Source: an uncultured Bacteroidota bacterium (GTDB lineage: Bacteria; Bacteroidota; Bacteroidia; AKYH767-A; JABDAW01). Taken from it: DNA of 49,254 nt. A program made the position numbers and the translations under genes. The DNA is taken from positions 1 through 49,254 of the forward strand of contig CAIMUP010000139.1 in the NCBI GenBank assembly GCA_903844645.1. Direction: 5' to 3'. The first letter of the stretch is position 1. Every line of letters begins with the position of its first letter. This document shows positions 1 to 49,254 of the stretch, in pieces. Under the pieces are notes generated by a model. It saw nothing but the letters and a program-made list of their open reading frames with translations, was not told the origin of the DNA and ran no database searches.

Positions 1-21
1 GTTACCTGAAGTAGTGATACT

Positions 22-63
22 AACTCATAATGCCGTGATAATTCGTTATCACGGCTGTGAGTT
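22..63. terminator. Strong hairpin with TTCG loop, probable terminator
   Basis: A ten-pair stem GCCGTGATAA/TTATCACGGC (32-41 and 46-55) closes a TTCG tetraloop. It extends outward through AACTCA/TGAGTT across short internal loops, and a T-rich stretch follows on the plus strand. This fits a rho-independent terminator of a gene lying left of the window. The gene it serves cannot be seen. Confidence 0.6.
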
Positions 64-134
64 TTCTTAGCTATATGCTGAAATAGTAAAGGCATCTAAT
101 ATTACCTCTAAAAATTTGCGGCTGCAAACCTAAA

Positions 135-209
135 GGGTTTTTCTCCCGACAGGTCTATACCTATAGGAATTCCAATAGTCAAAACCTGTCGGGAGAAAAA
201 CCCGACAGG
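135..209. repeat. Nested inverted repeats (family B palindrome)
   Basis: The 20-bp arms at 135-154 and 184-203 are perfect reverse complements around a 29-bp loop. The right arm overlaps a second hairpin, CCTGTCGGG-(7 nt)-CCCGACAGG, at 185-209. Similar hairpins, CCTGAAAGG-(6-7 nt)-CCTTTCAG, occur at 45640-45663 and 45698-45722, so this is a dispersed small palindrome family and not only a terminator. Together with the element at 249-300 it fills the 316 bases before the first gene, where no coding sequence is visible. Confidence 0.75.
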
Positions 210-248
210 AGGATGCGATAGATAAACAATTGTATCAAGAATTTTATT

Positions 249-300
249 TCATCATTATTTTATGATAGCTTCCTCTTCGGGAGCTACAATAAAATGATGA
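249..300. repeat. REP-like palindrome, family A (diverged copy)
   Basis: This is a long imperfect hairpin with arms TCATCATTaTTTTATgaTAGCT and AGCTAcaATAAAATGATGA around a CTCTTCGGG-type loop. It shares the TTTTATGAT-GCT-CCTCTT-CGGG-GC-CAATAAAA skeleton with elements at 23427, 23681 and 45731. It lies just beyond the 3' end of the thiolase gene and may also act as its terminator. Confidence 0.65.
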
Positions 301-316
301 TAAAACTAATTATGAA

Positions 317-1495
317 TTAGCAGTTCATAATCACCATAGCACTTGCGCCACCGCCACCATTGCAGATTCCGGCAGCACCGTAAGTGCCTTTGTTTTGCTT
401 CAGAACATTGATTAAGGTAACCACAATTCTCGCACCGCTCATCCCCAGCGGATGTCCTAATGCGACTGCTCCGCCATTGACATTGACCTTCTCGGGATTC
501 AATTTCATGAGGCGATTATTGGCGATAGAGACGACAGAAAATGCTTCGTTGATTTCAAAATAATCCATCTGATCTAATGTCATTCCCGCTTTATGCAATG
601 CCAAAGGAATCGCTTTAGAAGGCGTAGTCGTGAACCATTCAGGAGCTTGTTGCGCATCGGCATAAGAAATGATTTTCGCAATCGGGAACAAGCCGAGTTC
701 TTCCATTTTCTTCTTGCTCATCAAAACCAAAGCTGCCGCACCATCATTCAAAGTCGAAGCATTGGCGGCAGTAACAGTGCCATCTTTTACAAAGACAGGG
801 CGCAGGGTTTCGACCTTCGCGAAGTTGACTTTCTTGTATTCTTCATCCTCATTAATAACAATCGGGTCCTTTCCTTTTTGGATAATAGAGATAGGGAATA
901 CCTCGTCGTTGAACTTGCCATCTGCCCATGCTGCGGCACTTCTCTTATAGCTCTCAATCGCGAATGCATCTTGGTCTGCGCGAGAGATATTCATGTCCGC
1001 TGCGCATAACTCGGCAGCATTACCCATGTGATAATCCTTGTAAACATCCCACAAGCCGTCCTTCACCAAACCATCGGTGATTGCGCCATGGCCGAGGCGA
1101 TAACCATTGCGAGCTTTGTCGAGATAATAAGGAACATTGCTCATGCTCTCCATGCCGCCAGCCACCACGATTTCGTTATCGCCAAGCATAATGCTTTGCG
1201 CACCAAACATGATTGCCTTCATGCCACTCGCACATACTTTATTAACGGTAGTTCCCGGCACATGAACAGGGATGCCACCGTTGATGCTCGCTTGGGTTGC
1301 CGGAGCCTGACCGAGATTCGCAGAAAGGACATTGCCCATGAATACTTCATTGACTACTTCCCCCTTGATACCGGCTCTTTCCAATGCCCCCTGGATGGCG
1401 ATAGCACCCAACTGTGTGGCACTCATGGAGGCTAATGAACCTCCGAAACTTCCTATCGGTGTTCGCACCGCACTAACTATAAATACTTCTTTCAT
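317..1495 (-). CDS. Acetyl-CoA C-acetyltransferase (thiolase)
   Basis: A 392-residue thiolase of normal length. It has the acyl-accepting Cys88 in VNKVCASGMKA, the NEAF motif, His348 in GHPLGMSGAR and Cys378 in ICNGGGGA, so the catalytic triad is complete. The family condenses two acetyl-CoA to acetoacetyl-CoA or runs the reverse thiolysis in fatty-acid or ketone metabolism in the cytoplasm. The start (MKEVFIVSAVRTPIG) fits the family N-terminus and follows a TATCTTTG promoter (1527-1535, minus) by about 30 nt. It is divergent from the RNA methyltransferase gene. Whether it is biosynthetic or degradative cannot be decided because no other fatty-acid genes lie nearby. Confidence 0.95.
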   Translation of the reverse strand: MKEVFIVSAVRTPIGSFGGSLASMSATQLGAIAIQGALERAGIKGEVVNEVFMGNVLSANLGQAPATQASINGGIPVHVPGTTVNKVCASGMKAIMFGAQSIMLGDNEIVVAGGMESMSNVPYYLDKARNGYRLGHGAITDGLVKDGLWDVYKDYHMGNAAELCAADMNISRADQDAFAIESYKRSAAAWADGKFNDEVFPISIIQKGKDPIVINEDEEYKKVNFAKVETLRPVFVKDGTVTAANASTLNDGAAALVLMSKKKMEELGLFPIAKIISYADAQQAPEWFTTTPSKAIPLALHKAGMTLDQMDYFEINEAFSVVSIANNRLMKLNPEKVNVNGGAVALGHPLGMSGARIVVTLINVLKQNKGTYGAAGICNGGGGASAMVIMNC

Positions 1496-1526
1496 CTTGT
1501 ATATAATTTATTAAATTTTATTGGCT

Positions 1527-1578
1527 GCAAAGATAGGAATTAGGAGGCAAATGATGAATAGATTAATCATAGTTTTGC
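1527..1578. promoter_or_regulatory. Divergent pair of Bacteroidota-type promoters
   Basis: On the minus strand TATCTTTGC (1535-1527) faces the thiolase. On the plus strand TAGTTTTGC (1570-1578) faces the methyltransferase gene. Both boxes run on into AGCC, so GGCTGCAAAnATA and TAnTTTTGCAGCC form an inverted repeat around the intergenic centre. The -7 boxes match the TAnnTTTG consensus of the primary sigma factor of this phylum. Confidence 0.65.
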
Positions 1579-1600
1579 AGCCGATAAATATTAATACATC

Positions 1601-2134
1601 ATGAGAAAACTAAAGAACGAAGAGTTAGGCAGAAAGACCATCGAAGAGTTTAAGGAAGCGGCAAAAGAACCGATAGTAATTGTCTTGGATAATGTGCGAA
1701 GTTTGAATAACATTGGGTCTATCTTCCGCACTGCCGATGCGTTCTTGATAGAAGCGATTTACTTATGTGGAATCACTGCCCAGCCACCACATAAAGACAT
1801 TCAGAAGACTGCATTGGGAGCTACTGAATCGGTGACATGGAAACACTTTACAACCACCAAAGATGCATTGATTGAATTAAAAGAAGCAGGATATAAGATT
1901 ATCATCATCGAACAGATAGATAAAAGTATTTCCTTAGCTGATTTCATTCCACAACAAGTAACAAAATATGCCTTAGTTTTTGGTAATGAAATAACAGGTA
2001 TTGATGACTCCCTCCTACCCTATTCCGATGAATGTATCGAGATATTCCAAAGGGGAACGAAACATTCATTAAACATTGCGGTAAGCGTAGGAATTGTAGT
2101 CTGGGATTTCTGTAACAAACTAAACCCTATATAA
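1601..2134 (+). CDS. SpoU/TrmH-family RNA 2'-O-methyltransferase
   Basis: A 177-residue SPOUT (alpha/beta-knot) methyltransferase consisting of the catalytic domain alone, without an N-terminal substrate-binding domain. Motif 1 is NVRSLNNIGSIFRTADAF (residues 31-48) with the catalytic-type N and R. Motif 2 is ALVFGNEITGID (124-135). Motif 3 is IFQRGTKHSLNIAVSVG (148-164), the knot that binds S-adenosylmethionine. The family methylates ribose 2'-OH groups in tRNA or rRNA; the target here is unknown. The gene has its own promoter at 1570 and ends at a terminator at 2137, so it is probably monocistronic. Confidence 0.88.
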   Translation: MRKLKNEELGRKTIEEFKEAAKEPIVIVLDNVRSLNNIGSIFRTADAFLIEAIYLCGITAQPPHKDIQKTALGATESVTWKHFTTTKDALIELKEAGYKIIIIEQIDKSISLADFIPQQVTKYALVFGNEITGIDDSLLPYSDECIEIFQRGTKHSLNIAVSVGIVVWDFCNKLNPI

Positions 2135-2136
2135 GC

Positions 2137-2163
2137 AGAAAACCCGCACGAGGCGGGCTTTCT
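2137..2163. terminator. Rho-independent terminator, probably bidirectional
   Basis: The stem AGAAAaCCCGC/GCGGGcTTTCT closes an ACGAG loop, starting 3 nt after the methyltransferase stop codon. The OmpA-family gene ends convergently at 2183, so the hairpin may serve both strands. Confidence 0.75.
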
Positions 2164-2182
2164 GTATTATTCTTAATAAAAA

Positions 2183-3562
2183 TTATTTCTTATCTTTTAT
2201 TAGATTAAAGTCAACCCTTCTGTTTATTTGAAGAATATCCTTTGCCAATGGTTCAGCTTTTCCTTTTGATTCAGTAGATAATCTGCTGCCATCAATGCCA
2301 TAAACTTTGATCAAATGTTTCTTAGCTTCTTCTGCTCTGTTCTTACCTAATGTTTTGTTATAATCAACTGTATTGTGTTCGTCGCAATTACCAGTAACCA
2401 TCAACTTCATGTCCTTATGAGCTTTCATTACCTTAGCTATATAAGCCAAACTTTCGTAATCTGTGTATTGAATTGCATAAACATCAGATGGGAAGTAAAT
2501 AGATGGTAAATATAATTCACCCATTGCTCCGGTAGCAGTACTGTTATTAAATACATTAGTAACGGCATTGTTTACATTGTTCATCATCTTGGCACTCAAG
2601 CTATCCATCTTTACATCATAATCCCCCAACTTCTTATCGGTTGCCTTTCCAAGGCTATCAACAACGGCTTGCATAGCTGCCAATTGTTTCTTGGTAGTAT
2701 CAGCCAATCCATCAATCTTTTTATCCACATTGGCAAGTTCGTTATAAATCTCACCGATAGGATTTACCCAATCAATATTCTTTTCTTTCTTTCCAAAGAT
2801 ATAAATCACGCCTAAGCTAATCCAACCGTACGATTGATGGTAGATATCTGCCTTCCAGGTATAATCTAATTTACTACCTAAAGCCACGGTATATCTGTAT
2901 CTGAACATCAGATTGAAGTGATGATTCAAGTCATACAAAGCTCCGATAGATAATGGGAAAATATACTCACTGGTATTCCCCAACCCTGTCCAGGTATGCA
3001 AGGAATCAGGAATATATTTCGCAGGAGCGATATTATAAGGATCGGATTTGGTTTGGAAGAAATTACTTGTCAAACTTGGTTGAAAGTTGATTTGCCCTGT
3101 TCCAAATGAACCCCTCAAATTAATCTTGTGATTCCGGCTCAACCAGGTAAAGTTCCCGAAGGTGAATACCGCATTCAAAGACCAATCATAGTGAACTTTT
3201 GTTTCCATTGTGGAGTTAAACGCACTATTCTTTCCTTTTAAATCGCCCAATGCAAATTCGCCCTCAATTCCAAACAAGTGAGTGATGGATTTCTTCAGCA
3301 TAACACCGAAATAAAGTCCTGGATCATTGATCGGTCTTTCGATGTATTGAGCCTGGCTCGTTACGTTCCCATAAAACAACGTGGGACCAAAATTTACACC
3401 CAAAGCCCAGGTGTTAAAATCACTTCTCTTAGGCATTAAATCGAAGCTTTGTGTGCTTGATTGATGCGTCTCCTGACCGCTCGTCTTAGCGTCTTGAGCA
3501 TTTACAAATTGGATGCCGCTGAATAACAGGGCTGCGAGGAACAATAGTTTAATTGTTTTCAT
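2183..3562 (-). CDS. OmpA-family outer-membrane protein
   Basis: A 459-residue envelope protein. A signal peptide (MKTIKLLFLAALLFSGIQFVNA) leads into an N-terminal part with alternating beta-strand pattern (about 50-260) that resembles an outer-membrane barrel. A helical, probably coiled-coil stretch follows (about 265-335). The C-terminal OmpA-like peptidoglycan-binding domain has GNCDEHNTVDYN, LGKNRAEEAKKHL and INRRVDFNL near the end. The expected role is a barrel anchored to peptidoglycan. The usual GHTD-type motif is GNCD here. A TAATATTG promoter box lies at 3594-3601 on the minus strand, about 30 nt before the start. Function beyond cell-wall attachment is not recognisable. Confidence 0.85.
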   Translation of the reverse strand: MKTIKLLFLAALLFSGIQFVNAQDAKTSGQETHQSSTQSFDLMPKRSDFNTWALGVNFGPTLFYGNVTSQAQYIERPINDPGLYFGVMLKKSITHLFGIEGEFALGDLKGKNSAFNSTMETKVHYDWSLNAVFTFGNFTWLSRNHKINLRGSFGTGQINFQPSLTSNFFQTKSDPYNIAPAKYIPDSLHTWTGLGNTSEYIFPLSIGALYDLNHHFNLMFRYRYTVALGSKLDYTWKADIYHQSYGWISLGVIYIFGKKEKNIDWVNPIGEIYNELANVDKKIDGLADTTKKQLAAMQAVVDSLGKATDKKLGDYDVKMDSLSAKMMNNVNNAVTNVFNNSTATGAMGELYLPSIYFPSDVYAIQYTDYESLAYIAKVMKAHKDMKLMVTGNCDEHNTVDYNKTLGKNRAEEAKKHLIKVYGIDGSRLSTESKGKAEPLAKDILQINRRVDFNLIKDKK

Positions 3563-3649
3563 AGTTCTAAATTTTAGTTTTTTATTAAGGGCGCAATATT
3601 ACAAAAATTATAATTAATGGCAAAATGATTTATTCAGATTTTTATCTTT

Positions 3650-4225
3650 TTAGTCGCCTTTGTACTTAAAACCTCCAAAAAGGGTTACACTGTTTTCATT
3701 ATTTCCTGATTTCGGGGGACTGGTTTCGGCTACTTTTTCGTTAGTTAGCACCTTTGTTACGGGGAGTTTGTCGGTGCATTCTTCCATTAATATATGGATG
3801 GTTTTATTCATTTTCGGGTGGAGGAAATCGGGAATTAGTTCATTCAATGGTATCAAAGTAAACCTTCGGAATGCGATTTCGGGGTGCGGAATTATTAAAT
3901 CAGGGTCATTAATTATGGTATTCCCGATGAAAAGAATATCTATATCTATCGTTCTGTCTGCCCATTTCGCGGTGCGATGGCGACCTAATTGTGCTTCTAT
4001 ATTCATCGTTATTTCGAGCAAATCGTGGGGGGTATTATCCACCAAAACCGTGATTATTTGATTCAAAAATGCACCTTGGTTTTCATTCCCAAAAGCCGCC
4101 GTTTCGTATATCGAGGATTTTCTGAAGATATTCCCGATGCTTCCCTCGATTAAAATCGCAGCCTTATTAAGGTATGCCTCGCGGTCTCCCAAATTGCTGC
4201 CGAGCAGTAAAATCACCTCATTCAT
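3650..4225 (-). CDS. folK: 2-amino-4-hydroxy-6-hydroxymethyldihydropteridine pyrophosphokinase
   Basis: A 191-residue HPPK, which transfers pyrophosphate from ATP to 6-hydroxymethyl-7,8-dihydropterin in folate synthesis. Recognisable are LLLGSNLGDRE at the N-terminus, GAFLNQI, the RHRTAKWADRTIDIDIL block that binds ATP and Mg2+, and PHPEIAFRRFTLIPL. The start at 4225 (MNEVILLLGSN) is chosen because every known family member begins there and a TAGATTTG box ends 5 nt upstream. The open frame continues upstream to 4516, but that part is only translated 21-bp repeats. The C-terminal tail of about 35 residues after the core is extra and shows no motif. Confidence 0.93.
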   Translation of the reverse strand: MNEVILLLGSNLGDREAYLNKAAILIEGSIGNIFRKSSIYETAAFGNENQGAFLNQIITVLVDNTPHDLLEITMNIEAQLGRHRTAKWADRTIDIDILFIGNTIINDPDLIIPHPEIAFRRFTLIPLNELIPDFLHPKMNKTIHILMEECTDKLPVTKVLTNEKVAETSPPKSGNNENSVTLFGGFKYKGD

Positions 4226-4230
4226 GGCGG

Positions 4231-4238
4231 CAAATCTA
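4231..4238 (-). promoter_or_regulatory. -7 box of folK, predicted leaderless
   Basis: TAGATTTG on the minus strand, then CCGCC, then the ATG at 4225. With the usual distance from box to start point in this phylum, transcription would begin at or next to the start codon. It supports the short FolK start. Confidence 0.5.
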
Positions 4239-4299
4239 ACCATTCCTAGGTTCAAATTCTCTATTTCGATAGGTTTTTGAATACTGAAATAGGCATTTG

Positions 4300-4509
4300 C
4301 TCCATGGCGCAAACGATTTGCGCTATGGAGCAAATGATTTGCGCCATGGAGGAAATGATTTGCGCCATGGAGAAAATGATTTGAGCCATGGAGAAAATGA
4401 TTTGCGCTATGGAGGAAATGATTTGCGCCACGGAGGAAATGATTTGAGCCATGGAGCAAATGATTTGCGCTATGGAGGAAATGATTTGATCTATGGAGAA
4501 AATGGGTTT
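4300..4509. repeat. 21-bp direct-repeat array, 10 copies
   Basis: Ten head-to-tail copies, each exactly 21 bp. The conserved core is ATGGAGnAAATGATTTG with the dyads CCATGG and CAAATGATTTG. The first full copy also reads GCGCAAA-CGA-TTTGCGC. The array sits between the divergent folK and sppA promoters and is followed about 65 bp later by the sppA -7 box (TATCCTTG, 4576-4583). Copies differ at a few fixed positions. Because 21 is divisible by three, spurious open frames run through it on both strands. Confidence 0.95.
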
Positions 4510-4611
4510 TTATCAATCAAAAATCGACTCCTATGAGGTAAAAATCCTTCCGTCGTCCCTTTCCTCCCGATTTTGTATCCTTGCACCCTTATAATAATAG
4601 TATATAATAGT

Positions 4612-6390
4612 ATGAAACAATTCTTCAAATTTATGTTCGCCTCCATGGTCGGATTTTTTCTTTCCTTCCTCTTAATTTCGGTGGTATTAATCCTGATTAT
4701 GGTCGGCGTCGTGTCGTCCGTCAATAAGGATAAAGATGTCAAAGTATCGAATAATTCGGTGCTGTTGGTCAAATTAAACACGCCCATTACCGAGCGTACG
4801 TCTAAAAATCCGTTCGAGAATTTCAATTACTCCGCGCTCACTGCCAATGAAAATATCGGCTTGAACGACCTCCTTGCCAACATCAAAAAGGCGAAAAAAG
4901 ATGAACACATCAAAGGCATTTTATTGGATGTCAGCAGCGTCGCGATGGGCATTGCCATGCTCGAGGAAGTGCGGAATGCGTTGATTGATTTTAAGGATTC
5001 CAAGAAATTTATCTACGCCTATTCCGAGGAATATACGCAAGGGTCATATTATATTTCGTCCATCGCCGATCAGATTTTTTTGAATCCGCAAGGCGGCATG
5101 GATTTTAAGGGTTTGAGCGTGCAGATGATGTTCTTCAAAGGAGCCTTGGATAAGCTCGGTATCGAACCGCAAATCATTCGGCATGGGCGGTATAAGAGTT
5201 TTGTTGAGCCTTATATTATGGATAAGATGAGCGATGATAACCGTAAACAGATAAGGAGTTTTATAGGGTCTATCTGGAATACTTTATTGGATAATATTTC
5301 CAAGAGCCGCCACCTCGAAACCCAAGCCCTGCAACAGATTGCCGATAGTATCTCCATCCAAAAGCCAGAAGATGCCCTCCGTTTAAAGATGGTGGATAAA
5401 TTGGTTTATCGCGATGAATTATTAACCGCCGTCGCCAAGCAATTAGGGCTTGCCGCCAATGCTACCATCAACTTTGTGAACATCACAAAATACACCAAAG
5501 CCTTCGTTAAAGACGAGGATAAGAAATGGAATGCTGATAAAATTGCAATCGTTTATGCCGTCGGCGAAATACACAGCGGCAAAGGAAAAGAAAACCAAAT
5601 AGGTTCTGAAATCACCTGTGAAGCCTTACGCAAAGCCCGCACCGATGATAAAGTAAAAGCCGTCGTTCTTCGGGTTAATTCTCCGGGAGGCAGTGCATTG
5701 GCTTCGGATGTAATATGGCGGGAAGTCCTCCTCACAAAAATGGTGAAGCCCGTAGTCGTTTCCATGGGCGATGTGGCAGCATCCGGCGGATATTATATTT
5801 CTTGCGCTGCGGATACTATCGTCGCTGAACCGAATACCATTACAGGCTCTATCGGGGTCTTCGGAATCCTATTTAATGCCAAGAAACTCCTGAACGACAA
5901 GTTAGGAATTACCTTCGATACCGTGAATACCGGTAAGCATGCCGATATAGGCTCCACCGCTCGCCCTATGACCAACTCCGAACGCATCGTAATTCAACGC
6001 AGTGTGGAGAAAGTTTATGACACCTTTATATCAAGGGTTTCCGAAGGGAGGCATATCTCTAAGGCTGATGTAGATAGTATCGGACAGGGGCGTGTTTGGA
6101 GTGGATCAGATGCCTTAAAAGTCCATCTTGTGGATGTTCTGGGCGGCATAGATAAAGCCATCGAGATAGCCGCAAGGATGGGCAAAGTCAGCAAGTATCA
6201 TATTATCTCATTACCTGAACAAAAAGAACCGTGGTGGTATGAATTGTTGGACAACGCTTCGGATGATGCAGAGAATGCCATGCTGAAACATCAGTTAGGG
6301 GATTCCTATAAATACTATCAGCAGCTACAATCCATCCTCAAGCAAAATGGTATCGAAGCTCGCATGGAATATGATTTAGAAATTTATTAA
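4612..6390 (+). CDS. sppA: Signal peptide peptidase SppA, 67K type
   Basis: A 592-residue membrane-anchored serine protease that degrades signal peptides left in the inner membrane. Residues about 4-36 form one transmembrane segment. Two S49 peptidase domains follow. The N-terminal one supplies the general-base Lys195 in HGRYKSFVEP. The C-terminal one supplies the nucleophile Ser391 in GDVAASGGYYIS, with VNSPGGSALASD before it. Length matches the long 67K form. The start at 4612 (MKQFFKFMF) is preferred over an in-frame codon at 4573, which would overlap the -7 box TATCCTTG at 4576-4583. It is followed 5 nt later by the WG-like gene. Confidence 0.95.
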   Translation: MKQFFKFMFASMVGFFLSFLLISVVLILIMVGVVSSVNKDKDVKVSNNSVLLVKLNTPITERTSKNPFENFNYSALTANENIGLNDLLANIKKAKKDEHIKGILLDVSSVAMGIAMLEEVRNALIDFKDSKKFIYAYSEEYTQGSYYISSIADQIFLNPQGGMDFKGLSVQMMFFKGALDKLGIEPQIIRHGRYKSFVEPYIMDKMSDDNRKQIRSFIGSIWNTLLDNISKSRHLETQALQQIADSISIQKPEDALRLKMVDKLVYRDELLTAVAKQLGLAANATINFVNITKYTKAFVKDEDKKWNADKIAIVYAVGEIHSGKGKENQIGSEITCEALRKARTDDKVKAVVLRVNSPGGSALASDVIWREVLLTKMVKPVVVSMGDVAASGGYYISCAADTIVAEPNTITGSIGVFGILFNAKKLLNDKLGITFDTVNTGKHADIGSTARPMTNSERIVIQRSVEKVYDTFISRVSEGRHISKADVDSIGQGRVWSGSDALKVHLVDVLGGIDKAIEIAARMGKVSKYHIISLPEQKEPWWYELLDNASDDAENAMLKHQLGDSYKYYQQLQSILKQNGIEARMEYDLEIY

Positions 6391-6395
6391 CTAGA

Positions 6396-7195
6396 ATGAA
6401 ATTAGCATCCCTCTTTATTACTTTTTTTAGCATCACGCTTTTCCAATTACAAGCGCAAACTGCATATCCTTTTCTTGAAAAAAATAAATGGTATTTTGTA
6501 GATACTAATCTCAAAAAAATTGATAAAATAATTTACGAGGAGATAATTCCTGCCGAAAACAACTTTTTTTATTTGCGAAAAAAAACAAACTTGCTTTGGC
6601 AAATAATTTTGGAAAACAAATTACAGAATTTGAGTTCGACAGGATTTATTATGACTGGCATTTTGGATTAAGATTTTCCGGCATAAAAAATAAGAATTAT
6701 TTTTGGATAAATACTGATGGAAAAATTGAAAAGCAGGAACCAATGGGGTACTGCGGAGGTGCCAAAGGATATCTGAAATATTGGTCAGTTTATAAAAAAG
6801 ATGGTAAATATGGTTTTGTAAATACTCCTGTTGGCAGACCTAAAAGTGAAGATACATTGTCTGCAATTTACGATGAAATTCTTAATCATAACGGACCCAA
6901 TGTTGCCATCAAATTAAATGGTTGTTGGGGTATTTATGATTTTATTAGAAGAAGATATTGTACCGAGCCACAGTTTGATTTAATTATTATAGACAAGCGA
7001 GGCTCGGATGACGAATATTGTAATTTTTATGTAATTAACAATGGCTTATATGGCTGGATTCATTATTACGGATATTTACAAATCTATCCAAAATATAAAT
7101 CCCTGAAACCCGCTGCCAACGGCTATTTTTTTGTTACCAGTGCATCAGGCAAATCAGGGTATATTACAGGAAAAGGATTGGAGTTATTCAAATAA
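6396..7195 (+). CDS. WG-repeat-like secreted protein, split by a -1 frameshift at a poly-A run
   Basis: Two overlapping frames make one protein. The first (6396-6671) has a signal peptide (MKLASLFITFFSITLFQLQAQ) and KNKWYFVDTNLKKIDKIIYEEI. The second continues from about 6584 to 7195 with GKQITEFEFDRIYYD, DGKYGFVNTP, NGCWGIYD and NGLYGWIHYYGYLQIYPKYKS, typical WG beta-repeat phrases. The join lies at eight A residues (6578-6585) read as CGA-AAA-AAA-ACA; slipping back one base restores the reading KKNKLALANNFGKQ. WG-repeat proteins are common, functionally vague surface proteins in this phylum. The break may be a real mutation, a sequencing error or slippage at A-AAA-AAA. It starts 5 nt after sppA and is more AT-rich than its neighbours. 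Confidence 0.7.
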
Positions 7196-7270
7196 AATTC
7201 TCTTCCCCGAATTGAGAATTATTAATTCCATTTATGATTTTAGATAGGTTAAAATTTTAACTAAAAACCC

Positions 7271-7375
7271 GCCGAATCGCATCCCTTAACCCCCGAATCC
7301 AATCCCTTAACCCCCAAATCCAATCCCTTGCACCCCGAATAGCAAATTCACACCGCCGAATCCAATCCCTTACTC
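7271..7375. repeat. 21-bp direct-repeat array, 5 copies
   Basis: Five adjacent 21-bp units start at 7271, 7292, 7313, 7334 and 7355, with the core CCGAATCCAATCCCTTA. Copies 1-3 are close, copy 4 is strongly diverged and copy 5 is again close to consensus. The array ends 29 bp before the polX -7 box. This unit has no clear internal dyad, unlike most other arrays here. Confidence 0.85.
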
Positions 7376-7403
7376 TTCAAATCATATTCTAACATCATTT
7401 TAT

Positions 7404-7411
7404 TACCTTCG
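7404..7411 (+). promoter_or_regulatory. -7 box of polX, predicted leaderless
   Basis: TTACCTTCG followed by CCCC and the ATG at 7416. It fits TAnnTT(T/C)G with four bases between box and start codon, leaving no room for a Shine-Dalgarno leader. Confidence 0.5.
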
Positions 7412-7415
7412 CCCC

Positions 7416-9086
7416 ATGAATAACAAAGAAATTGCCTCTGCTTTCAAGCTCCTCGGGCGATTGATGGAGCTGCATGATGAGAATGAATTCTATGCAAAGT
7501 CGTACACTAACGTGGCATTCAAGATAGACCGATTAGAGCAGCCCTTAGAGGGTTTACCTCTCGATGAATTGGATAAGATAGAGGGCATCGGTAAAGGCAT
7601 TGCGGCTAAGATCATGGAGCTGAATGAAACGAATAATCTGGAAGAATTACAACTGCTTTTGGAGAAGACACCGGAGGGTGTGGCGAAGATGATGACCATC
7701 AAAGGTATCGGACCAAAGAAGGCGGGAATGATATGGAAAGAAATGGGTATCGAAACCATCGGGGAGCTGCTCTATGCCTGCAACGAGAACCGCTTGGTGA
7801 GCGTGAAGGGCTTCGGTGAGAAGACCCAGGCAGCCATCAAAAAGGTCATCGAATTCACTATTTCCAATACCGGAAAGTTCCACTATGCCGCCCTCGAAAA
7901 TATTTGCAATTTCATTATTGAAGGATTCAAGAAACAAGGCGTTGATTTGATTTCGGCAGTTGGCGAAATGCGCCGCCAGTGCGAGGTTGTGAATCGGATA
8001 GACATCTTATTGTCGGCAAATTACAACAAACTTTCTTTCCAGTTTTTAGAGGATATGGGCTTCTCACCGAAGGAGGGAGAGATGGGTATTATAATCAATT
8101 CCGATGGCGTAAAAGTCAAGCTCCATTTTGCTCCGAAATCCATGTATCATGCCTTGTTGGTAGAGCTTACGGGCAACGATGCTCACTTCCAAATGCTGAA
8201 AGAAATCATCGGCACAGAGTGGGATGAAAATCGTAATTCCGAGGAAGAAATATACACCTCCATCGGCTTGGATTTTGTGCCTCCGCCGATGCGAGAGGGT
8301 AAGTATGAATTGGAGATGGCCAAGAATCATCACATACCCAAACTGCTTGTAGATACTGACATCAAGGGCATTCTGCATGCCCATTCCACTCACTCGGATG
8401 GCTTAAAATCTTTGGAGATAATGGCTACGAAATGTAAGGAATTAGGGTATGAATATCTTGGTATTACAGACCATTCGCAAACCGCCTTTTATGCCAATGG
8501 GTTGAAGCCGGAAAGGGTCTTGGAACAGCATCTGGAGATTACCGAATTGAATAAAAAACTTGCGCCTTTCACGATATTCAAAGGCATCGAGTCAGACATT
8601 CTTGGCGATGGTTCGTTAGATTATACCGATGATATATTAGCTTCTTTTGATTTCATTATTGCCTCCATCCATTCTAATTTAAAGATGACCGAAGAGAAGG
8701 CTACTTCCCGCCTGATAGCTGCCATTCAGAACCCTTATACCACGATACTTGGGCATCCTACAGGGAGGCTTATATTAGCTCGTGAGGGCTATCCGATAGA
8801 CCATCGAAAGGTGATTGATGCGTGTGCAAAACACAAGGTGGTGATAGAATTAAATGCCAATCCTTTTCGTCTCGATCTCGACTGGCGATGGATTCAATAT
8901 GCCAAGGAGCAGGATGTTCTGATCTCCATAAACCCTGATGCGCATAGCTTGGAAGGCTTGCTGGATGTGCGTTTCGGTGTGATGGCGGCACAAAAAGGCG
9001 GACTCACGAATACATTCACCTTCAACCATTTTTCTAAAGAAGAAATGGAGAAGTATTTCATTCAAAGAAAATCGGGCATTCGTTAA
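7416..9086 (+). CDS. polX: PolX-like protein: helix-hairpin-helix, degenerate polymerase domain, PHP domain
   Basis: A 556-residue protein with PolX architecture. Residues 1-150 hold HhH motifs (KIEGIGKGIAAKI, IKGIGPKKAGMIW, VKGFGEKTQAAI). Residues 150-310 are the family X polymerase palm and thumb. Residues 315-556 are the PHP phosphoesterase domain. The PHP metal ligands are present (GILHAHSTHSDG at 318-329, GITDHS, GIESDI, IASIHSN, LGHPTGR, NPDAHS), so a 3'-5' exonuclease or AP-endonuclease-type activity is plausible. The polymerase aspartates are not intact: the usual GDIDIL reads NRIDIL (Arg194, Asp196), and the third carboxylate position reads VKVKL (Lys235). Polymerase activity is therefore doubtful. 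The likely role is base-excision-type DNA repair. Confidence 0.9.
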   Translation: MNNKEIASAFKLLGRLMELHDENEFYAKSYTNVAFKIDRLEQPLEGLPLDELDKIEGIGKGIAAKIMELNETNNLEELQLLLEKTPEGVAKMMTIKGIGPKKAGMIWKEMGIETIGELLYACNENRLVSVKGFGEKTQAAIKKVIEFTISNTGKFHYAALENICNFIIEGFKKQGVDLISAVGEMRRQCEVVNRIDILLSANYNKLSFQFLEDMGFSPKEGEMGIIINSDGVKVKLHFAPKSMYHALLVELTGNDAHFQMLKEIIGTEWDENRNSEEEIYTSIGLDFVPPPMREGKYELEMAKNHHIPKLLVDTDIKGILHAHSTHSDGLKSLEIMATKCKELGYEYLGITDHSQTAFYANGLKPERVLEQHLEITELNKKLAPFTIFKGIESDILGDGSLDYTDDILASFDFIIASIHSNLKMTEEKATSRLIAAIQNPYTTILGHPTGRLILAREGYPIDHRKVIDACAKHKVVIELNANPFRLDLDWRWIQYAKEQDVLISINPDAHSLEGLLDVRFGVMAAQKGGLTNTFTFNHFSKEEMEKYFIQRKSGIR

Positions 9087-9226
9087 AACCCTCTTTTAAT
9101 AAGGCTTTAAAATCTGATAAAAGCCCCATCGTTTCCCTACCTAAATTCGCTGATTTTTTAGTATTCGTAACTCCCCTTTCCTATAAATTCGTTGGTACGA
9201 TGCCTCCCCCGAATCGTCTTCGGTAA

Positions 9227-9352
9227 AAATCAAATGGTATCCATCCTACCCTGCATCGGGAATGGATTAAATCAAATGGTTTGCATTTTTCAGGTATTCC
9301 CCAAAGGAGTAAATCACGTGATTTATTACTTTGGGGACTTCCCTAAATCGCT
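9227..9352. repeat. Degenerate 42-bp-period repeat with 40-bp palindrome
   Basis: AAATCAAATGGT begins at 9227 and at 9269, and AAATCACGTGATTT begins at 9311, exactly 42 bp apart each time, though the rest of each unit has diverged. The third unit forms a long palindrome at 9298-9337: TCCCCAAAG, gag, the perfect 16-mer TAAATCACGTGATTTA, tta, CTTTGGGGA. It lies in the 645-base gap between the convergent polX and dapA genes, where no believable gene is seen. Confidence 0.7.
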
Positions 9353-9555
9353 GGCTCGCCCCATATTGCCATTTTTCGCGAAAACAGGCATTTTGAATTA
9401 TTTGATAGGAAACGCAATCTCGGGCATTTTTAACTAAAAACATCTTTTTTAGGGTTTATGTAAGATTGGGAGGAATTGAAATTATTCGGTATCCCACCCC
9501 CGATTACACGCCTTTGCCCCTATCCAATATACCTCCTGTAATCGCCAATAAAGAT

Positions 9556-9573
9556 ACTCCTATATATAGGTAC
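9556..9573. other. Shared TATATA palindrome, copy 1
   Basis: ACTCCTATATATAGGTAC contains the perfect 12-mer CCTATATATAGG (9559-9570). Related strings lie at 15980, 31145, 41643 and 48977, each near a 21/42-bp array. The rest of 9353-9731 shows no gene and no other clear structure. Confidence 0.45.
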
Positions 9574-9731
9574 TTTATTTGGGATAGCGGTATTGGGCTT
9601 AATAAAAGGAAAAGAGTTATCGTAAAAGCGAACCGATTTTAAGCCCATATGGAAGGTGATAATCCTTGTGGGAGCGTACGATTATTTGAAATAATATGAG
9701 GTCTGTTAAACCGAGTTTCAGCCTGCCGATT

Positions 9732-10607
9732 TTACAGTTTCATTACCGCCATCATCTTGTTTTGAGTGGCTTTACTAACCGGAACGAGAGGGAGGCGGAC
9801 AAATTCTTGAGTGATTCCTAAAAGACTTAGAGCCGCCTTGATACCGGCAGGATTATTCTCCATAAAGAGGCTGTTGGTAATGTCCAACAATTTGTAATGA
9901 AGTTTGCGGGCATCACTGAAATTGCCTTCCATCGCATGATGCACCATCGAAGAGAATTCCTTGGGATAAGCATTTGCGACGACGGATATCACACCGTCGG
10001 CTCCGAGGGCAATCAGAGGAAGGGTAACGGTATCATCGCCTGAAATCATGAGGAAATTTTTGGGCTTGTCTTTTAAAATCTGCATGAACTGGTCGAAGTT
10101 TCCGGAAGCCTCTTTAATACCTATGATGTTTCTGAAATCAGCAGCGAGGCTAAGGGTCGTCTCTGCGCTGATATTGCAACCCGTTCTGGAGGGAACATTG
10201 TAAAGGATAATGGGAACGGAACACACATCGGCAATGGCTTTGTAATGCTGATAGATGCCGCGTTGAGAGGGTTTGTTGTACATCGGACTTACGGAGAGAA
10301 TGGCATCCACCCCGTCGAAATCAATTTCGTTAAGGCAGTTTAATAAATCTCTTGTGTTGTTACCGCCGAAGCCTACTACAATAGGGAGATTCTTAGTATT
10401 TTCTTCCTTCACAAAATCGAGAACGGCGGTTCGTTCGTCCTTGTTCATGGTAACAGATTCGCCAGTAGTACCCAACGGCACGAGGTAATCTACCTTACCG
10501 GCACTGACATGGTCTATGAGTTTTTTGAAACTCTTGAAATCAATGCTTCCGTCCTTGTGGAATGGGGTTACCAAAGCCACTCCTACTCCCTTTAAGTTTA
10601 TATTCAT
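9732..10607 (-). CDS. dapA: 4-hydroxy-tetrahydrodipicolinate synthase
   Basis: A 291-residue DapA of standard length, which condenses pyruvate with aspartate semialdehyde as the first committed step to lysine and diaminopimelate. The TIM-barrel signatures are complete: GTTGES (46-51), Tyr136 in ILYNVPSRTG and the Schiff-base Lys165 in IIGIKEASGN. It lies 18 nt downstream of the small gene 10626-11171 and is probably co-transcribed with it from the promoter at 11192. lysA, the last enzyme of the pathway, is encoded 3 kb upstream on the same strand. Confidence 0.96.
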   Translation of the reverse strand: MNINLKGVGVALVTPFHKDGSIDFKSFKKLIDHVSAGKVDYLVPLGTTGESVTMNKDERTAVLDFVKEENTKNLPIVVGFGGNNTRDLLNCLNEIDFDGVDAILSVSPMYNKPSQRGIYQHYKAIADVCSVPIILYNVPSRTGCNISAETTLSLAADFRNIIGIKEASGNFDQFMQILKDKPKNFLMISGDDTVTLPLIALGADGVISVVANAYPKEFSSMVHHAMEGNFSDARKLHYKLLDITNSLFMENNPAGIKAALSLLGITQEFVRLPLVPVSKATQNKMMAVMKL

Positions 10608-10625
10608 TTGTAATTTGTTTTGTAA

Positions 10626-11171
10626 TCAAGTAGTTATTTTGTTAAGATAATAGTCTATCTGTTCAATAAAGTGCTTTAAGGTTTCATTCTTCGGCGTATG
10701 GATCATCAAGTCGTAGAATATGGCATTCTTTGTGTTGTATTGTCCTACCCTATACTTAGCCTTCGAAATAGCAGAAATATATTGTAAAGGGAAACATGCG
10801 CCGATGTTAAGATTAATGAGAATATCGAACTCCTCATTGATAAAATTGGTTACCAACGGAGAATCAGGCACCATATACCAGTTCAAATTCTTGCGGGTAA
10901 AAAAGTCCAATCCAAGCTTTGCAAATTGATTCGCCGGGAGTTCTTTCTTATCCACAAAACCTAATGAAGTAATTTCTTTTTTATCTCCTAAAAGTTTGCG
11001 GACATAAGTCTTCACTATCTCGAAATCCTCAATTTCAGTGGCATTGTAGAGCACTCCGATACGTTTAGCGTCTTGCATACTTACCACCATTCTGTTCCTG
11101 TGGACACTTCTTACTTCCTTCTGGAATCTTCTGTTGGCAAGTGCCATTCTTATCTTCTTATTTATGCTCAC
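10626..11171 (-). CDS. Small conserved Bacteroidota protein, DUF6913-like
   Basis: A 181-residue cytoplasmic protein with a very basic N-terminus (MSINKKIRMALANRRFQKEV) and no signal or membrane segment. A mixed alpha/beta body carries RIGVLYNATEIEDFEIVK, FDILINLNIGACFPLQYI and SKAKYRVGQYNTKNAIFYDLMI. It resembles the family I remember as DUF6913, commonly found beside dapA in this phylum. The fold reads as Rossmann-like, but no catalytic motif is visible. It is the first gene of a short unit with dapA. Function unknown. Confidence 0.75.
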   Translation of the reverse strand: MSINKKIRMALANRRFQKEVRSVHRNRMVVSMQDAKRIGVLYNATEIEDFEIVKTYVRKLLGDKKEITSLGFVDKKELPANQFAKLGLDFFTRKNLNWYMVPDSPLVTNFINEEFDILINLNIGACFPLQYISAISKAKYRVGQYNTKNAIFYDLMIHTPKNETLKHFIEQIDYYLNKITT

Positions 11172-11191
11172 TGTTATCGTTTTTGGGAGGT

Positions 11192-11199
11192 CAAAGATA
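11192..11199 (-). promoter_or_regulatory. -7 box of the 10626-dapA unit
   Basis: TATCTTTG on the minus strand lies between the ligA stop (11208) and the ATG at 11171, with a leader of about 15 nt. It gives dapA and its partner a promoter independent of ligA. Confidence 0.55.
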
Positions 11200-11207
11200 C
11201 ACTTTTC

Positions 11208-13226
<2,019 letters not shown>

Positions 13227-13327
13227 ACAAAAAATAGAATTGTATTATTAGCAGCCTTCGCGATGGGCATCTGTTATCCCAAATTAGTACCGAATATTTT
13301 TCCGGTATTCGTCTTAATTTTCTTGTT

Positions 13328-13355
13328 ATTAATAAGGGTGTTATTCCTTATTAAT
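13328..13355. other. 10-bp inverted repeat between ligA and lysA
   Basis: ATTAATAAGG and CCTTATTAAT are separated by 8 nt. It could be a terminator for lysA (stop at 13383, minus strand) or an operator upstream of ligA. There is no clean T-tract. Confidence 0.4.
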
Positions 13356-13382
13356 GTCGAGCATGTTGTGATACCTGCTTCC

Positions 13383-14621
13383 TTAGTCTCCTATAGGAAT
13401 ATCCACTACGTTGCGCAATAAATCTTCCAAGGTTTCGCGCTGACGTATCAGGTTTGCTTTTCCGCGATATACCAGTACCTCTGAAGGGCGATAACGTGCA
13501 TTGTAGTTGTTTGCCATGGTGTATCCATACGCTCCGGCGTTCTTTATGGCGAGCAGATCGCCCTCACGAACTTCATTCAATTTACGGTCCCAGCCGAAGG
13601 TATCGGTCTCGCAGATGTAACCTACTATGGTGTATATACGGGGAGTTCCTAATGGGTTCGAGATGTTGATAATATCGTGGAAGGCGTCATAGAACATAGG
13701 GCGGATGAGATGATTCTGCCCGGAGTCCACGCCGACAAACACTGTAGCGGTGGTCTGTTTGATGACATTCACCTTGACAATCAGGTATCCTGCTTCGGAG
13801 ACGATGAACTTACCTGGCTCAAACCAAAGTTCTAACTTGCGTCCGTAATCCTGACAGAATTGATTGAAGCGGATGGTGATGGCTTTGCCCAGTTCTACTA
13901 CATCGGTGGTGATATCTCCATCCTTGTAGGAGACCTTAAAGCCTGAACCGAAGTCAATGAATTCGAGGTCCTTAAAGTCATTGGCTGCATCGAAAAGAAG
14001 TTCGGCACCGCGGAGAAATACATCGGAGTCGAGTATGTCAGATCCGGTGTGCATGTGGAGCCCTGTTACCTTAATATTTTCTTTTTCTACGATGCGCAGA
14101 ACGTGGCGGAGCTGATATATCGAAATGCCGAACTTGGAGTCAATATGCCCTGTCTGGATATGAACATTTCCTCCGGCTACGATGTGCGGGTTCAGGCGAA
14201 TGCAGCAAGGTATCGTGTTGCCGTAGGCGTGTCCGAATTGTTCCAGAATAGAGATATTATCTATGTTGATTGTGATGCCTAATTCGATGCCCATTTTTAT
14301 CTCCTCGAAAGACACACAGTTCGGTGTGAAGAGGATTTCGTTGGGGGCGAAACCGGCTCTGATTCCCATCTCTGCTTCTTGAATCGAGACTACGTCCAGC
14401 CCGCAACCAACGGACTTCAACAGCTTTAATACGTTGAGGTTGTTGAGGGCTTTGCAAGCATATTTTATCTTGACGTGGTCGCCGGGGAAGGAGGTCTTGA
14501 GCAATTGATATTGCGAGAGAATCTTGTCGGCATCATACACATAAACGGGGCTTCCGAACTCGTCGGCGATGCTCTGAATATCTACGTTTTGGATGGTGTA
14601 ACGGTTGTTGTTTAAGTCCAT
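13383..14621 (-). CDS. lysA: Diaminopimelate decarboxylase
   Basis: A 412-residue fold-type III PLP enzyme that decarboxylates meso-diaminopimelate to L-lysine. The PLP lysine is Lys57 in IKYACKALN. Further signatures are GLHMHTGSDI, FIDFGSGFKV (glycine-rich phosphate loop), WFEPGKFIV, ICETDTFGWDR with the acceptor-domain cysteine, and NAGAYGYTMANNYNARYRPSEVL. A TATCTTTG box (14641-14648, minus) lies about 20 nt before the start. It is transcribed in the same direction as ligA and dapA but from its own promoter. Confidence 0.96.
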   Translation of the reverse strand: MDLNNNRYTIQNVDIQSIADEFGSPVYVYDADKILSQYQLLKTSFPGDHVKIKYACKALNNLNVLKLLKSVGCGLDVVSIQEAEMGIRAGFAPNEILFTPNCVSFEEIKMGIELGITINIDNISILEQFGHAYGNTIPCCIRLNPHIVAGGNVHIQTGHIDSKFGISIYQLRHVLRIVEKENIKVTGLHMHTGSDILDSDVFLRGAELLFDAANDFKDLEFIDFGSGFKVSYKDGDITTDVVELGKAITIRFNQFCQDYGRKLELWFEPGKFIVSEAGYLIVKVNVIKQTTATVFVGVDSGQNHLIRPMFYDAFHDIINISNPLGTPRIYTIVGYICETDTFGWDRKLNEVREGDLLAIKNAGAYGYTMANNYNARYRPSEVLVYRGKANLIRQRETLEDLLRNVVDIPIGD

Positions 14622-14785
14622 TGAATAATTTATTAGGGCGCAAAGATAGCAAAGGGAGGGTTGGTGATAATTCTATTTCAATCCCTCATGATTATTATTT
14701 TAAAACATCGGATAGTGATAATTAATTTCCCCCCGTCTGCTCCATCCCGAATAATTTTTCTGATTTCGCTTTGCGCGATTATGTG

Positions 14786-14793
14786 TAATTTTG
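14786..14793 (+). promoter_or_regulatory. -7 box of the zinc-repeat gene, predicted leaderless
   Basis: TAATTTTG, then CGAG, then ATG at 14798. It fixes the start codon and leaves no leader. Confidence 0.5.
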
Positions 14794-14797
14794 CGAG

Positions 14798-15625
14798 ATG
14801 GAAGAAAAGAAAAACAAAGTACGCAGAGGACGTAAACAAAAATACTCTATCGCCGATATGCAACGGTTTGCAGCGGCTAAGGGCGGCAAATGTTTATCGC
14901 CTGAATATACCGGAGCATTTCATAAACTACAATGGGAATGCAAGGAAGGGCATACATGGGTTGCTGATGCAAGCAGTATTGTGCACCATCATACCTGGTG
15001 TGCTAAATGTAGCAGGAAAGCATCTGGTGATCGCAAGAGAGGAACCCTTAGACAGATGCAGCAATTGGCAGAATCGAGGGGTGGGAAATGTTTATCCGAT
15101 ACCTATACCCATTCCAAAATTAAATTACAATGGCAGTGTGCGGAAGGACATGTGTGGAGTGCTTCATCGGGTAATATCAGTAATGGTGCTTGGTGCTCTA
15201 AATGTAGCACTAAAAAAAGGGGTTGCAAGACCAGTACCAACCTTAAAACATTTCAAGATATTGCGATTAGCCGTGGCGGCAAATGCTTATCTTTGGAATA
15301 TATCAGGGCTCGTACAAACCTCCGATGGGAATGTGCAAAAGGACATCAATGGATGGCAAGACCTTTTGCTGTAAAAGCTGGAAATTGGTGTCCTCGGTGC
15401 TCCTCAAATGGCAAGAGAACGGTTGAAGATTTGCAAGCATTTGCCGAGCAACATGGAGGACAATGTCTTTCTACGGAATATGTTTATGACAAGCCCATTC
15501 GATGGAAATGTTCCAAAGGGCATCCCTTCGAGCGTGGCATAGAAATTCTTAGAAGTGGACGATGGTGTCCTGCCTGCCGGAAAGAACAACGAAAATTAGC
15601 CAAAGAGCAGCCGCCTATCCAATAA
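14798..15625 (+). CDS. Protein with four treble-clef/zinc-ribbon-like repeats
   Basis: 275 residues, very basic at the N-terminus (MEEKKNKVRRGRKQK). The body is four copies of one domain at about 29-71, 95-136, 160-201 and 220-260, each reading GGKCLSxxY, then LxWxC, GHxW and WCxxC. Each copy offers C, C, H and a CxxC pair, enough to hold a zinc ion. Similar repeats occur as DNA-recognition modules next to nuclease domains, but no nuclease domain is present here. The helix before each copy (MQRFAAAKGG, MQQLAESRGG and so on) makes each repeat 60-65 residues. Binding of nucleic acid is an inference. The gene stands alone between lysA and a repeat array. Confidence 0.8.
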   Translation: MEEKKNKVRRGRKQKYSIADMQRFAAAKGGKCLSPEYTGAFHKLQWECKEGHTWVADASSIVHHHTWCAKCSRKASGDRKRGTLRQMQQLAESRGGKCLSDTYTHSKIKLQWQCAEGHVWSASSGNISNGAWCSKCSTKKRGCKTSTNLKTFQDIAISRGGKCLSLEYIRARTNLRWECAKGHQWMARPFAVKAGNWCPRCSSNGKRTVEDLQAFAEQHGGQCLSTEYVYDKPIRWKCSKGHPFERGIEILRSGRWCPACRKEQRKLAKEQPPIQ

Positions 15626-15695
15626 AAATCGTCTGATTCTGAAGGAATCCGAAGGCGGGTTTTAGTTAATTCAATAATTTTTAAACAATCGTTTT

Positions 15696-15725
15696 CCCTC
15701 TTTTTAATCAAATAAAAAGAGAGGG
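15696..15725. terminator. Hairpin after the zinc-repeat gene
   Basis: CCCTCTTTTTA and TAAAAAGAGAGGG pair with a two-base bulge around ATCAAA, about 70 bp past the stop codon. A plausible terminator, though without a following T-run. The remaining sequence to 15862 is AT-rich and shows no gene. Confidence 0.4.
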
Positions 15726-15862
15726 CGGAATAGCCGCGGAGATAACCAGGGGTACAAAAACGGATTTATTTTTGGCTGATTTTTAATCAGATAAAATATC
15801 CTATTTTTAATAAAGGTAGAAATTATTTTTGAAATAAATTTTTTTATTTCTGAAAGTTTTCC

Positions 15863-15870
15863 TACTTTTG
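15863..15870 (+). promoter_or_regulatory. -7 box upstream of the 42-bp array
   Basis: TACTTTTG followed by CAGC, on a strongly AT-rich upstream flank. If it is used, the 42-bp array at 16088-16255 is transcribed as a roughly 500-nt leader of the gene at 16390. Confidence 0.5.
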
Positions 15871-16087
15871 CAGCGTTGAATTAAATAACAGGTTTCAAAA
15901 TGAAGATGGTAAGAGAAATAAACGGAATGAATCAAACGAATCTCGGGGCGGGTATCGGTCTGAATCGGATGGTTTCCGCACTCCTATATATAAGGAGTGG
16001 TTTATACCTTATTATATACCGTATTCGCCAGGCGGGGATCGGAAGGAAACAAATGATATGCAACAATGTTCTGCACAGCATCGTCGT

Positions 16088-16255
16088 AAACCATATGGTA
16101 TGCACTTTTATTATGCAGAGAAATGCAATAAACCATATGGTATGCACTTTCATTATGCAGAGAAACGCAATAAACCATATGGTATGCACTTTCATTATGC
16201 AGAGAAACGCAATAAACCATATGGTATGCACTTTCATTATGCAGAGAAACGCAAT
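16088..16255. repeat. 42-bp direct-repeat array, 4 full copies plus diverged flanks
   Basis: Four tandem 42-bp units start at 16088, 16130, 16172 and 16214. Each holds the palindrome ACCATATGGT and a TGCA pair spaced across CTTTCATTA. Diverged copies follow (ATACCATATGGTTTATCGC at 16256 and ACCAAATGGT near 16299). A TATATA palindrome (15980-15998) lies upstream. Open frames cross the array in several frames on both strands, as expected for a stop-free repeat whose length is divisible by three. The whole 15626-16389 gap holds no recognised gene. Confidence 0.93.
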
Positions 16256-16389
16256 ATACCATATGGTTTATCGCAATGCCGCGAAGGGGAACGTAGTAAA
16301 CCAAATGGTTTATACTTTCATTATGGAAAATGGAATTGCGTACCAAACTATTTTTAATACTAATCGCCAATTAATTAAATCATAACATT

Positions 16390-17337
16390 ATGGATACCAG
16401 AATATGGCATTTTTTAGTCAACTCTTTTATGATAGTTACTACCGGCTCCTATCGCGCCATGAGGGTAATCGCGAATTATACGCTGGATGCGCTGAACATC
16501 CCGCTGAATACCTTTATATTTAATTTGCATGGTAATTTACAACCCTTCGTTACTGCCTTCTTGAATGCTTATGACGCTTGGCTTGCCCAATTAGGCACGA
16601 AAATCAGTGCCGTCAACTCCTATTATATAGCCTTGGAGACGTTGCGCAGTACGGATAGCAAATTATGGGACAGAATGGTTCAGACATTTTATGCACGCGG
16701 AAGCACACTTTACCTTAAATATTTGCCACATGGTAAAAAAGATTTGCAAAGTGGCAGCCAAGAGGACAAACATGCGGAGGTCGAACGGTTCGCATTAATC
16801 TTGGTTGGAGACGCTAATATGGCGTCCTTGCTGGCATTAGTGAATGCCAAGTTAACTATTATGAACGGGTTGAAATCAGCCAAAAATACGGGTAAAAGTT
16901 CGGCTAATATCTTTAGCGATGCGGTGGAAACGGCGAGGATTGCCCTGGCAAAGGAATTGTACGGCGTGTTGGGCAACTTAATGTATCATTTCCGCGATAA
17001 TCCTACGCTGATAACTCCCTTCTTTGATATCACCAACATTAGGAATCTGGACCAAACCATCTGGGAACGGAAGCTCAAGGCATTCGTTCAGAAATATGTT
17101 TTTACACGCACCCTGACCCCCTTAGACAGCCTTCGGTTGGTCAACAATTCCCTCTTCCCTATCCGCTTCGCGATGTTGTTAAACAAGACAGATGTGATCG
17201 GCGTTACCTACGTCGAAGTGCCTCCGATGACAGGTGTTACCGTCCTCCGCCCCGCCCTCGGACCAATCTCGAACCACTGTATGCACGTCGAAAACATGGG
17301 CGCCGGCGTTGCGAAATATATGATCGTAATCATCTAA
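16390..17337 (+). CDS. Orphan protein, array-associated family (member 1)
   Basis: 315 residues, no known domain recognised. It has no clear signal peptide and is mostly helical (about 20-240), ending in a strand-rich segment (240-315). The part from AVETAR through FTRTLTP to LVNNSLFPIRF matches the gene at 29762-30709: AVETAR and RTL fall at the same 65-residue spacing without gaps, and the tail shares (H/V)(M)VEN. The two are therefore distant paralogues. Both have a 42-bp repeat array upstream. The start (MDTRIWHFLV) is the first ATG after the array. Function unknown. Confidence 0.7.
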   Translation: MDTRIWHFLVNSFMIVTTGSYRAMRVIANYTLDALNIPLNTFIFNLHGNLQPFVTAFLNAYDAWLAQLGTKISAVNSYYIALETLRSTDSKLWDRMVQTFYARGSTLYLKYLPHGKKDLQSGSQEDKHAEVERFALILVGDANMASLLALVNAKLTIMNGLKSAKNTGKSSANIFSDAVETARIALAKELYGVLGNLMYHFRDNPTLITPFFDITNIRNLDQTIWERKLKAFVQKYVFTRTLTPLDSLRLVNNSLFPIRFAMLLNKTDVIGVTYVEVPPMTGVTVLRPALGPISNHCMHVENMGAGVAKYMIVII

Positions 17338-17392
17338 GGAAAAAAAACTATCGGGAATTTTAGACGGCTCGCAAAACGTACACTTCTTTTTA

Positions 17393-17400
17393 TATCTTTG
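17393..17400 (+). promoter_or_regulatory. -7 box of the sulfate-activation operon
   Basis: TATCTTTG followed by CGCCCCC, 59 nt before the cysC start. The four following genes are spaced by 6-12 nt, so this promoter probably drives them all. Confidence 0.6.
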
Positions 17401-17459
17401 CGCCCCCAAAACGGGAGTTACGGATTCATAAAAATAATATTAAATAACTAATAAACGAC

Positions 17460-18065
17460 ATGGAAACACCAAAATTTATCATCCCTCACGCCGCCACCAT
17501 TACCAAAGCAGACCGACAAAATATGAATGGGAACAAATCCGCAATCCTATGGTACACGGGGCTTTCGGGATCAGGCAAATCTACCCTGGCGAATAAAGTA
17601 GAAGAAAAACTTTTCGAGATGGGGCTTCACACCTACGTATTAGACGGAGACAATATCCGCATGGGGCTAAACAAAGGCTTAGGATTTACTGCGGAAGATC
17701 GAACCGAGAACATACGCCGCATCGGCGAAGTAGCCAAACTGTTCGTAGATGCCGGAGTGTTAGTGTCAACCGCATTCATCTCCCCATACATCGCCGACCG
17801 CGACATGGTGCGTTCCATCGTTAACGAAGGCGAGTTCGTAGAAATATTGATAGATTGCCCGATAGAAATCTGCGAACAACGCGACGTAAAAGGATTGTAT
17901 CAGAAAGCCCGTGCCGGCATCATCAAGAACTTCACCGGCGTTTCCGATCCCTACGAAGCCCCCCTGAACGCCGAAATAATCGTTAAGACAGGCGAACTAT
18001 CCCTCGAAGAAAGTGCCCAACAGGTGATAGATTACCTGGTAAAGAATAAGTATATTACGCAATAA
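17460..18065 (+). CDS. cysC: Adenylylsulfate kinase
   Basis: A 201-residue APS kinase that phosphorylates adenosine 5'-phosphosulfate at the 3'-OH to give PAPS. The Walker A loop is GLSGSGKST (34-42). Further signatures are LDGDNIRMGLNKGLGF, RTENIRRIGEVAKLF, STAFISPY, KGLYQKARAGIIKNFTGVSDPYE and AP-LNAEI. First gene of the operon; sat begins 12 nt after its stop. Confidence 0.95.
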   Translation: METPKFIIPHAATITKADRQNMNGNKSAILWYTGLSGSGKSTLANKVEEKLFEMGLHTYVLDGDNIRMGLNKGLGFTAEDRTENIRRIGEVAKLFVDAGVLVSTAFISPYIADRDMVRSIVNEGEFVEILIDCPIEICEQRDVKGLYQKARAGIIKNFTGVSDPYEAPLNAEIIVKTGELSLEESAQQVIDYLVKNKYITQ

Positions 18066-18077
18066 ATAATAATAAAT

Positions 18078-19238
18078 ATGATTACACCACACGGCGGCAT
18101 CCTGATTAATAGGATAGCCGATGAAAAACGAAAAGAGGAATTAGAAAATAAAGCCAAAGGGCTTTATAACCTCCAACTGGAAGATAGATATACTTCCGAC
18201 TTATTGATGATCGCAATCGGCGGTTTCAGCCCCCTCAAAGGATTCATGGGCAAGGCAGATGCCGAAGCAGTAATTAATAAGATGGAACTCGCCAACGGTT
18301 TGGTATGGGCTATCCCAATTTTGCTTCCGGTAAAGGATGGCAACGAGATTTCGGTAGGACAAGAAATTGCACTGACCGATGGTAACGGCACCGTCATCGC
18401 TGTAATGAATGTTACCGAGAAGTTCAGCCTGGACATGGAAAATTACACCACTAAAGTATATAAGACCAACGACCCTGCCCACCCTGGCGTGAAAGCAGTG
18501 TTGGACGGCGGCAACAACTATATAGCAGGAGATATTGAATTGGTCAATCGCCCCGTAGGAGAGAATGTTCAGGAAGAATATAAGTTAGACCCCTCCATGT
18601 CTCGCGCCGAATTCGAGAAACGCGGCTGGAAGACGATCGTAGCCTTCCAAACCCGAAACCCTATTCACCGTGCCCACGAATACCTTTTGAAATGTGCCTT
18701 GGAATCAGTGGACGGGCTGTTCATTCATCCCTTAGTCGGAGAGACTAAGTCAGATGATGTTCCCGCCATGACCCGTATGCAATGCTATCAGGTATTGATG
18801 GACAACTACTTCAACTTAAAGAATACCACTCTGGGCGTGCTGCCTGCCGCCATGCGTTATGCCGGACCGAGAGAAGCCGTTCAGCACATGATTATTAGAA
18901 AGAATTATGGGTGTACACACCTCATCATCGGCAGAGATCATGCTGGTGTAGGGAATTATTATGGAACCTACGAAGCCCAAGAATTAGTGGATACGGTTGC
19001 AGATAAACTCGGCATCGTACCCGTAAAATTTGAACATACATTCTATTGCAAGGCTTGCGGAAATATGGCATCTACGAAGACTTGTCCGCATACCTCCGAA
19101 CACCACGTTATGTTGAGTGGGACTAAGGTCAGGGACATGTTAGCCGCCAGTCAACGACCACCCGTTGAGTTCTCCCGTCCTGAAGTTGCCGATATATTAA
19201 TCGCGTGGGCAACCGGAAAGAGTGAAGTGCCTGCATAG
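18078..19238 (+). CDS. sat: Sulfate adenylyltransferase (ATP sulfurylase)
   Basis: A 386-residue single-chain ATP sulfurylase, making APS and pyrophosphate from sulfate and ATP. The nucleotide-binding motifs are QTRNPIHRAHEYL and IGRDHAGVG. The C-terminal part carries CKACGNMASTKTCPH, a cysteine/histidine cluster seen in bacterial homooligomeric forms, and MLSGTKVRDML. The product is the direct substrate of CysC encoded just before it. No heterodimeric CysD/CysN pair is present. Confidence 0.95.
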   Translation: MITPHGGILINRIADEKRKEELENKAKGLYNLQLEDRYTSDLLMIAIGGFSPLKGFMGKADAEAVINKMELANGLVWAIPILLPVKDGNEISVGQEIALTDGNGTVIAVMNVTEKFSLDMENYTTKVYKTNDPAHPGVKAVLDGGNNYIAGDIELVNRPVGENVQEEYKLDPSMSRAEFEKRGWKTIVAFQTRNPIHRAHEYLLKCALESVDGLFIHPLVGETKSDDVPAMTRMQCYQVLMDNYFNLKNTTLGVLPAAMRYAGPREAVQHMIIRKNYGCTHLIIGRDHAGVGNYYGTYEAQELVDTVADKLGIVPVKFEHTFYCKACGNMASTKTCPHTSEHHVMLSGTKVRDMLAASQRPPVEFSRPEVADILIAWATGKSEVPA

Positions 19239-19244
19239 TATTTC

Positions 19245-20078
19245 TTGATGGGGCTTGATTCACTTTTGTATTGCGCCATCCAATGTGCTATTCAGGCAGG
19301 AGAGGCAATCATGGGTGTTTATAATTCAGAGATTTTGGTGGAGTTCAAGGAAGATAACAGTCCATTGACTCTGGCAGATAAGCAAGCGAATGAAGTCATC
19401 ACAAACTTATTAAAAGAAACCCCCTACCCTATCCTTAGCGAAGAAGGAAAATCCATCCCATACTCCGAACGGAAAGACTGGGAACGCTTCTGGTTAGTGG
19501 ATCCATTGGATGGGACTAAAGAGTTCATTAAAAGGAACGGGGAATTCACCGTGAACATCGCCTTGATAGAAAACGGTGTGCCCATTCTCGGCGTTATCTA
19601 CGTGCCGGTTACGGACTGTCTTTACTTTTCAACCAAGGAGCGCGGGGCATACATCGTGAATGATCATAATCTCGACTTCGAGTTTGAATTGCAGATTAAT
19701 AACCCCGACGAACCGAACGAAATGAAGATATTAAAACATAGCGGCACGAAGCTTCCGATGAAGCACAATACTAGACCCTTCACCGCGGTTGCCAGTCGGT
19801 CGCATCTCTCTGCCGAAACCGAATCTTTCATCAATACTTTGAAAGAAAAGCATGGACAAGTTGAGCTGATTTCTTCCGGTAGTTCCCTCAAGCTCTGCAT
19901 TGTGGCAGAAGGCAAGGCGGATGTCTATCCTCGCTTAGCCCCAACGATGGAATGGGATACCGCTGCCGGTCATGCCATCGCGGAAGCTGCAGGAAAGCAA
20001 GTGTTGGATTATACAACGGGCATGCCACTGACTTATAACAAAGAAAATTTATTAAACCCCTCCTTCATCGTACAATAA
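19245..20078 (+). CDS. cysQ: 3'(2'),5'-bisphosphate nucleotidase
   Basis: 277 residues, inositol-monophosphatase superfamily. The metal-binding motifs are present: SEEGK for the first acid, WLVDPLDGTKEFI for the DxxDGT loop and MEWDTAAGHAIAEAAG for WDxAAxxAI. It removes the 3'-phosphate from PAP, the by-product of PAPS-using enzymes, preventing feedback toxicity. It begins 6 nt after sat, which links it to the PAPS made by the first two genes. Confidence 0.94.
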   Translation: MMGLDSLLYCAIQCAIQAGEAIMGVYNSEILVEFKEDNSPLTLADKQANEVITNLLKETPYPILSEEGKSIPYSERKDWERFWLVDPLDGTKEFIKRNGEFTVNIALIENGVPILGVIYVPVTDCLYFSTKERGAYIVNDHNLDFEFELQINNPDEPNEMKILKHSGTKLPMKHNTRPFTAVASRSHLSAETESFINTLKEKHGQVELISSGSSLKLCIVAEGKADVYPRLAPTMEWDTAAGHAIAEAAGKQVLDYTTGMPLTYNKENLLNPSFIVQ

Positions 20079-20090
20079 TAACCTTAAACC

Positions 20091-20762
20091 ATGAACAGAA
20101 TATTCAAAGCGATTATCCGAAGAATCAAATCCTTGTTCCTATCCTCCACCGCCAAACGCCACGGCTTGGTGGGGCAACCGGAATTGTGGAAAATCAAACG
20201 CGATTTCCAGATCAATTACCTGCAAGCGGTCGGCTTAAAGCCCCATCATTACCTGGTGGATATTGGTTGCGGAACGCTGCGGGGCGGCATTCCGTTGATC
20301 GCTTACTTAGAACCTAAACATTATTACGGTATCGAGTTCCGCGACTTTGTTTTGGAGGAGGGAAGGAAGGAATTAAAGGAAAATAACCTCGAAAACAAAG
20401 CCCCCGTTCTGTTGGTTTCAAAAGATTTGAACACCTTGGATATGGATAACAAGTTCGACTACCTGTGGGCGTTCTCGGTGATGATTCACATGAAGGATGA
20501 GATTGCCGATGCCTGCCTTTCGATGGTCAGCAAGCACCTAAAATCGGGCGGAAGCTACTATGCCAATGTCAATATCGGTGAATGGGCAGAGGGTAACTGG
20601 GAAGGGTTCCCGGTGGTCTGTCGCAGCCTCCAATTTTATCAAACAATGGCTGCAAAATACAACCTCTTGGTGGAAGATGTTGACGATTTGAAATCGTTAG
20701 GACACGATACCGGCATCGAAAAGCAAGACAGCCAACGGATGCTTCGGTTTTATAAGTCATAA
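20091..20762 (+). CDS. Class I SAM-dependent methyltransferase
   Basis: 223 residues with a Rossmann methyltransferase core: motif I VDIGCGTLRGGIPLIAYL, motif II around YYGIEFRDFVLEEG, and FDYLWAFSVMIHMKDE for motif IV. The N-terminal RIKSLFLSSTAKRHGLVGQPELW is typical of the small-molecule or glycan methyltransferases found with exopolysaccharide genes. It follows cysQ by 12 nt, so it is likely in the same operon. Its substrate is unknown; a sulfated or methylated cell-surface glycan is one inference. Ends at a weak terminator. Confidence 0.85.
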   Translation: MNRIFKAIIRRIKSLFLSSTAKRHGLVGQPELWKIKRDFQINYLQAVGLKPHHYLVDIGCGTLRGGIPLIAYLEPKHYYGIEFRDFVLEEGRKELKENNLENKAPVLLVSKDLNTLDMDNKFDYLWAFSVMIHMKDEIADACLSMVSKHLKSGGSYYANVNIGEWAEGNWEGFPVVCRSLQFYQTMAAKYNLLVEDVDDLKSLGHDTGIEKQDSQRMLRFYKS

Positions 20763-20774
20763 ACTCCTTTTCGG

Positions 20775-20798
20775 CAGCTATTTTAAGGCTGATTTTTT
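20775..20798 (+). terminator. Weak terminator after the sulfate operon
   Basis: A short stem CAGC/GCTG with a 9-nt loop is followed by ATTTTTT, 12 nt after the methyltransferase stop. Confidence 0.4.
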
Positions 20799-20817
20799 CA
20801 CTTTGTAATGAAATCCT

Positions 20818-21031
20818 TAAAAAGATAGCTCCTGTACCTACAGGTATTGCTCCGATACCTTGAGGTATTGCTCCTGTACCTAAAGGTATTACTCCGATAC
20901 CTACAGGTATTGCTCCGATACCTTAAGGTTTTGCTCCTGTACCTACAGGTATTGCTCCGATACCTACAGGTATTGCCCCGATACCTAAAGGTATTACTCC
21001 GATACCTACAGGTATTGGAGCTATCTTTTTA
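20818..21031. repeat. 21-bp array, 9 copies, bracketed by 15-bp perfect inverted repeats
   Basis: Nine units of exactly 21 bp run from 20828 to 21016, each with the dyad ATACCTACAGGTAT or a close variant (CCTNNAGG core). TAAAAAGATAGCTCC (20818-20832) and its exact reverse complement GGAGCTATCTTTTTA (21017-21031) enclose them; the left arm overlaps the first unit. The block ends 97 bp before the promoter at 21128 of the next orphan gene. No gene is present in 20763-21192. Confidence 0.95.
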
Positions 21032-21127
21032 CATTAATTGGGGCTGGGAACAGGTAGTCTCTAAGAAATGAAGGGGAATCGTTTGATGAATTCAGGGATT
21101 CCCAAAGTATCTAACCGATAATTAAAG

Positions 21128-21135
21128 TATCTTTG
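21128..21135 (+). promoter_or_regulatory. -7 box that sets the start of the 21193 gene
   Basis: TATCTTTG followed by CGCC. An in-frame upstream start at 21133 would lie inside this box, so the ATG at 21193 is preferred. Confidence 0.6.
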
Positions 21136-21192
21136 CGCCTCGAAATGAGAGATGGGCTTTCATGGGTTATTAAATTCTATAAAATAAATCAA

Positions 21193-22110
21193 ATGAAAGA
21201 AGAAGCAAAAGTATTGCAAAGTTGCCCTACCGGAATGTACATGGGTACCGGAGAAGTGGAAGGGTATAGCATCGTGATGCTGCCCGAACAAGATGCCGTG
21301 TATTATCGCCGTAAAGATGCCTTGGAAAGTGCAGGGCGTACCGCCACGCATAATGCTTTGATGAGGGCGTATGAAGTGGCGAAAGATAAAGCTCCGAATT
21401 GTGGCGATTGTATTCCGACGATTTCGATAGTTTTATCCTCGTCAATGGAGGAAAAACCTTACACCGAGGCGACGCCGATAGCAGGTCTTCCTCACGCCGC
21501 CCAGCACATGATTCCGAAGGTAGCCCCAGGTACTAAATACAGGATTATCGTGGTTTCCGTAACCTGGACAGCCCGCTGGGTGTGTCTGCCGACCGAAGGC
21601 ATTGAATTTGCACCTAATGACGGCGTGGTACCGAGTGGACAGAAGATTTATATCGGCAATCAGGCATTCGATTTTGGTGCTCCCCAACCCTCTCGGCATA
21701 ACACCGTTTCGATGCAATCCAAGTACGATCAAGCCGATCAATCGCGCATCAAAGAAGAAACCTTTTTAAGCAGAGCCGATGAACAAATCCGTGCTATGGG
21801 ACCGCAAGTAATGGCGAAAATGTGGGCTGAATTAGAGAATGCAATCCTACACCTGCCGAAGTGCCCTCCCGAATGCAATAACAGCGATATGTCCATCACC
21901 ATCGGCTACCCGAAACCATTCTTGATTTCTTATAAAAAGAGAGTGAAAAAGATAGATACCCCGGGCTATGAAATGGTGGATGGGAATTATCAGCAAGTAA
22001 CGAAATTGGTTGACTCCACCAGTTTTGAAATTTTAGGCGAATGGAGCTGGTCGGTACAGCGGAACTGCGTGGCTAATGATAATAAAAAGAAGAAAGCAGA
22101 CGCTTCCTGA
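21193..22110 (+). CDS. Orphan protein, unknown function
   Basis: 305 residues with no signal peptide and no domain I recognise. The N-terminal half is helix then strand (YEVAKDKAPNCGDCIPTISIVLSSS), with a CGDC pair. The middle is strand-rich (KYRIIVVSVTWTARWVCLP, GQKIYIGNQAFDFG). A helical piece (MGPQVMAKMWAELENAILHLPKC) leads to CPPECNNSDMSITIGYPKPFLISYKKRVKKI and a lysine-rich tail. Several cysteines (CGDC, KCPPEC) suggest a metal site or disulfides, but this is a guess. The gene lies between two 21-bp arrays (20818-21031 and 22250-22564). Confidence 0.65.
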   Translation: MKEEAKVLQSCPTGMYMGTGEVEGYSIVMLPEQDAVYYRRKDALESAGRTATHNALMRAYEVAKDKAPNCGDCIPTISIVLSSSMEEKPYTEATPIAGLPHAAQHMIPKVAPGTKYRIIVVSVTWTARWVCLPTEGIEFAPNDGVVPSGQKIYIGNQAFDFGAPQPSRHNTVSMQSKYDQADQSRIKEETFLSRADEQIRAMGPQVMAKMWAELENAILHLPKCPPECNNSDMSITIGYPKPFLISYKKRVKKIDTPGYEMVDGNYQQVTKLVDSTSFEILGEWSWSVQRNCVANDNKKKKADAS

Positions 22111-22249
22111 AGTTGATTAGAAGAAAGACGGTTTCATCCGAGATTCCCGAGATACCGACCGCTATCTCCCGATATAGCGATTGCTATTTAGCGAAATCGG
22201 AGAAGGGATTGGGGAAGATGGAGTAGAAGATTGGGTGTGGAGCGCATTT

Positions 22250-22564
22250 ACGTTGGTGTTGAAGCCATTCACGTTAGTACAGAAGCCATTCACGTTAGTA
22301 TGGAATGCATTCATGTTAGTACAGAACCCATTTACGTTAGTACAGAATGCATTCACGTTAATACAGAATGCATTTACGTTAGTACAGAATGCATTCAGGT
22401 TACTACGGAATGCATTCAGGTTACTACGGAATGCGTTTAGTTAACTACGGAATGCATTCAGGTTACTACGGAATGCATTCAGGTTACTATGGAATGCATT
22501 CAGGTTACTACGGAATGCGTTTAGTTAACTACGGAATGCGTTTAGTTAACTACGGAATGCGTTT
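22250..22564. repeat. 21-bp direct-repeat array, 15 copies in two sub-blocks
   Basis: Fifteen exact 21-bp units plus a partial one before them. Copies 1-7 use a GTTAGTACAGAA type, and copies 8-15 a GGTTACTACGGAA type with GTTAAC variants. Most contain the perfect palindrome GAATGCATTC. Identity is higher within a block than between blocks, which points to local expansion. The array ends about 120 bp before the TAGTTTTG promoter (22686-22693) of the next gene. The rest of 22111-22727 holds no gene. Confidence 0.95.
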
Positions 22565-22727
22565 AGTGCGGTTTTTAGTTAAAATTTGACGTGTTTTAGT
22601 TAAAGTTTTAACATTTGGAGGGAATGGGTTTTGGGGAAGGAAGTGGTTTTGGTTTTGGAGGAGAGGTTTTATTCGGGAGGATTTGTAGTTTTGCGGGGTG
22701 AAAAAGAAAACCTAAAAGGATAAATGT

Positions 22728-23399
22728 ATGGTAAGAAATTTAGTAATAGTCTTTATAGTATGTTTTATTAGTAACCAAACATTTGCTCAAAAGTGTGATT
22801 TGCCATGGTTTGCTTATTACCCATTTGATACTATAGGTTGTCAAAAATCTTCCGGAAGTATTAATCAGTTTAAAGCAACAACTTTTGTTGATACTATTCA
22901 TTTACGAGCACAACAGAATATTTCAATAGAGGATTACAGAATGGAATTTGGTGCGGATACATCACTTTATAGTGATGGCTTAAAAAGTATAGATACGATT
23001 CCTTCAAGTGGTTTTTCATTTTATTCTCCTCATATAGGGCTTGGTGTTAAATTTAATAAAGGAAAGTATCTTAAACACCTTAATTTTAGTGAAGATACTT
23101 GTAAAATTTGGGAGGTAGATTTTGATGACAATGGCACACTTGTAAGGCTTTTTGATTGTGATTATAGTAAATCCGATCATTGTTATTCAAGGTACTATGA
23201 TGAAGGAAAATTATATATTGAAACTATTTATATCCCAACACAATTTTATAAAGGTACTGTTAATAAAAACCTTCCTGGTTACCAACAACGAAGGCTAAAT
23301 TGGCTAAAAGAAGTTTTTTATAAAGATGATGGGACAGTAGATTACGAGAGGATTTATAAAGATGATGGAACATCTGAATATAAGTTTTATAATAAATGA
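22728..23399 (+). CDS. Secreted protein of unknown function
   Basis: 223 residues with a signal peptide (MVRNLVIVFIVCFISNQTFAQ). The mature part has phrases such as YFPFDTIGCQ-like strands, EVDFDDNGTLVRLFDCDY, YYDEGKLYIETIYIP, EVFYKDDGTVDYERIYKDDG and TSEYKFYNK. The repeated D-D-G-T turns resemble MORN- or toxin-antitoxin-type beta-repeat phrases (xxYDDxGxxxxxxxY). No catalytic motif is seen. More AT-rich than the housekeeping genes. It has its own promoter and lies downstream of the 15-copy array. Confidence 0.65.
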   Translation: MVRNLVIVFIVCFISNQTFAQKCDLPWFAYYPFDTIGCQKSSGSINQFKATTFVDTIHLRAQQNISIEDYRMEFGADTSLYSDGLKSIDTIPSSGFSFYSPHIGLGVKFNKGKYLKHLNFSEDTCKIWEVDFDDNGTLVRLFDCDYSKSDHCYSRYYDEGKLYIETIYIPTQFYKGTVNKNLPGYQQRRLNWLKEVFYKDDGTVDYERIYKDDGTSEYKFYNK

Positions 23400-23426
23400 T
23401 AGAATATTATTGAGTCTTAAATTTTT

Positions 23427-23727
23427 CATCCTCCTTTTATGATTGCTCCCCTCTTGCGGGCAGCAATAAAAGGAGGGTGAAAGGAAAGGTCGTCCCGCTG
23501 GGACTTTGGAGCATTTGATTAATTGATTGTTTCTACCAAAAGGTCGCCCCTACGGGGCTTTAGTGTGATGAGATGTTGTTTATTTTCTACAAACATGCCA
23601 CCCCTACGGGGTTTTGAGGGTTGTTAAGGAATTTGTTTTCTATTATGATTTCGTCCCTAACGGGACTTTGTTTACATGTTTTCCTTTTATGATTGCTCCG
23701 CTCTTGCGGGCAACAATAAAAGGAGGA
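23427..23727. repeat. Cluster of REP-like palindromes (families A and C)
   Basis: Two family A hairpins (23427-23479 and 23681-23727), each CCTTTTATGATTGCTCC-(C/G)CTCTTGCGGGCA(G/A)CAATAAAAGG in outline, enclose four short palindromes of family C. The family C sites start at 23491, 23545, 23599 and 23652 (core CGCCCCTACGGGG), with successive steps of 54, 54 and 53 bp. TTTCTAC precedes the family C copies at 23545 and 23599. These look like dispersed small palindromic elements, possibly mobilised in trans. No gene is present in 23400-23863. Confidence 0.75.
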
Positions 23728-23863
23728 TGATTATTATCTTCGTCGTGCTTGAAATATTCGTTGCCTGTGGTATCAAAAACAGCATCTACACAGGTGCTCT
23801 GTATTCTCCCTTTTTCTATTTCCTGATTGATTTCTATTTTTGCCGCTTACAAAAATCTAAAAG

Positions 23864-25003
23864 ATGAAATTCGGAACCAAAACAATTCATGCTGGGTTAG
23901 AACCTGACCCCTCGACAGGAGCGATCATGACGCCTATCTTTCAAACCTCTACCTATGTTCAAGCTGCTCCAGGCGATCATAAAGGTTATGAATATTCTCG
24001 CACCCAAAACCCCACTCGATCAGCCTTGCAGAACAACTTGGCTGCTTTGGAGAATGGGAAGTTTGGCTTGTGTTTTAGCAGCGGTATGGGTGCTACGGAT
24101 GCTGTTGCGAAATTGTTGAAGCCTGGTGATGAGGTGATTTCTACCAATGATTTGTATGGTGGAACGTATCGGATATTTACTAAGATATTTGCGAATTATG
24201 GGATTAAGTTTCACTTTATTCACATGGAGAATATTGGGGACATCGAGAAGTATGTCAATAAGAATACGAAGATGATTTGGGTGGAAACGCCTACGAATCC
24301 GATGTTGAATATTATAGATATTGCGGGTGCCGTTGCGATTGGTAAGAAACATAATTTGATAACGGTGGTAGATAATACTTTTGCATCTCCTTACCTCCAG
24401 AACCCTTTGGACATGGGCGTTGACATCGTGTTACATTCTGTTACAAAATATATCGGCGGACATTCTGATGTCGTGATGGGAGCATTGGTTTTGAATGATG
24501 AAACATTGGCTGCGCAATTAGCTTTCATTCAAAATAGTTGTGGAGCAGTATCAGGTCCTCAAGATTGCTTTTTGGTATTAAGAGGGATTAAAACATTACA
24601 TCTTCGAATGCAACGACATTGCGAAAATGGGAAAGCGATAGCCGCCTTTTTAGTGAATCATCCCATGGTTGGCAATGTTTATTATCCAGGCTTAACTAAT
24701 CATCCCAACCATGCCATTGCCAAAAAACAAATGAGAGATTTTGGAGGAATGATGTCATTCAGTTTGAAAGATAATTCGATAGATGCTGCGATGAAAGTTT
24801 TGTCTAATACACAATTATTTTCTTTAGCAGAATCTCTGGGTGGTGTTGAATCATTAATAGGTCATCCAGCCACCATGACGCATGCTTCCATCCCAAAAGA
24901 AGAACGTGAAAAGAGTGGTGTTACTGATTCTTTAATACGTTTGAGCGTAGGTGTTGAGGATATAGAAGATTTGATAGAAGACTTATCTAATGCCCTCGCC
25001 TAA
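23864..25003 (+). CDS. Cystathionine gamma-synthase / gamma-lyase family PLP enzyme
   Basis: 379 residues of the Cys/Met-metabolism fold-type I family. Signatures are YEYSRTQNPTR, FSSGMGATDA (phosphate loop), ETPTNPMLNIIDI, VVDNTFASPYLQNP and the PLP lysine Lys195 in HSVTKYIGGHSDVVMG, with SLGGVESLIGHPATMTHASIP near the end. Sequence alone does not separate synthase (methionine branch) from lyase (cysteine production). It follows a TATTTTTG promoter (23835-23842) and ends at a terminator at 25025. Its proximity to the sulfate operon is suggestive, but it is not in that operon. Confidence 0.92.
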   Translation: MKFGTKTIHAGLEPDPSTGAIMTPIFQTSTYVQAAPGDHKGYEYSRTQNPTRSALQNNLAALENGKFGLCFSSGMGATDAVAKLLKPGDEVISTNDLYGGTYRIFTKIFANYGIKFHFIHMENIGDIEKYVNKNTKMIWVETPTNPMLNIIDIAGAVAIGKKHNLITVVDNTFASPYLQNPLDMGVDIVLHSVTKYIGGHSDVVMGALVLNDETLAAQLAFIQNSCGAVSGPQDCFLVLRGIKTLHLRMQRHCENGKAIAAFLVNHPMVGNVYYPGLTNHPNHAIAKKQMRDFGGMMSFSLKDNSIDAAMKVLSNTQLFSLAESLGGVESLIGHPATMTHASIPKEEREKSGVTDSLIRLSVGVEDIEDLIEDLSNALA

Positions 25004-25024
25004 TGGAGCAATTAAATATCATTG

Positions 25025-25057
25025 AAAAGCGAGGGTGATGCCTTCGCTTTTTTTATT
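25025..25057 (+). terminator. Rho-independent terminator
   Basis: AAAGCGAGG and CCTTCGCTTT pair around GTGATG and are followed by TTTTATTT, about 20 bases after the stop of the PLP enzyme. Confidence 0.7.
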
Positions 25058-25068
25058 TGAGATAGATT

Positions 25069-26127
25069 ATGAAAACAAATAGAACTATAGTTCTTTTAAC
25101 TCCGGGATTTCCCGAAAATGAACAGGATACTACCTGTACGACTTTCTTGCAAGATTATGTCTTGTCGTTCAAACAGCTTTATCCTGAAATAGATTTAAAG
25201 ATAATCAGCTTTCAATATCCCTTTAATAAAGGGGATTATAAATGGAACTCTATTTCTGTTTATAGTGCAGGTGGAAGAAATACAAAATACTTTAATCGTC
25301 TCTTAACATGGATGCGAGTTTGGCGACAACTGTCAAAAATCAATAAAGAGACTAAAATTATTACGCTGCACAGCTTTTGGTTGACTGAATGTTCCTTGAT
25401 TGCTCAATGGTTTGGAAGAATTTATAACATCAAACATATAGGATATATTATTGGGCAGGATGCTAAAAAGGGCAATAAATACCTTAGACTCCTTAATTTG
25501 AAAAAGATAATACTTGTGGCAATAACAGAACATACAAGTAAAGAATTCTACAATTCAACGTCACATTTGGTCAACAGAATTATTCCGTTTGGATTGAATA
25601 CAGATAAGATAAAATTCCCAAAGAATGGCAATCGTAAAATTGACATTCTTGGTGTAGGTTCCCTCATCCCTCTTAAGCAATTTGATTTGTTTATAGATAT
25701 AATTAAAGAACTTAAAAAAGATTTTCCTTCAATAGAAAGCTGTATCGTCGGGCATGGTATTGAATATGATTCGTTATTAAAAAAGATAAACGATAATAAT
25801 CTCGATTCAAACATCAAATTACTAAAAGATCTTCCGCACAAGGAAGTATTTGCTATGATGAACGAAAGCAAAATTCTTCTACACACTTCATCTTATGAAG
25901 GGCAAGGAATGGTAATGATGGAAGCCTTAGCCTGTGGGATGACAGTTGTTTGTTTTGATGTTGGGAGAGTTCTTTCTAATGAAAAAATGTTTGTTTGTAT
26001 GGACAAAGAAATGATGTTGCTCAAATTGAAAGAGTTGTTGTCAAACGATGACTTTAATTTCGATCCTATCGAGCTTCAAACAATGGATAATACGGTGAAA
26101 ATTTTTGCAAAGATTTATGAGATATAA
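25069..26127 (+). CDS. Glycosyltransferase family 4 protein
   Basis: 352 residues with GT-B fold features. The N-terminal domain has VLLTPGFPENEQDTTCTTF and TLHSFWLTECSLIAQWF. The C-terminal GT4 domain has GVGSLIPLKQFDLFIDIIKEL, CIVGHG and LLHTSSYEGQGMVMMEALACGMTVV, the EGxGxxxxEAxxxG donor-binding motif. It is expected to transfer a sugar from a nucleotide-sugar donor onto a growing surface glycan on the cytoplasmic side. First gene of a three-gene glycan cassette; its end overlaps the flippase start by 11 nt. More AT-rich than the surrounding housekeeping genes. Confidence 0.9.
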   Translation: MKTNRTIVLLTPGFPENEQDTTCTTFLQDYVLSFKQLYPEIDLKIISFQYPFNKGDYKWNSISVYSAGGRNTKYFNRLLTWMRVWRQLSKINKETKIITLHSFWLTECSLIAQWFGRIYNIKHIGYIIGQDAKKGNKYLRLLNLKKIILVAITEHTSKEFYNSTSHLVNRIIPFGLNTDKIKFPKNGNRKIDILGVGSLIPLKQFDLFIDIIKELKKDFPSIESCIVGHGIEYDSLLKKINDNNLDSNIKLLKDLPHKEVFAMMNESKILLHTSSYEGQGMVMMEALACGMTVVCFDVGRVLSNEKMFVCMDKEMMLLKLKELLSNDDFNFDPIELQTMDNTVKIFAKIYEI

Positions 26128-27304
26128 GTCTACAAAAAGACTTTTTCATATCGGACTGAATACGATTAACAATCTGCTTAATCCAGCGATAAATATTCTA
26201 ATGTCAATCGTTATTATTCGTTTTTGCTCAAAAGAATTATGGGGGCAGGTCGTTGGAATTATGCTTTGGGTGGGAATTATAACACATATTGCTTCGTTTG
26301 GAAACAAAGACTTTTTGTTGAGAGAATTTAGCTTATCTCCCTTTCAATCTGCTATTAAGTGGAAAGAAAGCTTATCATCACGATTCCTAATTATTTTATG
26401 TTCTATCCCATTTTTTCTACTTCTTCACCTATCGCTTAACATATTTCTTTGTGTAGTTATTCTTGCCTTTTTCAGATTTATTTATCAATCTTATGACCCA
26501 ATTATTATCTATAAAAATTGGTTTCACTTATCCATAATCCTCGAGTTAATTTCTTTCATTTCCATTGTAAGTTTAATACTTTTTTTTGACTGTAAAATAT
26601 CATTTAGTGGTCTCATTCTACTTTATACAATAATTGAATCTTTAAAGACTATTACCTTGGGTTTATTGTTAAGAAATGATTTTTCGCCTTCATTCAAGTC
26701 CAAGCCAATGCTAAGTTATTTTAGGTTATCCTTCCCTTTCTTTATTCTCAATTTCACTGGGATGCTTGCCTCAAAGATAGATTTAGTTTGTGTGAATCAT
26801 TTCTTAAGCAAATCAGATGTTGCCAGTTATCAAGTTCTGATAAATTTTTTATTAATTATACAGGCTTCTTCCAACTTTATTTTGATTCCCTTTGTCAAGA
26901 ATTTATACAGATTAAAGAAACAAATAATCTTGAAACTATCCTTCAAATTATTCCTTATTGGAATATTGATTACTTCAATAGGAATTGTTTTATTGAAGTT
27001 CTTTTTAAGACAGATTTATCATATTGATTTGGATTTATCAACAATGTTTATTGGAGGTTTATTTACCCTGCCCATCTTTTATTACAGCCCGATAATCTAT
27101 CTATTGTTTAAAATGAATAGACAAAATCTTGTCATAGGAATTAACCTCAGTGCGATACTTTTTAGTTTTTTACTGTGTGTTTTTCTTATTCCCTCATATC
27201 AAATTTTCGGCGCGATTCTTTCAATAGCCATTACCCAATGGTTAGTTCTATTAACATATCTTTATTTCCAATGGGCAACGCCTACTAAAGTTTTTGCATC
27301 TTAA
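26117..27304 (+). CDS. Oligosaccharide flippase (Wzx/MATE-like)
   Basis: 395 residues, nearly all hydrophobic, with about 12 predicted membrane segments. The N-terminal NNLLNPAINILMSIVIIRFCSKELWGQVVG is typical of polysaccharide-export flippases. It is expected to move lipid-linked glycan units across the inner membrane. The ATG at 26117 (MRYKSTKRLFHI) is preferred over an upstream TTG in the same frame. Overlap with the preceding glycosyltransferase gene shows translational coupling. Confidence 0.85.
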   Translation: MRYKSTKRLFHIGLNTINNLLNPAINILMSIVIIRFCSKELWGQVVGIMLWVGIITHIASFGNKDFLLREFSLSPFQSAIKWKESLSSRFLIILCSIPFFLLLHLSLNIFLCVVILAFFRFIYQSYDPIIIYKNWFHLSIILELISFISIVSLILFFDCKISFSGLILLYTIIESLKTITLGLLLRNDFSPSFKSKPMLSYFRLSFPFFILNFTGMLASKIDLVCVNHFLSKSDVASYQVLINFLLIIQASSNFILIPFVKNLYRLKKQIILKLSFKLFLIGILITSIGIVLLKFFLRQIYHIDLDLSTMFIGGLFTLPIFYYSPIIYLLFKMNRQNLVIGINLSAILFSFLLCVFLIPSYQIFGAILSIAITQWLVLLTYLYFQWATPTKVFAS

Positions 27305-27336
27305 TAAACTATAAACCGATATTTAAATAGTTTTTT

Positions 27337-29670
27337 ATGAGCAAAAGGCATATCCCTCAAAAGCCGATAAAGCAAGTTAAAGCAACAGTTAATTCATTCA
27401 AAACAGTAAGCACTGTAATTTTACTATTGTATGTCTTACTCCAGCTATTACCAAGGCTTCAGGCATTGGATGTAATGGGAAGTCATTGGTTATTTCTATC
27501 TGTATTGAATTGCTCTGCAACCCTGTATTTATTCTTAAAGAAAAAAATATTGCCGAACAAGTTTTTCAAAACCATGTTCATCCTATTGTATTTTGTATTC
27601 CTAATATTCTCTTTGTTATCCTTCATAGTCGCTTTTAATGTTAACGAAAGTATGGTTGCATATTCAAGACTGCTTATTTCGGTTATCGCATTCTTAAATA
27701 TTACCACTATTTTATTTCATAACAGAGGTATTTTAAAAATATTATTCATACTTTTAGGGTTATTGGTTCTGTTCCAATCGGTATATGTTATCATTACCTT
27801 TTTGAGTAATTATAATAGCAGCGCAACCCTCGACGAGGTCGTCTTTTTGATAACTGGCAATTCGGGGCATAAAAATATTTTGGCAGCAAGTATTGCCATT
27901 AAAATCCCATTCCTAATTTACCTTATTCATACCTCCAAGCTTTATGCGAGACTACTTTTTCTTTTTACATTGCTATTGGCTTGCATTGCCCTTTTCATGA
28001 TAAATGCGCGTGCTGCATACCTTGCTTTGTTTTTAGAAATGATACTTTATTCAGTTGTTATTTTCTTTCAGTTTTTCAAGAGTGGAAGGAGTCTCAAAAG
28101 CCTTTTAAATCCATCATTTGTAATTGGTATATTCATCGTTTCGGTGGTGGTTTCTCAAATCGCTTTAACATCTTTGAGTAAGCATAAAGATAAAAAGTTT
28201 TACGGTACTATTACTTCGAGAATAGAGTCTATAGGGTTTTCGGAAACGGGTAGCAGCAAGCGTTCCTTGATATGGAATTCGGCTATTGATTTCATTAAAA
28301 AGCATCCATTCACAGGAGGCGGCTACGGCAATTGGAAAATCAATTCCATCCCTTACGAAACGACCTTTCAACCTGGTTTCGGAATCGCTAAACATGCCCA
28401 CAACGACTTCCTTGAAATAGCCGCAGATACAGGCATCCCAGGTGCATTAATCTATCTCGCGTTGTTTGTTTGTTTAGGGTTCTATGCTTTAAAAATAATT
28501 GCCTCCAAAAGTGCTTCGATGGATACTAAAATGATGATCACCGCAGCTGCCCTTGCGCTGTCGGCATATTTTATTGATTCGCTATTTAACTTCCCCTTGG
28601 AACGCCCGAATATCCAAATATTATTTGCCTTTATTGCTGCTATAATTGTTGTTTTATACTTTGAAAATACCCAGCAGGAGGATAATCATTACGGTATCAC
28701 AAAAAAGGTAGTGTGGACTACTATCTTCCTGTCTTTAATGACGGTTTTTATCAGTTACGAGGTCTTTAAATCTATGCAAGTTCAGTACGATGTTTCGGAT
28801 GTGTGGCTCGATACCAACAAGCAGGAATGGTTCAAGAATCAAAAGGCGCAATTACCCTTCAAAGCCGATGAAATAAATGCCCAATTCCCTGCCATTCCCA
28901 ACATCAGCGAGTATGGGATGCCTATTGCATGTATGAAGGCGAAGTTCTTGTTTGATGAGCAACGTTTCGATGAGGCTTTGGCGACCTTGGATGGAGATAA
29001 GAACTCTAATCCGAATCTCTTTTATGCCGAATACCTGAAGGGATTAATTGCGGATAAAAAAAACCAGCCCGATACGGCGATGAAGTATGCCGAAACTATT
29101 TTCTACCGCCGTCCGGGGAATATTAATTTTTATTATTTGATAGAGGGACTGGCATTCGAGAGGAAGGATACTATGGCGATGAACAGGGCATTCAAGACCT
29201 TTATCAGTTATAATTATTCGCACCAGGTGTGGGCGGATTATTCCCAGAATTTATTCACCGTTACAAACAATCCGTTGACTGCTTTGGCGATTGTGGAGGA
29301 TGGTTTGGGACGATACCCAGCTGATTCCGCATTGTTATTCAAGAAGAATTTTTATAACGGAGTATCGAATTACATGCAGAACAAATTCCCTATCGCCATC
29401 AAGTTTTTTATGGAGGGATTGAAGTATAAGGATGACAATTTATCGAAAGAAAACATTGCCTTTGCGTGGTTCAATCAGGGGATGTATGTGGAGGCTCTGC
29501 ATCACTTCAATACCTTGGTGGGGAAGGTATCGAGTGGCGGCAAGCTGGAGTTTTTCAGGGGGATATGTTACAAGGAATTACATAAAAAAGAGGAGGCTTG
29601 CAAGGATCTGCTTCAGGCGCATTCATTGGGCTACTCGATGGATGGTTCGTTATTGAAAGACTGCAAATAG
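27337..29670 (+). CDS. O-antigen ligase-like membrane protein with C-terminal TPR region
   Basis: 777 residues. About 450 residues form a polytopic membrane domain with the Wzy_C/O-antigen-ligase loop (TSRIESIGFSETGSSKRSLI, FTGGGYGNWK, KHAHNDFLEIAADTGIPGALIYL). The last 250 residues are helical TPR-like repeats (FDEALATLDGDKNSN, YLKGLIADKKNQPDTAMKYAE, NQGMYVEALHHFN), probably outside the membrane. It would join glycan chains to lipid A core, or to a T9SS anchor lipid. Third gene of the cassette; ends at a terminator at 29687. Confidence 0.88.
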   Translation: MSKRHIPQKPIKQVKATVNSFKTVSTVILLLYVLLQLLPRLQALDVMGSHWLFLSVLNCSATLYLFLKKKILPNKFFKTMFILLYFVFLIFSLLSFIVAFNVNESMVAYSRLLISVIAFLNITTILFHNRGILKILFILLGLLVLFQSVYVIITFLSNYNSSATLDEVVFLITGNSGHKNILAASIAIKIPFLIYLIHTSKLYARLLFLFTLLLACIALFMINARAAYLALFLEMILYSVVIFFQFFKSGRSLKSLLNPSFVIGIFIVSVVVSQIALTSLSKHKDKKFYGTITSRIESIGFSETGSSKRSLIWNSAIDFIKKHPFTGGGYGNWKINSIPYETTFQPGFGIAKHAHNDFLEIAADTGIPGALIYLALFVCLGFYALKIIASKSASMDTKMMITAAALALSAYFIDSLFNFPLERPNIQILFAFIAAIIVVLYFENTQQEDNHYGITKKVVWTTIFLSLMTVFISYEVFKSMQVQYDVSDVWLDTNKQEWFKNQKAQLPFKADEINAQFPAIPNISEYGMPIACMKAKFLFDEQRFDEALATLDGDKNSNPNLFYAEYLKGLIADKKNQPDTAMKYAETIFYRRPGNINFYYLIEGLAFERKDTMAMNRAFKTFISYNYSHQVWADYSQNLFTVTNNPLTALAIVEDGLGRYPADSALLFKKNFYNGVSNYMQNKFPIAIKFFMEGLKYKDDNLSKENIAFAWFNQGMYVEALHHFNTLVGKVSSGGKLEFFRGICYKELHKKEEACKDLLQAHSLGYSMDGSLLKDCK

Positions 29671-29686
29671 CTTCACGTTATCCCAC

Positions 29687-29718
29687 AAAAAAAGGGACCA
29701 TTGCTGATCCCTCTTTTT
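29687..29718. terminator. Rho-independent terminator
   Basis: AAAAAAGGGA and TCCCTCTTTTT pair around an 11-base loop. A second hairpin, AGGAAG-TGGAG-GCTTCCT-like, follows near 29727. The next gene ends convergently at 29762, so both strands may be served. Confidence 0.75.
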
Positions 29719-29761
29719 ATAAATCAGGAAGTGGAGGCTTCCTAATTCATTGTCTTAATAA

Positions 29762-30709
29762 TTAATCAACAAAACGGAAGGAATAATGACCGTTAGTGGT
29801 TAATGAATCATTCTCTACCATGACATATCTATGAGCCAGATTTCCCAACAGGGAGGCAGAGAACAGCTTCGTTTCGCCTGGCAGAACGCTGACGAAGATG
29901 CCATGTGGATCGTCCAAAAATCTTACTACAAAAAACTTCAATTCTACCAGCCCGTCATTGATCACTTCTATCATATCGGTTGGCAGCAGGGTGCGGCTCG
30001 CGATCTTGTCTTTCCAATGTTTCACGATCATGGCATTAAACAGCATTTGTTCGGCTTTGGCTTGTATCAATTCGCGGTCAATAATGGCATCCATATAGGC
30101 AGTGGTGCTGCCTACCCACAGCATTTGTCCGAAGCCTTTGAACATGGCATCGGCGTTGCTAACTCGGGCTGTTTCGACTGCTCCTTTTGCTCCTGTTTTG
30201 GAAGCTTTTTTGCCTATTACCTGATTTTCGGCAGAGCTTATTTGCACATAAAATGCTTCGATTACTGCCCTCAAAGCATCCAGTTCAGGATAGGCAATCA
30301 TGGCTGTGGTGAGCAACAAAATATGGTTGATCCGAAGCTCTATTTTGCCACCCGTGATGACGATGTGCCCTCCCACCCAGCAGGTTTCGTATTGCACAGT
30401 TCCTTTTCTATGAATTTTCTGAAATTCATAATCCCAATCGCCGATGCGGGTATGGTTCAAATCGGTCGCCAATTCCTCCTTCGTGAACACTTTGCCATGC
30501 ACATTACCGGCTGCGCTTAGGTTCAAATTATATTTAATCATATAATTCAAATGTTCGGGATGCGTGACGGCGTAGATGAGCGCGGCAGTGGCATTGGTGA
30601 GGCGAATTTCGTTTAATCCCAAATCAAAATAAGTGGATTCGCGAGCCATTTTGGTAAAGTTCTTTTTCGTTGAATTGTCGAAAAAGTTTTCGTAAGGTGG
30701 AAATTTCAT
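29762..30709 (-). CDS. Orphan protein, array-associated family (member 2)
   Basis: 315 residues, the same length as the paralogue at 16390. Helical to about residue 240, then strand-rich. Shared features with that paralogue are AVETAR, RTL-P-D at the same 65-residue distance, INDGLVELKF against VNNSLFPIRF, and VMVEN against MHVEN near the C-terminus. WD and KGT phrases near residue 95-105 also resemble the other copy (WDRMVQ, ARGST). No signal peptide and no known domain. A TATCTTTG promoter (30758-30765, minus) gives a 50-nt leader, with the 42-bp array just upstream. Function unknown. Confidence 0.7.
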   Translation of the reverse strand: MKFPPYENFFDNSTKKNFTKMARESTYFDLGLNEIRLTNATAALIYAVTHPEHLNYMIKYNLNLSAAGNVHGKVFTKEELATDLNHTRIGDWDYEFQKIHRKGTVQYETCWVGGHIVITGGKIELRINHILLLTTAMIAYPELDALRAVIEAFYVQISSAENQVIGKKASKTGAKGAVETARVSNADAMFKGFGQMLWVGSTTAYMDAIIDRELIQAKAEQMLFNAMIVKHWKDKIASRTLLPTDMIEVINDGLVELKFFVVRFLDDPHGIFVSVLPGETKLFSASLLGNLAHRYVMVENDSLTTNGHYSFRFVD

Positions 30710-30866
30710 TTTTTTCTTTTCTTTAATGTTAGAGAGTTCTTCATAAACTCATGGGTGCAAAGATACATTATTCAAAGTTGGTAATCCCACAAATCCTGAA
30801 ATTATCCTGAAAAAGGCTCCAAAAAGGCTCATTTTCGCAAAAACGACATGCTTTTACGTTGTGGCT

Positions 30867-31092
30867 CCATTCACGTGAATGGAAGGCATTCCTTCCTTCC
30901 GACAGTTTCCATTCATGTGAATGGAAGGCATTCCTTCCTTCCGACAGCACCCATTCATGTGAATGGAAGGTATTCTTTCCTTCCGACAGCTCCCATTCAT
31001 GTGAATGGAAGGCATTCCTTGCTTCCGACAACTTCCATTCACATGTCTGGAAGGCATTGTGAGGAAGGAATGCCTTCCATTCGCGTGAATGG
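30867..31092. repeat. 42-bp array, 4 copies, closed by an inverted copy
   Basis: Four 42-bp units start at 30868, 30910, 30952 and 30994. Each contains the perfect palindrome CATTCACGTGAATG (or CATTCATGTGAATG) and GGAAGGCATTCCTTCC. A diverged half copy follows at 31036. A copy in reverse orientation then sits at 31063-31092 and matches the left end (30867-30896) at 29 of 30 positions, so the array is bracketed by an inverted repeat. It lies between divergent promoters at 30758 (minus) and 31211 (plus). A TATATA element is at 31145-31162. Confidence 0.95.
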
Positions 31093-31235
31093 AAGGTTAC
31101 GGAAGTTTCGGCAGGGAATAAAAGGGGGAATTGGGAGGGGAATCACTCCTTATATATAGGGGCAATTTGTTTTTGAGGGGAATTGGGTGTATCATTAAGC
31201 ATTAATTTCCTACTTTTGCCATTCAAATAAGATTT

Positions 31236-31817
31236 ATGATGATGAAAAAAGGGAAGGTTTTGACGTTTATGTTCATTTTAATCAAGGTAGTAATGTTGGC
31301 ACAAGCAGCTTTTAATATGCCGTTAGAAGATAGATGGGTAAAACCTCTTATTAAAAAATCTTCAACGATAATTGAAGGTGTTGTAATAGATATAAAGACC
31401 ATCAAACATGCGACCTCTGATAGCGGTGGGGATAGCTATATCTTTTATTTTATTAAACCCAGAATGGTTTTTAAAGGACTAATTGATTCAACAAAAATTT
31501 TTGAAGTCTGCTTAGGCAAAGACCCATATTCAACTAAACCAGAAGGAATATATGCAGTAGATTTTTCAGAACATTCTCCCCCTCCGGCAAAAAGTGGTAT
31601 TTTCTTTTTTACTAATAAATCGAAGATGCCTGATTTTATTAAACCATTGGATAATGCAATTTGCCTTAATTGGTATTATGCCATAGATTATGTTTATTAT
31701 GATCGAGAAAGCACTTTGAAACTTCTGAAAGAAAAATTTAATCTGAAACCTTTGGCACTATTTAAATCTACTATTTTAGGTAAAGAAATTAATGATGATA
31801 TTGAGAGAAGAAGATAG
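31236..31817 (+). CDS. Small secreted protein of unknown function
   Basis: 193 residues with an N-terminal hydrophobic segment (MKKGKVLTFMFILIKVVMLAQA). The region SSTIIEGVVIDIKTIKHATSDSGGDSYIFYFIKPRMVFKGLIDSTKIFEVCLG reads like an OB-type strand set found in secreted proteins of this phylum. No enzyme motif is seen. A TACTTTTG promoter lies at 31211-31218 and a strong terminator at 31845. More AT-rich than the housekeeping genes. Confidence 0.6.
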   Translation: MMMKKGKVLTFMFILIKVVMLAQAAFNMPLEDRWVKPLIKKSSTIIEGVVIDIKTIKHATSDSGGDSYIFYFIKPRMVFKGLIDSTKIFEVCLGKDPYSTKPEGIYAVDFSEHSPPPAKSGIFFFTNKSKMPDFIKPLDNAICLNWYYAIDYVYYDRESTLKLLKEKFNLKPLALFKSTILGKEINDDIERRR

Positions 31818-31844
31818 AATCTCAAAAGGATTTAGGAATAAAAA

Positions 31845-31875
31845 AAGGGCGGATGTATCAGCTACATCCGCCCTT
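31845..31875. terminator. Strong bidirectional terminator
   Basis: A perfect 13-bp stem AAGGGCGGATGTA/TACATCCGCCCTT around TCAGC, with A-rich left and T-rich right flanks. It serves the gene ending at 31817 and the convergent one ending at 31899. Confidence 0.88.
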
Positions 31876-31898
31876 ATTTAATGGGAAATAAAACTTCG

Positions 31899-33710
31899 TT
31901 ATTGCACGATCAGTTTCCTTACCAATGTTTCTTTGTCGGTGATTATTTCCACGAAATAAATCCCCTTCGCCTGCTGGCTAAAATCCAAGGTATGCTTGTA
32001 CATCCCCGCCGATTGTTTCTTTTGTTCTGCATAAATTACCTGCCCCTCCAGGTTCGTTAATTTAATGGTTAAGGAAGTATTCTCGGCAGTAACATAGTTA
32101 ATGGTAACCGCACCCGTAGTAGGGTTTGGATAGATATTCAAAGCCGAGTTTGTAGTACCGATCGCTTCGTTAATCCCCACATTAATACCCACTTTCGCCA
32201 CGAAAATATCGGTCGCCGTACCGGCTAATAATCTATTCGCATTGTTATTCCCAAACCAACAAGTATCCTTGAAAGAGCCGGTAATATACACCCCGTTAGC
32301 ACCATCAATAGCCATACTATTCGGAACATCGTTCGAGGCTCCACCCGCCAATTGCGAACCGATAACAGCACCCGTAGCACCGTTATATTTCGCAATGAAA
32401 ATATCGTAGCCCCCCTTCGCATTCAGATGATTCGTTCCGAAGGTAGCGGTGTTCTGAAAGTCCCCTGCGAGATAGACGTTTCCGGTATTGTCGCAAGCAA
32501 TCGCATTAACATCATCCACATCAGACCCTCCCGCAGAAACAGCCCAAAGCACATTACCCAACGCACTGTATTTCGCAACATATAAGTCGCTGCTATTCGC
32601 GAAAACAGTATCCGCCCCGAACTTAGCCCACGAGCCTACGGTAAGGTATCCGGTAATGAAAATATTACCCGTGCCATCTATCGAAATTCCTTTGGATTCA
32701 TCATCCCATTGTCCTCCGGCAGCCTTAGCCCAAATCCATGTACCACCAGTATCTATCGCAGCTACGTAGATGTCATTGTTATTAAAGTTGCCTTGATTGA
32801 GAAGCGTCGTTGCCCCGAAGGTAGCGGTATTAAGGTATGTTCCGGTAATATAAATCTTACCCGTAGTATGCGAATATGCCACGCCAGAACAGCTTGCCGC
32901 ACCATGTTGTACCCATGCCAACTTCCCTGAATCGGCAGAGTATTTCGCGAGATAATAATCGCCATTGCCGCTACTATAAATAGTATCCTTATCGAACTTC
33001 GCAGTCCCGAAGAATTGCCCCGAAACATACAGATTCCCGAAATCATCGGTGGTAACTCCGCTGGCATTAATATTCGCATTCAAACCAATGATTTTATTAA
33101 CCCACAAGAACGATCCCATAGAATCATACTTCGCGATATAAACGCGGAATAGGTTATTGCCATGGATCGTGTCGTTGCCTACGAAGAAGGTGGAATCCAC
33201 CACGACCGTATCATGGAAGTGGTAGTAATTATTCCCGCTGATCAATACCGAATCGTTGATATAAATCGTATCATGGATATGAATGGCGGTATTGAATAAT
33301 AACCCATCGAACGGCGCAGGCGTAGTCTGGCAATGCTGGTTCGTGTTCGTGTCATATTCGTTATACCTGCCTACGACATACACATTGGCACTGGTATCGG
33401 TAGCAACATGCAAGCCTTGATTGATGCTTACACCATTGATTTGTTGCTTCCATTTCAAGGCTCCGGCGGGGCTGTATTTCGAGACAAAGCTATACGAATA
33501 ATGCACGGGCGTATTGGTATCCACGCGGCAATAGCGGTAGGTGGAATCCATGTAACCGGTTACATAAACATTGTTCGCTTTATCCGTGCAGATGCCGTTA
33601 CCGTAGTTATCGCCACCGGTACTTCCTGCTTTCTTCGCCCATTGATATTGATATGCTTGAGCGGCACAAAATTGACTTACTACAAGGAGCAAGTAAAGAA
33701 TTTTCTTCAT
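31899..33710 (-). CDS. T9SS-exported beta-propeller protein (SBBP-type repeats)
   Basis: 603 residues: signal peptide (MKKILYLLLVVSQFCAAQA), then repeated units of the form YVAKYSxxGxxxWxxxxGG, DxxGNxYxxGxFxxTxxFG (SBBP-like propeller blades), then a C-terminal T9SS type A domain (LNIYPNPTTGAVTI, KGIYFVEIITDKETLVRKLIVQ). It is expected to be exported to the cell surface or medium by the type IX machinery. Ligand unknown. A TATTTTTG box (33764-33771, minus) lies about 54 nt upstream. The blades are the reason for the internally repetitive DNA. Confidence 0.9.
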   Translation of the reverse strand: MKKILYLLLVVSQFCAAQAYQYQWAKKAGSTGGDNYGNGICTDKANNVYVTGYMDSTYRYCRVDTNTPVHYSYSFVSKYSPAGALKWKQQINGVSINQGLHVATDTSANVYVVGRYNEYDTNTNQHCQTTPAPFDGLLFNTAIHIHDTIYINDSVLISGNNYYHFHDTVVVDSTFFVGNDTIHGNNLFRVYIAKYDSMGSFLWVNKIIGLNANINASGVTTDDFGNLYVSGQFFGTAKFDKDTIYSSGNGDYYLAKYSADSGKLAWVQHGAASCSGVAYSHTTGKIYITGTYLNTATFGATTLLNQGNFNNNDIYVAAIDTGGTWIWAKAAGGQWDDESKGISIDGTGNIFITGYLTVGSWAKFGADTVFANSSDLYVAKYSALGNVLWAVSAGGSDVDDVNAIACDNTGNVYLAGDFQNTATFGTNHLNAKGGYDIFIAKYNGATGAVIGSQLAGGASNDVPNSMAIDGANGVYITGSFKDTCWFGNNNANRLLAGTATDIFVAKVGINVGINEAIGTTNSALNIYPNPTTGAVTINYVTAENTSLTIKLTNLEGQVIYAEQKKQSAGMYKHTLDFSQQAKGIYFVEIITDKETLVRKLIVQ

Positions 33711-33824
33711 CGTATTATATTATTAAATTATTAGTTCAAGGGTTCGTATTTTATTTGAGGCAGCAAAAATAGACATTTTTTTTGTTTTGAACCTAATGTC
33801 TCTGATAATTTTTTCCATTAATCC

Positions 33825-33832
33825 TAAATTCG
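33825..33832 (+). promoter_or_regulatory. -7 box of recX, predicted leaderless
   Basis: TAAATTCG, then CCCC, then ATG at 33837, nearly the same arrangement as before polX (CGCCCCATGAAT in both). Confidence 0.5.
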
Positions 33833-33836
33833 CCCC

Positions 33837-34301
33837 ATGAATACGACGATTATTACCCCTCTGAAAGCCCTCGAAAAAGCCCGTGCTTATTGCGCTTTCC
33901 AAGAGCGATGCCATAGTGAAATGAAGACGAAATTGTATTCCTGGAAGCTCCATAAAAAAGAGGTCGAAGAGATCATTGCGCAGCTTATTACGGAAGGTTT
34001 TTTGAATGAGGAACGCTTCGCGATAGCCTTCGCAGGAGGTAAATTCAGGATAAAAAAGTGGGGCAAAGAGAAGATTCGCCAAGCGTTGAAGGCTAAATCG
34101 GTGTCCGATTATTCCATTAATAAAGCCCTTAGCCTTATCGAACAAAAGGATATTAAAAAGACCATTCAGGATATTATCGCCAAAAAAGCCCCTACTATTA
34201 AGGAGTCGAATCCTCTGAAAAAGAGGTATAAAATTGCCCAATATCTCATGTCCCGCGGCTTCGACAAGGACTTGGTTTGGGATATAATGGGCGAGGAGTA
34301 G
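33837..34301 (+). CDS. recX: Regulatory protein RecX
   Basis: 154 residues of three-helix RecX repeats: ALEKARAYCAFQERCHSEMKTKLYSW, IIAQLITEGFLNEERFAIAFAGGKFRIKKWGKEKIRQALKAK and a third ending ILSRGF-like (YLMSRGFDKDLVWDIM). RecX binds RecA filaments and limits recombination. recA is not in the window. The gene stands alone between divergent or terminated neighbours, followed by a 21-bp array. Confidence 0.9.
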   Translation: MNTTIITPLKALEKARAYCAFQERCHSEMKTKLYSWKLHKKEVEEIIAQLITEGFLNEERFAIAFAGGKFRIKKWGKEKIRQALKAKSVSDYSINKALSLIEQKDIKKTIQDIIAKKAPTIKESNPLKKRYKIAQYLMSRGFDKDLVWDIMGEE

Positions 34302-34335
34302 GATTTTATTACCTGTAAAATGAAATTTGGCACTT

Positions 34336-34545
34336 CCCACGGAATGGTTGGGATTAACCACGGCGCGGTTAGTACTAACCACGGCGCGGTTGGGATTAAC
34401 CACGGGACGGTTGGGACTAACCACGGGACGGTTGGGACTAACCACGGGACGGTTGGGACTAACCGCGGCACGGGGGGAACCAACCACGGGACGGGGGGAA
34501 CCAACCACGGGACGGGGGGAACCAACCACGGGACGGGGGGAGGCT
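34336..34545. repeat. 21-bp direct-repeat array, 10 copies in two sub-blocks
   Basis: Ten exact 21-bp units. Copies 1-6 carry CGGTTGGGA-TAACC (one contains the perfect 14-mer GGTTAGTACTAACC at 34367-34380). Copies 7-10 switch to GACGGGGGGAACCAACC. GC-rich, unlike the other arrays. It ends about 75 bp before the TATTTTTG promoter (34619-34626) of the lptC gene. Confidence 0.95.
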
Positions 34546-34643
34546 GTTTTTATATGAAAACAAGCTTAAAATTGCTGAAACGGCTCGAATTCCTCGATAT
34601 GATTTCAGTTTTTAATTGTATTTTTGCGCCTGAAATCTGATTC

Positions 34644-35195
34644 ATGAAACTTACGACTATCAAAAATATCCTCCTTTTTGTCCCGCTGCTGCTGCTTTTC
34701 TCTTGCGAAAACGACATCGAAAAAGTGAAATTAGTAACCACCAAAACCAAGGCTCCTTCTGAATCGGCGACCAACATTGAGATTCTGTACAGCGATTCGG
34801 CAAAGGTAAAAGTGAAGGTTACCGCCAAGAAAATGGATCATTATATCACAGACGACCCTTACCTCGAAATGCCGGAAGGGATCAAGGTAGAATTTTATGA
34901 CGACACGCTGCATGTAACCTCGCATCTGACGGCGAATTATGCCATCAAATATGAGAAGAAAAATATCATGGAAGCGCGGAATAATGTCGTCGTTGTGAAT
35001 GAAAAAGGAGACCAATTAAATACCGAACATCTGATTTGGGATGAAAATACCGAGAAGATTCACTCGCCCGATTTTGTGAAAATAACTACTGCCGATGAAA
35101 TAATTTATGGCAACGGATTTGAATCCAATCAGAACTTTACGAAGTATAAAATTTTCGACATCAAGGGCACAATCAGCCTCCACAAACAAAACTAA
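34644..35195 (+). CDS. lptC: LPS export ABC transporter periplasmic lipoprotein LptC
   Basis: 183 residues. The lipoprotein signal (MKLTTIKNILLFVPLLLLFSC) puts the lipidated cysteine at about residue 21. The following part has the OstA/LptC-like beta-jellyroll: YSDSAKVKVKVTAKKM, DPYLEMPEGIKVEFYDD, LTANYAIKYEKKNIMEARNNVVVVN, GDQLNTEHLIWDE, IYGNGFESN. LptC links the inner-membrane LptBFG complex to LptA during lipopolysaccharide transport. A small membrane gene follows after 2 nt and a CNNM gene after that, so the three form an operon. Confidence 0.85.
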   Translation: MKLTTIKNILLFVPLLLLFSCENDIEKVKLVTTKTKAPSESATNIEILYSDSAKVKVKVTAKKMDHYITDDPYLEMPEGIKVEFYDDTLHVTSHLTANYAIKYEKKNIMEARNNVVVVNEKGDQLNTEHLIWDENTEKIHSPDFVKITTADEIIYGNGFESNQNFTKYKIFDIKGTISLHKQN

Positions 35196-35197
35196 AT

Positions 35198-35395
35198 ATG
35201 CTAAAAGTATTAGAGAAATTTTGGCTCACCGTAGCCTCCCTTTCCTTCCTTGCAGGGATTTATGAAGCCATCACAGTAGGACCAATGGATGCTGCATTAT
35301 TATTTGGAATCACCATGATTTCATTGCTCGTTTATTGGCTTCGCCATAAGCAACGAATCCGCATGGATAAAGACAAATTGAACAAAGGAATTTAA
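35198..35395 (+). CDS. Small two-helix membrane protein
   Basis: 65 residues with two hydrophobic segments (LTVASLSFLAGIYEAITVG and AALLFGITMISLLVYWL) and a basic tail (RHKQRIRMDKDKLNK). It is packed between lptC (2 nt) and the CNNM gene (4 nt), so its translation is likely coupled. Function unknown. Confidence 0.75.
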   Translation: MLKVLEKFWLTVASLSFLAGIYEAITVGPMDAALLFGITMISLLVYWLRHKQRIRMDKDKLNKGI

Positions 35396-35399
35396 GGAA

Positions 35400-36671
35400 A
35401 TGATCACCACCATCATCATCACCGTGTTCTTCTGCGCCTTCTTCTCCGGCTTGGAAATTGCGTTTCTATCGGCTAATAAATTAAAGATAGAATTGGATAA
35501 CAAACAAGGGAAGTTAGCTGCCAAGATTATCTCACGATTCTCTAAATCACCTTCCAAATTTATCGGCACGCTCCTGGTCGGGAATAATATTTCATTAGTT
35601 ATCTATGGCATCACCATGGCGAAGGTATTGGAGATTCCAATCAAGAATATTTTACCCGACGATTTCAAGACCGAAGGAACTATTTTATTCATCCAAACCT
35701 TTCTTTCCACACTGCTGATTCTCTTCACTGCAGAGTATTTCCCGAAGGTCATCTTCCGCCTCAACCCTAACGGAGTTCTTACCATTCTTGCCCTTCCTAT
35801 CTTGGTGGTTTATTATCTTTTATATCCCATTGTTTATGTCATTATCGGCTTGGCAAATTTTGTTTTGATAAAGATTTTTAAAGTCAATTACACCGAAACA
35901 AAACCTGCTTTTGGCAAGATAGATTTAGATCATTTTATCAAAGATGTTTCGACCCATGGCAGCAAAGAATCAGAAATGAATCAAGAGATACAAATGTTTC
36001 AGAACGCCCTCGATTTCACGAAGGTCAAGGTCCGTGAATGTATGATTCCTCGCCCCGAGATTGTTGCGCTTGACGTTAATGATTCCATCGAAGAACTGAA
36101 AGATAAATTCATCGAAACCGGGCTGTCGAAGATTCTTATTTTCAAAGACTCAATAGATAATATCATTGGTTATATCCACTCGTATGAACTATTCAAACAT
36201 CCCAAAAATATCCAATCCATATTGCTCCCGATAAACATCGTTCCGGAGACAATGTCCGCAAATCAACTCCTTTCCATATTCACGAAACAACACAAGAGTA
36301 TTGCGCTGGTTGTTGATGAATACGGCGGCACTTCCGGTATGATAACTATTGAAGATGTGATGGAGGAAATTTTTGGTGAAATAGAAGACGAGCACGACAT
36401 CAATGAATCTATTGAAAAGCAAATTTCAAAGCATGAATATATCTTTTCGGGCAGGCTCGAGGTTGATTACCTGAATTTAAAATACTATTTCAATATTCCC
36501 GTGGATGAAAATTATGAAACCCTTGCCGGATTTATCGTCAATAAACATGAAAGCATCCCCGAAATCAATGAGACAATCGCGATTCCGCCATTTGTTTTTA
36601 AGATATTAAAAGTAGATGGCAACAGGATCGAACAAGTCCAGTTGAAGGTGGACGAGGACATCCATGTTTAG
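35400..36671 (+). CDS. CNNM/CorC (HlyC) family membrane protein, GldE-like
   Basis: 423 residues. The DUF21/CNNM membrane domain occupies about 1-150 (FFSGLEIAFLSANKLKIE, LVGNNISLVIYGI). Two CBS domains follow (MIPRPEIVALDVNDSIEELKDKF and IALVVDEYGGTSGMITIEDVMEEIFGEIEDEHD), then a CorC_HlyC domain to the end. The family is linked to Mg2+/Co2+ efflux. The gliding-motility protein GldE has the same layout, so a role in lipoprotein or gliding biology cannot be excluded. Third gene of the lptC operon; ends 6 nt from a convergent gene. Confidence 0.88.
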   Translation: MITTIIITVFFCAFFSGLEIAFLSANKLKIELDNKQGKLAAKIISRFSKSPSKFIGTLLVGNNISLVIYGITMAKVLEIPIKNILPDDFKTEGTILFIQTFLSTLLILFTAEYFPKVIFRLNPNGVLTILALPILVVYYLLYPIVYVIIGLANFVLIKIFKVNYTETKPAFGKIDLDHFIKDVSTHGSKESEMNQEIQMFQNALDFTKVKVRECMIPRPEIVALDVNDSIEELKDKFIETGLSKILIFKDSIDNIIGYIHSYELFKHPKNIQSILLPINIVPETMSANQLLSIFTKQHKSIALVVDEYGGTSGMITIEDVMEEIFGEIEDEHDINESIEKQISKHEYIFSGRLEVDYLNLKYYFNIPVDENYETLAGFIVNKHESIPEINETIAIPPFVFKILKVDGNRIEQVQLKVDEDIHV

Positions 36672-36677
36672 GAATTA

Positions 36678-37295
36678 TTAATCATCAATATCCCCCATAT
36701 CCTCCACTTCTTGATCGTCAGAATATTCGATGGCAACATCTCCGTCACCCGTCATTAATTGTTCATCGGTTCTGCCCATTGATTCGCCAATTTCGCCGAT
36801 GTGAGTTTCCTCTTCAAAAGCTTCTTCACCGATAAAATCATATTCCTCTTTCTGACCTTTTTCCAAGGCTATCGGGGTATATTGTTTCGGTGCATCGTGA
36901 ATACTGCGAACCACCCGCGGATACAGCAAGGTAGGGTCTTCTTCCAATAAAATTTTTATTAATTCTATATGGAATGCCCATTGCAGATTGTCGTCAAATA
37001 GATAATAAAATTTCTGATGCGGGTCAATGATAAAATCACAAATCATAGATTTCTCCATCAGAGGAATTACCTCCACATTTTCTTTTGCTTTCTCCTTTTT
37101 ATTCAATGCTATCTCTTGCCCCTTCGACCAGTAATCATCGCTTATAAAAAAGGAAGCATCATGCTTGTTATCGAACTTTACCGCATCTTGAATTGCGAAA
37201 TGCAAATCCAAAAAATGGTGGGTGGAGAGTACCTCGATATCACGAGATACATCATCGAATTCTTCAAAAGTTACCCTGAATTTATATACAGCCAT
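36678..37295 (-). CDS. Plasmid pRiA4b ORF-3-like (IS1096 passenger TnpR-like) protein
   Basis: 205 residues. The N-terminal domain (YKFRVTFEEFDDVSRDIEVLSTHHFLDLHFAIQDAVKFD, HDASFFISDDYWSKGQEI, CDFIIDPHQKFYYLFDDNLQWAFHIEL) matches the PRiA4_ORF3 fold, which is widespread and of unknown biochemical role. The C-terminus is strongly acidic (EEAFEEETHIGEIGE to DDQEVEDMGDIDD), typical for this protein in Bacteroidota. Despite the family name, nothing around it suggests a mobile element. Confidence 0.8.
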   Translation of the reverse strand: MAVYKFRVTFEEFDDVSRDIEVLSTHHFLDLHFAIQDAVKFDNKHDASFFISDDYWSKGQEIALNKKEKAKENVEVIPLMEKSMICDFIIDPHQKFYYLFDDNLQWAFHIELIKILLEEDPTLLYPRVVRSIHDAPKQYTPIALEKGQKEEYDFIGEEAFEEETHIGEIGESMGRTDEQLMTGDGDVAIEYSDDQEVEDMGDIDD

Positions 37296-37448
37296 AGTGT
37301 TTAATTTTTTAACGGCGGAAAATTACATATTTTCTTAAATACAATCCAAGAGAATAAAAATAAAATTATTCACACGCGATAATTCTTATTCCATAATTTT
37401 TCGTTTCTTTGCCGCTCCAAAAGAAAATGAAGAAGTCGGATAACAAAT

Positions 37449-37532
37449 GCCTTGATGGCGGAATTGGTAGACGCGCTGGTCTCAAAAACCTGTGAGGTTA
37501 CACTCGTGCCGGTTCGATTCCGGCTCAAGGTA
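37449..37532 (+). tRNA. tRNA-Leu (anticodon CAA)
   Basis: 84 nt, class II. The acceptor stem GCCTTGA/TCAAGGT is intact, with discriminator A. The D-loop region is GGCGGAATTGGTAGACGC, there is a long variable arm (GTGAGGTTACACTCGT), and the T arm is GCCGGTTCGATTCCGGC. The anticodon loop CTCAAAA places CAA at 37483-37485. The anticodon stem CTGGT/ACCTG has one T-T mismatch. No CCA is encoded. A terminator follows at 37550. Confidence 0.93.
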
Positions 37533-37549
37533 CTTTTCCTTTCATTTCT

Positions 37550-37583
37550 CCCCTTGCGAATGAAAATTTGCAAGGGGTTTTTA
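37550..37583 (+). terminator. Terminator of the tRNA-Leu gene
   Basis: CCCCTTGC and GCAAGGGG pair around a 12-nt loop and are followed directly by TTTTTA. Confidence 0.8.
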
Positions 37584-37600
37584 TTGGATTCTATTTGGTA

Positions 37601-37659
37601 ATTTTGAGATTAAACTCCGAATTGGAAGAGTCGAACTTCAAATTGGAAAGTCTCAAAAT
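37601..37659. repeat. Two-copy 21-bp repeat inside a 9-bp inverted repeat
   Basis: Two 21-bp units (37614-37634 and 37635-37655) share ACT-C-AATTGGAA-AGTC. ATTTTGAGA (37601-37609) and TCTCAAAAT (37651-37659) bracket them. It looks like a small version of the bracketed arrays at 20.8, 30.9 and 41.3 kb. It lies between the tRNA and the end of the DUF5686 gene. The rest of 37660-37747 holds nothing recognisable. Confidence 0.6.
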
Positions 37660-37747
37660 GAGATTTTTCGGGGTAATAATCTGATGCAGACTACAGGTCA
37701 AACAATGGAATTTGCCAACTGAATTATTTGTTTTAGGATTTGAGTTC

Positions 37748-40318
37748 TTAGAAATCCAACTTCATTTCTAATCTGATGCCATACTCTGCGACATTCGGAT
37801 AATGGAGATAATTGAGCCTTTTTAAGACATCTATTCGGAAGAATTTAAAGATATTTCCGATGCCAATTCCTGCCTCCATATAGGGCATTTTAGAAAGAGA
37901 ATGGGTAATCGCTTCGCCATTATTCGTTACCGGAAACAGAAAGAGATTTTGGTTCATGGAAGGGTTATTTTGCGGACTCAAACTACCTATCAATGCCTTG
38001 AATGAAATGGCTTCGCGGAGTTTGAATTTCTTGATCAAAGGAACTCTGTTTAATAAGAAACCATTAAAAAAATGGTCAATATCTATGGAGGCGTATTGGT
38101 CGCTTACGAACTCCAGAAAATTCATGAGATTATAAGAACTTGCTTGATAAGAATAGGTCTGATTTGCCCGATGCAAGAGCAATAACGGATAGGGAACCTG
38201 CCCGAATAATTTTCCGAATTCAAGGAAAACATCCGAATAGCCAAGAGGTGCAAACAGGAATCTTTTGCTGACGCTAAATCGGATACAATGATAGTTGTAT
38301 TCGCCATTAGCTATGCCTTTAAATGCTGCTGTATATCTTATATCAAATATCGGATTTAAGCTCGGAATAGTAACGCGAAAAACCTTGCCCTGGTAGAAGG
38401 TTTCGTTAGGTGCATACCTCAAATTCACGCAAACTGTTGAGGTCTGAATTTTACTTATTTCATTGGTCATTGGGTTAATATCGTTTGCGGGATAAAAATG
38501 CAAACTGCCTGCGGGAGTCATCAACAGATTTTTAAAACCTATGGAATAAGAGAAGTGATTTTTAAACTCTTTCAAGTAATCGAAAGTATAGGATGTATGG
38601 TACAACCATTTGTCGTTCACACCTCTCTTAAAATCAAGAAGAATATCCTCCTGAAGTCTCGATTTAAGCTCTTGTCCAGGAATATTTGTATCGAATTGAT
38701 GCCCAATTTTGATTGAATGAACAGGGAATTCATAAACCGTTCTTTTGTTCAGGGAATAAGATAATTCTCCATTGTATTTTATTTTTTTATCCTGAAATCC
38801 ATAAGCGATATAGGTATCTAAACTTAATTTCCTACTTAGGTCTGGGCTGGTTCTGCCGCCAAACTTTACCTTGCTGCCTTCTACCGGATTAAAGCCATAA
38901 AAAGTATTTACAGGACCTATTTCAAATAACCCAAAATTAGGATACCCCGAGACGCATAATTCCAAAATTGCCATTGCCCTTCGATAGGCTTTCACTTTAG
39001 ATACGCTATCCATCATAGCATAAATTCCATTCTCTGTATTGGTCAATTGATGATGCCTTTTTTCTTTCCAATACTCTTCTGTTTTCTTATTGGCATCATC
39101 GGCTTCCTCATACCCATCGCCGTCATAAAAATCATTTGGACGGATGTTATTAAACAAGATATTTTTATATGACATTGCTTTCTCGCCATACAGCCCCAAG
39201 CCATCTTTCGCAATACCAAAATCAGCACCGATAAAATCTTCTGTCAATGCCCAGCCTTTATTATCTTTTCGTTGATATGTTTGGATTACACGAAGCGACT
39301 TTACCCAGTTCAAATTAATATCTTTGTTTACCGTCATATCTATCTTTTTCACGGCAAACAAACTGTCTTTGGTGATGTATAAATATCCTTGAAAAAGAAA
39401 GTCGCCTTTGTTGCGGGGAAAGAAGGAGAGCTTGATGCAACTATCGCCATCTACCAGCATGGTATCCATAATATAAAACCGATACATGGTAGGGGCAAGC
39501 GGCGAAATAGGGCTTACAAATTGATCAGAAAACAAAGAGATGTTATCATCATAAATATTGACATCTTTGTAGATATAATTCAAATATTGCTGCACCCCTT
39601 CATTATCTACAAAGCCAGCGTAAGAGATCCTTTTATTCGCTTTGGCGATTTCTTTTTTCGCTGCCGGCGCTTTGCGAAAATAATAATCTATCAATTGTTC
39701 ATTGATAAAAATCGGGAGGATTTCTTTGCCCGGTATCTTGACGGTATCTACGTTATTAAATACAAATTTTACCTTCCTCAAGAACTTCCCATTCTTAATT
39801 TTTTCAGAGATATTACTAACCCCGAAAATGATCTTTTTATATTTCTCACATTCGTAATAATCGAAACTCTCGGTAATGTTTCTCGGTTTATTGGCAATGA
39901 CATTACGAATCAATTCTACAGCCGGATTCTCCTTGTTTTTATAATCCCCCTTCTTCACCGTAAATACCATTTCGTGCAACTGGGTAGAGGTCGGGTTCAA
40001 TCTAAAATTAATCACCTGTGCCTTGCCTTGCTGAACCTTGATGGTATCTGATTTATAGCCGAGATAAGACACACAAATATCGGTCGTATTTTGATCGGCA
40101 AGGATGCTGTATTTCCCAATTGAATCGGCATTGGTACCAATGGTTGATCCAATTAAAAAAACATTGGCAAACGGAAGCGGGTCATTATTGATTGCATCCG
40201 TAACCACACCCTTGATAATGGTTTGCGGTTGCCCATTCATCATCAAATAAAAGAAAAGAAAAAGGGCGAGAATAGAAAGTCGTTTTATACTATTTATCCT
40301 GAAGAATGTCTGCATCAT
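37748..40318 (-). CDS. DUF5686 outer-membrane protein with carboxypeptidase-like domain
   Basis: 856 residues. The N-terminal hydrophobic export segment is LSILALFLFFYLMMNGQ. A CarboxypepD_reg-like beta-sandwich follows (TIIKGVVTDAINNDPLPFANVFLIGSTIGTNAD, about 32-115). The remainder is the large DUF5686 region, strand-rich and ending in GIRLEMKLDF with a terminal phenylalanine, as expected of an outer-membrane barrel. This resembles TonB-dependent-receptor-like proteins without a plug. Substrate unknown. A TATGTTTG-type box lies about 50 nt upstream on the minus strand. Confidence 0.88.
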   Translation of the reverse strand: MMQTFFRINSIKRLSILALFLFFYLMMNGQPQTIIKGVVTDAINNDPLPFANVFLIGSTIGTNADSIGKYSILADQNTTDICVSYLGYKSDTIKVQQGKAQVINFRLNPTSTQLHEMVFTVKKGDYKNKENPAVELIRNVIANKPRNITESFDYYECEKYKKIIFGVSNISEKIKNGKFLRKVKFVFNNVDTVKIPGKEILPIFINEQLIDYYFRKAPAAKKEIAKANKRISYAGFVDNEGVQQYLNYIYKDVNIYDDNISLFSDQFVSPISPLAPTMYRFYIMDTMLVDGDSCIKLSFFPRNKGDFLFQGYLYITKDSLFAVKKIDMTVNKDINLNWVKSLRVIQTYQRKDNKGWALTEDFIGADFGIAKDGLGLYGEKAMSYKNILFNNIRPNDFYDGDGYEEADDANKKTEEYWKEKRHHQLTNTENGIYAMMDSVSKVKAYRRAMAILELCVSGYPNFGLFEIGPVNTFYGFNPVEGSKVKFGGRTSPDLSRKLSLDTYIAYGFQDKKIKYNGELSYSLNKRTVYEFPVHSIKIGHQFDTNIPGQELKSRLQEDILLDFKRGVNDKWLYHTSYTFDYLKEFKNHFSYSIGFKNLLMTPAGSLHFYPANDINPMTNEISKIQTSTVCVNLRYAPNETFYQGKVFRVTIPSLNPIFDIRYTAAFKGIANGEYNYHCIRFSVSKRFLFAPLGYSDVFLEFGKLFGQVPYPLLLLHRANQTYSYQASSYNLMNFLEFVSDQYASIDIDHFFNGFLLNRVPLIKKFKLREAISFKALIGSLSPQNNPSMNQNLFLFPVTNNGEAITHSLSKMPYMEAGIGIGNIFKFFRIDVLKRLNYLHYPNVAEYGIRLEMKLDF

Positions 40319-40405
40319 GGAAGCCTTATTTGCCTTGTTTTATGGTACGAAAAGTTTTGTTTCTAAAGAAGCGCAAACATACAGAAAAATTTATTGACCA
40401 AAAAA

Positions 40406-40437
40406 AAAGCCCCCGAATGTTTCCACTCGGAGGCTTT
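40406..40437 (-). terminator. Rho-independent terminator of the 40462 gene
   Basis: On the minus strand AAAGCCTCCGA and TCGGGGGCTTT pair around a 10-base loop, with a run of T residues after it, 25 bases past the stop codon. Confidence 0.85.
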
Positions 40438-40461
40438 CGTTTAAGATTTCCTAATTTCCGA

Positions 40462-41154
40462 TTAAATCGTACTGAATTCCACGATTACGCTCATTGCGCC
40501 AAGCCCTTCGCTATTAACCGGAATAACACCTCCATACATCTTCAGACGGGGTGCAAAACCATGCAGGGTTTCGCGAATATTTCCTTCAGGAATAATAATA
40601 CAACCAGCATTGTTAGGAGGCAAAACAACATGACCACCAGCAACGGTAATATCGAACACCGTATTGGTAAAAAACACCCACATGTAATGGGTTGCACCAG
40701 CAGTTTTCACGACCGAGCAAGCTACATCACCGCCTGCAGTAGCAACAAATTTAGGCGTGTTGCCTCTTGGCGGAACCGACTTCGGTGTACGTTCTCCTGC
40801 GGTAGCATCGAAGCCCGCAGAATTAATTTTTGCAACATCGCCATTCGCAATTGGGTCTGCAAAACGGTCAATCGCATCCAGCATATCCACCAATGCCTTC
40901 ATGGAATCAATCATTTCTTGCGGAAAAGCAACACGATTGGTGTATGCCGACCGCACCCTCGCACAGGCAGCATCCAACGCTACATGAGTAACGGTAAGTG
41001 CCGAATAAATTGCCACACTATAAATATGTGACGCGACTTTTTCGCCAATGGCAGCCAATGCCAATGCACCTTTCCCGTTCCAGGTGTGCTTAATGTGGAT
41101 ACCACGTCTGAAGGTTATCAGGACTATGATAGTTAAGAAAATTTTTCTGAACAT
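40462..41154 (-). CDS. Orphan protein, helical N-terminus and beta-sandwich C-terminus
   Basis: 230 residues. After a short hydrophobic start (MFRKIFLTIIVLITF), a helical region (AALAAIGEKVASHIYSV-like to ALVDMLDAIDRFA) leads to NSAGFDATAGERTP, PPRGNTPKFVAT and a strand-rich tail (THYMWVFFTNTVFDITV, GAMSVIVEFSTI). It recalls the lineage-specific Bacteroidota proteins with an SGF motif before a fibronectin-III-like part, but I cannot name the family. A 340-bp bracketed repeat lies immediately upstream. Function unknown. Confidence 0.65.
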   Translation of the reverse strand: MFRKIFLTIIVLITFRRGIHIKHTWNGKGALALAAIGEKVASHIYSVAIYSALTVTHVALDAACARVRSAYTNRVAFPQEMIDSMKALVDMLDAIDRFADPIANGDVAKINSAGFDATAGERTPKSVPPRGNTPKFVATAGGDVACSVVKTAGATHYMWVFFTNTVFDITVAGGHVVLPPNNAGCIIIPEGNIRETLHGFAPRLKMYGGVIPVNSEGLGAMSVIVEFSTI

Positions 41155-41287
41155 TTTTTTGTTATTTAATTATTAAATTTTTTTTGTGGGCGCAAAGAAC
41201 ATCATTCCCAGGGGATCTCACAAATTTATTTTCATTATTCTGAACAATTAACTTAAATCCTATCCTAAAACCTCTAAATCCTTTTTT

Positions 41288-41627
41288 CAGCCATTTGAGT
41301 TCAATGCCGGCAAAACCTAATTAGGTTTTCCAGAAACAGAAACATGTTTGCGGCAAACATGTCTCTGTTTTTCGCAAACATGTTTCTGTTTCCGGAGACT
41401 CTGACTCAATCTCGGCAAAACCTGTCTATGTTTGGCGCAAACATGTTTATGTTTCCGGAAAACCTGTTTATGTTTCCCGAAAACATAGTTAGGTTTTGTC
41501 AGGATTGAACTCAAACGGCAGGAAACATAAACATGTTTGGGGGCAAACATGTTTATGTTTTTACAAAACCTGTTTATGTTTGCCGAAAACCTAATTAGGT
41601 TTTGCCGGCATTGAACTAAAACGGCTG
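41288..41627. repeat. Complex 21-bp-unit array bracketed by 42-bp inverted repeats
   Basis: The left arm 41288-41329 and right arm 41586-41627 are reverse complements at 40 of 42 positions. Each holds the perfect palindrome AAAACCTAATTAGGTTTT and the phrase AGTTCAATGCCGGC. Between them run 21-bp units built on AAACATGTTTATGTTT (dyad AAACATGTTT), and an internal, inverted relative of the end phrase lies near 41502-41520. The array is in the divergent gap between the genes at 41154 (minus) and 41737 (plus). ACCCCTATATATATGCAG follows at 41643. No gene in 41155-41736. Confidence 0.92.
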
Positions 41628-41736
41628 GAAAGAGAACTTTTACACCCCTATATATATGCAGAAATTTTGTCATGTCATCCCATTTCCTTAATTTCGCATC
41701 TTATTAAAATATCCTGAACAAATAAATTATTGAACA

Positions 41737-42603
41737 ATGAACAAAATTAATATCCTTGCCGCCCTCCTTTTTTTGATGATGAATGGAATGCTCGTCGCCC
41801 AGCCCGTCGCTTCGTTTAATTCTATAGGGAATGAATTGCAGGATACGATTTGTAATTGTAAGTGCATCGGGTTTCTGAATACCTCCACCTCGACGGATAC
41901 TTTTACAAGTTTTTGGACCTTTAAAAGTCTTTCAGGAATTAATGATTCGTCACACCAAACGAATCCGACCTACTGCTTTTCTACTCCGGGAAATTATGTG
42001 ATAAAATTAATCGTTACCAGCCCTTCCGGGGTAGATAGTTTTTGGATTTCGATAGATGTAACGCTATGTACAAAGCCAGCCGCAAACATTTCTACCATGC
42101 CCGTTACAGATACTATTTGTGCTGGGAATTGTGTTCAGTTTCAAGATGCGAGTTGCAATGACCCTACGAGTTGGAGTTGGCAATTTCCAGGAGGAAGTCC
42201 GGGCACTTCTGCCCTCCAACATCCTCCTTTGATTTGTTATAATAATGCAGGCACTTACCTTGCAAAAATGATTGCAACAAATACCTTCGGAACCGATAGC
42301 GGATACTATTTTATTCATGTAATAACTTGTACCGGGATTAAGAATATTGAATCTGAAAACAACTTCAGCATCTTCCCCAATCCCGCCAGCAGTGCGGTAA
42401 CTGTTCATTACTCGCAAATCATTAATCAGCCCTACCATTTAATTATTACCGATGTTTTAGGTAGTATAATTGATAAAAAAATTATCACCGATAGGGATAC
42501 TAAAATTGATATTTCAAACTGGAACAAAGGTGTTTATTTTTATGAAATAATCGGTAATGATTTATCAAATACAAACCAGCACGGAAGGTTTATCAAGAAT
42601 TAA
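41737..42603 (+). CDS. PKD-domain protein with T9SS sorting domain
   Basis: 288 residues: a signal peptide (MNKINILAALLFLMMNGMLVAQ), two PKD-type units (CIGFLNTSTSTDTFTSFWTF, CFSTPGNYVIKLIV and CVQFQDASCNDPTSWSWQFPG, CYNNAGTYLAKMIATN), then a T9SS type A tail (FSIFPNPASSAVTVHY, KGVYFYEIIGND). Several cysteine pairs suggest disulfides. Expected to be exported to the surface; role unknown. It ends 14 nt before hemW, though the two are functionally unrelated. Confidence 0.88.
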   Translation: MNKINILAALLFLMMNGMLVAQPVASFNSIGNELQDTICNCKCIGFLNTSTSTDTFTSFWTFKSLSGINDSSHQTNPTYCFSTPGNYVIKLIVTSPSGVDSFWISIDVTLCTKPAANISTMPVTDTICAGNCVQFQDASCNDPTSWSWQFPGGSPGTSALQHPPLICYNNAGTYLAKMIATNTFGTDSGYYFIHVITCTGIKNIESENNFSIFPNPASSAVTVHYSQIINQPYHLIITDVLGSIIDKKIITDRDTKIDISNWNKGVYFYEIIGNDLSNTNQHGRFIKN

Positions 42604-42617
42604 TTAATCATTACTTA

Positions 42618-43745
42618 ATGGCTGGTATCTACCTCCACATCCCTTTTTGCAAGCAGGCTTGCCACTATTGCGATTTCCATTTTTCCACCTCGATGAAGAT
42701 GAAAGATGATTTTATTTTATCATTAAAGAAGGAAATAATATTGCAAAAAAATTACCTGATAGGAGAGAAGATTAATACCATTTACTTCGGTGGAGGAACC
42801 CCATCGTTATTGAGCCGAGAAGAGTTGTCAGAATTGATTTCGGATCTGCATATTCATTACGATATTGATGAACATGCCGAGATTACTTTGGAGGCAAACC
42901 CCGACGATTTATCAATATATAAATTGAAGGAATTGAAGGCTGCTTCAGTGAATAGATTAAGCATCGGAATACAGAGCTTCTTTGAAGAAGATTTACGATT
43001 TATGAACCGTGCACATCATGCAAAAGAAGCGATTCAATGTATAACAAATGCACAAGAAGTTGGCTTTGATAACATCACGATAGATTTGATTTATGGCACA
43101 CCAACTTTATCCGATAACCATTGGATAAATAATCTGGAAACTGCCTATTCATTGGGTATTCCGCATCTTTCCTGCTATTGTTTGACGGTGGAGCCTAAGA
43201 CTGCATTAGCAAATTTTATTCTACAAAAGAAAGTGCCAGATGTGGACGAACAAAAGTCTTCTCATCAATTTGAAATAATGCTGGAGGCAATGAATAAAAA
43301 CGGCTTCGAGCAGTATGAAATATCGAACTTTTGCAAGGGCGAAAATTATTCAAAACATAACACAGCCTATTGGCAGGGGGAAAAGTATTTAGGATTAGGT
43401 CCTTCGGCTCATTCATTCAATGGAAGTACGCGTCAATGGAATGTCTCTAACAACGCTGAATATATTAAATCCATCACAGAAAACACCATTCCATTCGAGC
43501 TGGAAACATTAACAATGGAACAGAAATTCAATGAATACCTCCTCACTTCGCTCCGAACAAAATGGGGAACGGATATTAATAAAATAGAACAAGAATTTGG
43601 TAAGGAAGTTTTTGAACTTTTGATGAAACAAGCATCCGTTTTTGTGGAAAGAGAATTAATTATTCTTGACAAGAATCATCTATATTTATCCACAAAAGGC
43701 AAGTTGGTTGCCGATGCTATTACGTCTGATTTGTTTAAGATTTAA
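42618..43745 (+). CDS. hemW: Radical SAM heme chaperone HemW
   Basis: 375 residues. The CxxxCxxC 4Fe-4S motif uses Cys11, Cys15 and Cys18 (PFCKQACHYCDF). Typical features are IYFGGGTPSLL, EITLEANPDDL, NRLSIGIQSFFEEDLRFMNRAH, IDLIYGTP, SCYCLTVEPKTAL, FEQYEISNFCKG and GLGPSAHSF. The family was formerly called HemN-like; HemW binds and transfers heme and does not act as coproporphyrinogen oxidase. The N-terminus MAGIYLHIPFC agrees with the start. Confidence 0.94.
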   Translation: MAGIYLHIPFCKQACHYCDFHFSTSMKMKDDFILSLKKEIILQKNYLIGEKINTIYFGGGTPSLLSREELSELISDLHIHYDIDEHAEITLEANPDDLSIYKLKELKAASVNRLSIGIQSFFEEDLRFMNRAHHAKEAIQCITNAQEVGFDNITIDLIYGTPTLSDNHWINNLETAYSLGIPHLSCYCLTVEPKTALANFILQKKVPDVDEQKSSHQFEIMLEAMNKNGFEQYEISNFCKGENYSKHNTAYWQGEKYLGLGPSAHSFNGSTRQWNVSNNAEYIKSITENTIPFELETLTMEQKFNEYLLTSLRTKWGTDINKIEQEFGKEVFELLMKQASVFVERELIILDKNHLYLSTKGKLVADAITSDLFKI

Positions 43746-43749
43746 AACC

Positions 43750-44970
43750 CTACATCTTCACAACTTTCCTCACCACTTTTTCTCCATCCAGTACGACTTC
43801 GAGGCAGTAAATCCCTGGTGATAGCTTGCTTATATCCACTATCATTTCGTTACTCTCTAGTATCAATTGCCCAAGTATATCGCGAAGGAAAATTTTGCAT
43901 AATTTTACGTTTTTATCCTCGGTAGAAATAGTAATAATATCGGTAGCAGGATTGGGATAAATAGTAATACCTTTCGATTCCATACTATGCATCGCAAAGC
44001 CTGTAACAACGGGGTAATTAGAGATAAAATTCCCTAAGCCTACTGGTCCGTGATACACAACAATAGTGTCTACAACAGCATTCGTCGCGGTGTTTATTAC
44101 ACTCACCGAATTTTCATTCCAATTTGTAACATAAAGTTTGGCTCCATCGGGGCTAACGGACAAACCCATCGGTCCTGATCCTACGTTAATAGTAGCGGAA
44201 ACCAAATCCGTAGAGGTGTTAATAAAACTTACCGTGCTATCATTATAGTTTGCTACATAAACCATAGTGCCATCAGGGCTTGAGCAAATTCCCCACGGAT
44301 GACTCCCCACCAAAACGGTGGATGAAACAGTGTTCGTAATCGTATTAATTATGCTTACTGTATTATCATTAAAATTCGTAACGTAAGCCTTGTTACCATT
44401 GGTACTAACGGTGATGCCATAAGGGTTAATTCCTACCGGAATCGTAGCCAAAACGGTATCTGCGGCGGTGTTGATTACGGCTACCGAATTAGCGCCGGCA
44501 TTAACTCCTACAACCGTAACATAAACCCTACTCCCATCAGGGCTTTCGGCGATACCATAAGTACCATTATTAAATAAAACGGTAGCCGAAACGGTATCTA
44601 CAAAAGCATTGATAACACTCACCGTTCCGGTAAACGAATTGGTAACATATACCTTACTATTATCGGGGCTTACGATGACTCCATCGGGATGATTCCCGAC
44701 AGTGATTGTTGCCGAGACGGTATTCGTCGCGGTATTAATTGCATTCACGGTATTCACGCCGCGATTGGCAATATAAACCTTCGTTCCATTCGGGGAAACC
44801 GAGACACCCGTAGGGCTGGCACCGACTACGATAGTAGTTATAATGGTATTCGTAGCAACATTAATTACCTTCACGGTATTACTAATACTATTCGTAATGA
44901 ATGCCGTTTGTGCCATCGAATGAATGCCAAAAATGGTGAGTGCGATTAAGAGTCCTGCTATTTTTTTCAT
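43750..44970 (-). CDS. YVTN-family beta-propeller with T9SS sorting domain
   Basis: 406 residues. The signal peptide MKKIAGLLIALTIFGIHSMAQ supports the ATG at 44970 rather than an in-frame upstream codon at 45006, which would overlap the promoter box at 44994-45001. Seven or so blades of about 42 residues follow (VGxxPxGVSVSPDGTKVYVTNxxxNTVSVINTATNTV). The C-terminus has the T9SS tail (ITIYPNPATDIITIST, PGIYCLEVVLDGEKVVRKVVKM). Expected to be secreted or surface-attached. The stop is 4 nt from the convergent hemW stop. Confidence 0.9.
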   Translation of the reverse strand: MKKIAGLLIALTIFGIHSMAQTAFITNSISNTVKVINVATNTIITTIVVGASPTGVSVSPNGTKVYIANRGVNTVNAINTATNTVSATITVGNHPDGVIVSPDNSKVYVTNSFTGTVSVINAFVDTVSATVLFNNGTYGIAESPDGSRVYVTVVGVNAGANSVAVINTAADTVLATIPVGINPYGITVSTNGNKAYVTNFNDNTVSIINTITNTVSSTVLVGSHPWGICSSPDGTMVYVANYNDSTVSFINTSTDLVSATINVGSGPMGLSVSPDGAKLYVTNWNENSVSVINTATNAVVDTIVVYHGPVGLGNFISNYPVVTGFAMHSMESKGITIYPNPATDIITISTEDKNVKLCKIFLRDILGQLILESNEMIVDISKLSPGIYCLEVVLDGEKVVRKVVKM

Positions 44971-44981
44971 GCTATTAAATT

Positions 44982-45224
44982 TTATTTGGACGGCAAAAGT
45001 AGGCATATTATAGGGAATGAGAACTTTCCCCTCGGTATCCTGAATGCTATCAACAGTATTTTACATGGAAACTCTGGTGCAAAAAGTAAAAACCATGATG
45101 GCAAAAGTGTTTCCTTTGGGAATCGGAGTAATTCCCTTGGTTTTACTTTTAATCCTGACGATAAATCCTGAGAGGTTGACAGATCATAATCTCTTGCTAC
45201 TAATACTTTTTTAATTCTTGCCAT
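44982..45224 (-). CDS. Doubtful small ORF
   Basis: 80 codons starting MARIKKVLVARDYDLSTSQDLS. The N-terminal third reads like a real short peptide, but the rest (PRELLRFPKETLLPSWFLLF) has a composition suggesting a frame change. In an adjacent frame GFIVRIKSKTKGITPIPKG continues naturally from a shift near QDLS. It could be a decayed small gene. It overlaps the promoter of the YVTN gene. Confidence 0.25.
   Translation of the reverse strand: MARIKKVLVARDYDLSTSQDLSSGLKVKPRELLRFPKETLLPSWFLLFAPEFPCKILLIAFRIPRGKFSFPIICLLLPSK
44994..45001 (-). promoter_or_regulatory. -7 box of the YVTN propeller gene
   Basis: TACTTTTG on the minus strand, then CCGTCC, about 23 nt before the ATG at 44970. It rules out the longer start. 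Confidence 0.55.
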
Positions 45225-45310
45225 AGTTTATATTTTAATATGATTTATTATTGCTATTATTGAGAACAAGCGAAGGGCTTAAATGTAAGGTTTTACATTC
45301 ACTGGTAAGT

Positions 45311-45562
45311 AAGTTCGGCAAAGTTACTCGTAAGTTCAGCAAACTTACTCGTAAGTTTGGTAAAGTTACTCGTAAGTTCAGCAAACTTACTCGTAAGTTT
45401 GGTAAAGTTACTCGTAAGTTCGGCAAAGTTACTCGTAAGTTCAGCAAACTTACTCGTAAGTTCGGTAAAGTTACTCGTAAGTTCGGCAAAGTTACTCGTA
45501 AGTTCAGCAAACTTACTCGTAAGTTCGGTAAACTTGCAAGCAAGTTCGGCAAACTTGCTAAC
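45311..45562. repeat. 21-bp direct-repeat array, 12 copies
   Basis: Twelve exact 21-bp units, AAGTTCxGCAAA(G/C)TTACTCGT in outline. Neighbouring units create the perfect dyad AACTTAC-TC-GTAAGTT. The last two copies diverge (ACTTGCAAGC, ACTTGCTAAC). A small hairpin AATGTAA/TTACATT lies just to the left at 45282-45299. Within the 44971-45946 gap the remaining stretches contain the doubtful ORF at 44982 and the palindromes at 45640-45775. Confidence 0.95.
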
Positions 45563-45639
45563 CTTTTGATTGCGGCTTGTAACCCTCCCTTATTATTATG
45601 TATGATATAAACCATCTTTTATAATTAATGACCACGAAT

Positions 45640-45775
45640 CCTGAAAGGTTTTTATCCTTTCAGCTTTAGATTCTTTCATCCTTTTATGACGCACACTCCC
45701 GAAAGGTTTTTCTCCTTTCAGGTTTAATAATCCTTTTATGGTTGCATCCGCTCTGGCGGTGCAGCAATAAAAGGA
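45640..45775. repeat. REP-like palindromes (two family B, one and a half family A)
   Basis: CCTGAAAGG-(6-7 nt)-CCTTTCAG at 45640-45663 and CCCGAAAGG-(7 nt)-CCTTTCAGG at 45698-45722 are family B. A partial family A element begins with CATCCTTTTATG at 45678. A full one lies at 45731-45775 (TCCTTTTATGGTTGC to GCAGCAATAAAAGGA). The same pair of families occurs together at 135-300. From 45776 to 45946 only a weak hairpin AAGGC-TGTGCC-GCCTT (45907-45922) is visible. Confidence 0.7.
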
Positions 45776-45946
45776 TGAAGATTATTCTTCCTCTGATTAA
45801 TGATTACAATACCTGGAAGGTTCTCCTATCCACGCTCCTGCCAGGCATTGATACTTTGTTAGATCTCTTTCAGACTAAATCTTCTTTTGCTGAAGAAGAG
45901 TCTGGTAAGGCTGTGCCGCCTTTTCAGGAATTTTATGCGGAATTGT

Positions 45947-46303
45947 TTAGGAATTCAAGGACTTTAAGGTATCCTCTAATTCTATCATTGCCTTGTTGCA
46001 CTCAGTTTTTAATAGCGCAATCAGATCAGGCATCGCATCCAAATTCAATTGGTGTCCGGCATTGAATTCGATGGTCTTGATCGTCTCTTCTAAGGATTTA
46101 ATTCCCATATACGCCAATTGCGGCTTCAAAGAATGCGCCGTTACCCGCAACGATTCGTAGTCTTTCTCGGCTAAATACTTTTCGAGGTTGTTCATAGCAT
46201 CCGGCGTGCCTTTAATAAACATGTTGATGTACTTCGAAAGCTTACTGCTGTCGCCTCCTGCCAATCCTTTCAGGAAGGTGAGGTCTGTTAATTTGTTCTC
46301 CAT
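45947..46303 (-). CDS. Hpt-domain phosphotransfer protein
   Basis: 118 residues forming one histidine phosphotransfer domain, with the phospho-accepting His57 in LRVTAHSLKPQLAYMG. It begins 21 nt after the hybrid kinase gene, in the same direction, and fits as the third element of its phosphorelay. No output domain is present, so a separate response regulator outside the window would be the final acceptor. Confidence 0.9.
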   Translation of the reverse strand: MENKLTDLTFLKGLAGGDSSKLSKYINMFIKGTPDAMNNLEKYLAEKDYESLRVTAHSLKPQLAYMGIKSLEETIKTIEFNAGHQLNLDAMPDLIALLKTECNKAMIELEDTLKSLNS

Positions 46304-46324
46304 AATATTTATCTTTAAAAATTG

Positions 46325-48664
46325 TTAGTTAATCTTATTATCATTCACCAAAGCGGTAATTTTTCTTAATAAATCGGCGGGGTCAAACGGTTTTGAGATG
46401 TAATCATCCATCCCGATGCTGAAACATTTGTCTATCTCCGGCTTCGTTGCACTGGCAGTCATCGCCATTATCTTGATTTTATTATGTGGAAACGGAATTT
46501 CTTCGCGAATAAACTGGGTAGCCTCGTATCCGTTCATTTCCGGCATCTGAACATCCATAAGAATAATGTCATAATTGTTTTCTTGCATCTTTTCTACCGC
46601 TATCTTGCCGTTGCTTGCGACGTCCACCACGACGCCTTCTATCAAAGCCTCCAAGGTATCTATCGCTATCATCTGGTTCATTTCGTTATCCTCGGCTAAT
46701 AATATTCTTATGTTCTTGATTGCCTCATTTCCGAGGTTGTTTGCATCAGAATTTCGCATATTTTTATCATCCCCTTTGAAGGCGGCGTAAGGAATCATGA
46801 CTGTAAATGTAGTTCCTACATTCACGGTGCTGTCAACGCTGATTGTTCCTCCCTGTAACGAAACCAATTGCTTAGAAATCGTCAAGCCTAAGCCGGTACC
46901 GCCGTAGAGCCGCGTAGTATCTGTGCTGGCTTGCGAAAAAGACTCGAATATCTTCTCAAACTTATCCTCTGCGATGCCGATACCCGTATCTTTCACTGCG
47001 AATTCGATGGCTATTTTATCATCCACCATTCCTTTCGGTTTCACATCTATGGTGATGCTTCCGGTAGCGGTGAATTTGATGGAATTACTCACCAGATTCA
47101 GCAGCACTTGGCTCAACCGAACCTGATCTCCCACGAGGGTTTGAGGAAGATCGTCATGAATAGTTGAATGTAGCAACAAGCCCTTCTCTTCAGCCTTGAA
47201 ACGAAGCGTAGTGATGACACCTTCTATCACATCTCTCACGTGGAACGGGATATTTTCGAACTCCATCTTGCCAGCTTTAATCTTAGATAGGTCAAGTATG
47301 TCGTTTATGATCACCAAAAGGTTCTCCGATGACTGCTTCACTGCCTTCATATACTTCAGTTGCGTGGCATCTAATTCAGTATTCAAGACCAGATTCGAAG
47401 CACCTATGATGGCATTCATAGGGGTCCTGATTTCGTGGCTCATATTTGCAAGAAACTGGTCTTTAAACTGCTCTGCTTCGATCAATTTGTCGCGTGTTAC
47501 CTGAAGCTCCGTGTGTGCCCGTTTGAGTTCTATGAAATCCTTCTTCTTGGTCCTGTAACGGATGTAAACAACCAAACTTAATAACACCAAAACCACCGCT
47601 ATCAGCAGAAACCCGATTCTTTGTTGCGCAACTATACTAACTTCCAGTTGCTTTGCTAACAGCATTTTGTTAGCATGATCTATCTTACTTTGAAGCATCT
47701 CGATTTGTTCCTCCCGTTTCGCGTCTGCTATCGAATCATCGTACTGCGATAGGTTCACATCGCTGGAATCGTGTTCAAGTTTCAGGCGTTTCATCTCGAT
47801 AGAGTCTTTATGTAGCTTCTTTAGCAGCTCTTCTTCCGTCAGTTGCACGGTTTTCAGGATGCTTTCCGTGGTCAGTTGTTCGATACTTTTGATTTCTTTT
47901 GCAGCTTCCTTCCGATGTCGCGGATTAGTATAGTCTGCCATTCTTTTATTCTTCCTGACTACGTCTTGTTCATCGTTATCTATGTCAACACCCGCGCTGG
48001 TATTTGCTTTTTGTTTGTCTGCTGCGCTTTTCTGGGCGATTAATTCTGTTACTTTCTTCAATCGTTCTTCATCCTTTGCAAGTCCTAATGAATGATACGC
48101 GGATTGCGCCGCTTTGAACGACGCGATGGCACTTTCATAGTCCTTTATTGCATAAAAACTCTGTCCTGTGAAATCATTCACTATGGCGATGCCCGTAGGA
48201 TACTGCACTTCTTTCAGAATCTTCAACGATACCTTATAATATTCCATTGCTTTATCGTTTTTCGCCAAGATACTGTATGCAAAACCGATGTTGCCGAACA
48301 CTATACCCAAGCCTTTTTGGTCTTTCATGTTCTTTCTTGTCATCATACAGTTATCGAAATATTCAAGAGCCTTGGCAGGCTTGCTATAACAGAGATATAC
48401 CAAGCCCAATTTGTTGAGGGCATCGCCAGTAGCCTTCTCCGAATTCAGCTTCTGCGCAACCTCCAGTTCATTCTCGCTTAACGACCTTGCCTTATCGTTC
48501 GACATGCCGCGAAACAGAGCAGGTACGTCGTTCAGATCGGCGATACTTTTCGTGTTTTCATAATGATTGATCACGATACCGCTGACCGTATCGGCATCCT
48601 GTGCGCGGACTGTCGCCAGCATCGCAAAGATCAGAAACAAAGCGGTAAAAAGGTTCGTTTTCAT
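46325..48664 (-). CDS. Hybrid sensor histidine kinase with TPR sensor region and receiver domain
   Basis: 779 residues. A signal peptide (MKTNLFTALFLIFAMLATVRA) leads to a periplasmic TPR region (LNKLGLVYLCYSKPAKALEYFD, GIVFGNIGFAYSILAKNDKAMEYYK), a coiled coil, and one membrane span (IGFLLIAVVLVLLSLVVYI). HisKA follows with His410 in NMSHEIRTPMN, then HATPase_c (NLVSNSIKFT, DTGIGI, GTGLGL) and a receiver domain with Asp704 in IILMDVQMPEMNGYE. The start at 48664 is chosen for the signal peptide and because a TATCTTTG box (48682-48689) lies upstream; an in-frame start at 48748 would precede that promoter. Signal unknown. Confidence 0.9.
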   Translation of the reverse strand: MKTNLFTALFLIFAMLATVRAQDADTVSGIVINHYENTKSIADLNDVPALFRGMSNDKARSLSENELEVAQKLNSEKATGDALNKLGLVYLCYSKPAKALEYFDNCMMTRKNMKDQKGLGIVFGNIGFAYSILAKNDKAMEYYKVSLKILKEVQYPTGIAIVNDFTGQSFYAIKDYESAIASFKAAQSAYHSLGLAKDEERLKKVTELIAQKSAADKQKANTSAGVDIDNDEQDVVRKNKRMADYTNPRHRKEAAKEIKSIEQLTTESILKTVQLTEEELLKKLHKDSIEMKRLKLEHDSSDVNLSQYDDSIADAKREEQIEMLQSKIDHANKMLLAKQLEVSIVAQQRIGFLLIAVVLVLLSLVVYIRYRTKKKDFIELKRAHTELQVTRDKLIEAEQFKDQFLANMSHEIRTPMNAIIGASNLVLNTELDATQLKYMKAVKQSSENLLVIINDILDLSKIKAGKMEFENIPFHVRDVIEGVITTLRFKAEEKGLLLHSTIHDDLPQTLVGDQVRLSQVLLNLVSNSIKFTATGSITIDVKPKGMVDDKIAIEFAVKDTGIGIAEDKFEKIFESFSQASTDTTRLYGGTGLGLTISKQLVSLQGGTISVDSTVNVGTTFTVMIPYAAFKGDDKNMRNSDANNLGNEAIKNIRILLAEDNEMNQMIAIDTLEALIEGVVVDVASNGKIAVEKMQENNYDIILMDVQMPEMNGYEATQFIREEIPFPHNKIKIMAMTASATKPEIDKCFSIGMDDYISKPFDPADLLRKITALVNDNKIN

Positions 48665-48681
48665 CATCATTTTCAACGCCG

Positions 48682-48689
48682 CAAAGATA
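48682..48689 (-). promoter_or_regulatory. -7 box of the hybrid kinase gene
   Basis: TATCTTTG on the minus strand followed by CGGCG, 11-17 nt before three consecutive ATG codons (48670, 48667, 48664). It supports the short start. A second box-like TAGTTTTG lies about 15 nt further upstream. Confidence 0.5.
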
Positions 48690-48790
48690 GTATTTGCAAA
48701 ACTATCTTTCATCGGCATCCTATTATTGGTAGTCCGCACCACATTCATCCTCTCCGGCTGCTATTTCGGCATCAGTCGGGAAATGTGAAC

Positions 48791-48906
48791 AAGCATCCTG
48801 ACAGCCGCGCCCCTTCGCGCTGATGTAAGGTTGCATGTTGCATATATTAATGATGATGCATCCTTACAGAAAATCGCGAAGGGGCGATTACTTGTCAGGA
48901 TACTTG
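48791..48906. repeat. Interrupted long inverted repeat
   Basis: The left part AAGCATCCTGACA, CGCCCCTTCGCG, TGTAAGGTTGCAT pairs in order with the right part ATGCATCCTTACA, CGCGAAGGGGCG, TGTCAGGATACTT, with unpaired stretches between the blocks. It forms a large cruciform-like structure upstream of the kinase gene. No gene lies in 48665-49254. Confidence 0.75.
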
Positions 48907-49047
48907 GTAAAAGCAAGGTCAAAAGGCATTTCCTCCCCCGAAAACTCTGTTTTCTCCCCTCTGAATTCCGTTTTTTACTCCTTATATAATGGTGTTTACA
49001 ACGTAAAAGAGGGTTTAAAAACAGAGAAAACTACTAAAGTGACGGGG

Positions 49048-49254
49048 AAGTATTACAATGTCACAGGGAAGTATTACAATGTCACAGGGAAGTACTACAA
49101 TGTTACAGGGAAGTACTACAATGTTACAGGGAAGTACTACAATGTTACAGGGAAGTATTACAATGTTACAGGGAAGTACTACAATGTTACAGGGAAGTAC
49201 TACAATGTTACAGGGAAGTACTACAATGTTACAGGGAAGTATTACAATGTTACA
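49048..49254. repeat. 21-bp direct-repeat array, at least 9.8 copies, cut by the window end
   Basis: Exact 21-bp units AAGTACTACAATGTTACAGG(G). The first two copies carry ATTAC and GTCAC variants, and the rest are almost identical, so the right part may have expanded recently. The array continues past the window. An ACTCCTTATATAATGGTG element (48977-48994) lies about 55 bp to its left. Confidence 0.95.

Follow-up and report, generated by a model that had tools for sequence, protein, structure and literature searches.

The window, that is the whole stretch of DNA that was analysed (49,254 nucleotides), is one contig (C139) of a draft genome of 3.84 Mb. Neighbouring proteins in the window, with a Por secretion tail or DUF5686, indicate a placement in the Bacteroidota, and the closest named records for the ATP sulfurylase, 90-91% identical, come from two genomes labelled uncultured 'Bacteroidetes bacterium' (JABDAW01 and CAIWCG01). 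Taken together these proteins and records place the host in an uncultured Bacteroidota genus. The locus itself is a gap between two co-directional genes, one for a methyltransferase and one further downstream, that is occupied by an array of tandem 21-bp units with an inverted repeat at its ends (Table 1). The left arm of this repeat begins 56 bp past the methyltransferase stop codon and the right arm finishes 161 bp ahead of the start of the downstream gene, which is preceded by TATCTTTG (near 21127-21134), presumably a Bacteroidota -7-like element. A search of the genome's contigs with the protein of the downstream gene returned no match. In an empty-site comparison the two flanking genes were seen to sit on different contigs in both of the congeners.

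Table 1. Genes and sequence features at the array locus (window positions)
Feature	Position	Strand	Description
ATP sulfurylase gene	18078-19238		same co-directional run as methyltransferase gene
Inositol monophosphatase gene	19245-20078		same co-directional run as methyltransferase gene
SAM-dependent methyltransferase gene	20091-20762	+	upstream of array; ends co-directional run
Left arm	20818-20832	+	TAAAAAGATAGCTCC; 10 bp outside array, 5 bp within first unit
Terminator-like hairpin, first unit	20821-20844	-	CCTGTA GG TACAGG, then AGCTATCTTT
Array	20828-21017	.	nine 21-bp units, consensus GCTCCGATACCTACAGGTATT; TRF: 9.0 copies of 21 bp
Terminator-like hairpin, last unit and right arm	20997-21030	+	CTCCGATACC TACA GGTATTGGAG, then CTATCTTTTT
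Right arm	21017-21031	+	GGAGCTATCTTTTTA; perfect inverted copy of left arm
Downstream gene	21193-22110	+	no Pfam match

A sequence-only reading of this DNA had described a nine-copy array enclosed by a perfect 15-bp inverted repeat whose left arm overlaps the first unit, and both the sequence and a script showed this to be right to the base. The locus is a tandem minisatellite within inverted-repeat ends. The arms are separated by a spacer of 184 bp and share with the array five bases on the left (GCTCC, common to arm and first unit) and one base on the right; outside the units the pairing is perfect over 10 bp, lying 0 and 4 bp from the two borders. Every unit carries the dyad ATACCTnnAGGTAT, with loop bases that differ from unit to unit. 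The same reading had held that chance pairing of the arms was very unlikely, and in this it is borne out by the window, which contains 14 perfect inverted repeats of at least 15 bp with spacers of 20-400 bp, most of them within or around arrays, against 0 in first-order Markov versions (mean of 20). It is also borne out by a stricter count across the genome sample described below, in which adjacent perfect arms of at least 10 bp outside the units, with inner ends no more than 5 bp from both borders, were found at 2/176 arrays where cross-paired flanks predict 0.034. The 14-mer of the arm has a single occurrence in the 3.84 Mb genome. The junctions, AAATCCT ahead of the left arm and CATTAATT after the right arm, show no direct repeat outside the arms and no target-site duplication. 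The sole relative of the array that was found is 72% similar and has no bracket. When folded as RNA, positions 20800-21050 gave -100.7 kcal/mol (z -8.5 on the plus strand and -5.3 on the minus strand), and the array compared with versions of itself in which the unit columns had been permuted gave a z of -4.9. Rfam yielded no credible match. Elsewhere in the window a 15-bp perfect inverted repeat (TCATCCTCCTTTTAT; 23426-23440 and 23716-23730, spacer 275 bp) lies where no array is listed.

Both borders of the array carry an outward-facing, G+C-containing hairpin with a T-tract, one on each strand. On the minus strand the left arm reads GGAGCTATCTTTTTA, which completes a hairpin and continues into a T-tract, and since the arms are inverted copies the second terminator-like site is not independent evidence. 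Each arm closes the hairpin of the outermost unit and adds a T-tract, so that the locus might act as a bidirectional intrinsic terminator, and this predicted terminator or insulator would separate the sulfurylase-phosphatase-methyltransferase run from the separately started downstream gene. This is the most concrete functional reading of the array, and we put forward a terminator function, if the array works at all, tentatively. The locus resembles known bidirectional intrinsic terminators in having a stem closed by an A-tract and a T-tract and outward T-tracts on both strands, but the classical form is one hairpin, whereas the arms here are held apart by 184 bp of tandem hairpins. The idea that the arrays are terminators in general was rejected, as neither terminator-like borders (17/352 compared with 18 when flanks were swapped) nor T-tracts were enriched at array borders genome-wide and arrays occupy every gene context, including divergent gaps (27/176).

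The wider population of arrays was surveyed in stretches totalling 1.005 Mb of the 3.84 Mb, in which 209 arrays reached the minimum length of 60 bp and were kept, and the 176 lying away from contig ends were used. A minimum period of exactly 21 bp was found in 196 of 283 tandem repeats and one of 42 bp in 32 more (228/283 together). The sampled arrays, with a median of nine copies, are intergenic: co-directional gaps hold 52 of the 176, convergent gaps 25 and divergent gaps 27, and 67 further arrays coincide with open frames, most of them spurious, since a frame stays open through repeats with a period of 21 bp. Most loci have their own unit sequence, and 70/176 arrays fall into small similarity clusters. 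The density of arrays with the exact 21-bp period is approximately 20 per 100 kb, which extrapolates from the sample to approximately 800 arrays genome-wide. The figure is 13-16 per 100 kb in two congeners and 1.9 in a sister genus (a single array in 52 kb), while in 13 other genomes of the order, each covered by a small sample, there were about none; in the samples taken, the 21-bp arrays are thus specific to the genus. A search of the literature on 21-bp intergenic arrays in Bacteroidota found nothing matching. As judged from these samples the population is unusual in comprising hundreds of intergenic arrays that have a common 21-bp period and differing, mostly dyadic units within one uncultured genus. 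These genus-wide arrays, which disperse and are renewed in situ, are of greater interest than the bracket and pose the larger question. Further arrays in the window with an exact period of 21 or 42 bp and differing units lie at 4295-4504, 16087-16325, 22245-22560, 30866-31097, 34337-34536, 41344-41631, 45309-45553 and 49030-49254.

Within this population brackets are over-represented and rare. Perfect inverted repeats of at least 14 bp that span an array, with outer ends outside it, were found at 12/176 arrays (approximately 7%), compared with 0.05 for random intervals and 0.5 for intergenic intervals. A border test that used only sequence outside the arrays, with the flanks of other arrays as its null, gave inverted matches of score at least 20 within 60 bp at 20/176 arrays where 3.5 were expected (0 of 10,000 permutations were as high); direct matches at the same threshold were enriched to about the same degree (16/176, 2.7 expected). 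In the two congeners border inverted repeats numbered 5/72 against 1.3 expected. Over-representation ranges from approximately 4- to 60-fold across the border tests and exceeds 20-fold for the spanning repeats, so that the genome-wide enrichment of inverted repeats at array borders, which had been proposed as a check on the earlier reading, is present. The inference drawn from it, that inverted repeats mark defined ends of the arrays, holds for a minority: approximately 93% of the sampled arrays have no bracket, the arms vary from locus to locus and the symmetry comes mostly from the units. The bracket is a local feature and not a general end marker of arrays, and inverted repeats as general end markers were rejected on the ground that, although enriched, they occur at only about 7% of arrays. 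Three other brackets had been named in the window. That at 41.3 kb is a 33-bp perfect inverted repeat (41298-41330 and 41585-41617), that at 30.9 kb turned out to be a 21-bp inverted repeat inside the units and that at 37.6 kb is weak, its arms of about 8 bp enclosing a repeat with two copies. The 41298-41617 bracket surrounds a 21-bp array between divergent genes and is stronger than the one studied here. Some brackets have a separate cause, as at L014:3568, where each arm is a copy of a dispersed palindrome of 52 bp. This REP/MITE-like palindrome of approximately 52 bp (AAGCATCCTGACAGGCAATCGCCCCTTCGCGATTTCCTGTCAGGATGCTTG) was observed adjoining or around arrays at L014:3508-3835, L045:10420-10480, L055:15430-15486 and L071:8600-8705.

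The best explanation of the locus is a dyadic minisatellite with a local inverted-duplication cap that is a candidate bidirectional terminator, a reading to which we give slightly less than an even chance. As to how the cap arose, inverted duplication of one array end by fold-back template switching seems to us about evenly balanced between true and false. Template switching is an established mutational process that generates perfect reverse-complement stems (PMC8794818). Units able to form hairpins could provoke fold-back copying and so yield an inverted duplicate of one end of the array, in which case the arms would not be transposon recognition ends. That the arm recurs at no other locus of the genome and that there is no target-site duplication argue that the arms are not shared transposon ends, and the uniqueness also led to the rejection of the arm as a dispersed terminal inverted repeat. 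Degenerate outer units of the array were likewise rejected as a source of the arms, which match the unit at 9/21 and 6/21 positions compared with a control mean of 6.0. No relative having this array with only one arm, and no duplication intermediate, was found. At C2:35533-35740 (L035:15533-15740) the two halves of an array are inverted copies of each other and its unique 32-bp flanks are also inverted copies; this array is a candidate snapshot of a fold-back duplication.

A different origin for the arms would be as terminal inverted repeats of a BrickBuilt-like or MITE-like non-autonomous mobile element with an internal minisatellite, which we consider unlikely. There is a described precedent in the Bacteroidota, the BrickBuilt MITE of Porphyromonas gingivalis (PMC4596501), which like the present locus is a head-to-tail minisatellite, of comparable unit size (23 nt), with short inverted-repeat ends. 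BrickBuilt has units of one sequence and 19 copies that share IS5-like 12-bp ends, some with target-site duplications (PMC4596501), whereas the array here has a period of 21, a unique arm and no target duplication and belongs to a genome whose unit sequences differ at most loci. BrickBuilt is the nearest described object, and the array, with neither terminal repeats shared among copies nor a target duplication, lies outside it; it is a capped minisatellite with a modest local feature in its bracket. Terminal inverted repeats shared among copies were found only for one pair of arrays, C14:8708-8986 (L050) and C27:7543-7779 (L060), paralogues with a common 22-bp inverted bracket around diverged units. 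The arms of this pair occur nowhere else in the genome, the left flanks are unrelated and the right-hand homology continues for more than 100 bp; a third array of the family, C109:5665-5823, matched without a bracket. On the strength of this pair a BrickBuilt-like or MITE-like minority among the arrays is conceivable. Movement is also suggested by C2:11157-11378 (L013) and L058:5768-5989 (C24; array listed at L058:5764), which are 96% identical over 222 bp and lose homology at the array borders, with unrelated flanks, as in dispersal of the array alone. Against a mobile element stand the unique arm of the present locus, its unbracketed single relative, the absence of a direct repeat outside its arms and the approximately 93% of arrays without such ends, as well as the single Y1 transposase fragment found in the genome in a search that among transposases covered Y1_Tnp. 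The earlier claim of defined ends is borne out in part by these dispersed copies, since some do lose homology at the array border, but such copies are without brackets. Arrays thus disperse, sometimes with sharp ends and usually without inverted repeats, and the best case for ends defined by inverted repeats is the C14/C27 pair and not the locus studied here.

Two other known systems bear comparison. REP/BIME and REPIN sequences resemble the arrays in being intergenic dyads that form hairpins, in their inverted pairing and in possible roles in termination or topology (PMC2817692, PMC3116915), but REPs are one sequence family dependent on a RAYT transposase (PMC2817692, PMC3116915), whereas the arrays have diverse units and are not one dispersed palindromic family. 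Mobility driven by RAYT was rejected, the genome having a single Y1_Tnp match of 80 positions. The tandem repeats of Borgs (PMC9879509) are also genome-wide, of approximately 20 nt, with many unit sequences and rapid renewal; those repeats are A-rich and perfect, and their units vary in length (PMC9879509), in contrast to the imperfect, mostly dyadic arrays of fixed 21-bp period described here.

The arms might instead be leftovers of an older 21-bp array with AAAAAGAYAGCT in its units that was overgrown by the present one, although we think this rather improbable. Units at C25:22734 and C73:4231 contain AAAAACATAGCTCC, and the end of the orthologous gene in congener G002 has a degenerate 21-bp array with AAAAAGACAGCT. 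Renewal of this kind is in keeping with the recurrence of arrays at orthologous positions, where the units were unrelated in the cases inspected and one collinear gap holds arrays in both species. At segment ends the recurrence has an odds ratio of approximately 4 (p 0.009-0.019 within 300-500 bp) and is not significant at 800 bp. The recurrence may in part reflect the conservation of long gaps between species. The similarity of the arm is weak and suggestive only (shuffle p approximately 0.04), 8.5% of other borders match some array equally well, 8/254 other arrays show a match to the arm as good as that of the orthologous array, and an older array by itself leaves the exact inverted pairing unexplained.

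The symmetry of the arrays resides in the unit. A perfect stem of at least 5 pairs is present in the unit consensus of 45/146 arrays compared with 10 for shuffled units, an array-wide inverted-repeat score of at least 12 is reached by 108/176 arrays compared with 10 after permutation of unit columns and the unit dyads were replicated in the congeners (27/72 against 3). Folding energy relative to column permutation gave a mean z of -2.5 across 71 arrays. There was no signal of mirrored unit order in 62 arrays and no compensatory covariation between unit columns in 128 arrays (5635 paired cells, 5629 expected). These two negative results place the symmetry in the unit and give no support to selection for hairpins or for a palindrome across the whole array; the symmetry was probably already present in the founding unit. 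In a search for SbcD, neither this genome (G000) nor any of 20 relatives gave a match above the curated cut-off, while control genomes were positive. A lack of SbcD may allow hairpin DNA to persist, and its loss as a sufficient cause of the arrays was rejected because relatives without arrays also have no match above the cut-off.

As 21 bp corresponds to two turns of DNA, the arrays could be helically phased, with dyadic units bound by a dimeric or nucleoid protein and the arms incidental. The prevalence of the 21- or 42-bp period despite differing units would fit such binding, as would the lower variation of unit stem columns than of loops (0.085 vs 0.149) and single changes without a strong GU bias (64/247), which give no sign of constraint at the RNA level. 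No common sequence motif was found across arrays, and we rate phased binding as a quite unlikely account of the locus. Less probable still, in our judgement, is a dedicated mechanism in this genus by which dyadic arrays with a period of exactly two helical turns are created, dispersed and renewed between genes; capped arrays would then be its completed cassettes, or ones that have moved recently, and would have defined ends. The bracketed and dispersed pairs (C14/C27 and C2/C24 (L058)) offer a direct way to test how arrays arise and move. A bracket that is a product of chance or a by-product of dyadic units is very improbable: most inverted symmetry in arrays does stem from the units, but the ten perfect pairs outside the units at both borders, at the 2/176 against 0.034 of the strict count, refute this for the outer 10 bp. 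One orthologous gap between genes holds an array in each of two species (L188:3364-3569 and L026:2276-2488), and their 21-bp units are unrelated.
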